IMG/VR virus record: IMGVR_UViG_3300017917_003112
Location: 1-47,762 of that record
DNA from: a virus
Reading direction: 5' to 3' (one strand)
DNA: 47,762 bases
Below, piece by piece: positions 1 to 47,762 of this stretch. The notes below the pieces were generated by a model. That model searched no databases. It was not told the origin of the DNA and worked only from the letters and a program-made list of their open reading frames with translations. Position 1 is the stretch's first letter. Each line of letters starts with the position of its first letter. A program made the position numbers and the translations under genes.

Positions 1-39
1 CCAGAATGGACTGATCCTAACCCAATATTCCCAGGATAG
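1..39 (+). CDS. 3' end of a truncated upstream gene
   Basis: The first reading frame is open from base 1 to a TAG at 37-39 and encodes PEWTDPNPIFPG. It is followed directly by a promoter-like motif and then the fibre gene, as expected for the end of an upstream gene cut by the window edge. Only 12 residues are visible, so no function can be given, and a chance open frame is possible. Confidence 0.35.
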   Translation, partial: PEWTDPNPIFPG

Positions 40-40
40 T

Positions 41-50
41 AATATTTATA
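41..50 (+). promoter_or_regulatory. AATATTTATA promoter-like motif before the fibre gene
   Basis: This is an instance of the ATATTTAT element that recurs before many genes in the window. Here it lies about 59 bases before the start codon, further than the usual 26-29. It follows directly after the stop of the preceding partial gene. Promoter function is inferred from the repeated pattern and from similarity to the Bacteroidota -7 element. Confidence 0.35.
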
Positions 51-100
51 TAAAACAATAAACCCACGTTTTAGGGACAGTGAACTAAAACACAATATAA

Positions 101-2638
101 ATGCCAAATGAATTTATCGCCAGAAATGGTTTAATATCTTTAAGTAGCGTACAAGTAACAGGTTCTACATCTATAACGGGTAGTTTAACTTTAAACGGAT
201 CTCCGGTAATATTAAGCAGTCAAACATCATCAATAGCATTAACCTCAGGCCAGGTAACTACTGCACTTGGTTATACTCCATATAATAGCACAAATCCTAG
301 TGGATATACATCCAATACTGGTACAGTAACTAGTGTTGCTGGTGCTGGTAGCTATGGTGGATTAACATTAACAGGTACAGTCACTACAACAGGTAATATA
401 ACTTTAGGAGGTACACCTACTGGCACATGGCCTATTAGTGTATCTGGTAATGCTGCTACAGTTTCTAGTATTACTAATAATACAGCATTAATAGTTGATC
501 GACTTACTCCAGCATCTAATGTAGATGGGTTAACATCAACTAATTTTAGGACTACTCTTTTTGGAACAAGTACTAATGGAGGTGCAATAGCCACTGCAAG
601 ATGGAATAGTGTTCCGACTGGTATTTCTGGAATGAATATGTATGGTACAATGTTTGCTTGGGCAGGTTCTGATACTCACGGTTTTATTGCTACTGATTAT
701 TCTGTTGGTAATATACAAGTTGGCGGAGGAAGTGGTAATAATATAAGCTGGAAAGTGACATTATTACATTCAAGTAATTATAACTCTTATTCACCAACAC
801 TAACAGGAACAGGAGCTAGTGGAACTTGGGGAATAAATGTTACTGGAACGGCAGGTTCTATATCTGGATTTGGTAATCCAACTACTTCTGCTACAGGTAA
901 TACTATAGTATATAGAGATCCTAATGGTTATGTTTTTGGTAATTATATAAATCTGACAGATGATGGTAATCCAGGTAGTGGTACTGCAATTACTTCATTT
1001 ATTACTAAACAAGGAGATAATTATTATCGTTCAGTATCTCCCACCAATGCAATGGTATCAATACGAGGAGTTGCTTCTGGAACTTGGGGTATTAGTATAT
1101 CAGGTGGTATTGAGGCAACACAAGCATCTCTAGGCTATTCTGTATCTGGAGTAAATATAGATTATGGAGGTCATGGTGGTCCACAAATTAGATCTCAAGG
1201 AGGTGGAGCAGCTATGATGTCTTTCCATAGACCAGGTTCTTATGCAATAAATTTTGGCCTTGGTACTGATAATCAACTTAGAACAGGAGGATGGTCTAGA
1301 GGTGGTAACTATGTTATTTTAGATTCTGGAAACTATACGTCATATTCACCATCATTAACAGGTGGAGGAGCTAGTGGAACTTGGGGAATTAATATAACAG
1401 GACTTTCAGAATACTCTAAAATGGATTATTTAATGAGTATTCGAGATTTTGCTGATGGTACCTTAGTTCAAACATCAATCAACTATGCTGTAACATATGG
1501 TGATCCATTTATTTTAGAAATAAAAGGTAATTCTTATGCATCTAATATACCTTTTGATATACAAATTCAAGGATATATATATTCAGATACTATAATTAAT
1601 ACTGGAGGATATTCTAACGGTACTAATATTTCTGGTATAAGAGCTATAAACTATAATGGAAATTTATGTTTTTGGTGGCCTAGACAAGCTTATTGGCAAG
1701 GATTTACTGTCAAAGTCTATACTGCATATGATGGTAGACAAATAAATAAAGTTACTAGTATATCTAATTCTACTCAACCAACTACAGCAAAACAAGTTAA
1801 TTTTACTCCAATTCAAACATTAAATTCAAGTAATTATAACTCTTACACACCTACTCTTACGGGAGCTGGAGCTAGTGGAACTTGGGGAATTAATATAACA
1901 GGAACATCATCTAATATAACAGCATATTCGATTAATCAAAATCTAAGCACTACAAGTGGACCTACATTTGGTGATGTTTATAATAATGGATGGTTTAGAA
2001 ACTATGGTGCAACTGGAGTATATAATCAATCATACGGATCTCACTTTAGAGTAAGTACAAATGCATCTCACGGTACATGGGAAATGTTTGGATATAGTAA
2101 AAATGGATATGCCGGATTAAATATTATAGATTCTAGTGGATATTGGAATAATCACATGTTTGAAGGAGGTAATGGAGGTGTTTATCAAGAAAATGGAGCA
2201 GGGTGGTTGTGGTATTATAATAGAACATATGGATCATTTACAATTGGTGGAGCAACAGTAAGTGCAAGTTATAAATTATATGTTCAAGGAAGTATATATG
2301 CAACGGGTGTAGTGGATTGGGCGTCAGACGTTAGAAAAAAAGAAAATATAGTTACAATAGATAATTCATTAGAAAAAGTAACTAAATTAAGAGGAGTTTA
2401 TTTTAACAGAATTGATGATCCAAATAAAAAAACACAAACAGGTGTAATTGCTCAAGAAGTTAAAGAGATAATGCCAGAGCTAGTAAACTATGACGATATG
2501 AATGATAGTTATAGTGTAACATACGGAAACTTTGCAGGATTATTCATAGAGGCCATAAAAGAGCAACAAAAACTAATTGAATCTCAACAAAAACAAATAG
2601 ACGAACTTAAATCAATCGTAAATAATCTTAACAAATAA
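101..2638 (+). CDS. Tail fibre protein with C-terminal S74 intramolecular chaperone domain
   Basis: This 845-residue protein is mostly low-complexity, Gly/Ser/Thr/Asn-rich beta-structured sequence. A module with the core GASGTWGIN(V/I)TG recurs at least three times, around bases 765-850, 1325-1401 and 1820-1905, as in long trimeric phage fibres. From about residue 740 it matches the peptidase S74 (endosialidase chaperone) domain: WASDVRKKENI, then TGVIAQEVKEIMPELV, then a C-terminal helix rich in Gln and Lys. In this family the domain trimerises the fibre and then cleaves itself off at the Ser-Asp site, here Ser742-Asp743. The start has no Shine-Dalgarno sequence but an AT-rich leader. It probably forms a receptor-binding fibre. 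The receptor cannot be read from the sequence. Confidence 0.88.
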   Translation: MPNEFIARNGLISLSSVQVTGSTSITGSLTLNGSPVILSSQTSSIALTSGQVTTALGYTPYNSTNPSGYTSNTGTVTSVAGAGSYGGLTLTGTVTTTGNITLGGTPTGTWPISVSGNAATVSSITNNTALIVDRLTPASNVDGLTSTNFRTTLFGTSTNGGAIATARWNSVPTGISGMNMYGTMFAWAGSDTHGFIATDYSVGNIQVGGGSGNNISWKVTLLHSSNYNSYSPTLTGTGASGTWGINVTGTAGSISGFGNPTTSATGNTIVYRDPNGYVFGNYINLTDDGNPGSGTAITSFITKQGDNYYRSVSPTNAMVSIRGVASGTWGISISGGIEATQASLGYSVSGVNIDYGGHGGPQIRSQGGGAAMMSFHRPGSYAINFGLGTDNQLRTGGWSRGGNYVILDSGNYTSYSPSLTGGGASGTWGINITGLSEYSKMDYLMSIRDFADGTLVQTSINYAVTYGDPFILEIKGNSYASNIPFDIQIQGYIYSDTIINTGGYSNGTNISGIRAINYNGNLCFWWPRQAYWQGFTVKVYTAYDGRQINKVTSISNSTQPTTAKQVNFTPIQTLNSSNYNSYTPTLTGAGASGTWGINITGTSSNITAYSINQNLSTTSGPTFGDVYNNGWFRNYGATGVYNQSYGSHFRVSTNASHGTWEMFGYSKNGYAGLNIIDSSGYWNNHMFEGGNGGVYQENGAGWLWYYNRTYGSFTIGGATVSASYKLYVQGSIYATGVVDWASDVRKKENIVTIDNSLEKVTKLRGVYFNRIDDPNKKTQTGVIAQEVKEIMPELVNYDDMNDSYSVTYGNFAGLFIEAIKEQQKLIESQQKQIDELKSIVNNLNK

Positions 2639-2649
2639 AAGAATAAAAT

Positions 2650-3033
2650 ATGGAAACAACTTATACATGGATCATAGAACAGATGCAATGTAAACAACAA
2701 GAGGGTGAGTTAACAGATGTTGTAATTAAAGTAAATTGGACAAGAAAGGCTAGTGCTACAAAAGATGGCATAGAATATAGCGTAACAATACCTGGAATTC
2801 AAAACTTTACACAGCCAGATCCTGAAAATTTTATACCATATGATCAACTAACATATGAACAAGTTTGTGGTTGGTTAGACGGATCTATGGATATGACTAT
2901 GATTGATACATCTTTGTATAATCAACTAAATCTTATGGTTAATCCACCGTTGATAGTATTACCGTTGCCTTGGGAACCAACAACAACGACTACAACTAGT
3001 ACAACAACTACTACAACAACAGAATCTATATAA
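2650..3033 (+). CDS. Small fibre-associated protein with threonine-rich C-terminal tail
   Basis: This 127-residue protein begins METTYTWIIEQMQC and resembles small proteins that follow fibre genes in marine T4-like phages (DUF7936-like; this is recall, not a search). The main body, residues 1 to about 108, looks like a compact beta-rich domain. The C-terminus is almost pure threonine (TTTTTTSTTTTTTTESI). The same type of tract appears in the 254-residue protein at 26446-27210, which suggests a shared linker or glycosylation target. It lies 11 bases after the fibre gene and is probably co-transcribed with it. Function is unknown; a virion or fibre-assembly role is inferred from position only. 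Confidence 0.65.
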   Translation: METTYTWIIEQMQCKQQEGELTDVVIKVNWTRKASATKDGIEYSVTIPGIQNFTQPDPENFIPYDQLTYEQVCGWLDGSMDMTMIDTSLYNQLNLMVNPPLIVLPLPWEPTTTTTTSTTTTTTTESI

Positions 3034-3048
3034 TAAAATTATAATAAT

Positions 3049-3240
3049 ATGATATATCAAGTACAAATGCAATTCATACCAGGAAATAATCAAATTTGGG
3101 TAGCTAAAATAAATCCAGATGATCCTATTTATGAGTATGATAATGAAATAGAAGCTCAACAAAAAGCAGAAGAATTACAGTCATTAGATGCTACTGGAAG
3201 ACTTTATAGAGTACAATTATTAAATATTTTAGCTCAATAA
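3049..3240 (+). CDS. Small hypothetical protein
   Basis: This 63-residue protein starts MIYQVQMQFIPGNNQIWVAKINPDD and has a helix rich in Glu, Ala and Gln in the middle (EAQQKAEELQ). It follows the preceding gene by 15 bases and uses an A-rich leader with no Shine-Dalgarno sequence. It carries no motif I recognise. The fold looks like beta strands followed by a helix. It is probably part of the fibre accessory transcript. It could be a small structural or regulatory protein, and no function is assigned. Confidence 0.6.
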   Translation: MIYQVQMQFIPGNNQIWVAKINPDDPIYEYDNEIEAQQKAEELQSLDATGRLYRVQLLNILAQ

Positions 3241-3271
3241 ATTAAAAATATAGCTTTTTTATTTATTTCTG

Positions 3272-3281
3272 TATATTTATA
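3272..3281 (+). promoter_or_regulatory. TATATTTATA promoter-like motif
   Basis: The exact TATATTTATA form sits 26-27 bases before the start at 3299, with a T-rich tract upstream. The near-constant spacing seen across the window argues for a real promoter element with a short 5' leader. Confidence 0.45.
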
Positions 3282-3298
3282 AATAAAAATAACAGATT

Positions 3299-3589
3299 AT
3301 GACAGTACTATTAATGTTAGTAGCAGTATTAGTTTTAGCAGCTTATATTGCTTACAAGGTTACTAAACCAGAACCAATTATTACAGACTTTGGTGTTAAA
3401 GAAGATCTAATTGAAGAAGTTAAATTAGAAGAAGTAAAACCAAAAAAATCTACTAAATTAGATCAACCAAAAGTGGTAGAAGCTCAAAAGCCAGTAAAAA
3501 CTGCAGCAAAACCAAAATCAGAGCCTACAAAAACTAAAAGTGTTCTAGAAAGTAAAGAACCAAAAAAACAAGTACAAAAGAAAAAATAA
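3299..3589 (+). CDS. Small single-pass membrane protein with Lys/Pro/Glu-rich tail
   Basis: The protein has 96 residues. Residues 1-20 form a strongly hydrophobic segment (MTVLLMLVAVLVLAAYIAYK), a likely N-terminal membrane anchor. The rest is highly charged and low in complexity, rich in Lys, Glu, Pro and Val, with repeated EPKK and KPK motifs. The tail should be extended and disordered, as in TonB-like linkers. It is the only gene between a promoter-like motif and a strong terminator, so it is probably transcribed alone. A role at the cell envelope, for example in lysis or superinfection control, is possible but unsupported. Confidence 0.65.
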   Translation: MTVLLMLVAVLVLAAYIAYKVTKPEPIITDFGVKEDLIEEVKLEEVKPKKSTKLDQPKVVEAQKPVKTAAKPKSEPTKTKSVLESKEPKKQVQKKK

Positions 3590-3612
3590 TAATTAACTTT
3601 ACAACTTAAAAA

Positions 3613-3642
3613 AGCTCCTATTTATACTAGGAGCTATTTTAT
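3613..3642 (+). terminator. Intrinsic terminator
   Basis: AGCTCCTA (3613-3620) pairs perfectly with TAGGAGCT (3628-3635) around a seven-base loop and is followed by a T-rich run. It closes the transcript of the gene at 3299-3589. The stem is nearly identical to the terminator at 7160-7190. Confidence 0.8.
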
Positions 3643-3654
3643 TTAATTAACTAA

Positions 3655-3663
3655 ATATTTATA
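3655..3663 (+). promoter_or_regulatory. ATATTTATA promoter-like motif
   Basis: The motif begins 26 bases before the start codon at 3681 and comes straight after the terminator at 3613-3642. That is the arrangement expected for a new transcription unit. Confidence 0.45.
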
Positions 3664-3680
3664 ATAAAAACAAAACAGTC

Positions 3681-3920
3681 ATGAGTAAAAAACTTACAGA
3701 AGCAGAATTAGAGCAATTACAACAAATTAAAAAAGATTCTTTTGATATCGTTGCAGCTTTAGGAGAATTGAATTATCAAAAAATGACATTAGATTTATTT
3801 ATTGATGAGCAAAAAGAAAAAATAAAAGCTATTAAAGTAAGAGAGAAATCTGTATTAGATGATTTACAAGCTAAATACGGAAATGTCAACATAAATATCG
3901 AGACAGGAGAAATTAATTAA
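3681..3920 (+). CDS. Small coiled-coil protein upstream of the tail sheath
   Basis: This 79-residue, highly charged, mostly helical protein has heptad-like Leu/Ile spacing over residues 5-65 and a short beta-like C-terminal end (YGNVNINIETGEIN). Small prefoldin-like coiled-coil proteins of this kind sit near tail genes in T4-like phages. It lies just before the sheath gene but is separated from it by its own promoter-like motif. A tail-assembly or chaperone role is plausible from position. No catalytic motif is present, and the function remains unknown. Confidence 0.6.
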   Translation: MSKKLTEAELEQLQQIKKDSFDIVAALGELNYQKMTLDLFIDEQKEKIKAIKVREKSVLDDLQAKYGNVNINIETGEIN

Positions 3921-3941
3921 AGTGTTTTCAATAAAGTTTTG

Positions 3942-3949
3942 ATATTTAT
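3942..3949 (+). promoter_or_regulatory. ATATTTAT promoter-like motif of the sheath gene
   Basis: The motif sits 29 bases before the sheath start and is preceded by AAAGTTTTG. The same AGTTTT-type extension is seen before the tube, SSB and HSP20 motifs. Confidence 0.45.
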
Positions 3950-3970
3950 TACTAGATAAAAATAATATAA

Positions 3971-5719
3971 ATGGCCGAAACACTTATTAGCCCAGGAGTT
4001 TTCATGAATGAAAACGACTTATCACAAATAACTCAAGGACCTATTTCTGTAGGTGCCGCACTTATAGGACCAACAGTAGTTGGACCTGTTAATATTCCAA
4101 CAGTTGTAACATCATATTCACAATATAAATCTATATTTGGTGCTGCATTTATTTCTGGTGGAATTAACTACGAATATTTAACATCTATTGCAGCTGTTAA
4201 TTATTTTGAACAAGGTGGAGATTCTCTATTAGTAACTAGAGTAGCTTCAGGATCTTATACTGCAGCAACAGCTTCAGTAGTAGGTATTAATAATACTGCA
4301 TCATTTGAATTAGCTACATTATCTGTAGGTAAAGTAATGAATAATGCAGGAGCTACAGGTTCAGCAGGATCTTTAATCTCAGGATCAGAATCTAATATTC
4401 GTTGGGAAGTAACTAGTGTTGATACAGGTTCAGGTTTATTTAGTATATCTATTCGTCGTGGAGATGATTATGAAAATAGTAAAACTGTATTAGAATCATG
4501 GAATAATTTATCTTTAGATCCTAATCAAAATAACTATATTGCGTATGTAATTGGAGATCAAACTGAAACAGTAACACAAGATTCTACTGGAGATTACTAT
4601 TTACAATTAACTGGATCATACCAAAATAAAAGTAGATATGTAAGAGTAAAATCTGTATTTCAACCAACACCTGGATATTTTAATCAAGTAGGTTTACCAC
4701 AAGCTAAATATACTGGATCACTTCCTCAAATAGGATCTGGATCAATAAATGGAACTTTTGATGGTGCAGCTGGAGAATTATTTGGTTCAGCAGCAGCAGG
4801 AGTAAAATTCTTTGAACAAATACCTTCTGTAGCAGCAACTACTCCATCAAATAATATACAAGGTTTAATTAATAGTAATTACGATATTGCAATTAATCTA
4901 TTAGAAAATAAAGATGCATATGACTTTAATGTAATATATGCACCTGGTTTAACTAGCCAAAATGCACCATCTCAAGTATCATCAATTTTAAATCTTGCAC
5001 AATTCCGTGGAGATTGTATAGCTGTTATTGACATGGTTGGATATGGATCAACAATAAATACTGTATCTACTCAAGCTGTAAGCTATGATAATTCATATGG
5101 TGCAACTTATTGGCCATGGATTCAAATTAGAAGTCGTGAAACTGGTAAAGTTAATTTTGTACCTGCATCTACTATAGTACCTGCAGTTTATGAATATAAT
5201 GATAAAGTATCTGCAGAATGGTTTGCACCAGCAGGTCTTAATAGAGGAGCTTTATCAACAGTATTACAGCCAGAAAGAAAGTTAAGTGTGAATGATCGTA
5301 ATAATCTTTATCAAAGTAAAGTAAATCCTATTGCAACATTCCCTGGAGTTGGTACAGTTATATATGGTCAAAAAACATTACAACAAAAACCATCAGCTTT
5401 AGATAGAGTTAATGTAAGAAGATTATTAATTGCATTAAAATCATATATTGGTCAATTAGGAGAGCAAATTGTATTTGAACCTAATACACAAGTAACTCGT
5501 AATAAATTTTTAAATCAAGTTAACCCTTATTTAGAATCAGTACAACAAAGACAAGGTTTATACGCTTTCCAAGTTGTAATGGATGAAACAAATAATACTC
5601 CTGATGTAGTAGATAGAAATCAATTAGTTGGAACAATATATATCCAGCCTACCAAAACAGCTGAATTTATACAATTAGATTTCAATATCATGCCAACAGG
5701 AACTTCATTTGGTCAATAA
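3971..5719 (+). CDS. Contractile tail sheath protein (T4 gp18-like)
   Basis: This 582-residue protein polymerises around the tail tube and contracts during injection. The N-terminus (ETLISPGVFMNENDLSQ, then a Gly/Pro-rich GPTVVGP stretch and a YSQYKSIFGA segment) is the characteristic sheath start. The C-terminal part (VNVRRLLIALKSYIGQLGEQ, then NPYLESVQQRQGLYAFQVV, then QPTKTAEFIQLDFNI) matches the conserved sheath domain that interlocks neighbouring subunits. Length is close to T4 gp18 (about 660). The tube gene lies one gene downstream. The codon usage is even and the frame intact. The gene has its own promoter-like motif, which fits high late expression. Confidence 0.95.
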   Translation: MAETLISPGVFMNENDLSQITQGPISVGAALIGPTVVGPVNIPTVVTSYSQYKSIFGAAFISGGINYEYLTSIAAVNYFEQGGDSLLVTRVASGSYTAATASVVGINNTASFELATLSVGKVMNNAGATGSAGSLISGSESNIRWEVTSVDTGSGLFSISIRRGDDYENSKTVLESWNNLSLDPNQNNYIAYVIGDQTETVTQDSTGDYYLQLTGSYQNKSRYVRVKSVFQPTPGYFNQVGLPQAKYTGSLPQIGSGSINGTFDGAAGELFGSAAAGVKFFEQIPSVAATTPSNNIQGLINSNYDIAINLLENKDAYDFNVIYAPGLTSQNAPSQVSSILNLAQFRGDCIAVIDMVGYGSTINTVSTQAVSYDNSYGATYWPWIQIRSRETGKVNFVPASTIVPAVYEYNDKVSAEWFAPAGLNRGALSTVLQPERKLSVNDRNNLYQSKVNPIATFPGVGTVIYGQKTLQQKPSALDRVNVRRLLIALKSYIGQLGEQIVFEPNTQVTRNKFLNQVNPYLESVQQRQGLYAFQVVMDETNNTPDVVDRNQLVGTIYIQPTKTAEFIQLDFNIMPTGTSFGQ

Positions 5720-5738
5720 TATAAAATAAAATAATAAA

Positions 5739-6560
5739 ATGAATAATAATACAATTTTAAGAATTAAAGTACCTGCACACCTTTATGAAAGCGTAAAAAA
5801 GCAGTTAAACTTGAAAAATACTATTAACGAAGATACATCTTTAGATTTATTTAATTCTATAAAAAATAGATATGGTAAAAAATATCAAATTGCTTATCGT
5901 AAAGATAGAACTTCTTATCGTGAAGGTATGATATTAGTTGCCCCTAAAAAAGGCACTAGCGGATTTGTAGGAAGATTAGTTGCAGGAGTAGTTGAACCAC
6001 TAGGTAAGAAAGTAATGGTTGCCGCTACAAATATGACTATAGATTCTCAAAATACTTTAGATATGCAAGGAGAAAAGATGTTTAAAGCATCAGATATAGA
6101 TGGTATTTTTAATTATCTAGATACTGTAATGAAAGCAGTAGATCGTAGCTACAATGCTCTTTATGAAACAAAAAAAAGTGGTAAATCTTTTGGAGATTGG
6201 ACTGTTGTAAAAGAAAAGAAAACATCTGATTCAGGTTCTAAAAAAGAAATAAAAGAAACTCCTAAAAAAGTTGAAGAAGCAGATGATGTTGATCAACAAG
6301 ATAGATTTGCTGATTTAGGTGGAAATGGTATATTTCCTATTATAAAATTCTTATTAGATGATGGATTTGATATAGAAGATATTATAGAAAAAATTAAAGA
6401 TCATTTTTCTGAAAAAGAAACAAACGGTGATGAAGAATTAGAAGAAGGAGTTCAAGATCTTAAAGAGTATGAAGTAATTTATGTTTATGAAAATGGACAG
6501 TGCTACAGAAAAGATGACGAAGGAAATAAAACTAAGGTAGACCGTAGTAAGTGCCGATAG
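5739..6560 (+). CDS. Hypothetical protein between sheath and tube
   Basis: The protein has 273 residues and no family I recognise. Residues 1 to about 150 form a mixed alpha/beta region with basic patches (RYGKKYQIAYRKDRTSYR). Residues 150-190 are a Lys/Glu/Ser-rich linker. Residues about 190-225 form a predicted helical, acidic segment (IIKFLLDDGFDIEDIIEKI), and the last 20 residues contain two cysteines (NGQCYRKDDEG and SKCR). It sits between two tail structural genes, 19 bases after the sheath stop, so it is probably co-expressed with the sheath. A virion or assembly-factor role is inferred from context. Confidence 0.6.
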   Translation: MNNNTILRIKVPAHLYESVKKQLNLKNTINEDTSLDLFNSIKNRYGKKYQIAYRKDRTSYREGMILVAPKKGTSGFVGRLVAGVVEPLGKKVMVAATNMTIDSQNTLDMQGEKMFKASDIDGIFNYLDTVMKAVDRSYNALYETKKSGKSFGDWTVVKEKKTSDSGSKKEIKETPKKVEEADDVDQQDRFADLGGNGIFPIIKFLLDDGFDIEDIIEKIKDHFSEKETNGDEELEEGVQDLKEYEVIYVYENGQCYRKDDEGNKTKVDRSKCR

Positions 6561-6612
6561 AGGCAGTTGTGGCACCTATAATAATCAAGAAGATTAAAAA
6601 ATTTAGTTTTCG

Positions 6613-6622
6613 TATATTTATA
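6613..6622 (+). promoter_or_regulatory. TATATTTATA promoter-like motif of the tube gene
   Basis: TATATTTATA is preceded by TTTAGTTTTCG, the extended form shared with other copies, and lies 35 bases before the tube start. The 87 bases between genes contain nothing else obvious. Confidence 0.45.
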
Positions 6623-6647
6623 AAAGAAACAAATTAATTAGAATAAA

Positions 6648-7133
6648 ATGGCAGTCTTAGATCCAAACGAAATAATGTTTACATCATTTGAACCTACAGT
6701 ATCAAATAGGTTTGTAATGTATATAGACGGAATTCCTTCATATATGATTAAAAAAGCTGATGCCCCAGGTATAACTTCAAATGAAATAAAATTAGATCAT
6801 ATTAACGTATACCGTAAGATAAAAGGTAAAGCAGAATGGAAAGATATAACTTTATCTTTGTATAATCCTATTTCACCATCAGGTCAACAAGCAGTTATGG
6901 AGTGGGTAAGACTACATCATGAATCAGTTACTGGTCGTGATGGATATTCTGACTTCTATAAAAAAGATTTAAACTTATCTATCTTAGGACCAGTTGGAGA
7001 TATTGTTAGTGAGTGGATCATAAAAGGTGCATTTATTAAAGAAGCTGGTTTTGGTGCTTATGATTGGTCTACATCAGATCCTACAGAATTAACACTAAGT
7101 GTAGGAATGGATTTTTGCGTCCTAAATTATTAA
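6648..7133 (+). CDS. Tail tube protein (T4 gp19-like)
   Basis: This 161-residue protein should form the hexameric rings of the inner tail tube. Its length matches T4 gp19 (163), and the N-terminal pattern (FTSFEPTVSNRFVMYIDGIPSYMIKKADAPG) is typical of the family. A central stretch (GKAEWKDITLSLYNPISPSG) and a C-terminal strand set (EAGFGAYDWST, LTLSVGMDFC) follow the known tube fold. It lies one gene after the sheath, the usual order. It is followed by a strong terminator and preceded by its own promoter-like motif, so it may be expressed strongly and alone. Confidence 0.93.
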   Translation: MAVLDPNEIMFTSFEPTVSNRFVMYIDGIPSYMIKKADAPGITSNEIKLDHINVYRKIKGKAEWKDITLSLYNPISPSGQQAVMEWVRLHHESVTGRDGYSDFYKKDLNLSILGPVGDIVSEWIIKGAFIKEAGFGAYDWSTSDPTELTLSVGMDFCVLNY

Positions 7134-7159
7134 TACTTAAATAATAAAAATATTAAAAG

Positions 7160-7190
7160 AAGCTCCTTACTAGGAGCTTTTTTTATTTTA
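7160..7190 (+). terminator. Intrinsic terminator after the tail tube gene
   Basis: AAGCTCCT (7160-7167) pairs perfectly with AGGAGCTT (7172-7179) around the loop TACT and is followed by a run of Ts. The stem sequence nearly copies the terminator at 3613-3642. Confidence 0.85.
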
Positions 7191-7206
7191 TAAAATTATT
7201 TATTCT

Positions 7207-7216
7207 TATATTTATA
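7207..7216 (+). promoter_or_regulatory. TATATTTATA promoter-like motif
   Basis: The exact motif form lies 27-28 bases before the start at 7235 and directly after the terminator at 7160-7190. Confidence 0.45.
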
Positions 7217-7234
7217 TATAAAAATACAAAGTTT

Positions 7235-8002
7235 ATGGCTGAGCAAAAATTTACAGTACCAACAGAAACAATTCAATTACCATCAAAAGGTTTACTTTAT
7301 CCAAAAGAAAATCCTTTATCTACTGGAGAAGTAGAAATTAAATACATGACTGCAAAAGAAGAAGACATATTAACAAATGTAAATCTTCTACGTCAAGGTC
7401 TTGCTATTGAAAAAATGTTAAAATCTTTAATTAAATCTCCAATTACATATGAAGATTTAACAATAGGAGATAGAAATGGAATATTAATAGCTTCTAGAAT
7501 ATTAGCATACGGTAAAGATTACTCTATTAAGTATAAAAACCCAAATACTTCAGAAGAAGAAGTAGTTAATATAGATTTACAAGAATTATCTAATAAAGAA
7601 TTAGATTGGAGTTTATTTAATAATACTAATGAATTTGAGTTTGTATTACCATATTCAAAAAATACAGTTACTTTTAAAATATTAACTATAGCTGACGATA
7701 AAAAAATTGATGAAGAAATAAAAGGAGTAAAAAAGAGTCTAGGATTAGAATCTGGTGCAATTACTACTAGATTAAAACATCAATTAACATCAATAAATGG
7801 TGAATATTCTATAAAAGCAGTTAGAGATTTTATTGATCAAGGTTATTTGTTATCAAGAGATTCAATTGAACTTAGAAAGTTTATAGAATCAGTTACTCCA
7901 GATATTGATTTAACAATTAATTTTACATTATCAGATGGAACAGAAGTAAAAGCTGATCTTCCTTTATCTGCAGAATTTTTCTTTCCTAGTATGAATGATT
8001 AA
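7235..8002 (+). CDS. Baseplate hub protein, T4 gp26-like (T4_baseplate family)
   Basis: This 255-residue protein matches the T4 gp26-like baseplate family (PF12322 by recall). The telltale start is TIQLPSKGLLYPKENPLSTG followed by VEIKYMTAKEEDILTN and LRQGLAIEKMLKSLI. T4 gp26 is about 208 residues and takes part in building the baseplate hub. Here the gene comes directly before a small tail protein and the tape measure gene, the order seen in many marine T4-like phages. The promoter-like motif upstream and the six-base gap to the next gene indicate an operon running into the tape measure. Confidence 0.8.
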   Translation: MAEQKFTVPTETIQLPSKGLLYPKENPLSTGEVEIKYMTAKEEDILTNVNLLRQGLAIEKMLKSLIKSPITYEDLTIGDRNGILIASRILAYGKDYSIKYKNPNTSEEEVVNIDLQELSNKELDWSLFNNTNEFEFVLPYSKNTVTFKILTIADDKKIDEEIKGVKKSLGLESGAITTRLKHQLTSINGEYSIKAVRDFIDQGYLLSRDSIELRKFIESVTPDIDLTINFTLSDGTEVKADLPLSAEFFFPSMND

Positions 8003-8008
8003 TTATAT

Positions 8009-8335
8009 ATGTCAAATGATATAATTAGCTATAAGTATTGTCCACTGTTTCCAAATCATGAATATAGAAGTCAATTTATGACTGAAGTATTTGAATTAAC
8101 TTATCATGGAGGCGGTGGATTTACTTATTCAGAAGTTTATAATATGCCTATATATCATAGGAAATTTAGTTTGAAAAAAATTAAAGAGCACTTAGAATAC
8201 GTTCAAAGATTAAGAGACGAACAAAATGAAGTTATCACTGAGAATACTGACGTAAATAAAATCAAAATACCAGATTTTACAAAACCTAAATCAGAAGAAT
8301 CTACATTTGTATCTAAAGTAAAATCAAAAAAGTAA
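8009..8335 (+). CDS. Small tail/baseplate assembly protein before the tape measure
   Basis: This 108-residue protein lies six bases after the gp26-like gene and 27 bases before the tape measure gene. Its core (YHGGGGFTYSEVYNMPIYHRKF, residues about 32-53) followed by a charged helix recalls small proteins in the gp51/tail-chaperone position of T4-like phages, which often carry a MPI-x-x-R-K/x-F stretch. The C-terminal third is Lys/Ser-rich and probably disordered. I infer a role in hub or tail assembly from position and the weak motif match. No frameshift signal joining it to another frame was seen. Confidence 0.55.
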   Translation: MSNDIISYKYCPLFPNHEYRSQFMTEVFELTYHGGGGFTYSEVYNMPIYHRKFSLKKIKEHLEYVQRLRDEQNEVITENTDVNKIKIPDFTKPKSEESTFVSKVKSKK

Positions 8336-8344
8336 ATATTTATA
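8336..8344 (+). promoter_or_regulatory. ATATTTATA motif directly after a stop codon
   Basis: The motif begins one base after the TAA of the preceding gene and lies 27 bases before the tape measure start, the modal spacing in this window. It suggests an internal promoter in the tail operon. Confidence 0.4.
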
Positions 8345-8362
8345 TGTAAGTAATAAAAACAT

Positions 8363-10612
8363 ATGGCAACATCTCAATCAAATAATTTAGATCCAACAAG
8401 TAATGTATCTGGAGATATTAAAGCATCTATCGATTCATTAAAGCAGTTTAATAATGCAACACGTGTTCAAAAAGATGCTATAAGAGATATGTCAACATAC
8501 TTAAAAAGTATGGAACGTTCATTTGAAAGATTGAATGCAAAAGCTGACTCATATAATAAATCTATATTAAATACTAAAAGATTAGAAAAAGATTTAGAAA
8601 GATCAATTCAAAATCAAACTATTGCAAAAAATAAATTAACTGATGCCATCCAAAAAGCAGGAGGAATGGATAAACAGTTTAATAAAGATTTAAATGCAGA
8701 AATAAAATTACAACAAAAAATATCAAATGGATTACTAAATCAAAATCAACTTAAAAAAGCTAGAAATTATTTATCTACACTAAGTCAAGATCTTGAATAT
8801 CAAACATATAAGGCAGCTGTTGAAGCTACAAAAAAAGCTGAATTAGAAGTAGATTCTATGAAAGATAGAGTAGATTTAGAAAAGGAAGTTGCAAAACAAG
8901 TAGGATTTACTGGTAGATTATTAAATTTATCTAATAAAACTTTAGGTATAGGTGGAGGTTTATATACTAAAATAGTAGAAGAAGCAAGAAATGGAGAATC
9001 TACTACAAAAAATTGGATTAAAACAACTGCTATATTAGTAGGAACTGCTGGCTTACTTACAAAGGCTTTTAATAAAGCAGTATCTAAAATATCAGAATTA
9101 ACACTAGTTAGTGGAAAAGGTCAGGGTGATATTGCTAAATTAGTAGCTCCTGTATCAAATTTAATTAAAGGAATTCCTGTTATAGGAGGTTTATTAGGTG
9201 GAGTAGTTGATATGTTTGCAAATTTAGCAGATTTTGCAACCGAATCAGCTTCTGCAGTTAAATTATTTGGAAGAAATTTAGGTTTATCAGAAGTAGAAGC
9301 TTCAAAAATAAATAATCAATTTAGTGATATTGCACATAATTCTGGAAATTTATTATTTAATGCTCAAAAATTTAGAGAATTAGAAACAGAAATAAGCAAT
9401 ATTACTGGAATAAATACTATATTAACAGCAGATCAATTAAAAACTCAAGTTGAATTAAAAGATTTAGCTAGTATTGATTTAGATACTAGAAAAGAACTAC
9501 TTGAAGTATCTAGAATATCTGGAGTTGAACAATCAAAAATTATGAAAACCATAATGGGACAAAATGGTGTTATTAAACAAACACTAGGAGTTTCATTTCA
9601 ATGGCAAAAAACATTAAAAGAAGCTTCTTCTTTAGGAGGAGTATTAGGATTATCATTTGCTAAATACCCAGAAAAATTAACTAAGTCATTAATGACTGTT
9701 AAATCTATGGGAATGGAATTAAAGCAATTAGATTCTATAGCAGATTCATTTTTAGATTTTGAATCATCTATATCAAAAGAATTTGAAGCTCAATTATTAA
9801 CAGGAAAAGATATTAACTTAACAAAAGCTAGAGAAGCATTTTTAAATAATGATTTAGCTACTGCTGCTGCAGAAATAACTAAGCAAGTTGGTAATTCAAC
9901 AGATTTTTTAAATATGAATCGTATTCAACAAGATGCTATATCATCATCAATGGGTATGAGTAGAGATTCAATGGCAGAAATGCTAAAACAACAAGAAAAT
10001 TTTGCAAAACTTGGAGCTACTGATTTAAAAACATACCAACAAAGAACTGCAGAATTATCAAAAACTATAGAAGGAAGAAAAGAATTAGTTAAAACTTTAG
10101 GAGAAGAACAAGCTCAAGTTGTAATGAGTCAAACAACTACTGAAAAAATAGCTAATTTTATTGATAGAATAAAAACTTCATTTGCAGATTTATTAGCTCA
10201 ACCTGGATTCACAAAATTTGTAGATAAGATCGTTGATTTTATATCAAGCCCAGATAATATTAAATCTTTTTTAGGTGGTATAACTAATTTTATATCATAC
10301 ATAATAAAAGCTATTGCTGGAGTAGTAAATGTATTTGATTATTTAAGTTTTGGTTCTATTGATAATAAAATAATAAGTAATTTAAATAGTTATGCTGAAC
10401 AAGTAGGTTCTTTATCTTTAGGATCTTTATCAGCATCAACAGTAACTAGTCCAAAAAGTAGTATTACTCCATCAGGACTTTCTAGTGCAGGAAAATCTGG
10501 TGAATCAAAAGTATATGTAATGGTTATGGTAGATCCAGTAACAGGTAAATCAGTAGAAAAAGTTGTATCTCAACAATATTTTGAAACTCACGGAGGTCAA
10601 TTAGGTAAATAA
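8363..10612 (+). CDS. Tail tape measure protein
   Basis: This 749-residue protein probably sets tail length and occupies the tube lumen. Residues about 15-190 are highly charged and coiled-coil-like. Hydrophobic membrane-like segments follow (around residues 219-240, NWIKTTAILVGTAGLLTKAF; around 270-290, IPVIGGLLGGVVDMFANL; around 635-660, ITNFISYIIKAIAGVVNVF), a layout typical of tape measures. The middle is Ala/Ser/Leu-rich helical sequence. It lies after the tube and hub genes and before baseplate genes, the usual position. It is shorter than many, so the tail should be of modest length. No peptidase or lysozyme motif was seen inside. Confidence 0.82.
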   Translation: MATSQSNNLDPTSNVSGDIKASIDSLKQFNNATRVQKDAIRDMSTYLKSMERSFERLNAKADSYNKSILNTKRLEKDLERSIQNQTIAKNKLTDAIQKAGGMDKQFNKDLNAEIKLQQKISNGLLNQNQLKKARNYLSTLSQDLEYQTYKAAVEATKKAELEVDSMKDRVDLEKEVAKQVGFTGRLLNLSNKTLGIGGGLYTKIVEEARNGESTTKNWIKTTAILVGTAGLLTKAFNKAVSKISELTLVSGKGQGDIAKLVAPVSNLIKGIPVIGGLLGGVVDMFANLADFATESASAVKLFGRNLGLSEVEASKINNQFSDIAHNSGNLLFNAQKFRELETEISNITGINTILTADQLKTQVELKDLASIDLDTRKELLEVSRISGVEQSKIMKTIMGQNGVIKQTLGVSFQWQKTLKEASSLGGVLGLSFAKYPEKLTKSLMTVKSMGMELKQLDSIADSFLDFESSISKEFEAQLLTGKDINLTKAREAFLNNDLATAAAEITKQVGNSTDFLNMNRIQQDAISSSMGMSRDSMAEMLKQQENFAKLGATDLKTYQQRTAELSKTIEGRKELVKTLGEEQAQVVMSQTTTEKIANFIDRIKTSFADLLAQPGFTKFVDKIVDFISSPDNIKSFLGGITNFISYIIKAIAGVVNVFDYLSFGSIDNKIISNLNSYAEQVGSLSLGSLSASTVTSPKSSITPSGLSSAGKSGESKVYVMVMVDPVTGKSVEKVVSQQYFETHGGQLGK

Positions 10613-10640
10613 ACTAATTGATAAAATTAAAAAATAAAAA

Positions 10641-12569
10641 ATGCCATTAATAGATTTAAAAACAAATTTAAAAAGTTTAAAATATGGAGCAGATAGACCT
10701 GGATATGGTTATTCTGGTCAACCATATATAAAAACTAGTTTACCTGATGTAATTAATGGTGCTGGTAATATAAATCCACTTTTTAGAGTACAATCTACAG
10801 GTAATTTAGATTATCCTATTAGAGGAGGAGATGTAACATTTAGTTTAGGTACTCAAACATATACATTATCTAGTCAAGTTGATAAAGCTAGAATTAAAAA
10901 ATTTTTTGAAGATTCACCAAGAGGTAATGCATTTATACAGAAACAAATAGGACTTCAATTATCAAATCCAAAAATACAAACTGGAAATACTTTATCTGGA
11001 TTTAATCAATCAAACCCACTTCCATCAATATTAGAAAATACTAGAGTATATAACTCAGGATTAAATACATTAGCACAAGTTGGTGTAGAAGGATCAGGAG
11101 CTCATGCATTAAGACATGGATTAGTTCCATTTAATATACTACAAAAACATTATTATGATATTGTAAATAATGAAAATATAACAGGTCAGTCAGAAAATAA
11201 TAGATTATTAATATTAACTAATCTTAAGATGACTAATCCACAAACACAAGTAGTAAGCACTAATAATGTATCAAATATAAATGTAGTTAATACATTAGGA
11301 ATATCATTAAATAAAAATTTATTATTTCAATATTTAGGAGGTCCTGGTTCTGTTTACGGAGTAGGTACTACAACAATTAAAAGAGCTGTAGATACAACTA
11401 AATTGATTGGTTCTAGAAATCAAATGGTATATGATCAACTAAGAGCAAATAGTGATAGTCAAGAATCTGTAAGTAATAGAGCTTCTAGTCAATTTAAAAC
11501 TATTAAAGATAATACAGGAATTTGGAATCCTAAAGATTCATTAGAATATAGATTTTATGAAAAAAATAGTAAAATAGACAAATTAAATAAATCTTTACCA
11601 AAAACATTTGAAAATAATCAAGCTCCATGGGAAGACCAATCAGTAAATAATGATGATATAATTAAATTTGTATTTGAAGCATTGAGTAATGATAATACTA
11701 ATCAATCAACTGCTATATTTTTTAGAGCCTTTTTAACCAGTGGAATTACTGATAATCACTCAGCAGTATTAAATCCATTTAAATATATGGGTAGAGGTGA
11801 AGATTTTTTTACATATCAAGGATTTAATAGATCTATATCATTTTCATTTAGAGTAGCTGCAATGTCAATGGATGAATTAATGCCAATGCATATTAGAGTC
11901 AATGAACTAATGGGGCAAGTATATCCTGACTATAGCCAAAAACAAAGTATAATGAGAGCTCCTATTATTAGAGTAACAATTGGAGATTATTTACATAGAG
12001 TACCAGGTTTTATTGAAAATATAACTGCTACTATTGATAATGGAACTCCATGGGAAATTTCTAATCTTAGGCCATATAATGGATTTGACGATTATGTAGC
12101 ACAATTACCGCATGTTATAGATATATCAGTGACATTTAAACCTATATTAGATATATTACCACAAAGAAGAAAAATAGATAATACAGCTCCATATATACCT
12201 TTAATAGTAAATAATCCAATAAAAAATACAAGTACAACTACTAATATAGCACAAAATATAGTAGATAATATTCCAGGAGTAGCATCAAGTAGTGATACTA
12301 CTAATTTTAGTAATTCTCCAAAAATAGAAACACCAATAGATAAAATTAATAAGGTTAATCCATCTAATAAAAGAAGAAAGAAAACTTCTAGTAGAATAAT
12401 ACCAAAAAATAATAATGGAACAGGCCCTACAGAAATTTTACAAAGTTCATATGATAATATATTATTAGCAAGACAATCTAATTCAAAAAGTATATTATAT
12501 TTAGGAAATGATTTTAATATAAATGATAAATCTATAGCAAAACAATATAGAAATCCAAATAGACAATAA
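10641..12569 (+). CDS. Probable baseplate/tail structural protein of unknown family
   Basis: The protein has 642 residues and lies between the tape measure and the LysM-type baseplate gene. The N-terminus contains a Gly/Pro/Tyr-rich stretch (GADRPGYGYSGQPYIKTSLP). Residues about 340-510 look like a folded domain (AIFFRAFLTSGITDNHSAVL, then the strand SISFSFRVAAMS and VPGFIENITATIDNGTPWEI), comparable to tube-like or gpU/gpN-like proteins that cap tails or connect hub to tube. The last 110 residues are low-complexity Asn/Ser/Thr/Lys-rich. Its TAA shares an A with the ATG of the next gene (TAATG), implying translational coupling. The structural role is inferred from position. Confidence 0.65.
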   Translation: MPLIDLKTNLKSLKYGADRPGYGYSGQPYIKTSLPDVINGAGNINPLFRVQSTGNLDYPIRGGDVTFSLGTQTYTLSSQVDKARIKKFFEDSPRGNAFIQKQIGLQLSNPKIQTGNTLSGFNQSNPLPSILENTRVYNSGLNTLAQVGVEGSGAHALRHGLVPFNILQKHYYDIVNNENITGQSENNRLLILTNLKMTNPQTQVVSTNNVSNINVVNTLGISLNKNLLFQYLGGPGSVYGVGTTTIKRAVDTTKLIGSRNQMVYDQLRANSDSQESVSNRASSQFKTIKDNTGIWNPKDSLEYRFYEKNSKIDKLNKSLPKTFENNQAPWEDQSVNNDDIIKFVFEALSNDNTNQSTAIFFRAFLTSGITDNHSAVLNPFKYMGRGEDFFTYQGFNRSISFSFRVAAMSMDELMPMHIRVNELMGQVYPDYSQKQSIMRAPIIRVTIGDYLHRVPGFIENITATIDNGTPWEISNLRPYNGFDDYVAQLPHVIDISVTFKPILDILPQRRKIDNTAPYIPLIVNNPIKNTSTTTNIAQNIVDNIPGVASSSDTTNFSNSPKIETPIDKINKVNPSNKRRKKTSSRIIPKNNNGTGPTEILQSSYDNILLARQSNSKSILYLGNDFNINDKSIAKQYRNPNRQ

Positions 12570-12874
12570 TGAATAGATACCAAAATATACCAATAACTAA
12601 ATATGAAAATATAGGATCTCAATATTATTTAAATAATATATATCCTGATATTCCAGTATCAAATAATGATGACTATGTTATAACTGTTTTAGGAGATAGA
12701 TTAGATTTATTAGCATACGATTTTTATAGTGATGAAACTCTTTGGTGGATTATTGCTACTGCTAATGGGTTATCTGGAGATTCATTGTATTTAGAACCAG
12801 GAATTCAACTAAGAATACCGGTAGATGTAACCAGTATAATAAATAATTATAAACTTACAAATATTACTAGATAG
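12569..12874 (+). CDS. LysM-like baseplate protein (T4 gp53 / P2 gpX type)
   Basis: This 101-residue protein has a pattern typical of LysM-like tail proteins: VITVLGDRLDLLAYDFYSDE followed by TLWWIIATANGL and a C-terminal GIQLRIPVD strand. T4 gp53 contains the comparable stretch ending in LYWVLLMCND. P2 gpX and the LysM proteins of contractile injection systems sit between tube and spike. Here the gene directly precedes the giant hub protein, the same order as the LysM-spike pairs in injection systems. It starts at the overlapping TAATG of the preceding gene and ends two bases before the next ATG, so the three genes are translationally linked. Confidence 0.75.
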   Translation: MNRYQNIPITKYENIGSQYYLNNIYPDIPVSNNDDYVITVLGDRLDLLAYDFYSDETLWWIIATANGLSGDSLYLEPGIQLRIPVDVTSIINNYKLTNITR

Positions 12875-12876
12875 TT

Positions 12877-15800
12877 ATGGCAGGATTAGATAATAAAATA
12901 TCCAATATTATTGGAGTTAAATTACCTAGTTGGGTAATGGGACAATTAGGAACTAGATCAAATAAAACAAATCAAGATAATAGAGATAATGATAATTTAA
13001 TATATTTAGGTAATAAAACAGCTTGGATAAGATTAGTATCATCAATTAATGTAATAAATGAAAAAGATCTAAAATACTTTAATGATAATATAGATATACC
13101 TATTATTAAACCTGAAGATTTAGCAAAAGAATTTGTATTATTTGCTGGTACATCAAAGTATTTAGATAAAAATTCATATCAACTTAGATCAGGATTAGGA
13201 CCTAATAGTGCATATGGAATTTTAGGAGAAAAAGAAATTAATAATTATGGCTATAAACCAATGCCAGGTATAACTTCTGTATCTATAGATACGCAAGGTA
13301 AATTAGGATCTGTAATATCAGCAACTATTAATTTTAAATGCTGGGATAAAATGCAATTAGATGTAATAGATGCTCTATATTTTAAATTAGGATTTACTAT
13401 GTTTTTAGAGTGGGGTCATACATTCTACTATCTTAGTGATACTAAAACTCCAAATAAATTAGAAAGTTCTGAATTACTTAGTATTGACCCATTTCAATCT
13501 GGACTATCAAAGGAAGATATATACTTTAAAATAGCTCAAAATCGTAGAGAATCTGAAGGTAATTATGATGCTATGCTTGGTATAGTTACAAATTTTAATT
13601 TTAAATATACTCAAGACGGCGGATATGATTGTACGTTAAAATTAATGAGTTTAGGAATATTAGCAGACTCAATAAAAATAAATAACCCAGGATCACTTCC
13701 TGGAATTGTGAAAGCAGAAGTTGTACAATTAAATAATACTTTAATTGAGATTGCAAAAAAACAACAACAAGATGAATTAAATAAGCAAAAAGCTTTAGAT
13801 GCAGCTAATTTAGAACAAAAAGCTAAAGACGAAATTCCAAAATCTATAGAAGACATAATATCTTTATATGGAACAACCGCTTATTCAGAAGGAGCTAAAC
13901 TAAATATAAATGCAAATGCAGCAGATGCAGGAAATAGTAATAAAGATGAAGGGAGTCTTAGAAAAGCTATATTATATTATCCATCAAATAAAATAAAAGA
14001 TCCTAAATACGCCGATATTTCAACAGCTGTACCAGCATATGGAGATATTTATATTGTTAGAAAATTAAATGGATATATCCCATTAAGACCAGATTTATTA
14101 ACTAAAACATCTGTTATTTTTAATTATCCTGAATTTGCAAATATATTATCAAGAATATACACAGAAGATCCTACAAAAGATTTATATAATGATAATTTTT
14201 GGGAATATAAAGTATTTTCTTCATATGATTATACAGCAGAACTTACATATAAAAGTAGTTATAATAATGAAAGTTATAAAATAGAAGTATTAATAGATAA
14301 ACAAGGAGAGACAAACCCTGAAATAGTTGGATTAGATGATCAAACATATAAACCAACAAAAAAAGAATTTACAGAGGCTTTTATATCTACTATTAAAGAA
14401 GAAAATACTAAATTTTTAATAAAAGAATATACTAGACTTGGAGAGTTTGTATTTGAATTTAAAGTGCCAATTATAACTAAAAAACCAGTAACTAAACCTG
14501 GAGGTGTTTCTAGTACTCTTCAAAAATTACCAGATATAATTGTACAAGAAGATATAATATTTTATGTACCTACTAGATTGACTATAAATGATACTAGACT
14601 TATAAAAAGTTTTAATACAGAAGGAGTTATACAACCAGTAAATTTTTTAAGTTTAGAGAAAAAAATTGAATCTCAAAATCAAATTGAAATAGCTAAAAAA
14701 GAAAAAGAAGAACAGCAACAGGCTCAAAAAGAACAAACTATACAAATTGAAAATGCACTAAATATACAATCATCTTTAGAGTTAACTTTAAGAGCAATAC
14801 AATTACATGCATTAAATAAAGCAATTAATCAAACATCAAGTCCTGATGTAAATATAGGTAATAAAGTTTATAAGTGTGAATTTTGGAAAAAAACTGATCT
14901 AGCAAAAAATTCTCAAAAACCTTTTTTAGAGCAAGTTTTTTCTAGTGGAGTATATGCTTCTTTTATTAGAGATTTAGTTGAGGATAAAATTAGCGATTTA
15001 AGTTATTATACATCAGGTATTCCTAGTTTTTTTAGACTTGAATTTAAAAATCCTACTCCATTAGATAAATTTAAAGTAAGAGCAAAGTATGGATTTGCAA
15101 CTACTTTAATGTCAAATAATAGTAGTGTTGCTGATATACAATTAAAAAAAGTTGATTATAAAGCATTACTCAATGCATATGTATTACCTTATAATATTAA
15201 TCAAGAAATAATAAAAGGTATTCAAACAAATCATCCTGTATATATCCCTTTTGGTTTATTATTAATGATATTAAATCACTCGTGCACTATATATGATACA
15301 CCAGATGATGCAGCAACACAAACACCATTAGTTTATATAGATTATAATCCTGAACTAAATTTTTGTTTAAGTAATAGTAAACAATTGAGTACTAATCCAT
15401 GGAAAACACTAATTCCATTTGAAGGTACTTTTGAAGATTATAAAAAATTATTTAATCATGATTTATTAAGTAAAGACGGTACTAGTATTACAGGAAATTC
15501 TGAAACTACTAAATTATTTGATCCAGAAACAGAAGATAAAATATCTGGAGCCATACCTACACTAAAATTTATAACATCTAAAGAAGGGGCTCATAGTGAT
15601 GGTAATAATTATAGAGCTAAAATAATGAATATATTAATTAATATAGATTATGCTATTGAATTAGTAAAAGATTTTAGTACTAAAGATGGTGGTAATGGAG
15701 TTTTTTTAAAACCATATATTGAACAAGTATTATCAGATTTAAATAAGTATTTAGGTAATATTAATGCATTTAGATTATCGTATAATGATCAAGGAAATAC

Positions 15801-17115
15801 TTTTCAAATAGTAGACGATCAATTCATACCAGCACTATCTGGAGAAACTCAAATATCTGCAAATAATATATCAGTGTCACCAACAAATACTACTGAAATA
15901 CCTTTAGTAGGTAAAAAGTCAATTGCAAAATCACTAGAAATTTCAACTGATATAAGTAGTAAATTATCTAATATGCTAGCTATTTCTGCAAACTCAACAG
16001 TTGCAAACAAAGCTACATTATCTACAAATGGAGATCCTTTTGGTTTTATTAATACTAATTATGTAGATAGATATATAAAAAATAGACAAGAAATATCAGG
16101 TTTTAATAATATAGATAAAAAAAATGATAGTTTAGTATCAGCAGCAACCCAGTTTAATCAAGCTATATCGGATTTTTACAGCGTGTCTAATCCATCAGAA
16201 AATTTAGTTTCACCATCTACTAATTATTATATAGAAAAGATGAGTAAAATAAAAAATGATGAATATCCAACTAGAGCTTCTACAATGATACCGGTATCTA
16301 TTAATTTTACTACAGATGGAATATCAGGATTAGGAATGGGCCAAGGATTTACTGTGTCAAATGAATTACTTCCATATACATATAATTTAAAAAGAGTATC
16401 AGAAAGTACTCCAGATTATATAAATAATGTAGGATTTGTTATGGTAGGACTTTCACATACTATAGAAAGTAATACCTGGAATACTTCTGTAAAAGCAAAT
16501 ATGATATTATTAAAAAATAAAACTGATTTTGATGGAAGTGTTACAAATATTAGTAATAGAATTGGAACTGTTGGAATTAATCTTAGAAATGAAAATCAAA
16601 TAAATATCCCAGGAAAGATTTTAGGTCAAGTTGATTTATCTAGTTTACAATTAACTGGTGGTTGGGAAGAAATAGCTTATAATTATATATCATCTAAAGA
16701 GGGATTCTATGAAATACCAAAGTGGGATGCAAATCATTTAAGAGGAGGTTATGGATCAGATAATATAATATTAGCTAATGGACAAAATAAAAAAGTGGAT
16801 AATAATACTAGATTTACTAAAGAAGATGCAAAACGTACTTTAATTTGGAATATTAAAAATGATTATTATAAAAGAGTTGTAAATAAAATAGGAGTGCAAC
16901 AGTGGGAAAAATTAAAAAATACTCAAAAAGCAGCTTTAATAAGTTATGCTTATAATGTTGGTAGCATTTTAAATAGTGTAGCTAATGCTATACAATCTGG
17001 AGAATCTACTGCAGTAGCTAATGCTATAGCAGCAGGTCCAATAACATCAGAAAAAAAAGTGGTAGATGGATTAATAACAAGAAGAAAAGAAGAGGCTACA
17101 TTATATTTATCATAA
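12877..17115 (+). CDS. Giant baseplate hub protein with C-terminal lysozyme domain
   Basis: The protein has 1412 residues. The N-terminal part (residues about 1-280) is a folded region with beta-rich segments (MPGITSVSIDTQGKLGSVIS, TMFLEWGHTFYYLSD, GIVTNFNFKYTQDGGYDCTL), resembling gp27/gpD-type hub domains. Lys/Gln-rich coiled coils follow near 290-330 and 620-655. Residues about 1260-1412 match GH24-type phage lysozymes: SSKEGF, then KWDANHLRGGYGSD, then TKEDAKRTL and QKAALISYAYNVGS. Glu1275 and Asp1284 have the nine-residue spacing of T4 lysozyme Glu11/Asp20; the third catalytic residue is uncertain. T4 gp5 likewise fuses a lysozyme to the spike. It probably digests peptidoglycan during injection. 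The gene starts at an AGTTATG context. Confidence 0.82.
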   Translation: MAGLDNKISNIIGVKLPSWVMGQLGTRSNKTNQDNRDNDNLIYLGNKTAWIRLVSSINVINEKDLKYFNDNIDIPIIKPEDLAKEFVLFAGTSKYLDKNSYQLRSGLGPNSAYGILGEKEINNYGYKPMPGITSVSIDTQGKLGSVISATINFKCWDKMQLDVIDALYFKLGFTMFLEWGHTFYYLSDTKTPNKLESSELLSIDPFQSGLSKEDIYFKIAQNRRESEGNYDAMLGIVTNFNFKYTQDGGYDCTLKLMSLGILADSIKINNPGSLPGIVKAEVVQLNNTLIEIAKKQQQDELNKQKALDAANLEQKAKDEIPKSIEDIISLYGTTAYSEGAKLNINANAADAGNSNKDEGSLRKAILYYPSNKIKDPKYADISTAVPAYGDIYIVRKLNGYIPLRPDLLTKTSVIFNYPEFANILSRIYTEDPTKDLYNDNFWEYKVFSSYDYTAELTYKSSYNNESYKIEVLIDKQGETNPEIVGLDDQTYKPTKKEFTEAFISTIKEENTKFLIKEYTRLGEFVFEFKVPIITKKPVTKPGGVSSTLQKLPDIIVQEDIIFYVPTRLTINDTRLIKSFNTEGVIQPVNFLSLEKKIESQNQIEIAKKEKEEQQQAQKEQTIQIENALNIQSSLELTLRAIQLHALNKAINQTSSPDVNIGNKVYKCEFWKKTDLAKNSQKPFLEQVFSSGVYASFIRDLVEDKISDLSYYTSGIPSFFRLEFKNPTPLDKFKVRAKYGFATTLMSNNSSVADIQLKKVDYKALLNAYVLPYNINQEIIKGIQTNHPVYIPFGLLLMILNHSCTIYDTPDDAATQTPLVYIDYNPELNFCLSNSKQLSTNPWKTLIPFEGTFEDYKKLFNHDLLSKDGTSITGNSETTKLFDPETEDKISGAIPTLKFITSKEGAHSDGNNYRAKIMNILINIDYAIELVKDFSTKDGGNGVFLKPYIEQVLSDLNKYLGNINAFRLSYNDQGNTFQIVDDQFIPALSGETQISANNISVSPTNTTEIPLVGKKSIAKSLEISTDISSKLSNMLAISANSTVANKATLSTNGDPFGFINTNYVDRYIKNRQEISGFNNIDKKNDSLVSAATQFNQAISDFYSVSNPSENLVSPSTNYYIEKMSKIKNDEYPTRASTMIPVSINFTTDGISGLGMGQGFTVSNELLPYTYNLKRVSESTPDYINNVGFVMVGLSHTIESNTWNTSVKANMILLKNKTDFDGSVTNISNRIGTVGINLRNENQINIPGKILGQVDLSSLQLTGGWEEIAYNYISSKEGFYEIPKWDANHLRGGYGSDNIILANGQNKKVDNNTRFTKEDAKRTLIWNIKNDYYKRVVNKIGVQQWEKLKNTQKAALISYAYNVGSILNSVANAIQSGESTAVANAIAAGPITSEKKVVDGLITRRKEEATLYLS

Positions 17116-17130
17116 TAAAAAATACAGACT

Positions 17131-17760
17131 ATGCTAAGATATTATCCATCATTTATAACTTTAAATAATTTATCAACTAAAGGAAATGAATATACAATCA
17201 ATGGAATTCCATATGTAGGTAAATATTATCAAACAAATAAAGGCCTTGCATTTTCAGGACCAAGTCCTGAAATAGGTCCTAGTGAACCTTTAAATCCAAT
17301 AAATAATTTTAAAAGTGCCCCTGGATTAAATAATATTAATATATCTAATAAAGAAAAAAATAAACTAGTTATATTAGGAAATATAACGCCAACAAGAATT
17401 CCAGGAAAACCTAATTCTTATTATCCAAACCCAACTGAAGAAGATTATAGAAAAGGATATACTATTAGATATTTTACTAAAAAAGAAAATCAAAATGGTT
17501 TTATTATAGAAATTTCTAATGATGAATATAATTCCATAGTTAATGGAACTGCAGATTATGATATAACTATATATCAAGTAACTAAAATATTATGGAAATT
17601 AACAGGACCTTTAAAATCTATTAAAACATCTCAATATAATACTATAGTAGGTATAATAGATACAAATCAAAGACTAGTAGAGACTACAAATAAAACATTT
17701 TTAGGGATAACAGACTTTATTGGTGGAGAGTATGCAAAATTCTCTAGACCAACTTTATAG
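17131..17760 (+). CDS. Hypothetical protein of the baseplate region
   Basis: This 209-residue protein follows the hub gene by 15 bases and is the last gene of the tail block. It has a Gly/Pro-rich N-terminal third (KGLAFSGPSPEIGPSEPLNP), followed by a beta-rich region with a polar charged middle (EEDYRKGYTIRYFTKKENQN) and a C-terminal segment ending NKTFLGITDFIGGEYAKFSR. No family is recognised. Tail-operon position and similar base composition suggest a virion component, possibly of the baseplate. It lacks a signal peptide or membrane segment. Confidence 0.55.
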   Translation: MLRYYPSFITLNNLSTKGNEYTINGIPYVGKYYQTNKGLAFSGPSPEIGPSEPLNPINNFKSAPGLNNINISNKEKNKLVILGNITPTRIPGKPNSYYPNPTEEDYRKGYTIRYFTKKENQNGFIIEISNDEYNSIVNGTADYDITIYQVTKILWKLTGPLKSIKTSQYNTIVGIIDTNQRLVETTNKTFLGITDFIGGEYAKFSRPTL

Positions 17761-17814
17761 ATTAATTTTATTATAATAATTAATTGTTGTATTATTGTAA
17801 TCTAATAAAAGGTT

Positions 17815-19110
17815 ATGTATTTCGTTATTGAAAATAAAGAACAACTTGATAGACTAGAATTATCAAAAGAAGCTTTTATACAGATAATTACATCAAATGA
17901 TAATTATCATCCAAAGCTTTCAAGAGCTAGTTTAATATATTATAATAACTACAAAAAAGGATATATATTTGTAGTAAACCACTCTGAAGGTTTTTCACTA
18001 GATATTAAATTAATTGAATCATTTTTACAAAAACATGATAAGATATATTTAATTGATAAAAAATTACATTCATACTTTTTAGATCTACCAAAATCAATTG
18101 ATGTTGAATTTATTCGATTAGATAAAAATAATGAAATAACTTCGTATGAATGTTCTACCCAAGTTCATACTAATTTTTATATAAAATATCCATCATTAGT
18201 TACTATAAATGAAATAATACCTATATCTAAACATTATGAAAAATGTGAATGCTTATATCAATTAGTAAAAGATTACTTTGATTTAGAAATAGATATATCT
18301 TTACAAGAAAAATTTGTAGACGCATATAAACATGTAGAAGATACTGGTATTAAAGTTGATCTTGAATTATTCAAACAAAAATACCTTATCCAACACCCAG
18401 AATATTCACTAAAAGGAGATATAATATATTCATATTATAATTTATATAATTTAACTGCTAGACCTACAAACTCTTTTAATGGAATAAATTTTTTAGCAAT
18501 TCCAAAAGAACATGATTATAGAAAGTGTATAATTCCTAAAAATGACTTTTTAGTAGAGTTTGATTTTGACGCATATCATTTAAGATTGATAGCATCATTA
18601 ATTAATTTTAATCTACCAAAAGAATCAATGCATACATATCTAGGACGCGCGTATTTCAATAAAAATGAGCTATCAGAAGATGAATATAAAGAATCAAAGG
18701 CTATAACATTTAAACAGCTTTATGGTGGTATAGACGCGGCATATAAGCATATTCCATTCTTTCAATCATTAGATAATTATATTAATTCTAAATGGAAAGA
18801 TTATAATATTCAAAAAGCAATAATACTTCCAACAGGTAGAATATTAAAAAAATTACCTGGTATGAATAAATTAAAATTATTTAATTATATTATACAAAAT
18901 TTAGAAACAAATGAAAATATATATAAAATTATTAGAATAAATGATTTATTAAAAGATAAAAAATCTAAATTAATTTTAATAACATATGATTCATTTTTAT
19001 TAGATTTTTCAAAAGAAGATGGAAATCAATTATTAAAAGATCTAAAACATATATTAGAAGACAAAAATATGATTGTAAAGCATAAATATGGAATAAACTA
19101 CGCTTTATAA
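17815..19110 (+). CDS. Compact second family A DNA polymerase-like protein
   Basis: This 431-residue protein has the ordered motifs of PolA polymerase domains. A TARPTNSFNGINFLAIP stretch (214-230) matches the TGR..S...NLQNIP region. Motif A is VEFDFDAYHLRLIA, with Asp250. Motif B is SKAITFKQLYGG, with Lys295, Phe299 and Tyr303. A GR-x-LKKLPG segment (341-349) and NYIIQNLETN (357-366) follow. Motif C is ITYDSFLLDF, where Asp392 is kept but the usual HDE reads YDS. Both metal-binding aspartates are therefore present. The Glu of motif A is replaced by His. The N-terminal 150 residues are short and show no intact 3'-5' exonuclease motifs. It starts at AGGTTATG, close to the SSB gene. A full-length PolA is encoded separately at 32787-35093. 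It could be a specialised or structural polymerase paralogue. Confidence 0.75.
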   Translation: MYFVIENKEQLDRLELSKEAFIQIITSNDNYHPKLSRASLIYYNNYKKGYIFVVNHSEGFSLDIKLIESFLQKHDKIYLIDKKLHSYFLDLPKSIDVEFIRLDKNNEITSYECSTQVHTNFYIKYPSLVTINEIIPISKHYEKCECLYQLVKDYFDLEIDISLQEKFVDAYKHVEDTGIKVDLELFKQKYLIQHPEYSLKGDIIYSYYNLYNLTARPTNSFNGINFLAIPKEHDYRKCIIPKNDFLVEFDFDAYHLRLIASLINFNLPKESMHTYLGRAYFNKNELSEDEYKESKAITFKQLYGGIDAAYKHIPFFQSLDNYINSKWKDYNIQKAIILPTGRILKKLPGMNKLKLFNYIIQNLETNENIYKIIRINDLLKDKKSKLILITYDSFLLDFSKEDGNQLLKDLKHILEDKNMIVKHKYGINYAL

Positions 19111-19120
19111 CATATTATCA

Positions 19121-19129
19121 ATATTTATT
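19121..19129 (+). promoter_or_regulatory. ATATTTATT promoter-like motif
   Basis: The motif lies 27 bases before the start at 19148, in the short gap after the compact polymerase gene. Confidence 0.4.
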
Positions 19130-19147
19130 AATAGTAAAATAAAAGTT

Positions 19148-19576
19148 ATGGATGAATTAAAATTATTAGAAATTACACCGGAATCACTTATGAATAAACT
19201 TTTTTGCACTTTTTCACCTAAAGATGCATTAGATGATACTCTTAGAGAAATTAATAAAGAGTATACTATATTATATAAAAAAATATTTGTGTTATCTACA
19301 CCAGACTCAGAGGAGTACTTATGTACATACAATATTGAATTAGATGGTAGTACAACAAAAATATTGCCAAATACTATTTTATTACATAGAAAAAAAGAAT
19401 CTAATACATTATATACTATTAATGCACTTAATACACTAATAAAAGATTTAAATAATGGAGTATTAGATACTTCATATGTAATTAATTGGGCTGATTATAA
19501 AAATTCAGTATTATTAACTCAAGGAGATGAGTTAAAACGATTAAATACTAATATTTATAAAATTATAGCAGTATAA
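19148..19576 (+). CDS. Hypothetical protein upstream of the SSB gene
   Basis: This 142-residue protein has no motif I recognise. It is mixed alpha/beta with an acidic N-terminal helix (MDELKLLEITPESLMNKLF) and a beta-rich centre (EYLCTYNIELDGSTTKILP). It has its own promoter-like motif, starts at the recurrent AGTTATG context and is closed by a strong terminator, so it is probably a single-gene transcript. The position between a polymerase and gp32 suggests a replication-associated or regulatory role, such as a helicase-loader or transcription-factor counterpart, but the sequence does not support any of these directly. Confidence 0.55.
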   Translation: MDELKLLEITPESLMNKLFCTFSPKDALDDTLREINKEYTILYKKIFVLSTPDSEEYLCTYNIELDGSTTKILPNTILLHRKKESNTLYTINALNTLIKDLNNGVLDTSYVINWADYKNSVLLTQGDELKRLNTNIYKIIAV

Positions 19577-19598
19577 AATATCTTAACTAAAATAGAGT

Positions 19599-19625
19599 AA
19601 ACCGGTTTAATGCCGGTTTTTTTAT
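19599..19625 (+). terminator. Intrinsic terminator upstream of the SSB gene
   Basis: AAACCGG (19599-19605) pairs with CCGGTTT (19613-19619) around a seven-base loop and is followed by a T run. Confidence 0.85.
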
Positions 19626-19667
19626 CTAAACTATAAAGATAAATAGCAATAATAAAAAAGTTTTTCT

Positions 19668-19676
19668 TATATTTAC
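19668..19676 (+). promoter_or_regulatory. TATATTTAC promoter-like motif of the SSB gene
   Basis: The motif is preceded by AAAAAAGTTTTTCT and begins about 27 bases before the gp32-like start. It comes between the terminator at 19599-19625 and the gene, so the SSB probably has its own promoter. Confidence 0.45.
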
Positions 19677-19694
19677 ATAAAATAACAGTTTCGT

Positions 19695-20510
19695 ATGGAC
19701 TTATCAGTTTTAAAAGGCAGATTGTCGGCTCTACAAAATCCACGTGGAGGACAAAAAAGAGACCTATCACAAACATTGTGGAGGCCAACCGTGGGTAAAC
19801 ATTCGGTACGTATTGTACCATCTATGTTTAATAAACAGAATCCATTTAAAGAGGTTCTGATGCATTATGGAATTAATAACAAATCCATGATTAGCTTAAC
19901 AAACTTTGGTGAAAAAGATCCAATTGTCGAAATGGCTCAAGGCTTAAGAAAGTCTAGCGATAAAGATAATTGGCAGTTAGCTAAAAAACTAGAACCAAAA
20001 ATGCGTATTTTTGCACCTGTAATTGTTCGTGGAGAAGAAGACAAAGGCGTAAGATTATGGGAATTTGGTAAGCAAGTTTACATGGAGTTATTAGCAATTG
20101 CAGAAGATGAGGATGTAGGTGATTATACTGATCCTATTACTGGTCGTGATATTACAGTTGATACAGCAGGAAAAGAAACTACTGGATTAACTTATAATAC
20201 CAGTACAGTTAGGGTTAGAACAAAATCAACCCCATTATCTGATGATGCAGAGAAAGTAAAACTTTGGTTAAGTAATCAACCAGATCCTTTAACTCAGTTT
20301 AAAAAATATGAGTATGAAGAGATGAAAAGTGCTCTTTTAGCACATTTAAATCCAGAAGAAGAACTTAAGCAGACTGCAGATTCTGTAGATTCTAAAGAAG
20401 ATGTAGGAGATCTTCCATGGCAAAAACCAGCTCCAACTGGACATTTTACCTTAAATACTGGTAAAGAAAGTATGGATTCTGCAATTGATGATTTATTTAA
20501 ACTAGATTAA
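19695..20510 (+). CDS. Single-stranded DNA-binding protein, T4 gp32-like
   Basis: This 271-residue protein coats single-stranded DNA in replication and recombination. The N-terminus (MDLSVLKGRLSAL, then a basic RGGQKRD stretch) and the core beginning LWRPTVGKHSVRIVPS are typical of gp32-like proteins of marine T4-like phages. The tail is acidic and ends SAIDDLFKLD, the expected interaction peptide for replication partners. T4 gp32 is 301 residues. A zinc-binding Cys/His cluster like that of T4 gp32 is not apparent. The gene lies between two strong terminators and carries its own promoter-like motif, consistent with high, separate expression, and is followed by uvsX. Confidence 0.88.
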   Translation: MDLSVLKGRLSALQNPRGGQKRDLSQTLWRPTVGKHSVRIVPSMFNKQNPFKEVLMHYGINNKSMISLTNFGEKDPIVEMAQGLRKSSDKDNWQLAKKLEPKMRIFAPVIVRGEEDKGVRLWEFGKQVYMELLAIAEDEDVGDYTDPITGRDITVDTAGKETTGLTYNTSTVRVRTKSTPLSDDAEKVKLWLSNQPDPLTQFKKYEYEEMKSALLAHLNPEEELKQTADSVDSKEDVGDLPWQKPAPTGHFTLNTGKESMDSAIDDLFKLD

Positions 20511-20516
20511 AAAAAC

Positions 20517-20543
20517 AAACCCTGATTTCGGTCAGGGTTTTTT
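20517..20543 (+). terminator. Intrinsic terminator after the SSB gene
   Basis: AAACCCTGA (20517-20525) pairs perfectly with TCAGGGTTT (20532-20540) around a six-base loop and is followed by Ts. Only 19 bases separate it from the uvsX start and no motif copy was seen between, so uvsX may depend on readthrough or an unrecognised promoter. Confidence 0.88.
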
Positions 20544-20561
20544 AACACAAAAGTTACGCAA

Positions 20562-21632
20562 ATGGCAAAAGCAAAAGAATCGCTTAATAGCACAATATCT
20601 AGTGCAATTAAAGGAACTATCGATTTAGAAAAATTCAAAAAAGGTAAAAATTTATCTGCAGGAGTTGTATTTAAAGAACAACGTTGGATTCCTCTATCTA
20701 AAGCATTTCAAGATACTTTACAAATACCTGGAATGGCAATAGGGCATATAAATCTTCTAAGAGGTCACTCAGATACAGGTAAAACAACAGCATTATTAGA
20801 AGCGGCAGTATCAGCTCAAAAAATGGGAATATTACCAGTGTTCATTATTACTGAGATGAAATGGGATTGGAGTCATGCTAGAGAAATGGGATTTCAATTT
20901 GAAGAAATACCAGATCCAGAAACAGGAGAAGTAGTTGATTATAAAGGTTTCTTTTTATATATTGATAGAGAGAAATTAGATTGTGTAGAAGACGTAGGTG
21001 CATTTATTGCAGATATCTTAGATGAACAAAAAAGAGGAACTTTACCTTATGATATATGTTTCTTTTGGGATTCTGTAGGATCTATTCCATGTAGAATGAG
21101 TATTGAAAAATCTACTAATAATAATGAGTGGAATGCAGGTGCAATGTCTCAAACATTCGGTAATTTTATTAACCAAAGAATTGTATTATCTCGTAAAGCA
21201 TCACAACCATATACAAATACTCTAGTTGCTGTAAATAAAGTTTGGGTTGCAAAACCTGATTCTCCAATGGGACAACCAACTATGAATAATAAAGGTGGTA
21301 ATACAATGTATTTTGATGCATCATTAATTATTACATTTGGTAATATAGCTAGAGCTGGTACAAATAAAATTAAAGCAACTAAAAATGGTAAAGAAGTTGA
21401 GTTTGCAAAACGAACTAGAATTTCTTGTGATAAAAATCACATTACTGGAGTTACTGCAGTTAATAAAGTTATTATGACTGTTCATGGATTTATTAATGAT
21501 GATAAAAAAGATCTAGATGAGTACAAAAAGAAGTATAGTGATCAATGGTCAAAAATACTAGGATCAACTACATTTGATGTAATAGAAGAAGAAACATCAT
21601 TATCACCAGAAATTTACGATTTAGAAGATTAA
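20562..21632 (+). CDS. uvsX: RecA-like recombinase UvsX
   Basis: This 356-residue ATPase should catalyse homologous pairing and strand exchange in recombination-dependent replication and repair. The Walker A motif is GHSDTGKTT (residues 68-76), followed by the ITEMKWDW segment typical of phage UvsX proteins. A Walker B-like region is YDICFFWDSVGSI. A later segment (NNKGGNTMYFDASLIITFG) fits loop L2 and the core strand. T4 UvsX is about 390 residues. The gene follows the SSB gene across a terminator and ends one base before the exonuclease start, so it is translationally linked to downstream replication genes. Confidence 0.92.
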   Translation: MAKAKESLNSTISSAIKGTIDLEKFKKGKNLSAGVVFKEQRWIPLSKAFQDTLQIPGMAIGHINLLRGHSDTGKTTALLEAAVSAQKMGILPVFIITEMKWDWSHAREMGFQFEEIPDPETGEVVDYKGFFLYIDREKLDCVEDVGAFIADILDEQKRGTLPYDICFFWDSVGSIPCRMSIEKSTNNNEWNAGAMSQTFGNFINQRIVLSRKASQPYTNTLVAVNKVWVAKPDSPMGQPTMNNKGGNTMYFDASLIITFGNIARAGTNKIKATKNGKEVEFAKRTRISCDKNHITGVTAVNKVIMTVHGFINDDKKDLDEYKKKYSDQWSKILGSTTFDVIEEETSLSPEIYDLED

Positions 21633-21633
21633 T

Positions 21634-22659
21634 ATGAACCAAGAGATACAAAATATATTTAATTCCCTAGGAAATAATACAGTAGAAGAAAAAGTTGTAG
21701 AAGATGTAAATAGTAGAGTTTTAATCATAGATTCTTTAAATGCATTTCTAAGAGCTTTTACAGCAATAGGTTGGGTTAATAAAGATTTATCTCATATAGG
21801 AGGCTTAACTGGGTTTTTACGTTCTTTAGGGTACGTGAATAACCTAGTTAGACCAACTAGAATTATTTTAGTATTTGATGGACAAGGAGGATCTACAAAT
21901 AAAAAGTATATCTATCCAGAATATAAAGCAAATAGAGGCTTAAAAAGAGTGACTAATTGGGATATGTTTGAAAATCAACAAGATGAATCTGAATCTATAA
22001 CAAGCCAAATAATTAGATTAATACAATATTTAAAACAATTACCTGTAGATTTAATATCAATAGATAAAATAGAAGCGGATGATGTAATTGGTTATATTGC
22101 AAAAAAACTAAAAGGAGACATAACAATAGTATCATCAGATAAAGACTATTTACAATTAGTGTCAGATAATATAACTGTATATTCTCCAATAAAGAAAAAA
22201 TTCTATACCAAACAATTAGTTTTAAAAGAATATGGAGTTACTCCTGAAAATTTTTTAACGCAGAAAGTTTTATTAGGTGATGATGGAGATAATGTACCAG
22301 GAGTAAAAGGATTAGGAAGTAAAACTATGTTAAAATTATTTCCTGATTTAGGAACAGAGAATTTAATTGGAATTGATGATATATTAGAAGTATGTAATAA
22401 AGAAAATAAAAAAATGCATATTTCAATTAAAAATTATGAACATCAATTAAGAATAAATAAAAGACTAATGGATTTAAAAGATCCAAATATACCTGAAGAA
22501 GCAGAAGAAGAAATAAATAGTATGTTACTTAATCCTTTTAAGGTATTTAATTCAAAAGAATTTGTTAATTTGTATAATGAAGATCAATTAGGGAATACAA
22601 TTCCTAATTTACAAAATTGGTTATTCACACATTTTAATAATTTACAAAAATATAAATAG
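21634..22659 (+). CDS. 5'-3' exonuclease (PIN/FLAP family, T4 RNase H-like)
   Basis: This 341-residue nuclease probably removes RNA primers and flaps during lagging-strand synthesis. It carries the acidic active-site motifs of the family: RVLIIDSLNAFLRAF near residue 33, ILVFDGQGGS, KIEADDVIGYIA, and TIVSSDKDYLQLV. The helix-hairpin-helix DNA-binding region is LLGDDGDNVPGVKGLGSKT. Similar enzymes include T4 RNase H (305 residues) and the N-terminal domain of bacterial Pol I. Neither polymerase in this window carries such a 5'-3' exonuclease domain, so a separate enzyme makes sense. It lies in tight tandem between uvsX and the helicase. Confidence 0.9.
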   Translation: MNQEIQNIFNSLGNNTVEEKVVEDVNSRVLIIDSLNAFLRAFTAIGWVNKDLSHIGGLTGFLRSLGYVNNLVRPTRIILVFDGQGGSTNKKYIYPEYKANRGLKRVTNWDMFENQQDESESITSQIIRLIQYLKQLPVDLISIDKIEADDVIGYIAKKLKGDITIVSSDKDYLQLVSDNITVYSPIKKKFYTKQLVLKEYGVTPENFLTQKVLLGDDGDNVPGVKGLGSKTMLKLFPDLGTENLIGIDDILEVCNKENKKMHISIKNYEHQLRINKRLMDLKDPNIPEEAEEEINSMLLNPFKVFNSKEFVNLYNEDQLGNTIPNLQNWLFTHFNNLQKYK

Positions 22660-22661
22660 TT

Positions 22662-24053
22662 ATGGCGTCACTTAATCAGTTACAACAGTATGGACTTAGT
22701 TTCCAAATAAAGGTTTTATCTAGTTTATTAAAACACAAAGAATTTTTATTAAATATAAATGATGTTTTAGAAACAGACATGTTTGATAATCCAGCACACC
22801 AATGGATAGTTACTGAAATATTAAAATATTATTATCAATATCATACAACTCCATCTATTGATTTTTTACAAGTAGAAGTTAAAAAGATAGATAATGAAGT
22901 ATTAAAATTATCAGTTGTAGAACAATTAAAAGAAGCTCTAAAAGCTTCTAATGAAGATAGAGAATATATAGAAAAGGAATTTTCTAATTTTTGTAGAAAT
23001 CAACAATTAAAAAAAGCAATTTTAAATTCTGTATCATTGTTAGAAAAAGGTCAATATGATGATATTAAGTATATGATGGACAATGCATTAAAAGCAGGTC
23101 AGGATAAATCTATTGGTCATGAATATGAAAAAGATATTGAGACTAGATATCGTGAAGAAGAAAGAAAAGCTATTCCTACAACATGGATTCATATTAATGA
23201 ATTGTTAATGGGAGGACTTGGAGTAGGTGATTTAGGTCTTGTATTTGGTAATCCTGGTGGAGGTAAATCTTGGATGCTTGTTAATATAGGAGCACAAGCT
23301 GTTATGAGAGGATATACTGTATGTCATTATACATTAGAATTATCAGAAGATTATGTAGGAAAAAGATATGACTCTATTTTTACTGGTATTGATGTTCAAA
23401 CTGTCCATAAACATAGACGTGAAGTTGAAGATACTATTAATAAATTAAAAGGAAAGCTTATTATTAAAGAATTTCCTATGGGTAAAGCATCAATTCACAC
23501 TATTGAATCACATATCCAAAAATGTAGAGATTTAGGAAATCCTCCAGATTTAGTAATAATTGACTATGTTGATTTATTAAAAAGTAAAACTAAATCAATA
23601 GATCCTAAAGATGCAATTGATGACATCTATACTGCTACTAAAGGTATGGCTAGAGAACTTAAAATACCTATCTGGACTGTATCTCAAGTTAATAGAATGG
23701 GCGCAAAAGATGATATTATTGAAGGAGATAAAGCTGCTGGTTCGTATAATAAAATTATGATTGCAGACTTTGCACTATCACTATCTAGAAAACGTCAAGA
23801 TAAAGTAAATGGTACTGGTCGTATTCATATTATGAAAAATAGATATGGATCTGATGGTATGACTTATGGAGCTAAAATAAATACAAATAATGGAATGATA
23901 GAAATTAGTCCTGATAGTTTAAGTGATGAAGAGCTAAATATTGTTGAAGGGTCTGGATATTCATCTGGATCATCTAATAAATCATTTGGATCAACTTTAG
24001 ATAGAGATGAAAAAGCTTATTTAGCTGGAAAGTTTTTTGAACTAGTACAGTAA
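22662..24053 (+). CDS. Replicative DNA helicase, DnaB/T4 gp41 type
   Basis: This 463-residue hexameric helicase probably unwinds DNA at the fork. An N-terminal helical domain spans residues 1 to about 150 and a RecA-like ATPase core follows. Walker A is GNPGGGKSW (residues 196-204) and the Walker B strand is DLVIIDYVDLLKS. The TVSQVNRMG segment fits the DnaB H3 motif, and a KNRYGSDG stretch near the C-terminus contains the arginine-finger region (KxRxG). It starts AGTTATG two bases after the exonuclease stop. A primase was not found in this window. Its C-terminal tail is Ser/Gly-rich. Confidence 0.92.
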   Translation: MASLNQLQQYGLSFQIKVLSSLLKHKEFLLNINDVLETDMFDNPAHQWIVTEILKYYYQYHTTPSIDFLQVEVKKIDNEVLKLSVVEQLKEALKASNEDREYIEKEFSNFCRNQQLKKAILNSVSLLEKGQYDDIKYMMDNALKAGQDKSIGHEYEKDIETRYREEERKAIPTTWIHINELLMGGLGVGDLGLVFGNPGGGKSWMLVNIGAQAVMRGYTVCHYTLELSEDYVGKRYDSIFTGIDVQTVHKHRREVEDTINKLKGKLIIKEFPMGKASIHTIESHIQKCRDLGNPPDLVIIDYVDLLKSKTKSIDPKDAIDDIYTATKGMARELKIPIWTVSQVNRMGAKDDIIEGDKAAGSYNKIMIADFALSLSRKRQDKVNGTGRIHIMKNRYGSDGMTYGAKINTNNGMIEISPDSLSDEELNIVEGSGYSSGSSNKSFGSTLDRDEKAYLAGKFFELVQ

Positions 24054-24070
24054 ATTATCATAAATTCCGG

Positions 24071-24079
24071 ATATTTATT
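24071..24079 (+). promoter_or_regulatory. ATATTTATT promoter-like motif
   Basis: The motif lies 26 bases before the start at 24097, directly after the helicase gene. Confidence 0.4.
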
Positions 24080-24096
24080 ATTGAAAAACAGACAAT

Positions 24097-24312
24097 ATGA
24101 ATTTTTTGATAACTTTATTTAAAAAAGCAACTAAAGGAGACAGTTTTAGAGCTACGGATAATCCTAATAAATATACAGATAGTATAGTTCAACTTAATAC
24201 TATAGCTCCAAATCAAAGTACTAGATTATCTACTAATTCAATTAATAAAGTTCAAAAGACTAGTAAAATAGTAGTTCAATCTACTACTAAATCTGGAAAC
24301 TTAGCTAGTTAA
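24097..24312 (+). CDS. Small hypothetical protein
   Basis: This 71-residue protein begins with a short amphipathic or hydrophobic stretch (MNFLITLFKKATKG) and continues as a polar Ser/Thr/Asn-rich sequence rich in TTKS and NSIN motifs. The composition suggests a largely disordered protein. It has its own promoter-like motif 26 bases upstream, which supports expression. No family is recognised. It lies between helicase and RNR, and a regulatory or virion role cannot be distinguished. Confidence 0.5.
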   Translation: MNFLITLFKKATKGDSFRATDNPNKYTDSIVQLNTIAPNQSTRLSTNSINKVQKTSKIVVQSTTKSGNLAS

Positions 24313-24370
24313 TATTACTCGGTCTAATTACAATTACTGATCTTATTTAATAACAGGTTATATAACTATC

Positions 24371-24392
24371 TAGAATGACTAGTCTCATTCTA
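24371..24392 (+). other. Perfect 8-bp hairpin in the RNR leader
   Basis: TAGAATGA (24371-24378) pairs with TCATTCTA (24385-24392) around CTAGTC. It is 36 bases before the RNR start chosen here and lacks a directly following T run, so it may be a leader structure or operator rather than a terminator. Confidence 0.5.
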
Positions 24393-24428
24393 AACACTAA
24401 TTTATTTTTAAAACTTAAAAAAACAACA

Positions 24429-26279
24429 ATGGACATTACTCAAAAAATTTTGTCTGAAATTACTGTCTATAATAAGTACGCTAAGTATTTACCGGAAGTA
24501 AAAAGAAGAGAAACATGGGACGAAATAGTAACAAGAAACAAAGAAATGCATTTAGAGAAATTCCCAGCTCTAAAAAATGAAATAGATGAAGTATATAAAT
24601 TAGTATATGGTAAAAAAATTCTACCGTCGATGCGCTCAATGCAGTTTGCAGGAAAGCCCATTAGCATTAATAATGCTCGCATATTTAACTGTTCTTTCGC
24701 TCCTATTGATGATTGGCGTGTATTCTCAGAAATAATGTTTTTATTATTAGGAGGTTGTGGTGTTGGATATTCTGTTCAACGTCATCATATAGATAAACTT
24801 CCTGAAATAATTAAACCGACTAAAGAAAAAAGATTTTTAGTAGGAGATTCAATTGAAGGCTGGGCAGATGCTATTAAAATTTTAATGAAGTCTTATTTAG
24901 TAGGTGGGCCTAGACCTAAATTTGACTTTAGAGATATTAGACCTAAAGGAGCTATGTTAATTACCGCAGGAGGTAAAGCACCTGGTCCTGAACCACTAAA
25001 AGAATGCTTGTTTCAAATTCAAAAAATACTAGATCGTAAAGAAGCAGGTGAAAGATTACTACCTATAGAATGTCATGATATTATTTGTTATATTGCTGAT
25101 GCAGTATTATCAGGTGGTATTCGTAGAGCCGCATTAATAAGTTTATTTTCATTTGATGATGAAGATATGTTAACTTGTAAATTTGGTGCATGGTGGGAAC
25201 AAAATCCACAAAGAGGTAGAGCTAATAATTCTGCAGTAATTCTTAGAGATAGAGTTGAAAAACAAGACTTTATGGATTTATGGAAAAAAATAGAATTATC
25301 TAATGCTGGTGAACCTGGATTTTTCTTAACAAATGATAAAGATTGGGGAACTAATCCATGTGCTGAAATCGCATTAAGACCTTTTCAATTCTGTAATTTA
25401 TGTGAAGTGAATGTATCAAATTTAGAATCTCAAGAAGATTTAAATCAAAGAGTTAAAGCTGCTTCATTTATAGGTACGTTACAAGCTTCTTATACTGATT
25501 TTCACTATTTACGTGATATTTGGAAAAAAACAACTGAAAAAGATGCTTTAATTGGAGTTGGTATGACTGGTATAGCTTCTGGTGCTGTATTAAAGTTAGA
25601 TATGGAAGAGGCTGCAATTATAGTAAAAGAAGAAAATGAAAGAGTTGCTCAACTTATAGGTGTAAATAAAGCTGCTAGATGTACAACCGTTAAACCTTCT
25701 GGAACAACATCAATGGTTTTAGGTACTTCATCTGGTGTACATGCTTGGCATGATAATTACTATATTAGAAGAATGAGACTTGGTAAAAACGAAGCTCTAT
25801 ACTCATACTTATTAATTAATCATCCAGAATTAGTAGAAGATGAATACTTTAAGCCACATAGTCAAGCAGTAGTATCTGTACCACAAAAAGCACCAGAAGG
25901 AGCAATCAATAGATCTGAATCTGCTATGGATTTATTACATAGATTAGAAAAATTACATTCTGAATGGATTAAACCAGGACATAGAAATGGTAGAAATACT
26001 CACAATGTATCAGTAACAATTTCATTGAAACCAGAAGAATGGCCAGAAGTTGGAGAATGGGCTTGGGAAAATAGAAATAATTATACAGCATTATCTTGTT
26101 TACCTTATGATAATGGAAGTTACGTTCAAGCTCCTTTTGAAACTATAACAAAAGAAAAATTTGATGAAATAGTTTCAAAATTACATGAAATAGATTTGTC
26201 TAAAGTAGTAGAGATTGAAGATAACACAGATCAAAAAGGAGAGTTAGCATGTGCTGGAGGTGCGTGTGAAATAATTTAA
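24429..26279 (+). CDS. Adenosylcobalamin-dependent class II ribonucleotide reductase, monomeric type
   Basis: This 616-residue enzyme makes deoxyribonucleotides using B12. It matches the monomeric triphosphate reductase type. The NPCAE motif gives thiyl Cys311 and Glu313; redox Cys88 (ARIFNCSF) and Cys322 (FCNLCEVN) lie at the spacing of the Lactobacillus enzyme. The C-terminal shuttle pair is CAGGAC (Cys608, Cys613). VKPSGTTSMVLGTSSGVHAW is another family hallmark. I chose ATG 24429 (MDITQKILSEI, A-rich leader ACAACA). An in-frame ATG at 24375 lies inside a hairpin and would add 18 atypical residues. Being B12-dependent, it needs no oxygen or small subunit. No cobalamin riboswitch is visible upstream. 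Confidence 0.92.
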   Translation: MDITQKILSEITVYNKYAKYLPEVKRRETWDEIVTRNKEMHLEKFPALKNEIDEVYKLVYGKKILPSMRSMQFAGKPISINNARIFNCSFAPIDDWRVFSEIMFLLLGGCGVGYSVQRHHIDKLPEIIKPTKEKRFLVGDSIEGWADAIKILMKSYLVGGPRPKFDFRDIRPKGAMLITAGGKAPGPEPLKECLFQIQKILDRKEAGERLLPIECHDIICYIADAVLSGGIRRAALISLFSFDDEDMLTCKFGAWWEQNPQRGRANNSAVILRDRVEKQDFMDLWKKIELSNAGEPGFFLTNDKDWGTNPCAEIALRPFQFCNLCEVNVSNLESQEDLNQRVKAASFIGTLQASYTDFHYLRDIWKKTTEKDALIGVGMTGIASGAVLKLDMEEAAIIVKEENERVAQLIGVNKAARCTTVKPSGTTSMVLGTSSGVHAWHDNYYIRRMRLGKNEALYSYLLINHPELVEDEYFKPHSQAVVSVPQKAPEGAINRSESAMDLLHRLEKLHSEWIKPGHRNGRNTHNVSVTISLKPEEWPEVGEWAWENRNNYTALSCLPYDNGSYVQAPFETITKEKFDEIVSKLHEIDLSKVVEIEDNTDQKGELACAGGACEII

Positions 26280-26281
26280 TT

Positions 26282-26350
26282 ATGAAGCACGATAATCTAG
26301 TCCAAAATATAATAAATGGATGGTATTATATTATAAAAAATAATAGATAA
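26282..26350 (+). CDS. Possible 22-residue peptide
   Basis: An ATG three bases after the RNR stop opens a frame encoding MKHDNLVQNIINGWYYIIKN plus two residues. Its start follows AATT, like other genes here, and the spacing suggests translational coupling, but so short a frame may occur by chance. It is followed by a terminator. Confidence 0.25.
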   Translation: MKHDNLVQNIINGWYYIIKNNR

Positions 26351-26370
26351 TAAAACTAAATTTGTGTATT

Positions 26371-26400
26371 AAGCAGGTATTTTTGTACCTGCTTTTTTTA
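26371..26400 (+). terminator. Intrinsic terminator after the RNR gene
   Basis: AAGCAGGTA (26371-26379) pairs perfectly with TACCTGCTT (26386-26394) around TTTTTG and is followed by a T run. Confidence 0.9.
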
Positions 26401-26414
26401 TTTATATTATATCG

Positions 26415-26423
26415 ATATTTATT
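26415..26423 (+). promoter_or_regulatory. ATATTTATT promoter-like motif
   Basis: The motif lies 31 bases before the start at 26446 and directly after the terminator, so it probably begins the fibre gene transcript. Confidence 0.45.
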
Positions 26424-26445
26424 TGTATAGTATAAAATTTAAAGT

Positions 26446-27210
26446 ATGCCAAACAATTTTTTAATAAACAAAAAGCCTAGTTTATTTGGATCTCCTAATA
26501 AAAAAAATAATTATACAGATCAATTTAAAAAAACAGCATTAGGATATACTCCAACCGCAGCTGCAGGAGCTGCTTTTGATAATAATCAAAATTCTTTAAT
26601 ATTACCAGGATCAGATTTAGAAGCTAATCCAATACCTGAACCAACTACAACAACTACTAGTACAACAACTAGTACAACTACAATAGCTCCTACAACAACT
26701 ACTAGTACAACAACTAGTACAACTACAATAGCTCCTACAACTACAACTAGTACAACAACTAGTACAACTACAATAGCTCCTACAACTACAACTAGTACAA
26801 CAACTAGTACGACTACAGGAGATGGATATTATTATGGCTTAGCAGAGCAACAAGAGTGCGGTACGTGTAATTGGTTGGGAAATTATCTTCCTGTTAAAAG
26901 CTTATCTCCATTACCTGCATATGGTTATTCACCATTTTTAAAAGGTGTTGATGGAAAAGTTTATAGTGGTTTTCAAACAGGTACATATAATGTAAATGCT
27001 GTAGAACTTATTAATGTTCAATATCCATCGTGTGCAGCTGTTCCATGTGATACTACAACAACTAGTACTACTACTAGTACTACTACAGCAGCTCCTACAA
27101 CTACTACTAGTACAACAACTACTACAACTACAATAGAACCAACATTTTTAACTACCGAGTCTGGAGATACTTTAACAACGGATACAGGATTAGAATTAAT
27201 TATAGGATAA
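26446..27210 (+). CDS. Virion-type protein with threonine-rich repeat linkers
   Basis: This 254-residue protein has an N-terminal segment of about 65 residues, a threonine-rich linker (67-124), a small Tyr/Cys-rich domain (about 128-201, with CGTCNW and SCAAVPC), a second threonine-rich linker (203-229) and a short tail (GDTLTTDTGLELIIG). The linkers are built from TTTTSTTTSTTT units joined by IAP. The ALGYTP stretch near residue 31 also occurs in the fibre at 101-2638, which links it to tail fibres. Four cysteines in the small domain could form disulphides. The linkers look like mucin-type extended spacers and could be glycosylated. It probably sits on the virion surface; this is inferred from neighbouring fibre genes. 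Confidence 0.7.
   Translation: MPNNFLINKKPSLFGSPNKKNNYTDQFKKTALGYTPTAAAGAAFDNNQNSLILPGSDLEANPIPEPTTTTTSTTTSTTTIAPTTTTSTTTSTTTIAPTTTTSTTTSTTTIAPTTTTSTTTSTTTGDGYYYGLAEQQECGTCNWLGNYLPVKSLSPLPAYGYSPFLKGVDGKVYSGFQTGTYNVNAVELINVQYPSCAAVPCDTTTTSTTTSTTTAAPTTTTSTTTTTTTIEPTFLTTESGDTLTTDTGLELIIG
26644..26817 (+). repeat. Tandem 45-base repeats encoding threonine-rich linker
   Basis: About four units of a 45-base repeat encode IAP-TTTTSTTTSTTT. Units are nearly identical at the DNA level, differing mainly at synonymous positions such as ACA/ACT. A shorter related tract is at 27052-27132. Slippage or recombination could change linker length. Confidence 0.85.
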
Positions 27211-27230
27211 AATAAAAATATAAAAATTTT

Positions 27231-27371
27231 ATGGCAACAATAACAATAAATCAATTACCTAGTGCAAGTAGTCTACTACCTTCAGATATATTACTAGCAT
27301 CATCTGGATCAGTAACTAGTCAAGTTACTGTAGCTAATTTAAGAGGGTCTATGATTTCTGGATCTGATTTT
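27231..27371 (+). repeat. Direct repeat of the fibre N-terminal domain (copy 1; copy 2 at 28311-28451)
   Basis: The first about 141 bases of the two genes match at almost every position by eye, including synonymous sites, while the remaining coding sequence diverges. This points to a recent duplication or ongoing gene conversion. The third gene (29463) shares the same domain more distantly. Confidence 0.85.
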
Positions 27372-28292
27372 TCATTAGCTATGTTTAGTGGATCAACTGC
27401 TTTAACGTCTAGTGGAATAACACAAGATCCAATTACTGGTAGAATTACAATACCAAATCAATTTCAATTTGGAATTCCTAGTGAACAAAATACTATTTAT
27501 GGAACTAGTAGTTTTTCAAATGGTATTAGTTTTAATGGAAATTTAGTAAGTACAAAAAATATAGTAGCTAATGGAGTAACCGTAGGAGCATATCCTGAAG
27601 TAAATAATACAACATCAGATAATATTGTAGTAGGTGTAAATTCACTAAAAAAACTTGGATCTGGTTATTTTAATAATACAGCTATAGGATTTAGCGCTTC
27701 TGCAGAATTAGCAGCTGGAAGTAATACTGTTGCCGTTGGAGCTTATGCTGCAAGAAATTCACAAACAAGTGAAAATACGGCTATTGGAGCTTATTCATAT
27801 TATACTAGTACTACAGGTACAGAAAATACAGCAGTAGGATTTCAATCTTTATATAGTGCTAGTGGAGTTAGTAATACAACTGCAATCGGCGCATATGCAC
27901 TTCATGAAATTACAACTGGACAAAATAACATTGGTATAGGATATAATGCAGGAAATTATGATAGAAATAATAATCCATTAAGAACTAATAGTAATAGTGT
28001 ATTTATTGGAAATAATGTAAAATCATATGAATCAGGAAGTACTAATGAAATAGTAATTGGCCATAACATAACAGGTTCTGGATCTAATACAGTAACTATA
28101 GGTAATAATGATATTCAGACTACTAGTATACAAGGTACTGTAAGTGTATATGCATTAAAAATGAATACACTTAGTACACCAGCATCATCTGCAGCCCCAG
28201 GTACAGATGGAGAAATTAGAATAGACGAAAATTATATTTATACATACAAGTATGGAGTAGGTTGGAAAAGATTATCAATTTCAACTTGGTAA
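27231..28292 (+). CDS. Tail fibre/adhesin-like protein, paralogue 1
   Basis: This 353-residue protein starts MATITINQLPSASSLLPSD, followed by ASSGSVTSQVTVANLRG, a segment nearly identical to that of the next gene and probably the virion-attachment domain. The middle and C-terminal parts contain beta-roll repeats of the trimeric-autotransporter head type (NTAIGFSAS, NTVAVGAYA, NTAIGAYSYY, NTAVGFQSL, NTTAIGAYAL, NNIGIGYNAG). The end (DGEIRIDENYIYTYKYGVGWKRLS) is a short C-terminal cap also found in the next protein. It likely forms a trimeric fibre recognising a host surface structure. It follows the threonine-rich gene by 20 bases. Confidence 0.82.
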   Translation: MATITINQLPSASSLLPSDILLASSGSVTSQVTVANLRGSMISGSDFSLAMFSGSTALTSSGITQDPITGRITIPNQFQFGIPSEQNTIYGTSSFSNGISFNGNLVSTKNIVANGVTVGAYPEVNNTTSDNIVVGVNSLKKLGSGYFNNTAIGFSASAELAAGSNTVAVGAYAARNSQTSENTAIGAYSYYTSTTGTENTAVGFQSLYSASGVSNTTAIGAYALHEITTGQNNIGIGYNAGNYDRNNNPLRTNSNSVFIGNNVKSYESGSTNEIVIGHNITGSGSNTVTIGNNDIQTTSIQGTVSVYALKMNTLSTPASSAAPGTDGEIRIDENYIYTYKYGVGWKRLSISTW

Positions 28293-28310
28293 TAAATAAA
28301 ATAATAATAA

Positions 28311-29441
28311 ATGGCAGCAATAACAATAAATCAATTACCTAGTGCAAGTAGCCTATTACCAGGTGATATATTACTAGCTTCATCTGGATCAGTAACTAGT
28401 CAAGTTACTGTGGCTAATTTAAGAGGGTCTATGATTTCAGGATCTAATTTTATATCATCTTTTGGAGGAGCTTTACAATCTACTAATTTAACTATGTTTA
28501 GTGGTTCTACATCATTAACATCTAGTAGAGTAATACAATTAGTATCTTTAAGTGAAGAATTCATAAATACTAGATATAATATTACTGCATCAGTTAGTAT
28601 AGGTTCATTAAATAGTATTAATACTTTTTCTGGTAGTATAATACATGAAGGTCCTGTAATTGTATCTGGTAGTATAACTGCAAGTGGTAATATAGAACCT
28701 ACAGGATTATCCCAATTTGGAACTATAGGAGATAAAACAAATATATTTATAGGATCAGAATTAGTTAATCTAACAACTGCCATTAACAATACTTCAGTCG
28801 GTAAATTTAGTATATATTATACTATAACAGGAAGCAATAATACTGGAATTGGTACTTTTAGTTGTCGACAAACTAATGGTCAAGGAAATACCGGTGTTGG
28901 TTCATTAACTTTAGTTAGTCCTAACAGTAATACTCAAGTAAATATGGATTATAATACTGCTATAGGTATGTATTCACTTAGAGATACAACTACTGGTAGT
29001 TTTAATACATCAATAGGTGCATATAGTCTAAATAAAAATATTGATGGAAATAATAATATAGCAATTGGATATAATGCAGGAGCATATGCATATAGTAGTA
29101 ATCCAGCAACATCTATTACTGGATCAATAATAATTGGAAATAACTCTAGAGTGAGTGCAATAAATGGATTTAACCAAATTATAATAGCAACTACTAATGG
29201 ATGGTCTGGTGGAGAAAGTTATTTAAATAATAATATTGTTATATCAGAGCCAACTAAATTATTTGGGATAGTATCAATTAAAGGATTAATTATAGATCCA
29301 AGTTATTCTTTTGATATAACTGTTCCAACTATTCCAACAGATCCAGGAACTACTGGTACAGTATTAGTAGATTCAAACTATATTTATGTATGTGTAGCAC
29401 CAAATTCATGGAAAAGAACAGCTTTAGGATCTAGCTTCTAA
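28311..29441 (+). CDS. Tail fibre/adhesin-like protein, paralogue 2
   Basis: This 376-residue protein shares the N-terminal attachment segment with its neighbours (MAAITINQLPSASSLLPGD). A Ser/Thr/Gly-rich middle follows, then head-type beta-roll repeats (NTSVGKFSIYY, NNTGIGTFSC, NTGVGSLTLV, NTAIGMYSL, NTSIGAYSL, NNIAIGYNAG). The C-terminus (TGTVLVDSNYIYVCVAPNSW followed by KR) matches the cap of paralogue 1. The divergent repeat region with conserved ends is what is expected of receptor-binding proteins that evolve under host pressure. It lies 18 bases after paralogue 1 and is probably co-transcribed with it. Confidence 0.82.
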   Translation: MAAITINQLPSASSLLPGDILLASSGSVTSQVTVANLRGSMISGSNFISSFGGALQSTNLTMFSGSTSLTSSRVIQLVSLSEEFINTRYNITASVSIGSLNSINTFSGSIIHEGPVIVSGSITASGNIEPTGLSQFGTIGDKTNIFIGSELVNLTTAINNTSVGKFSIYYTITGSNNTGIGTFSCRQTNGQGNTGVGSLTLVSPNSNTQVNMDYNTAIGMYSLRDTTTGSFNTSIGAYSLNKNIDGNNNIAIGYNAGAYAYSSNPATSITGSIIIGNNSRVSAINGFNQIIIATTNGWSGGESYLNNNIVISEPTKLFGIVSIKGLIIDPSYSFDITVPTIPTDPGTTGTVLVDSNYIYVCVAPNSWKRTALGSSF

Positions 29442-29462
29442 TATAAAATAAAATAATAATAA

Positions 29463-32213
29463 ATGGCAACAATAAAAATAAATCAATTACCTACTGCAAG
29501 TAGTCTATCACCTACAGATACTTTAGTAGCATCATCAGGATCAGTAAGTACACAAATAAAAGTACAAGATTTAGCTAATTCAATATCTAAAAATTATATA
29601 AGTATTCAAAATATAACTGCATCAGTTAATACTGGAAATAATATTTTTACAGTAACTACCGGTTCAAGTACTTATTTTACAGTAAATAATAGTGGATCTA
29701 TTATTTCTGGTTTAAATAATACAGCATCAGGAGAATATTCTCATGCTGAAGGTGAGAGAGTAAAAGCAATTGGTCAATCATCTCATGCAGAAGGGACTTA
29801 TACACAAGCAACTGCATATGGTGCACATGCTGAAGGTGATTTTACAGTCGCACAAGGAATGAATTCTCATGCAGAAGGTACTGCTACCCAAGCAACTTGG
29901 ACATCAGCACATTCAGAAGGAGAGCGTACGATAGCTTCTGGAAGATCTTCACATACTGAAGGATATTATACAGTAGCATCTGCATTTGTTGCTCATGCAG
30001 AAGGAGCTTATACACTAGCATCTGAATATGGTTCACATGCTGAAGGATCTGGATCTATAGCATCTGGACAATTTTCTCATGCTGAAGGATTAGGTACAGT
30101 AGCAAGCGGATCTTATCAACATGTTCAAGGTAAATATAATAAATCTTCTTCTATATCTGGAGCATTTATATTAGGAAATGGTATAGATGATAGTAATAGG
30201 AGTAATTTAATTTTTGCAGCAAATAGTACTGTAGAAATTTCTGGATCTTTAAACATATCTGGTTCATTAACAGCATCTTTACAATCAGGCTATGTTTGGG
30301 TAGGTGGAGCTAACAATATTAGTACTTTAGTAGCTACATCATCATTTACTAGTGGAGGTGGTTCAATTTCTACATCTGGTTCTACATTATATTCTACAAA
30401 TCCACTTACTAATGGATTTAGTACGACTAGTAGTGTATTTTTTGGAAATGGAGCTGGATCAAATGCTAATAAAGCATATGAATCAAATTTTATAGGTGCT
30501 TTAGCTGGTAGATATGCAACAAGTGCTAGTAATTCTAATTTTTTAGGGTATCAAGCTGGTACATTTGCTACTAATGCTAGTCAATCAAATTTTTTAGGAT
30601 ATACTGCAGGACAAAATTCAATTAATGCTTCTTATTCTAATTTTTTTGGAACTGCAGCTGGTGATTCTGCAGAAAATGCTAATAATTCTAATTTTTTAGG
30701 GCCATCTGCAGGTATATATGCTACTAATGCAAATAATTCTAATTTTTTAGGTAATGCAGCTGGATCAGAAGCTTTTAATGCTAATAATGCAAATTTTTTA
30801 GGCTATCAAGCTGGTATAAACTCAGTAAGTGCATCTTTTTCTAATTTTATTGGATATAGAGCAGGATCAAATGCTCCAAGTGCATCTTTTTCTAGTTTTA
30901 TTGGGTATAATGCTGGATATTATGCAAGTAAAGCAGACTATTCAATATTAATTGGCTATGGTGTAGGTAGAAGCTCTAATATGGGATCTCATAATGTAGT
31001 ATTAGGTACAAATGTAACTGTTGGAAATAATGCTACTAGTTCATTAAATATTGGAGGCGTATTATTTGGTAGTGGATTATATAGCACAGTAAATGATTCT
31101 CCATACTCTGGATCAGCTAATGGTAAAATAGGTATTAATCAACCAAATCCTGAATATAATTTAGATATTAGTGGTAGTACAAGAATAACACAGAATTTAA
31201 TAGTTACAGGTTCATTAACAGCATCTTTACAATCAGGATATGTTTGGGTAGGTAATAGTAGTAATATTAGTACATTAGTAGCTACATCCTCTTTTGCAGG
31301 AAGTCCAGCTTCTATAACTACTGCAGGTACAACTTTATATTCTACAAATCCTGGTACTGGTGGATTTTCTACAGTAAATAGTATATATTTTGGAAGTGGT
31401 TCAGGTTATTCAGCAACTTTTTCTTCTTATTCTAATTTTATAGGAAGATCAGCGGGATATGCAGCTTTAGATGCTTCTTATTCTAACTTTTTAGGTTATA
31501 GAGCAGGTTATGCTGCTAGCAATGCATATGATTCAAATTTTATAGGTGAAAATGCTGGTAGTGGATCTACTAATGGAAATGATTCTAACTTTTTAGGTTA
31601 TATAGCTGGAGCAGGCGCAGTTAATGCACAAGGATCTAACTTTTTTGGAAATAGTGCTGGATATAATGCAGTAAATGCATCGTATTCAAATTTATTTGGG
31701 TATAAAGTAGCTAATAATTCTAATATAGGAAGTAATAATATAATTATTGGTACTAATATTACATTACCAGATAGTACAGTAGATTCTATAAATATAGGAG
31801 GATTAATATTTGGCACAGGATCATATAGTAATACTGCAGGTAGTCCATATTCTGGACAAACTAATGGTAAAATAGGTATTAATCAACCATTGCCAACATC
31901 TACTTTTGAAGTATCAGGTAGTAGAGCAGGTAGATTTGTTAGATATACTACTGCTAATAATACTTTTAATAATGAAGAATTTATAGATTATAGTTACGTA
32001 CAATTTCCAGGTAATCCATTAGGAACAGGTACTTTACCAGCAGCATCAAGTTGTCCTGGTAGAGCATACCATATTAGAAACAGTGGAGTAGGAGATTTAA
32101 ACTTAAACCCAGGATATATAACTCCAGCCGGAGCAACAGTAACAACATTACCAGTAGGAGAATCTATTATGATTGTTAGTGATGGTACTGATTGGTTATA
32201 CTTTGCATCATAA
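29463..32213 (+). CDS. Large tail fibre/adhesin with YadA-head-like and 17-residue repeats, paralogue 3
   Basis: This 916-residue protein starts MATIKINQLPTASSLSPTD, the shared attachment domain. Residues about 94-223 are ten units of a 14-residue repeat built on SHAEG-x-x-T-x-A, as in YadA-type trimeric adhesin heads. Residues about 341-493 are nine units of a 17-residue repeat (SNFLGYQAG-x-x-A-x-NA-x-x), and six more occur near residues 656-757. A segment (GSLTASLQSGYVWVG, then NISTLVATSSF) occurs twice, before each 17-residue block. The C-terminal 120 residues (from about 800) form a different, non-repeat domain likely at the fibre tip. It is the last of three tandem fibre genes. Confidence 0.85.
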   Translation: MATIKINQLPTASSLSPTDTLVASSGSVSTQIKVQDLANSISKNYISIQNITASVNTGNNIFTVTTGSSTYFTVNNSGSIISGLNNTASGEYSHAEGERVKAIGQSSHAEGTYTQATAYGAHAEGDFTVAQGMNSHAEGTATQATWTSAHSEGERTIASGRSSHTEGYYTVASAFVAHAEGAYTLASEYGSHAEGSGSIASGQFSHAEGLGTVASGSYQHVQGKYNKSSSISGAFILGNGIDDSNRSNLIFAANSTVEISGSLNISGSLTASLQSGYVWVGGANNISTLVATSSFTSGGGSISTSGSTLYSTNPLTNGFSTTSSVFFGNGAGSNANKAYESNFIGALAGRYATSASNSNFLGYQAGTFATNASQSNFLGYTAGQNSINASYSNFFGTAAGDSAENANNSNFLGPSAGIYATNANNSNFLGNAAGSEAFNANNANFLGYQAGINSVSASFSNFIGYRAGSNAPSASFSSFIGYNAGYYASKADYSILIGYGVGRSSNMGSHNVVLGTNVTVGNNATSSLNIGGVLFGSGLYSTVNDSPYSGSANGKIGINQPNPEYNLDISGSTRITQNLIVTGSLTASLQSGYVWVGNSSNISTLVATSSFAGSPASITTAGTTLYSTNPGTGGFSTVNSIYFGSGSGYSATFSSYSNFIGRSAGYAALDASYSNFLGYRAGYAASNAYDSNFIGENAGSGSTNGNDSNFLGYIAGAGAVNAQGSNFFGNSAGYNAVNASYSNLFGYKVANNSNIGSNNIIIGTNITLPDSTVDSINIGGLIFGTGSYSNTAGSPYSGQTNGKIGINQPLPTSTFEVSGSRAGRFVRYTTANNTFNNEEFIDYSYVQFPGNPLGTGTLPAASSCPGRAYHIRNSGVGDLNLNPGYITPAGATVTTLPVGESIMIVSDGTDWLYFAS
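29742..30131 (+). repeat. Ten 14-residue HAEG head repeats
   Basis: HAEG-type tetrapeptides (HAEG, with HSEG, HTEG and HVQG variants) recur exactly every 14 residues from residue 94 to 220. This periodicity fits the left-handed beta-roll of trimeric autotransporter heads. Confidence 0.85.
30483..30941 (+). repeat. Nine 17-residue SNFLGYQAG repeats
   Basis: SNF(L/I/F)G-x-x-AG recurs every 17 residues from residue 341. A second block of about six units lies around 31428-31710. The two blocks are each preceded by a near-identical stretch of about 85 bases (30261-30347 and 31209-31295), so half of the fibre looks internally duplicated. Confidence 0.82.
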
Positions 32214-32222
32214 AAAATATAA

Positions 32223-32399
<177 letters not shown>

Positions 32400-32404
32400 T
32401 TTAG

Positions 32405-32412
32405 TATATTTA
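32405..32412 (+). promoter_or_regulatory. TATATTTA promoter-like motif
   Basis: The motif (AGTATATTTAGATAAATT context) starts 22 bases before the start at 32427, six bases after the preceding stop. Confidence 0.4.
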
Positions 32413-32426
32413 GATAAATTATAATT

Positions 32427-32633
32427 ATGACATTAACAATTAGTAGAGAAAATATTTATTTTAGTATATGTTTAATTTTATTAATTACTCAAGTATGGCA
32501 ATTAATTAGAGTAGATAGAACTAAAAAAGAAGTAAATCAAATTTGGGATCAAATTAGCTTACTTGTTATGACAGTTGGTGCTACAATACAAAAAATAGAA
32601 TCTAGATTAGATGAACATGAAAAGTCAAAGTAA
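32427..32633 (+). CDS. Small membrane protein with C-terminal coiled coil
   Basis: This 68-residue protein has one likely membrane segment at residues about 9-27 (NIYFSICLILLITQVWQLI) followed by a charged helix (TKKEVNQIWDQI, then IQKIESRLDEHEK) that could form a coiled coil. The layout resembles small phage inner-membrane proteins such as holin-like or spanin-like anchors. No lysis motif is specific enough to decide. Its end overlaps the start of the next short gene (ATG at 32617), showing translational coupling. It lies just upstream of the DNA polymerase operon. Confidence 0.6.
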   Translation: MTLTISRENIYFSICLILLITQVWQLIRVDRTKKEVNQIWDQISLLVMTVGATIQKIESRLDEHEKSK

Positions 32634-32784
32634 AGGATTAGGAGATACTATAGCTAAAATAACACATATATTTAAAATAGATATATTAGCTAAAAAAATA
32701 GCTAAGTTATTTGGTTATGAAGATTGTGGTTGTACTAGACGACAACAAAAACTAAATAAGTTAATTTCTTATAAGAAAAAATAG
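32617..32784 (+). CDS. Small DCGC-motif protein upstream of DNA polymerase
   Basis: This 55-residue protein begins MKSQSKGLGDTIAKITHIFK and contains EDCGCTRRQQKLNKLISY. From memory, short proteins with KGLGDTIAKIT near the start and a DCGC-x-x-RQ-x-KLN motif near the end recur in Bacteroidota phages. No function is known. The two cysteines separated by one residue may bind metal or sense redox state. It overlaps the upstream membrane protein gene by 17 bases in another frame and ends two bases before the polymerase ATG, so it is probably translated together with both. Confidence 0.65.
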   Translation: MKSQSKGLGDTIAKITHIFKIDILAKKIAKLFGYEDCGCTRRQQKLNKLISYKKK

Positions 32785-32786
32785 TT

Positions 32787-35093
32787 ATGAATAAAAGTTA
32801 TGTAAAGGTTGATACGATTGAGACTTTAAAAGAAATGATAGATCATATTAAAAAACATGATCTTATAGCATTTGATACTGAGACAAATAGTCTTAATACA
32901 AGAAAAGGAAAAATCATAGGATTCTCTGTTTCTGGAGAAGTAGGTAAAGGATATTATCTACCTACTATGATATTTAAAGATGGCATCTTACAAGATACAT
33001 TTATTGACAATAATCTATGTCATGACTTAGCAAAAAAATTAATTAATTTACTTGTAGGTAAAAAATTAATTATGCATAATGCTTCATTTGACTGTAAAAT
33101 AGTTCAATCATTTTATGGAATTAATATATTAGATAGTTTACATGCTGATACTATGTTATTAGTTCATACTGTAAAAGAAGAAGGTGCAAGCTTTCTAGGA
33201 GGATCTGGATTTGGTCTTAAAGATATTGCAAAAATGGTTCAAAAAGAAATTGGTTTAGATGTAGAAAAAGCTGCAAATGAAGAACAAATTAACTTAAAAA
33301 AATCAATTAAAGAAAATGGAGGATCTATAACTAGAGACAATTATGAAATATTTAAAGCAGATATAGATTTATTATCAGAATATGCAGCTGCAGATACTGA
33401 CTTAACATTAAGAATATACCATCATTTTATTAAAATATTATATGATGAAGGATTAGAAAACTTCTTTTTTGTAGATGAAGTAATGCCTTTATATAAAGAA
33501 GTGACTATTCCTATGGAACAAGTAGGAGTTAAATTAGATTTAGAATTAATAAAATCTAGTCATATTTCAATTACAAATAAATTACAAGAATATTATGATT
33601 TAGTTATTAAAGAATTACTTAATATTCCTGATGTAAGAGCTTGGGTAATATATAAAGCCCAAGAAGCATATCCAGCAAATAATAAAGGAACCTTTGCCCA
33701 AGAATTAGTTAAACATGCACAATTAGATTTAGAACAATCAGAAAAAACAGGTAAATTTAATATTAATAGATCAGCTGTAATAAGACTTCCAGAATCTTCA
33801 ATAAAACATTTTTTACTTCATGGAGATCCTGCTATTTTAGATAAAGAATTATGTATTAAAATAAGTCTAAAATTATGGAAAGAAGATAATGATGGTAGAT
33901 TTTTTAATATACAATCAAAAGACCAGATGGGTGAAGTAGCTTTTGGAGTACTTGGAATAAAACCACAATCTACTACAAAAACAGGTAAACCACAATTTGA
34001 TGATGATTTAATACAATCTATTGCTGATCAATATCCGTGGGCTAAAAATTTAAGAATTTATAATAGATTATTAAAAATTAAATCTACTTATATGGATAGG
34101 TTTTTAGATAATCAAGAAGATGGTAGATATTATTTTAGTTATAAGCAACATGGAACTGTATCAGGTAGATATGGTTCAGATGCGCAACAATTACCTAGAC
34201 CAAAAGAAGAAGGAGATGATGATCCAGTTGTTATTGAATATAATAATTTAGTAAGAGCATTTTTTATTCCTGATGATCATAATATTTTTATAGACTGCGA
34301 CTATGAATCATTAGAGCCTCATACATTTGCCCACGTATCTACTGATGAAGGACTAAAAGATATTTTTAGAAATAATTGGGATTTTTATTCAACTATCGCT
34401 ATTAAAACAGAAGGACTACATCAATATTCTGCAGATAAAAAAGCAGATAATTTTTTAAGAAAGCACGATCCTAAAAAAAGAAATACAGCTAAAGCTTACG
34501 CATTAGGTATTCCTTATGGAATGGGCGCTTATGCTCTTGGAATGAATTTAGGAATATCTACAAAAGAAGCAAAAAAATTAGTAGACGGTTATTTAAATGG
34601 ATTTCCAGAACTAAAAAAATGGATGGAAACTTCTAGAGAGCAAGCAAAAACTCAAGGTTTTGTAAAAACACAAGTTGGTAGAATTAGGCATTTACCAAAA
34701 GTAAAAGAAATACATGAAAATTTAGGAGATGCATTACTTGATTGGAATATTAAAAATCAATTATCAAGAGAATATGGAGCTGATAATATTAAAAAATTAT
34801 CAAAAGATTATGTAAATGGATTAAATAATAGTTGTAATGTACAAATTCAAGGTCTTGCAGCTTCTATAGTAAATAGAGCGGCTTTAGCTATTAATAGAGA
34901 ATTTAAAAAACTAGGCATTAAAGGTTGGGTATGTGCTCAAATTCATGACCAATTAATTATGGAAGTAGATCATGATAGAGCTGAAGAATGTGCAAAAATA
35001 GTACAAGATAAAATGGAAAATACAACTAAATTATCAATAGCACTTAAAGCACCACCTGCTATTTCTAAAAATTGGCGCGATGGACATGGCTAA
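32787..35093 (+). CDS. Family A DNA polymerase with 3'-5' exonuclease domain
   Basis: This 768-residue protein is probably the main replicative polymerase. Exonuclease motifs: FDTET (Asp30, Glu32), HNASFD (Asp102), ADT (Asp121) and YAAADT (Tyr199, Asp203). Polymerase motifs: GTVSGRYGSDAQQLPRP, motif A IDCDYESLEPHTFAH, motif B RNTAKAYALGIPYG and motif C AQIHDQLIMEVD, so the catalytic Asp residues are intact. It lacks an N-terminal 5'-3' exonuclease, provided separately at 21634-22659. Motif A keeps the Asp and Glu but has Pro-His where most enzymes have Leu-Arg. It starts at AATAGTTATG, two bases after the small DCGC gene, far from the other replication genes. Confidence 0.93.
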   Translation: MNKSYVKVDTIETLKEMIDHIKKHDLIAFDTETNSLNTRKGKIIGFSVSGEVGKGYYLPTMIFKDGILQDTFIDNNLCHDLAKKLINLLVGKKLIMHNASFDCKIVQSFYGINILDSLHADTMLLVHTVKEEGASFLGGSGFGLKDIAKMVQKEIGLDVEKAANEEQINLKKSIKENGGSITRDNYEIFKADIDLLSEYAAADTDLTLRIYHHFIKILYDEGLENFFFVDEVMPLYKEVTIPMEQVGVKLDLELIKSSHISITNKLQEYYDLVIKELLNIPDVRAWVIYKAQEAYPANNKGTFAQELVKHAQLDLEQSEKTGKFNINRSAVIRLPESSIKHFLLHGDPAILDKELCIKISLKLWKEDNDGRFFNIQSKDQMGEVAFGVLGIKPQSTTKTGKPQFDDDLIQSIADQYPWAKNLRIYNRLLKIKSTYMDRFLDNQEDGRYYFSYKQHGTVSGRYGSDAQQLPRPKEEGDDDPVVIEYNNLVRAFFIPDDHNIFIDCDYESLEPHTFAHVSTDEGLKDIFRNNWDFYSTIAIKTEGLHQYSADKKADNFLRKHDPKKRNTAKAYALGIPYGMGAYALGMNLGISTKEAKKLVDGYLNGFPELKKWMETSREQAKTQGFVKTQVGRIRHLPKVKEIHENLGDALLDWNIKNQLSREYGADNIKKLSKDYVNGLNNSCNVQIQGLAASIVNRAALAINREFKKLGIKGWVCAQIHDQLIMEVDHDRAEECAKIVQDKMENTTKLSIALKAPPAISKNWRDGHG

Positions 35094-35094
35094 G

Positions 35095-35103
35095 ATATTT
35101 ATT
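35095..35103 (+). promoter_or_regulatory. ATATTTATT promoter-like motif
   Basis: The motif lies 26 bases before the start at 35121 and two bases after the polymerase stop. Confidence 0.4.
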
Positions 35104-35120
35104 ATAAATTATATTAATAG

Positions 35121-35894
35121 ATGAATTTATTAACAGAAAATAAAAAAATAGTTTTATCTAATAAAGCAATTATTTTAGAAAATCTAAAATTAGCTAAGCA
35201 ATATGCAGATAAAGGAGAATTATCAAAAGAAGATCTAAAGTTATTAATAAATTCAGATCCTACTCCTCAAAAAAAGTTTGTTGGTTGGATGGCAAAAATG
35301 CTTATTAAAAATAATGCAGATATAGATAAATTAAGAAGTGCTGTTGAGGAATTTAATACTCTTTTAAATAAAGGAAAAACAGATACAAAAGATATTAATG
35401 ATTTTAAAACATTAAAAGATTTAGAATCTGAATTAGATAAAATTAATCAATCTGGTGGAGCAGTATCATCATCTGACTTAGAAAATGATTATGAAGTTAT
35501 TTTAGATAATAAAGATTTATATATAGCAGTTCCTCATACACATGAAGCATCTCGTAAATTAGGAATGTCTAAATTTGCATATAGGGATTGTGAAGATTCA
35601 GAAGGTAAATCAACTGGCCAAAAAGATTCAGCTTGGTGTACTACATATAAAGCACCAGATCATTTTAATGATTATTATTATAAAGATAATGTAACACTAT
35701 ACTATATTAGGATAAAATCAGAGGCTATGATGGATAAAATAAAACAAAGTAAAGTTTTTAAAGAACCAAAAGAAAAGTATGCAGTAGTTGCTTTTGCTGT
35801 TTTAGAAGATGGTAGAATAGATGCGTATGATGGATTAGATAAAAGATTAAGTCCTCAAATGATAAAAGAATATAGAAATATAATTGGATTATAA
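35121..35894 (+). CDS. Hypothetical phage protein with SAWCTTYK motif
   Basis: The protein has 257 residues. Residues 1-115 are helical and Lys/Glu/Leu-rich. Residues about 125-257 form a folded domain containing YRDCEDSEG, DSAWCTTYKAPDHFNDYYYK and LYYIRIKSE, then KYAVVAFAVLEDGRIDAYDG. Large phages often encode proteins with an AWCT(T/A)-type motif followed by a YY..LY.I and a KYA..A....G.I.A.D pattern, whose function I do not know. No catalytic assignment is justified. It has its own promoter-like motif, and the next gene starts two bases after its stop. Confidence 0.6.
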   Translation: MNLLTENKKIVLSNKAIILENLKLAKQYADKGELSKEDLKLLINSDPTPQKKFVGWMAKMLIKNNADIDKLRSAVEEFNTLLNKGKTDTKDINDFKTLKDLESELDKINQSGGAVSSSDLENDYEVILDNKDLYIAVPHTHEASRKLGMSKFAYRDCEDSEGKSTGQKDSAWCTTYKAPDHFNDYYYKDNVTLYYIRIKSEAMMDKIKQSKVFKEPKEKYAVVAFAVLEDGRIDAYDGLDKRLSPQMIKEYRNIIGL

Positions 35895-35895
35895 A

Positions 35896-36369
35896 ATGAT
35901 AAAATTAATAGACTTATTAAAAGAAGAAGACTTTTTTACTCCTAGACGTTCTAAAGAAGAAAGGTCTAAGACTTATAATATTATTATCCAAAAACAAATA
36001 CAACAGTACATAAAAAATGGTAGTAAAGGATCTTTAGATTTATATAATATACCAATTATAAGTTTACCAGATGGATTAATAGTAGGAGGTGAATTAGACT
36101 TAAGAAAAACTAAAATTACAACTTTACCAAATAATTTAAAAGTAAAAAGAGATGTTGATTTAAGTGGTATACCAATTGAGTCTTTATCTAATGGCCTAGA
36201 AGTAGGAGGTGATCTTGATTTAAGTTATACTAAAATAAAAACTTTACCCAATGATCTAAAAGTAGGAGGAAATCTTGATTTAACCGGCACCCCAATAGCT
36301 AAAAAATATACAAAACAACAGTTGATAAGAAAAATGATACCTGGAGTAAAAGGTGAAATTTATATATAA
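35896..36369 (+). CDS. Leucine-rich-repeat-like protein
   Basis: This 157-residue protein uses ATG at 35896 (MIKLIDLLKEEDFF). An upstream TTG at 35884 would lie inside the preceding gene. Residues about 45-135 are repeats of about 20-25 residues following LP-x-x-L-x-V-GG-x-LDLS-x-T-x-I (SLPDGLIVGGELDLRKTKI, TLPNNLKVKRDVDLSGIPI, SLSNGLEVGGDLDLSYTKI, TLPNDLKVGGNLDLTGTPI). This is a phage-type leucine-rich repeat resembling the LPX repeats of bacterial effectors. A basic helical tail follows. The ligand is unknown. It probably binds a host or phage protein. Confidence 0.72.
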   Translation: MIKLIDLLKEEDFFTPRRSKEERSKTYNIIIQKQIQQYIKNGSKGSLDLYNIPIISLPDGLIVGGELDLRKTKITTLPNNLKVKRDVDLSGIPIESLSNGLEVGGDLDLSYTKIKTLPNDLKVGGNLDLTGTPIAKKYTKQQLIRKMIPGVKGEIYI

Positions 36370-36387
36370 TGATAAAATTAAATTACT

Positions 36388-36486
36388 ATGACAAAAGCTG
36401 AAAAAAAATATAAAAATAGAGTAAAAATGGCAAAAGCCACTAGAAAATTAAATCAACAAAAAAAGATTCATTTAAAGCATACTTAA
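36388..36486 (+). CDS. Possible 32-residue basic peptide
   Basis: A short frame encodes MTKAEKKYKNRVKMAKATRK followed by LNQQKKIHLKHT. It has 13 Lys or Arg residues among 32 and an AT-rich leader. Small basic proteins of this kind can bind nucleic acid. It lies between the LRR gene and the chaperone promoter. Coding status is uncertain because of the short length. Confidence 0.4.
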   Translation: MTKAEKKYKNRVKMAKATRKLNQQKKIHLKHT

Positions 36487-36518
36487 AAGATAATTTTTTT
36501 TATTAAATAAAAGTTTTG

Positions 36519-36528
36519 TATATTTATA
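36519..36528 (+). promoter_or_regulatory. TATATTTATA promoter-like motif of the chaperone operon
   Basis: AAAAGTTTTG precedes TATATTTATAAATA, the longest form of the motif in the window. It lies 41 bases before a possible leader ORF and 99 before hsp20. The upstream stretch AAGATAATTTTTTTT also precedes the motif at 42135. Confidence 0.5.
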
Positions 36529-36535
36529 AATAAAT

Positions 36536-36562
36536 GGTACGCAGGTACGACCAATAGTTATG
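36536..36562 (+). repeat. Inverted and direct repeat pair bracketing hsp20 (partner 37071-37090)
   Basis: GGTACGCAGG (36536-36545) is the exact reverse complement of CCTGCGTACC (37071-37080). In addition, ACCAATAGTTATG occurs in the same direction at 36550-36562 and 37078-37090. In each case the ATG opens a small reading frame. The pair flanks the HSP20 gene and may mark a duplicated translation-start region or regulatory structure. Confidence 0.7.
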
Positions 36563-36625
36563 AATATTATATTAATTAACCGTTCACCCAAGTGGGAACA
36601 CAAAAACAAACACAATTATGACTAG
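36560..36625 (+). CDS. Possible leader peptide of hsp20
   Basis: ATG at 36560 in the repeated AATAGTTATG context opens a 21-residue frame, MNIILINRSPKWEHKNKHNY plus Asp. Its TAG (36623-36625) lies within the first codons of hsp20 (ATG 36618), so the two overlap. Translation of the leader could unfold the hairpin at 36582-36599 and deliver ribosomes to hsp20. It may equally be a chance frame. Confidence 0.4.
   Translation: MNIILINRSPKWEHKNKHNYD
36582..36599 (+). promoter_or_regulatory. Leader hairpin before hsp20
   Basis: GTT and CCC pair with GGG and AAC around the loop AAGT, with a CA bulge. The structure ends 18 bases before the hsp20 ATG. In a heat-shock leader such a structure could regulate translation, but stability and role are untested. 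Confidence 0.35.
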
Positions 36626-37058
36626 ATTACCACGTCTATTTGAGCTAGATCCATTTGACTTGCTCTGGAGAGACTTATTCGAAACAAAATCAAACTTCTC
36701 TGCAATTACACAGAAAGTAACCCATCCAGTAGATATTTATGAAACTAAAACAGGAATTGAATTCCAATTAGCTGCTGTAGGTCTTGATAGAGAAGATATA
36801 GAAATCCTTGTTGAAGGAGATCAATTACGTATTAGATACATACAAAATAAAAAAGAAGAAGATACCACAGTTATTTATAAAGGTATTAAAAAATCATCAT
36901 TTGATCTTAGTTGGAAATTATCCGCTAAATTTGACTTAAGTAAATTAGAAGCTACTCTAGATAAAGGATTGTTAATATTAACAATTCCACATGCTAGTGA
37001 AAGTCAAGTAAAAAAGATAGAAATTAAACCTATCACACTATTCCAAGTAAATAAATAA
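36618..37058 (+). CDS. HSP20-family small heat-shock protein
   Basis: This 146-residue protein should form oligomers that hold unfolding proteins for refolding by other chaperones. An N-terminal hydrophobic arm (LPRLFELDPFDLLWRDLF) precedes the alpha-crystallin domain (residues about 35-130: HPVDIYETKTGIEFQLAAVG, DREDIEILVEGDQLRIRY, then LSKLEATLDKGLLILTIP, which is the G-x-L-x-x-x-x-P hallmark). The C-terminal IKPI provides the IxI/V-type anchoring motif. It is the first gene of a run with groES and groEL. A leader ORF, a hairpin and repeat elements lie upstream. T4-like cyanophages also carry small heat-shock genes. Confidence 0.92.
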   Translation: MTRLPRLFELDPFDLLWRDLFETKSNFSAITQKVTHPVDIYETKTGIEFQLAAVGLDREDIEILVEGDQLRIRYIQNKKEEDTTVIYKGIKKSSFDLSWKLSAKFDLSKLEATLDKGLLILTIPHASESQVKKIEIKPITLFQVNK

Positions 37059-37087
37059 AAAAAGGTATACCCTGCGTACCAATAGTT

Positions 37088-37276
37088 ATGTTCTCAATTT
37101 GTAAAAATTTTATCAAAATTAATGATGACTTATTTTTAGTAAAAAAAATATTTGCTGAAGATAGAGTTAAAAACATAGAACCAATTAAAGAGTGGTTAGA
37201 CGCTGATTCTGTTTATAAAAAAGATGGCGCACTCTATTTTTGTTCTAAAATAATTGAATTAGAAGTTGTAAATTAG
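37088..37276 (+). CDS. Small hypothetical protein in the chaperone operon
   Basis: This 62-residue protein (MFSICKNFIKINDDLFLVKK, then FAEDRVKNIEPIKEWLDADS, YKKDGALYFCSKIIELEVVN) seems to be a small alpha/beta domain. It starts at the second copy of ACCAATAGTTATG and ends four bases before groES. No family is recognised. Its position between hsp20 and groES suggests a co-expressed adaptor or regulator, but this is inference. Two cysteines are present at residues 5 and about 53. Confidence 0.6.
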   Translation: MFSICKNFIKINDDLFLVKKIFAEDRVKNIEPIKEWLDADSVYKKDGALYFCSKIIELEVVN

Positions 37277-37280
37277 CATT

Positions 37281-37571
37281 ATGAAAAAAATAACACCACT
37301 AAATGGTTTCGTAATTTTAAAACCAATCGAAACCGAAGAAGAAACAGTCGGTAACATTATTATACCAGATTTAGGTAAAGAACGTCCAGAAATGGGTGAA
37401 ATAGTATCTATATCAGATGTATATAATTATAATACTGACAAAATAGTAAAATCTACATTAGAAGTAGGTAAAACTGCATTAATTCCTAAATTAGGATCAC
37501 AAAGAATTGTATTAGAAGGTCAAGACTTCTATATATGTAAAGAATCAGATATTTTAGCAATTATAGATTAA
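37281..37571 (+). CDS. groES: Co-chaperonin GroES
   Basis: This 96-residue protein is the heptameric lid of the chaperonin chamber. It begins KKITPLNGFVILKPIETEEE and contains the mobile-loop region (TVGNIIIPDLGKERPEMGEI), equivalent to the Gly-Ile-Val/Leu loop that binds GroEL. The C-terminal strands GQDFYICKESDILAIID complete the fold. Length equals the bacterial norm (about 97). It lies seven bases before groEL in the classical order. Unlike T4, which encodes only gp31 and uses host GroEL, this phage encodes both partners. Confidence 0.93.
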   Translation: MKKITPLNGFVILKPIETEEETVGNIIIPDLGKERPEMGEIVSISDVYNYNTDKIVKSTLEVGKTALIPKLGSQRIVLEGQDFYICKESDILAIID

Positions 37572-37578
37572 TAAAAAT

Positions 37579-39195
37579 ATGAGTACAACAACAAACATTT
37601 ACGGAACAGAATTAAAAGAAAAATTACTTTCCGGTATAGAAAAATTAAATCACGCAGTTAGTTCTACATTAGGACCTGGTGGTAGAACAGTTTTGATTAA
37701 AGAACAAACTGGAGAAGTTAAAGCTACAAAAGATGGTGTAACAGTAGCAAAAGCATTTCATAAATTAGAAGATGATGTAGAAGATCTTGGTGCTACTCTA
37801 GTAAAACAAGTTAGTATTAAATCAGCAAATGAAGCTGGAGATGGAACTACAACATCTACTCTATTAGCTACTGAAATTGTAAAGCATGGATTAAAAGCTA
37901 TTAGACAAGGTATTAATGCAGTTGAAATTAAAAATGAAATTGACTTAATAATTACTGATTTAGTTCATGATATTAAGCAAAACGCAATTGAAATTTCTTC
38001 TGAAGAACAAATTAAGCAAGTTGCTACGATTTCAGGAAATAACGATGTTGAAGTTGGAAATCTAATTGCAACAGCTATTGAAAAAGTAGGTCGTGATGGT
38101 GTAGTAACTATTGAAGAATCAAAAACTGGAGAAACTTCTTTAGAAGTAGTAGAAGGTATGCAATTTGATCGTGGATATAAATCTCCATACTTTGTTACTA
38201 ATAATACTACTATGCAAGCTAGTTTAGAAAGTCCATATATTTTACTTTATGATGGACGTATTTCAACTGCACAAGAGTTAGTTCAAGTATTAACAAAAGC
38301 AAACTCAGAAAATAAACCTCTACTAATTATTGCAGAAGATATTGGTGATGAAGCTTTAGCAACTCTTATTGTAAATAAAATGAGAGGAATTGTACAAGTT
38401 TGTGCAGTTAAAGCTCCTGATTTTGGTGATAGAAAAACTTTAATTTTAGAAGATATTGCAATCTTAACAGGAGGTCAAGTTATTTCTAAAGATAAAGGAC
38501 ATAAATTAGATAAAATCACAACTCAACAATTTAGCCAATTCTTAGGAACTTCCAGATTAATTACAGTTTCAAAAGAAGAAACTACTATTATTGATGGTAA
38601 AGGTAATCAAGAGCAGATTGAAGCAAGAGCAATTGAAATTAAAGACCAAATTGAAAAAGCTTCATCATTTTACGAAAAAGAAAAGTTACAAGAAAGACTT
38701 GGTAAACTAGTTGGAGGTGTTGCTATTATTAATGTTGGTGGTAATTCTGATATTGAAATAAAAGAAAAGAAAGATAGAGTAGAAGACGCACTTTATGCGA
38801 CAAAAGCAGCATTAGCTGATGGTATTGTACCAGGTGGTGGAAGTCTTTTATATAGAATGTCATTATTACTTCATGACAAAGGAGGGAATGAAGGTTTAGC
38901 AAATGGAATTGTGAGAAAAGCATTACAATCTCCTTTTATTAAAATCTTGTCAAATGCAGGAATTGGTGAGTGGTGGAATAATATTCCTAATGATGGAGAG
39001 GTTTATGATGCAAAAAATCATAAATTAGTAAATGCAATGGAAGCAGGTATTATAGATCCAGCTAAAGTAGTTATAACAGCTTTAAAAAATGCATCATCAG
39101 TAGCAGGAACTATCTTAACTACAGAAAGTGCTATTTTTGAAAAGAAAGAAAAGAATGAACAAACTCAAGATCCAATGATGGGAATGGGTATGTAA
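37579..39195 (+). CDS. groEL: Chaperonin GroEL
   Basis: This 538-residue protein forms the double-ring ATP-dependent folding chamber. Conserved elements include [24 protein letters not shown] (ATP site Asp), [18 protein letters not shown] (nucleotide-binding loop), the apical domain from about residue 185, and [17 protein letters not shown] with the catalytic Asp of the VEDAL motif. [13 protein letters not shown] follows. The C-terminus ends DPMMGMGM, a short form of the usual GGM tail. Length is near the bacterial 540-550. All ATPase residues I can check are intact, so it should be functional and divergent from the host protein. Confidence 0.95.
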
Positions 39196-39213
39196 TAAAA
39201 AAATTAATCAGTT

Positions 39214-40149
39214 ATGAAAGCAGCCGTTATCGGTATGGTAAATAATGTTGGTAATTCCACCTCCCATCATGGAGGTGGATATTATCACGTTATGTTAAAC
39301 ATACTAAAAAATTGTCAACCATTTGAATTAGATATTAATCCTAATCCATCTTCATGGAATAACTATGAAAGAATATACATATTAGAAGGAGTTAATTATC
39401 AAGAAAATACCTTTAATTTTATTGGAGGCCCACAACCAGAGCATAGGCAAAAATTAGAAGCTATTGCAAATTATAAAGGTTTAATAATTAATGTTAATGT
39501 ACCATTAGATCTAAATATTTTTAATAATAGATTTAAACTACAACATAAATTTAGTTTTAATAATACTATAGACTATGCTAGAATGTATGGTATAGATACT
39601 AGAAAGCTAGTAAGAGGAGACTCTCATTCATTAAGTGTTTGGAAACCGGGCTTTGGTTTAGATAGAACTGATGGTAAAACATTATATGGATTTTTAAAAG
39701 ATTCAGATTCTATAGTTCAAGATTGGAATAAAAAATACGATGAAACTATAACTTATTTTGGTAATATTGATGTAAGATTTCACCTAGCAAGACAGCAAGA
39801 TTCATCTATTTCTACAGTAGATCTTTTTAATCGATATGCAGAGTTTAGTCATAAGCTAAATAATAATACAATTATTGGTCTATTACCAATTGAACACGAA
39901 AGTCGTAAACTCCCAAAAACAGGATTATATAAAGGAAGCAAGTTTTGTGGTACTCGTGAAGTAAGAATGGAAATCAGAGAATTAGCACATCAAACATTAA
40001 AAAAAGCTGGAGTAAAACTTTTAGAATGGCCTGATGAATGGATCGATGAAGATGGAACTAAAATGTTTGAGTACATGGAAGCCAGACAGTCAGTCCACTT
40101 AAAACCTAAATATTATAAGTTTTCAAACCAGTTTATAAATACAAAATAA
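39214..40149 (+). CDS. SGNH-like hydrolase/transferase-type protein
   Basis: This 311-residue protein has two motifs of SGNH-type enzymes: RGDSHSLSVW (Gly135-Asp136-Ser137-His138, block I nucleophile Ser137) and TYFGNIDVRFHLARQ (residues about 180-194), similar to the FG-E-ID-x-R-x-H block of bacterial SGNH families. The N-terminus (MKAAVIGMVNNVGNSTSHHG) is Gly-rich. It ends six bases before the next gene, so it forms an operon with the aGPT-like and PLP-like genes. The substrate is unknown. An acyl- or ester-handling step in nucleotide or DNA modification is suggested by context. It starts AGTTATG and contains a GC-rich hairpin at 39257-39278. Confidence 0.55.
   Translation: MKAAVIGMVNNVGNSTSHHGGGYYHVMLNILKNCQPFELDINPNPSSWNNYERIYILEGVNYQENTFNFIGGPQPEHRQKLEAIANYKGLIINVNVPLDLNIFNNRFKLQHKFSFNNTIDYARMYGIDTRKLVRGDSHSLSVWKPGFGLDRTDGKTLYGFLKDSDSIVQDWNKKYDETITYFGNIDVRFHLARQQDSSISTVDLFNRYAEFSHKLNNNTIIGLLPIEHESRKLPKTGLYKGSKFCGTREVRMEIRELAHQTLKKAGVKLLEWPDEWIDEDGTKMFEYMEARQSVHLKPKYYKFSNQFINTK
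39257..39278 (+). other. GC-rich hairpin inside the 5' end of the SGNH-like gene
   Basis: CCACCTCC (39257-39264) pairs perfectly with GGAGGTGG (39271-39278) around CATCAT; a flanking T-A extends it to nine base pairs. It stands out against the very AT-rich background and contains GGAGG. It may reflect only the Ser-His-His-Gly-Gly-Gly codons. Confidence 0.45.
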
Positions 40150-40154
40150 ATATA

Positions 40155-41198
40155 ATGCAAAAATTTATTATAAATCAAGACCTTTTAGAAGCTCTTGATC
40201 AATATGATAAGAAAAGTCTACTAATGCAACAGCATGGTAGTTTAGGTATACCATATCATGGAAATTTATATGAAGATGTAAATGATGATCTTATATACCA
40301 CGTACCTATATATGATACCGCTCATAGAAAGTATGCTGCATTCTGTGCATTTACAGAAGCTGTTTGGCATAAAGAAAATGATGTTAGAAATATGGGTAAA
40401 CACTTTAATCATCATGATATTAAAGATGAGTTTGATTGGTTTATGCTATTTTATTTATTTAGATTATGTGGATCTGGTATTAATTATGTACCTAGATATA
40501 AAACAGATGGCATTAAAGATATACTGGGCACTCATGGTTTCGGTAATTTTTGGGTGGTTGATTCTATATTAAATGGAAGATATACATGGCCAGAATGGAA
40601 AGAAGACCTAAAGAAGCGCATCCGTCCATTTACAGATAATAAAGGATATTTACTACCACAATTCTCATTTGAAGGCCAAACAGGAAATCACTTACGTAGA
40701 TTTATATTAGACCATTCAGAAGATTTAGTTAGATCTATATATGATAGAGTTGTAGGAGGTAGGCAAGATATATATCAAGTAACAGATTATGGAAATAATC
40801 ATTTAAATAATATTGGATTTAAAAAACAAAATTTTGTACTTACTGCATTTGCTGCAGATTTAGGTGAATATTTTCCAAATTATGTAAATCCAAGAGGATG
40901 GGTATATGCAGGAACAAACGCAGTTAAATGTATAAAAGCTATATTTCCAAAAGTTAGTCCAAAAATAAAAGAATTTGAGTACATTAATGAAGTACTACAA
41001 TTTTTATCAAAAAGATATAACTTAAACCCGATAGATTGTGAAGATAGTAGAGCATGCGATGTAGTTAGATATTTCCAAGAATACCAATCACCAGACCATA
41101 TTATTAAAAATAATGGAAAAATTATGAGTAATAATACAATTCTTAAACAAACGTGGGGCCATGATAAGTACTATGACTTTGCAAAAAAATTAAAATAA
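40155..41198 (+). CDS. Candidate aGPT-pyrophosphorylase-like DNA base modification protein
   Basis: This 347-residue protein is mostly helical. Segments such as FRLCGSGINY (102-111), GTHGFGNFWVVD (125-136), VTDYGNNHLNNIGFKKQNF and GWVYAGTNAVKCIKAIFP resemble, from memory, the alpha-glutamyl/putrescinyl thymine pyrophosphorylase and 5-hmdU kinase helical families of phages with hypermodified DNA. In phages ViI and M6 members of this group act as amino acid:DNA transferases. The gene lies between an SGNH-like and a PLP fold II-like gene with gaps of five and one bases, a compact operon. The family match is by eye and uncertain. An unrelated DNA glycosylase-like helical protein is the main alternative. 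Confidence 0.42.
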   Translation: MQKFIINQDLLEALDQYDKKSLLMQQHGSLGIPYHGNLYEDVNDDLIYHVPIYDTAHRKYAAFCAFTEAVWHKENDVRNMGKHFNHHDIKDEFDWFMLFYLFRLCGSGINYVPRYKTDGIKDILGTHGFGNFWVVDSILNGRYTWPEWKEDLKKRIRPFTDNKGYLLPQFSFEGQTGNHLRRFILDHSEDLVRSIYDRVVGGRQDIYQVTDYGNNHLNNIGFKKQNFVLTAFAADLGEYFPNYVNPRGWVYAGTNAVKCIKAIFPKVSPKIKEFEYINEVLQFLSKRYNLNPIDCEDSRACDVVRYFQEYQSPDHIIKNNGKIMSNNTILKQTWGHDKYYDFAKKLK

Positions 41199-41199
41199 T

Positions 41200-42087
41200 A
41201 TGTTTATAAATAAAGCAACAGATCAATCAAATTTAGATATGGCAGATGGTAGAGATTTAAACTACTATCTAGAAATGACAAAAGATTATAAACCTGATTT
41301 TGAATTTAAAATAAAACAAGTTGATGGATTTAATCTTATAGATGATGGTGAGTTTCAATATGGTACTAAAGCTAAAATGGGAGATTTCATGATCAGCCAA
41401 GTAAAAGAAGATACTCTAGTTTATGTAGCACCAAGAACAGGTTATGCTCCTTATTCACTTACATATCTTGCAAAAAAGTATAATAAAAAATTAGTACTAT
41501 TTATGCCAGCATCTAAAGAAGCATCTGAACACCAACTTCGAGTTATTGAAGAAGGTGCCACTCCTATATTTCTTAAAACTCCTGCAATGCCAACTATAAA
41601 TGCTTGGGCAAAAGACTTTGCTCAAAAGACTGGAGCAAAATATTTACCTTTTGGTCTTAAGCATGAACAAGTTGTAGCAGGTGGTGTTAGAATATTTTAT
41701 GATGCATTTAAAGATTTAGATATTCCAACTATGTGGACTGTATTTTCAACAGGAGTATTATCTAGAACGCTTCAGATAGCACTTACTAATACTGAATTTA
41801 ATGCTGTAGCCGTTGCAAGAAATGTACAACCAGGAGAATTAGGAAGAGCTAAATTTTATACCTATCATAAACAATTTCTTAAAGAATGCGATATAGACAC
41901 TCCATTTGATTGTATTAAAACATATGATGCAAAAGGTTGGGATTATATGAAAAGATATGGTAAATTAGGAGATTGGTTCTGGAATGTTGCTAAAAATATG
42001 CCAAAGCCAACAATTAAACCTAGTGATATTGATTCTCAAAGAGAGTGGGGAGATAAATCTGATATAAATAAATACTTAGGACTATAA
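41200..42087 (+). CDS. PLP-dependent fold type II-like enzyme
   Basis: This 295-residue protein resembles tryptophan synthase beta/ACC deaminase-type PLP enzymes. GTKAKMGDFMI (residues 55-65) contains candidate PLP lysines Lys57 and Lys59. VAPRTGYAPYSLTYLAKKY is the position of the substrate-binding SNH-type loop, followed by NKKLVLFMPA, HQLRVIEEGATPIFLKT and AKYLPFGLKHEQVVAGGVRI. VFSTGVLSRTL is at the usual Gly-rich phosphate-loop position but is divergent. Such enzymes could modify an amino acid donor or a DNA adduct. The gene starts one base after the preceding stop, so the two are tightly coupled. Activity is unproven because the phosphate loop is atypical. Confidence 0.6.
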   Translation: MFINKATDQSNLDMADGRDLNYYLEMTKDYKPDFEFKIKQVDGFNLIDDGEFQYGTKAKMGDFMISQVKEDTLVYVAPRTGYAPYSLTYLAKKYNKKLVLFMPASKEASEHQLRVIEEGATPIFLKTPAMPTINAWAKDFAQKTGAKYLPFGLKHEQVVAGGVRIFYDAFKDLDIPTMWTVFSTGVLSRTLQIALTNTEFNAVAVARNVQPGELGRAKFYTYHKQFLKECDIDTPFDCIKTYDAKGWDYMKRYGKLGDWFWNVAKNMPKPTIKPSDIDSQREWGDKSDINKYLGL

Positions 42088-42134
42088 AGTATTTATACTA
42101 TAAAGATAATTTTTTTTAATTAAAACAATTTTAG

Positions 42135-42142
42135 TATATTTG
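42135..42142 (+). promoter_or_regulatory. TATATTTG promoter-like element, perfect TAnnTTTG
   Basis: TATATTTG is a perfect match to the Bacteroidota -7 consensus and ends only five bases before the ATG at 42148. If it is used, the transcript would be leaderless or nearly so. Its upstream AAGATAATTTTTTTT resembles the chaperone promoter. Confidence 0.5.
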
Positions 42143-42147
42143 ACTAT

Positions 42148-42453
42148 ATGAATATTTTAGAAAAAGCAAATGAAATAATTTATAAACGATCTGAAGAAAA
42201 GGAAAGACAGTATGGTCCTATTCAAGATGGTATGATTGAGGCTGCTAAAATAGCATCTTTATTATCAAGAAAAGAAATAACTCCTACAGACATGTATAAT
42301 TGTATGATAGCTCTTAAATTATCAAGACAAGCATATAATCATAAAGAAGATAATTTATTAGATTGTATTTCTTATATGGCAGCATTAAATGATTATCAAA
42401 ATAATATAAACAATGAAAGTACAAAAGTTACGACCAGTAAAAACTCCAAGTAG
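42148..42453 (+). CDS. DUF6378-like small phage protein
   Basis: The protein has 101 residues. The conserved pattern RQYGPIQDGMIEAAKIASLL followed by ITPTDMYNCMIALKLSRQAY and HKEDNLLDCISYMAAL matches, from memory, the DUF6378 family found widely in phages near nucleotide metabolism genes. It is helical and the function is unknown. An all-alpha NTP-pyrophosphohydrolase-like role has been suggested by similar architecture but is not established here. It begins a nucleotide metabolism cluster and overlaps the dUTPase gene by 41 bases in another frame, showing translational coupling. Confidence 0.72.
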   Translation: MNILEKANEIIYKRSEEKERQYGPIQDGMIEAAKIASLLSRKEITPTDMYNCMIALKLSRQAYNHKEDNLLDCISYMAALNDYQNNINNESTKVTTSKNSK

Positions 42454-42841
42454 AGGAACACCTCAAAGTGCAGGTATCGATTTTTATGTCCCAGATGATT
42501 TTCAGCCAGTTACTCTATTTAACGGTGAATCAGTATTAATCCCATCAGGAATTAAAGCACATATTCCAGAAAATTATATGTGGTTAGCACTTAATAAATC
42601 TGGTGTAGCTACAAAATTAGGATTAACTGTTGGAGCTCAAGTAATAGATGAAGATTATGAAGGTGAGATTCATTTACATGTAATAAAAAATACAAATAAA
42701 CCAGTTACTATTGAACCAGGCATGAAATTAGTTCAGTTAGTATTAGTTCCAGTATTATATGAAGATATTGAAGTAGTAGATATATTAGAACCTAGAAATA
42801 CTCAAAGAGGTACTGGTGGATTTGGATCAACAGGATCATAA
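42413..42841 (+). CDS. dut: dUTP diphosphatase (trimeric dUTPase)
   Basis: This 142-residue enzyme hydrolyses dUTP to dUMP, lowering uracil incorporation and supplying the TS substrate. All five family motifs are visible: SAGIDFYVP (19-27), NKSG (61-64), VGAQVIDEDYEGEI (73-86), EPGMKLVQLVL (101-111) and RGTGGFGSTG (132-141). The start at 42413 lies within the preceding gene, and the N-terminal MKVQKLRPVKTPSRGTPQSA is the expected length. It is followed by the VWA gene after 20 bases. Confidence 0.94.
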   Translation: MKVQKLRPVKTPSRGTPQSAGIDFYVPDDFQPVTLFNGESVLIPSGIKAHIPENYMWLALNKSGVATKLGLTVGAQVIDEDYEGEIHLHVIKNTNKPVTIEPGMKLVQLVLVPVLYEDIEVVDILEPRNTQRGTGGFGSTGS

Positions 42842-42861
42842 AAAATAAAATAATAAAAATA

Positions 42862-43476
42862 ATGAAAAGTAATTACACACACATTATTATCCTTATTGAT
42901 CGTTCGGGTTCTATGAATGGAATTCAAAAGGATATGGAAGGAGGATTAACAGAATTTATTAAAAAACAAACTGATCTACCTGGTACTTGTACAATAACAG
43001 CAGCTCAATTTGATTCATACTATGAAAAATTACATAGTTTAAAAAATGCATCAGAAGTAGGAGAGATTAAAATTAATCCAAGAGGAAATACTGCATTGAT
43101 AGACTCTATGTGCAAATTAATTATAGATGCAGGTAAAGAACTAAGTAGTTTAAAAGAAGAAGATAGACCAGAAAAAGTATTGTTTTTAACTATTACTGAT
43201 GGAGAAGAAAATTCATCTCGTGAATATACGAATGAACAGTTAAAAGAAATGATTAAATTACAAGAAGAAGTTTATAAATGGGAATTTGCATACATTGGAG
43301 CAAATCAAGATTCTTTTTCTGTTGCTAGTAATTTAGGTATTTCAAATTCATTCTCTAAATCATTTAATTATACTGCGACATCTGCTGGAATAGGTGCTAT
43401 GTTAACTAACTTAACCACTTCAACAGCTACATATAGATCGTCAATAAGTGGATCTTTTGCATTTACAAATACATAA
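42862..43476 (+). CDS. VWA-domain protein
   Basis: This 204-residue protein is a single von Willebrand factor A domain. The metal-ion-dependent adhesion site is complete: DRSGSM (Asp13, Ser15, Ser17), the Thr of RGNTALIDSM, and the Asp of TITDGEENSS. No signal peptide or membrane segment is seen, so it acts in the cytoplasm. It lies between dUTPase and dCMP deaminase genes. VWA proteins usually assemble complexes with AAA+ ATPases or bind partner proteins. No AAA+ partner is evident nearby. The C-terminal 25 residues are Ser/Thr-rich. Partner and role are unknown. Confidence 0.85.
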   Translation: MKSNYTHIIILIDRSGSMNGIQKDMEGGLTEFIKKQTDLPGTCTITAAQFDSYYEKLHSLKNASEVGEIKINPRGNTALIDSMCKLIIDAGKELSSLKEEDRPEKVLFLTITDGEENSSREYTNEQLKEMIKLQEEVYKWEFAYIGANQDSFSVASNLGISNSFSKSFNYTATSAGIGAMLTNLTTSTATYRSSISGSFAFTNT

Positions 43477-43480
43477 GCAA

Positions 43481-43978
43481 ATGAATAAACAAGCTAGATT
43501 AGATAAAGTTTTTATAAATATAGCAAAAGAAGTATCACAACTATCACACTGCGTTCGATCAAAAGTCGGCGCAGTTTTAGTTAAAGATGGTAATTTGATA
43601 AGTTTTGGATATAATGGTACTCCGGCTGGAATGGATAATTGTTGCGAAGATAAAATATATATAGCTTCAGATGTTGGCGGCTGGATAGATATTGATACTA
43701 TAGATGAAACATATCCACATACAGATGATATTGGAAGATATAAACTAGGAACTAAACAACATACTATTCATGCAGAAGTAAATGCTATTTTAAAAGCTGC
43801 AAAATCAGGAAATTCTGTAGATGGATCTACTTTATATTTAACATTATCCCCGTGTATAGAATGCTCTAAACTAATACTACAATCAGGAGTAAAAAAAGTT
43901 GTATATTTAGAAAACTATAGAGATACAAAAGGTATAGAATTTTTAAAACAATTTATAGAAATAGAAAAATATGAATAG
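43481..43978 (+). CDS. Deoxycytidylate deaminase
   Basis: This 165-residue enzyme converts dCMP to dUMP, feeding thymidylate synthesis. The zinc-binding motifs are HTIHAEVNAIL (His97, Glu99) and SPCIECS (Cys125, Cys128). The KVGAVLVKDGNLISFGYNGTP segment is typical of the family. I chose ATG 43481, five bases after the VWA stop. A GTG at 43448 would extend it into the preceding gene without conserved sequence. The end overlaps the TS-like gene by eight bases. An insert of about 25 residues between the substrate loop and HAE is usual in phage dCMP deaminases. Confidence 0.93.
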   Translation: MNKQARLDKVFINIAKEVSQLSHCVRSKVGAVLVKDGNLISFGYNGTPAGMDNCCEDKIYIASDVGGWIDIDTIDETYPHTDDIGRYKLGTKQHTIHAEVNAILKAAKSGNSVDGSTLYLTLSPCIECSKLILQSGVKKVVYLENYRDTKGIEFLKQFIEIEKYE

Positions 43979-44615
43979 AATATATAAAACTCCTACAGAA
44001 TCATTTGAAGAATTATTTAAGTATTTAAGATATTACGGCCATGATTTTGCAAATACAAAAGCAGACTTTAATATATCATTTACAGTATTAGATCCTTTGG
44101 ATAAAGTAATAAAAACACCAAAACGAAAGTTTAATGTAGACTATGCTGAATATGAATGGGAATGGTATATGAAAGGAGACAGAGATGCTACAGAAATATC
44201 TGAACGTGCCAAGATATGGAAAAATATGATGGTACCAAATACTACTGAAGTAAATAGTAATTATGGATATTTTTGGAATTATAATAATCAATTAGATAGA
44301 GTTATAACTGACCTTAAAGAAAATAAAGAAACTAGACGCGCAATAATAGTACATTATTCTCTTGATGAATTAGATCGATATAAGTATGATACTCCATGTA
44401 ATGATGTACTTAATTTTTATGTTCATGAAGATAAATTACATTTAACAGTATTTGCTAGATCTATTGACTTAGTTTTCGGGTATTGTAACGACCAGTATAC
44501 ATTTGCAAAGTTAATGGAATATGTTTCAGAAAAAACAGGATATAGTGTAGGTAAAATAAATTGGATGATAACAAATTTACATATCTATCCAAGACATTAT
44601 GATTTATTAAATTAA
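43971..44615 (+). CDS. Thymidylate synthase homologue, possibly a dCMP hydroxymethylase
   Basis: The protein has 214 residues, shorter than ThyA (about 264). It keeps the catalytic Cys143 (DTPCNDVLNFYV), TRRAIIVHYS, FARSIDLVFG and the NLHIYPRH motif. In TS the residue four after the Gly of RSxDxxLGLPFN is Asn, which reads uracil; here it is Asp174 (GYCND). Asp at this position marks T4-type dCMP hydroxymethylases. So it may make 5-hydroxymethyl-dCMP or another C5-modified pyrimidine. A canonical TS is also encoded at 46818. It overlaps the dCMP deaminase gene by eight bases. Specificity is inferred from one residue. Confidence 0.7.
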   Translation: MNRIYKTPTESFEELFKYLRYYGHDFANTKADFNISFTVLDPLDKVIKTPKRKFNVDYAEYEWEWYMKGDRDATEISERAKIWKNMMVPNTTEVNSNYGYFWNYNNQLDRVITDLKENKETRRAIIVHYSLDELDRYKYDTPCNDVLNFYVHEDKLHLTVFARSIDLVFGYCNDQYTFAKLMEYVSEKTGYSVGKINWMITNLHIYPRHYDLLN

Positions 44616-44631
44616 ACTAAAAATAAAGGTT

Positions 44632-45105
44632 ATGCAATTTCCAACTAGATTATCAAGAGAGTTTTTAGAAGCTAAATTATCACCATTACAAAAGAAAAGT
44701 TATAGTAAATTTTATTGGTGGAGAAGATATCAATCAAGAAAAACATTACATAATCGTCAACCTCTTAGAGATAGAATATATAATGGAGATTTTGAGCCAT
44801 CAGATTATTTTTATCAAGCAGAATATGAGAATTATTTAGTAGAGGATGTTACAAGTAAAATTAAACACTATGAAGATAAACTAACACATTTTAGTTTATC
44901 AAGGACTAGGCATAAAAAACTTATAGAAGACTACGAAAAAGAAGAGTTTGATATTATGAAAAATCTTAAATTGTCTTTTAAAAGAGATCTAGGCATATCA
45001 GAAGAAGAACTTTCTAGTATAATGGAAAATTTTGATGGCACCACTCTGGAGTTATATGACTATGTATATGACTTGAAAAAACGTCCAATTCCACTAAAAA
45101 GATAA
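44632..45105 (+). CDS. Hypothetical protein
   Basis: This 157-residue protein has no family I recognise. It is highly charged and aromatic-rich in the first half (SYSKFYWWRRYQSRKTLHNR), then a helical, Lys/Glu-rich segment (VTSKIKHYEDKLTHF) and an acidic helical end (LGISEEELSSIMENF). A basic N-terminal part suggests a nucleic acid or protein contact. It starts at AAGGTTATG, 16 bases after the TS-like gene, so it is probably expressed with the nucleotide cluster. Function is unknown. Confidence 0.55.
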   Translation: MQFPTRLSREFLEAKLSPLQKKSYSKFYWWRRYQSRKTLHNRQPLRDRIYNGDFEPSDYFYQAEYENYLVEDVTSKIKHYEDKLTHFSLSRTRHKKLIEDYEKEEFDIMKNLKLSFKRDLGISEEELSSIMENFDGTTLELYDYVYDLKKRPIPLKR

Positions 45106-45130
45106 ATTTTTCTATGTTAATTATATGTAG

Positions 45131-45138
45131 TATATTTG
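45131..45138 (+). promoter_or_regulatory. TATATTTG promoter-like element
   Basis: The element perfectly matches TAnnTTTG and lies 22 bases before the start at 45153, in a 47-base gap. It resembles the host-type element at 42135. Confidence 0.5.
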
Positions 45139-45152
45139 TATAAATCAAAGTT

Positions 45153-45728
45153 ATGAAAAAGTATTCTAAATTACCTATTCCTAAAGATTCTGCTTGGGAT
45201 AAAAAAACATGGCGATATTACTCACCTATTTGGTTTAGTCAATTTGTAGATAGCATGTCTAATCTCATTGATTGGCTACCAACTATTTGGCAAGATAGAC
45301 ATTGGGATGACTATTATATTACTAAAGTACTACAACGTAAAATTGAATTACAAAGAGCATACTTAGTAAAACATAATAGACATACTGAAGTAGATTATGA
45401 TAATTACTGGATGACTATTTTATTAAATTTAATTGAGCGAGAACATGAAAGTTTCTATGAATTAGAAAAATATGATTATTGTGAAATAAATCATATATTT
45501 AGTGAACCTGATAAAAATGGAGCAAGAACAATAAACTCAGAATCAATAAAAGATAATTTAGATGAATACTTATCTAAATATCCATCTACAGTTAGAAAAG
45601 TAAAACAATTAAAACCTAATTTAGATAAAAAAGGACTTGCATTATTTGTTGGAATATATAATCAACGAAAATGTAGAAACTTAATATTTGAAATTTTAAA
45701 ACAAAAATCAGCCAGTTGGTGGGATTAA
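45153..45728 (+). CDS. Hypothetical phage protein with WWD C-terminus
   Basis: This 191-residue, aromatic-rich, helical protein has repeated Trp residues in its N-terminal half (WRYYSPIWFSQFVDS, WLPTIWQDRHWDDYYI) and ends KKGLALFVGIYNQRKCRNLI followed by FEILKQKSASWWD. The pattern of an N-terminal aromatic region, a middle REHESFY-type helix and a C-terminal (K/R)..RLIF.IL..K...WWD end recalls conserved unknown proteins of large phages. No catalytic motif is seen. It has its own TATATTTG element and begins at AGTTATG. Confidence 0.6.
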   Translation: MKKYSKLPIPKDSAWDKKTWRYYSPIWFSQFVDSMSNLIDWLPTIWQDRHWDDYYITKVLQRKIELQRAYLVKHNRHTEVDYDNYWMTILLNLIEREHESFYELEKYDYCEINHIFSEPDKNGARTINSESIKDNLDEYLSKYPSTVRKVKQLKPNLDKKGLALFVGIYNQRKCRNLIFEILKQKSASWWD

Positions 45729-45739
45729 ACTTAGTTTAT

Positions 45740-46006
45740 ATGAGACCTTATGTAATAGCAATAACTATATTTTTTTTATTTTCATTATATATAAATTATT
45801 ATCAAAATAATAAATTAATTGATCTAGAAAATGAATTAAAAGAAAAAACAAGTTTATATTATAAAACTATAGATTCATTAGATACTAAAATATTTGATAC
45901 AGAAACAATTGTAGGAAGATATGAAATGGCTTTAGATTATTTTAAAGAACAAGATTCTTCTTGCGCTAATAAATTTGAAAAAATATTAAATACTAAAACA
46001 GAATAA
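45740..46006 (+). CDS. Small membrane-anchored coiled-coil protein
   Basis: This 88-residue protein uses ATG at 45740. A GTG upstream lies inside the preceding gene. Residues about 2-22 are a membrane segment (RPYVIAITIFFLFSLYINYY), followed by a helix with heptad-like pattern (NKLIDLENELKEKTSLYYKT). This is the layout of an inner-membrane spanin or anchor. Two nearby genes also encode exported or membrane proteins, which suggests an envelope-related cluster. A spanin function is only a possibility. No lipoprotein partner was identified. Confidence 0.6.
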   Translation: MRPYVIAITIFFLFSLYINYYQNNKLIDLENELKEKTSLYYKTIDSLDTKIFDTETIVGRYEMALDYFKEQDSSCANKFEKILNTKTE

Positions 46007-46011
46007 AAGTT

Positions 46012-46392
46012 ATGAACAGAAGAAATTTTTTAAAAAATACAATTGCAACATCTATTGGTATTTCATTATTACCAATTATTGGTTTTTCTCAAACTAAATC
46101 ATATGATTATATATCATTACCAAATCCTGTGGTTATGGTTGGTTTTAGAGATAATACTAATAAGTATGTGGAAAAATCCTTTTTTACATCTACATATAAT
46201 GTATATTCATTAGAAGATTTTATGGAGCGTAATAAAGATAATGTTATTTTTCTTTACAAATATACACAAGAAACATTTGCTGGTACCACTTTTAGGTATG
46301 TTAGAGCATTTACAATACCTAAAGGATATATTGGTGATATATCATCAATAAGAATAAACACAAATCCCGTAACTTGGAAAACATTAAAATAA
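46012..46392 (+). CDS. Exported protein with twin-arginine signal peptide
   Basis: The first 28 residues form a Tat-type signal: NRRNFLK followed by a hydrophobic core (ATSIGISLLPIIGF) and a likely cleavage near FSQT. The RR-x-F-L-K pattern is the classical motif, which implies folded export by the host Tat system. The mature part (about 98 residues) is beta-rich with SYDYISLPNPVVMVGFRDN and aromatic segments; no catalytic motif is recognised. It lies between two membrane protein genes and starts at AGTTATG. Tat signals in phage proteins are uncommon. A moron-type host-modifying role is plausible. Confidence 0.7.
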   Translation: MNRRNFLKNTIATSIGISLLPIIGFSQTKSYDYISLPNPVVMVGFRDNTNKYVEKSFFTSTYNVYSLEDFMERNKDNVIFLYKYTQETFAGTTFRYVRAFTIPKGYIGDISSIRINTNPVTWKTLK

Positions 46393-46394
46393 AA

Positions 46395-46679
46395 ATGAAA
46401 GAATTTATTAAATACAACACAGTACTTACTACTATAATTTTTATTATATTATTATTTTTTGGTATTGGGATTTCATACGATCTTATTACCTATGAAAATA
46501 GACCTATGGGAGCTGTCGTATTGGAACATAATGTTACAGCAGATAGATATGGTCACAGAACTTATACAACTATTATTAGAACAGATGATGGGATTATAAT
46601 AGAAAAAACAGGACTTAATTATTATATAGTACCAACCGGAAGCAGAGTAACGATTGAAGTTAGAAGACCTAAAAAATAA
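46395..46679 (+). CDS. Small single-pass membrane protein
   Basis: This 94-residue protein starts at ATG 46395, two bases after the preceding stop. A TTG upstream would overlap the Tat protein. A hydrophobic helix spans residues about 9-30 (TVLTTIIFIILLFFGIGISY) and the C-terminal part is a beta-rich soluble domain (MGAVVLEHNVTADRYGHR, TIIRTDDGIIIEKTGLNYYI, GSRVTIEVRRPKK). The soluble part probably lies outside the inner membrane. No family is recognised. It is likely co-translated with the Tat protein. Confidence 0.55.
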   Translation: MKEFIKYNTVLTTIIFIILLFFGIGISYDLITYENRPMGAVVLEHNVTADRYGHRTYTTIIRTDDGIIIEKTGLNYYIVPTGSRVTIEVRRPKK

Positions 46680-46684
46680 ATAAT

Positions 46685-46825
46685 ATGAATAAAGAACAAG
46701 CAATGATACAACTATTAGAGGTGTATGAAAATCAGATAGCAGACCTTACTATGATGTCTAAAATTGAATTAGGAGATGATGTTATTGAAGAAATTCAAAG
46801 ACTAAAAAGTATTATAAATGAATAG
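46685..46825 (+). CDS. Small acidic helical protein before thyA
   Basis: This 46-residue, mostly helical protein (MNKEQAMIQLLEVYENQIAD, then LTMMSKIELGDD and VIEEIQRLKSIINE) follows the preceding gene by five bases and overlaps the thyA start by eight bases in another frame. The regular Leu/Ile pattern fits a short coiled coil. Tight packing on both sides supports real translation. No function is suggested by the sequence. Confidence 0.5.
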   Translation: MNKEQAMIQLLEVYENQIADLTMMSKIELGDDVIEEIQRLKSIINE

Positions 46826-47762
46826 CATAGATCGACAATACAAAGAACTATTAGAACACATCTTAAATTTTGGTGTGGATAAAAAAGATAGGACCGGAAC
46901 TGGAACTAAATCAATATTTGGTTGGCAAATACGTCATCGAATGAGTGAGGGATTTCCGTTATTAACCACCAAAAAAATGCACTTTAAATCAATCGTAACT
47001 GAATTGTTATGGTTTTTACGTGGAGATACTAATATCAAATACCTTGTTGATAATGGTTGCAACATCTGGAATGGGGACGCATACAAAAGATATTACTATC
47101 ATAAAGATACTTTTGGACCATTAACAATGGAACAATTTATTGATAAAATCAAAACCGATGATGAGTTTGCTAAAACGTGGGGTGAGCTCGGTCCGATTTA
47201 TGGTAAGCAATGGAGAAGTTGGAAATTCACGGATAAATTCACAAATGGTGAACAAATTGCTTATGTAAATGGAAACGTAGACCAAATCGCAAACCTAATT
47301 AACAATCTTAAAACAAATCCAGATTCAAGACGATTAATGGTTAATGCTTGGAATGTAGGTAAATTAGACCAAATGGTTTTACCGCCTTGTCATTATGGAT
47401 TTCAAGTTTATACAAGAGAGTTGAGTAGGAGTGAGAGAATAGATTATTGGTTTAAGAATAATAAACCAAATAGAGATGTTTGTGATTCAGTTGATGAATC
47501 ATCTAAAGAAGAACAGCACAAATATTTTGATAGTGCAAATGTTCCTAAAAGAGCAATCTCATTAATGTATAACTGCAGAAGCCAAGACGCCCCATTAGGA
47601 ACTCCATTCAATATTGCATCTTATGCGCTATTATTATTGATAATTGCTAAACAAGTCAATATGATTCCTGATGAATTAATAACAAACATGGGTGATTGTC
47701 ATATTTATCTAAATCAGATTGATGGAGTTAAAGAACAATTAAATAGAGTTCCTTATGAATTA
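46818..47762 (+). CDS. thyA: Thymidylate synthase ThyA (C-terminus cut by window end)
   Basis: The visible 315 residues convert dUMP to dTMP in the family. Motifs: RTGTGTKSIFGWQIRH near the start, FPLLTTKK, ELLWFLRGDTNI, GPIYGKQWR, DSRRLMVNAWN, catalytic Cys in LPPCHYGFQVY, and RSQDAPLGTPFNIASYALLL with the dUMP-binding Asn, then GDCHIYLNQ. Between the Cys motif and RSxD is an insert of about 45 residues (around RELSRSERIDYWFKNN) that I recall from Bacteroidota ThyA. Codon use is visibly richer in G and C than neighbours. The frame continues past base 47762. It may have been acquired recently from a host. Confidence 0.95.
   Translation, partial: MNSIDRQYKELLEHILNFGVDKKDRTGTGTKSIFGWQIRHRMSEGFPLLTTKKMHFKSIVTELLWFLRGDTNIKYLVDNGCNIWNGDAYKRYYYHKDTFGPLTMEQFIDKIKTDDEFAKTWGELGPIYGKQWRSWKFTDKFTNGEQIAYVNGNVDQIANLINNLKTNPDSRRLMVNAWNVGKLDQMVLPPCHYGFQVYTRELSRSERIDYWFKNNKPNRDVCDSVDESSKEEQHKYFDSANVPKRAISLMYNCRSQDAPLGTPFNIASYALLLLIIAKQVNMIPDELITNMGDCHIYLNQIDGVKEQLNRVPYEL

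Follow-up and report, generated by a model that had tools for sequence, protein, structure and literature searches.

Among the closest described systems are Pseudomonas phage M6 and its relatives ViI, PaMx11 and phiW-14, which hypermodify thymidine by a pathway that in M6 comprises the genes gp51-gp55 and gp58. The M6 enzymes are said to act on 5-hmdU, reportedly from the work of Lee et al. in 2018, and to our knowledge the decoration of DNA bases with amino-acid-derived groups has so far been known only for phage thymine. For cytosine, comparison can be made with T4, where Asp179 of gp42 determines specificity for dCMP (PMC6400193), and with the environmental contigs with modified cytosine found by MetaGPA, which are marked by Asp at position 177 of a thymidylate synthase (TS) homologue and in which TS, dCMP deaminase and a pyrophosphohydrolase family are co-occurring domains (PMC8670742). 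A further group comprises the T4-like Aeromonas phages 44RR, 31 and 25, which have genes 42 and 56 and no glucosyltransferase; the fate of Hm-dCMP in gene-42 phages of this kind, with RB69 and JS98 named, was unknown as of 2010 (Petrov et al., PMC2993671).

The window analysed here is a whole IMG/VR virus record of 47.8 kb (47,762 nucleotides), a fragment of the larger genome of a virus of bacteria, and encodes a tail sheath and T4-type baseplate protein together with RNR, a DnaB-like helicase and a DNA polymerase. It contains a cassette of three genes that is very probably a DNA hypermodification module and most probably works on cytosine. As the preliminary description had stated, the genes are tightly packed, separated by 5 and 1 nt: P1, an SGNH-fold enzyme (39214..40149, + strand, 311 aa), P2, a helical protein (40155..41198, +, 347 aa), and P3, a PLP-dependent fold-II (PALP) enzyme (41200..42087, +, 295 aa). 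Chaperonins resembling GroES/GroEL, named by eye, lie directly upstream. On the 3′ side follow a DUF6378 protein (42148..42453, +; PF19905, E 2.7e-13), a dUTPase-family enzyme (42413..42841, +; PF00692, E 1.1e-23), a VWA-like protein recognised by eye, a dCMP deaminase family enzyme (43448..43978, +; PF00383, E 9e-26) and a TS homologue predicted to be a dCMP hydroxymethylase (43971..44615, +; PF00303, E 4e-26), which is thus part of a longer nucleotide-metabolism run with the DUF6378 protein, dUTPase and deaminase. Every gene of the cassette shows purifying selection, with pN/pS of 0.06-0.67 in the pairs compared, and we therefore regard them as real genes.

The arrangement recurs widely. Scans of IMG/VR gave 47 loci for P2, 76 for P3 and 18 for P1, and a profile query for P2 relatives returned at least 165 stretches, 80 of which were kept. 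The preliminary description had proposed looking for the same triplet in other phages, and of 63 distinct loci with P2, 59 have P1 as a neighbour and 61 have P3. The exceptions are contig ends, a locus into which genes have been inserted, and a contig on which P1 lies about 70 kb away. The TS homologue lies within 7 kb after P2 at 45 of the 63; 17 contigs end earlier and one is without it. Even between the most distant groups, with identities of 32-41% for P1, 49-66% for P2 and 37-51% for P3, the order P1-P2-P3-TS homologue is kept despite different flanking genes, and in L178, L180 and L181 the four are closely packed. Overall, phages that keep this order have proteins with as little as 32-52% identity. 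In a sister clade (L087-L109), represented by fragmentary contigs, P2 was not detectable and P1, P3 and the Asp-type TS homologue are retained; here P1 is beside P3 or a contig edge in 23/24 loci, and some P1 and P3 genes overlap.

The TS homologue, which starts 1.9 kb downstream of P3, bears most directly on the identity of the base. Its altered specificity had been noted in the preliminary description, and alignment agrees: Asp174 (codon at 44490) aligns with T4 gp42 Asp179 and stands where E. coli TS has Asn177. The residue is Asp in all 65 readable loci (45/45 with P2 and 20/20 without), and the catalytic Cys143 is kept in 45/45 of the P2-bearing loci. The alignment gives Asn at this position in M6 gp58. 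So does the ordinary thymidylate synthase of the window itself (ThyA; 46818..47762, +, cut by the window end), identified by translation and alignment, with a PFN motif and 81% DNA identity to a Flavobacterium immuto phage thymidylate synthase, which provides an internal contrast. There is a strong case from sequence that the TS homologue hydroxymethylates dCMP. Because the dCMP-type Asp is found in 65/65 loci, the substrate of the cassette is most likely 5-hydroxymethylcytosine (5hmC) and not the 5-hydroxymethyluracil of the known amino-acid pathways, so that the thymine frame in which the cassette had originally been placed gives way to a hydroxymethylcytosine one. The neighbourhood also matches the set of co-occurring domains reported for modified-cytosine contigs (PMC8670742), sharing with those 5hmC carbamoyltransferase systems the Asp-177 TS homologue, dCMP deaminase and pyrophosphohydrolase neighbours, but it has SGNH, transferase-like and PLP proteins and no carbamoyltransferase. 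Similarly, it resembles T4 genes 42 and 56 in combining a predicted dCMP hydroxymethylase that carries the Asp179 equivalent with nucleotide-pool enzymes, but differs in being without a glucosyltransferase gene, decoration being proposed to fall to P1, P2 and P3 instead. In the Bacteroides phages with the closest cultured TS homologues (44%), neither P1 nor P3 was seen.

The folds that the preliminary description had assigned to the three proteins, namely an SGNH-like enzyme, a relative of the aGPT-pyrophosphorylase and amino acid:DNA transferase families, and a PLP fold II enzyme, all hold up. P3 matches phrog_7093 (E 8e-28), a family it has in common with M6 gp52 (530 bits), the gene for the PLP enzyme of that thymidine-hypermodifying phage; profile comparison of P3 with M6 gp52 gave 93%. 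Lys57 (codon at 41368), conserved in 20/20 sequences, is by its position likely the PLP lysine, and the C-terminal signature PF..YD.KxW...FWN, present in 20/20, is also aligned in M6 gp52. Among proteins of solved structure, CysM/O-phosphoserine sulfhydrylases come nearest (E 4e-4). Relatives closer than M6 gp52 were also found (28% identity, tblastn E 9e-26, the unbiased value for Erythrobacter R6L, since the hhalign comparison with alignment A2 is biased by having R6L as one of its rows). In R6L the P3 relative is located inside a ParB-DNA methylase polyprotein, and in Microcystis Mae-JY30 it adjoins ParB and a methylase-like gene; together with M6, these contexts thus link the P3 family to DNA modification in three settings.

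For P2, the AlphaFold model (pLDDT 88.5, pTM 0.88) bears out the earlier call through named matches in BFVD, the sequence itself falling below every family cut-off. Second in the BFVD list comes a protein with an amino acid:DNA transferase domain (E 3.5e-12, TM 0.75), and each of ranks 5-8 carries an annotation as amino acid:DNA transferase, aGPT-Pplase or helical domain of 5-hmdU kinase. The top PDB match in VIA-align is 8z2n, PaMx11 gp46, a glycinyltransferase acting on 5-phosphomethyl-dU, with a Z of 9.3 over 207 residues that is within the chance range for helical proteins; the list also holds the queuine-salvage DUF2419 (Z 8.7, about tied) and AGOG glycosylases, so that more than this PDB match is needed to identify P2. 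Foldseek against PDB gave no match below E 5, hmmsearch of PDB sequences with the P2 profile gave no meaningful match, and the window P2 had no match in Pfam, PHROG or NCBIfam searches; the best-scoring of its relatives, L164, has a weak match to HMUDK_hel (E 0.03, 14.1 bits where the cut-off is 25). Comparison of the P2 alignment by hhalign with M6 gp51, M6 gp55, its 20-member family and the C-terminal domain of 44RR yielded no significant score; P2 motifs line up with those of these proteins, which is not proof of kinship. No relative of P2 was found by tblastn in the annotated phage collection, nor when 84,980 genomes of bacteria and archaea were searched, and this search hence gives no evidence on the host. 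There is, however, a natural fusion of P1 and P2 into one 713-aa protein in L180, and a comparable one in Aeromonas phages (below). As neither sequence nor PDB comparison is significant, the family assignment rests on the fold and these two fusions, not on sequence: P2 is predicted to have the amino acid:DNA transferase / 5-hmdU-kinase helical-domain fold, and by analogy of fold it may couple amino acids or amines to hydroxymethyl pyrimidines that have been activated in DNA.

P1 is modelled well (AlphaFold pLDDT 91.6) and consists of a separate N-terminal domain (residues 1-119) and a region, residues 120-308, that matches SGNH/GDSL enzymes in PDB (VIA-align Z up to 11.4); hmmsearch of PDB sequences with the P1 profile found no meaningful match, and NCBIfam has no name for P1, P2 or P3. 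Among its candidate active-site residues, Ser137 in the GDS motif (codon at 39622) and His295 (codon at 40096) are conserved in 30/30 and Asn184 (codon at 39763) in 29/30. The Asp of the block V DxxH motif is missing, position 292 being Gln or Ser, and the invariant Glu289 nearby may substitute for it. P1 was not found in phage M6, and the SGNH component is a probable novelty beside the known pathways of phage base hypermodification.

In the annotated phage collection, relatives of P1 occur in 40 T4-like records, 38 from Aeromonas and two from Stenotrophomonas, and in three from Tenacibaculum. Gene 42 and P1 coincide in 40/40 of the T4-like records of this branch, nine fragments of 5-7 kb being set apart; the genomes are related, so this match represents co-inheritance and not 40 independent events. 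The likeness to the window lies in the presence of P1 in 44RR, 31 and 25 and in its fusion, in 44RR and 31, to an HMUDK_hel-like domain: the fused protein has 795 aa, P1 being its N-terminal half, and its C-terminal half matches HMUDK_hel (E 7e-4, 19.5 bits, below the cut-off of 25) and also phrog_2396, the M6 gp55 family. The difference is that 44RR and 25 are without P3; PALP was found in neither of them nor in PTm1. In 44RR a sodium symporter adjoins P1, and in phage 25 a stand-alone P1 is paired with UDP-galactopyranose mutase and a protein of no assigned function. Given this PALP-less pairing with UDP-galactopyranose mutase, P1 need not serve amino-acid chemistry. The cassette thus points to a candidate for the missing DNA-modifying enzyme of these well-studied, cultured phages, and, if the assignment is true, to a candidate answer to how hydroxymethylcytosine is protected in gene-42 Aeromonas T4-like phages that have no glucosyltransferases.

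Taken together, it is likely that the cassette makes 5hmC and then decorates it in phage DNA by means of P1, P2 and P3. The TS homologue would turn dCMP into 5-hydroxymethyl-dCMP. The dUTPase, the deaminase and the DUF6378 protein, or MazG in relatives, would tune dNTP pools so that 5hmC enters DNA, by analogy with T4 gp42/gp56; from its position, the DUF6378 protein may serve as a dCTP/dNTP pyrophosphohydrolase. P1 might then act on the hydroxymethyl group in DNA, most likely by acylation or another form of activation, P2 would join an amino acid or amine to that group, and P3, judging from its homology to M6 gp52, would trim or rearrange the amino acid. The group added is probably amino-acid-derived, and its purpose would be to protect phage DNA from host nucleases. 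That P1 supplies the activation is suggested by its being a constant partner that is fused N-terminally to P2-like domains, and is the weakest link of the scheme; we infer these steps, since no kinase of the thymine type was found and the sister clade is without P2. More tentatively, P1 could be a new class of DNA-base-modifying SGNH enzyme that activates or acylates 5hmC in place of a kinase, for amino acids (with P2 and P3) or for sugars (as in phage 25), giving the first amino-acid-derived hypermodified cytosines, a proposal that we hold to be possible but doubtful. If decoration of 5hmC is correct, amino-acid-type DNA hypermodification extends beyond thymine, with enzymes named, and new cytosine-modifying enzymes would be useful for sequencing chemistry.

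An alternative is thymine hypermodification of the M6/ViI kind, with the TS homologue making 5-hmdUMP and P2 and P3 acting on 5-hmdU. Both systems encode a TS-family hydroxymethylase, a transferase-fold protein and a phrog_7093 PLP enzyme close together, and the relatives of P2 and P3 whose function is known, in M6 and PaMx11, act on 5-hmdU. Unlike M6, however, the cassette adds an SGNH enzyme that M6 does not have, its P2 is very divergent, and its TS homologue carries the dCMP-type Asp in place of the Asn of M6 gp58 and of the window ThyA. No radical-SAM gene was seen in the cassette, and no kinase was found with it: a search for the 5-hmdU DNA kinase (phrog_800) gave none that was convincing in 14 records besides M6, among them complete 44RR and PTm1 and contigs of 136-183 kb, the window being a fragment and a divergent kinase being able to escape detection. 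We regard a thymine pathway as very unlikely. Weak phrog_800 matches in 44RR and the large contigs were rejected as 5-hmdU kinases, appearing by eye to be gp46/SbcC-like and PhoH-like; the match in L238, close to the TS homologue, resembles a relative of thymidylate kinase.

The P2-less sister clade makes a different order of steps a serious rival, in which P1 and P3 would be the core pair that modifies 5hmC and P2 an optional extra; P1 would be an O-acyltransferase or esterase, and P3 would add or eliminate an amino-acid fragment such as aminoacrylate, which is consistent with the sulfhydrylases as its nearest solved relatives as well as with the adjacency of P1 and P3 beside an Asp-type TS homologue. 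The P1-P2 fusions argue instead for consecutive action of these two proteins, and the genomes from which the P2-less contigs derive could carry P2 at another place, so we give this order a minority share of our confidence; the rival differs in how the steps are ordered and partly coincides with the decoration of 5hmC by all three proteins. A reading unrelated to DNA, with P1-P3 serving a small-molecule or cell-surface pathway as auxiliary metabolism, could draw on the frequency of SGNH and PALP folds in ester and amino-acid metabolism and on the neighbours of P1 in phage 25 and 44RR. It is unlikely given the tight linkage to a hydroxymethylase homologue, the fusion of P1 to amino acid:DNA transferase-like domains and the ties of P3 relatives to DNA methylases and to the modification of DNA in M6, and UDP-galactofuranose could itself serve as a donor for DNA glycosylation.

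Around the cassette, gene content varies among relatives. The GroEL neighbour was not found in the most distant groups, and dUTPase or deaminase is sometimes missing there. A DUF6378 gene adjoins P1-P2-P3 in the distant relatives L240, L244 and L245 and is present in the P2-less clade too, and some relatives add a pyrophosphohydrolase of the MazG type to the module. Judging by eye, some also have insertions between the cassette genes, namely endonuclease genes of the HNH and GIY-YIG types and a lipoprotein-like gene.

The phages represented by loci L007 and L008 are near-identical to that of the window, with 99% identity in P2 (the predicted amino acid:DNA transferase-fold helical protein), P3 (the PLP fold-II enzyme) and the TS homologue; GroEL is likewise 99% identical to the window in L008. 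Identity in P1, the SGNH-fold enzyme gene, is just 81% for these two loci (region compared: window 39214-41198), and in both of them an HNH-like gene sits between P1 and P2 as an insertion. P1 has thus undergone an allele swap, for which homing-endonuclease gene conversion may be responsible.

The P1-P2-P3 cassette is also found on contig L238. Three genes stand in a row there (10071-12047), one Nudix-like, one for a P-loop protein that resembles thymidylate kinases, and one for a TS homologue with Asp at E. coli TS position 177; the set is similar to gp1/gp42 of T4. In Aeromonas phage 25 (L219 2776-4957), P1 is adjoined by genes for a UDP-galactopyranose mutase and a 358-aa protein (phrog_14998), a pair for which galactofuranose decoration of hydroxymethylcytosine is a possible role. 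Erythrobacter phage R6L gp1 (L001 10810-13232) is a ParB-DNA methylase protein with an internal PALP domain, flanked on both sides by methylase segments (two segments).

The P-loop proteins M6 gp54 (L186 21686-22249) and phiW-14 gp37 (L187 31347-32132), which are known as the 5-hmdU DNA kinases, are labelled "terminase small subunit" in PHROG 800 and in their own records; this label is misleading.

Elsewhere in the window, a 204-aa member of phrog_7371, in which a VWA-like MIDAS motif (DRSGS) was recognised by eye, is encoded between the dUTPase and deaminase genes (42862-43476), a short leucine-rich-repeat-like protein carries repeats of LPNxLKVGGDLDLSxTxI (35884-36369), and a 1412-aa ORF occupies 12877-17115.
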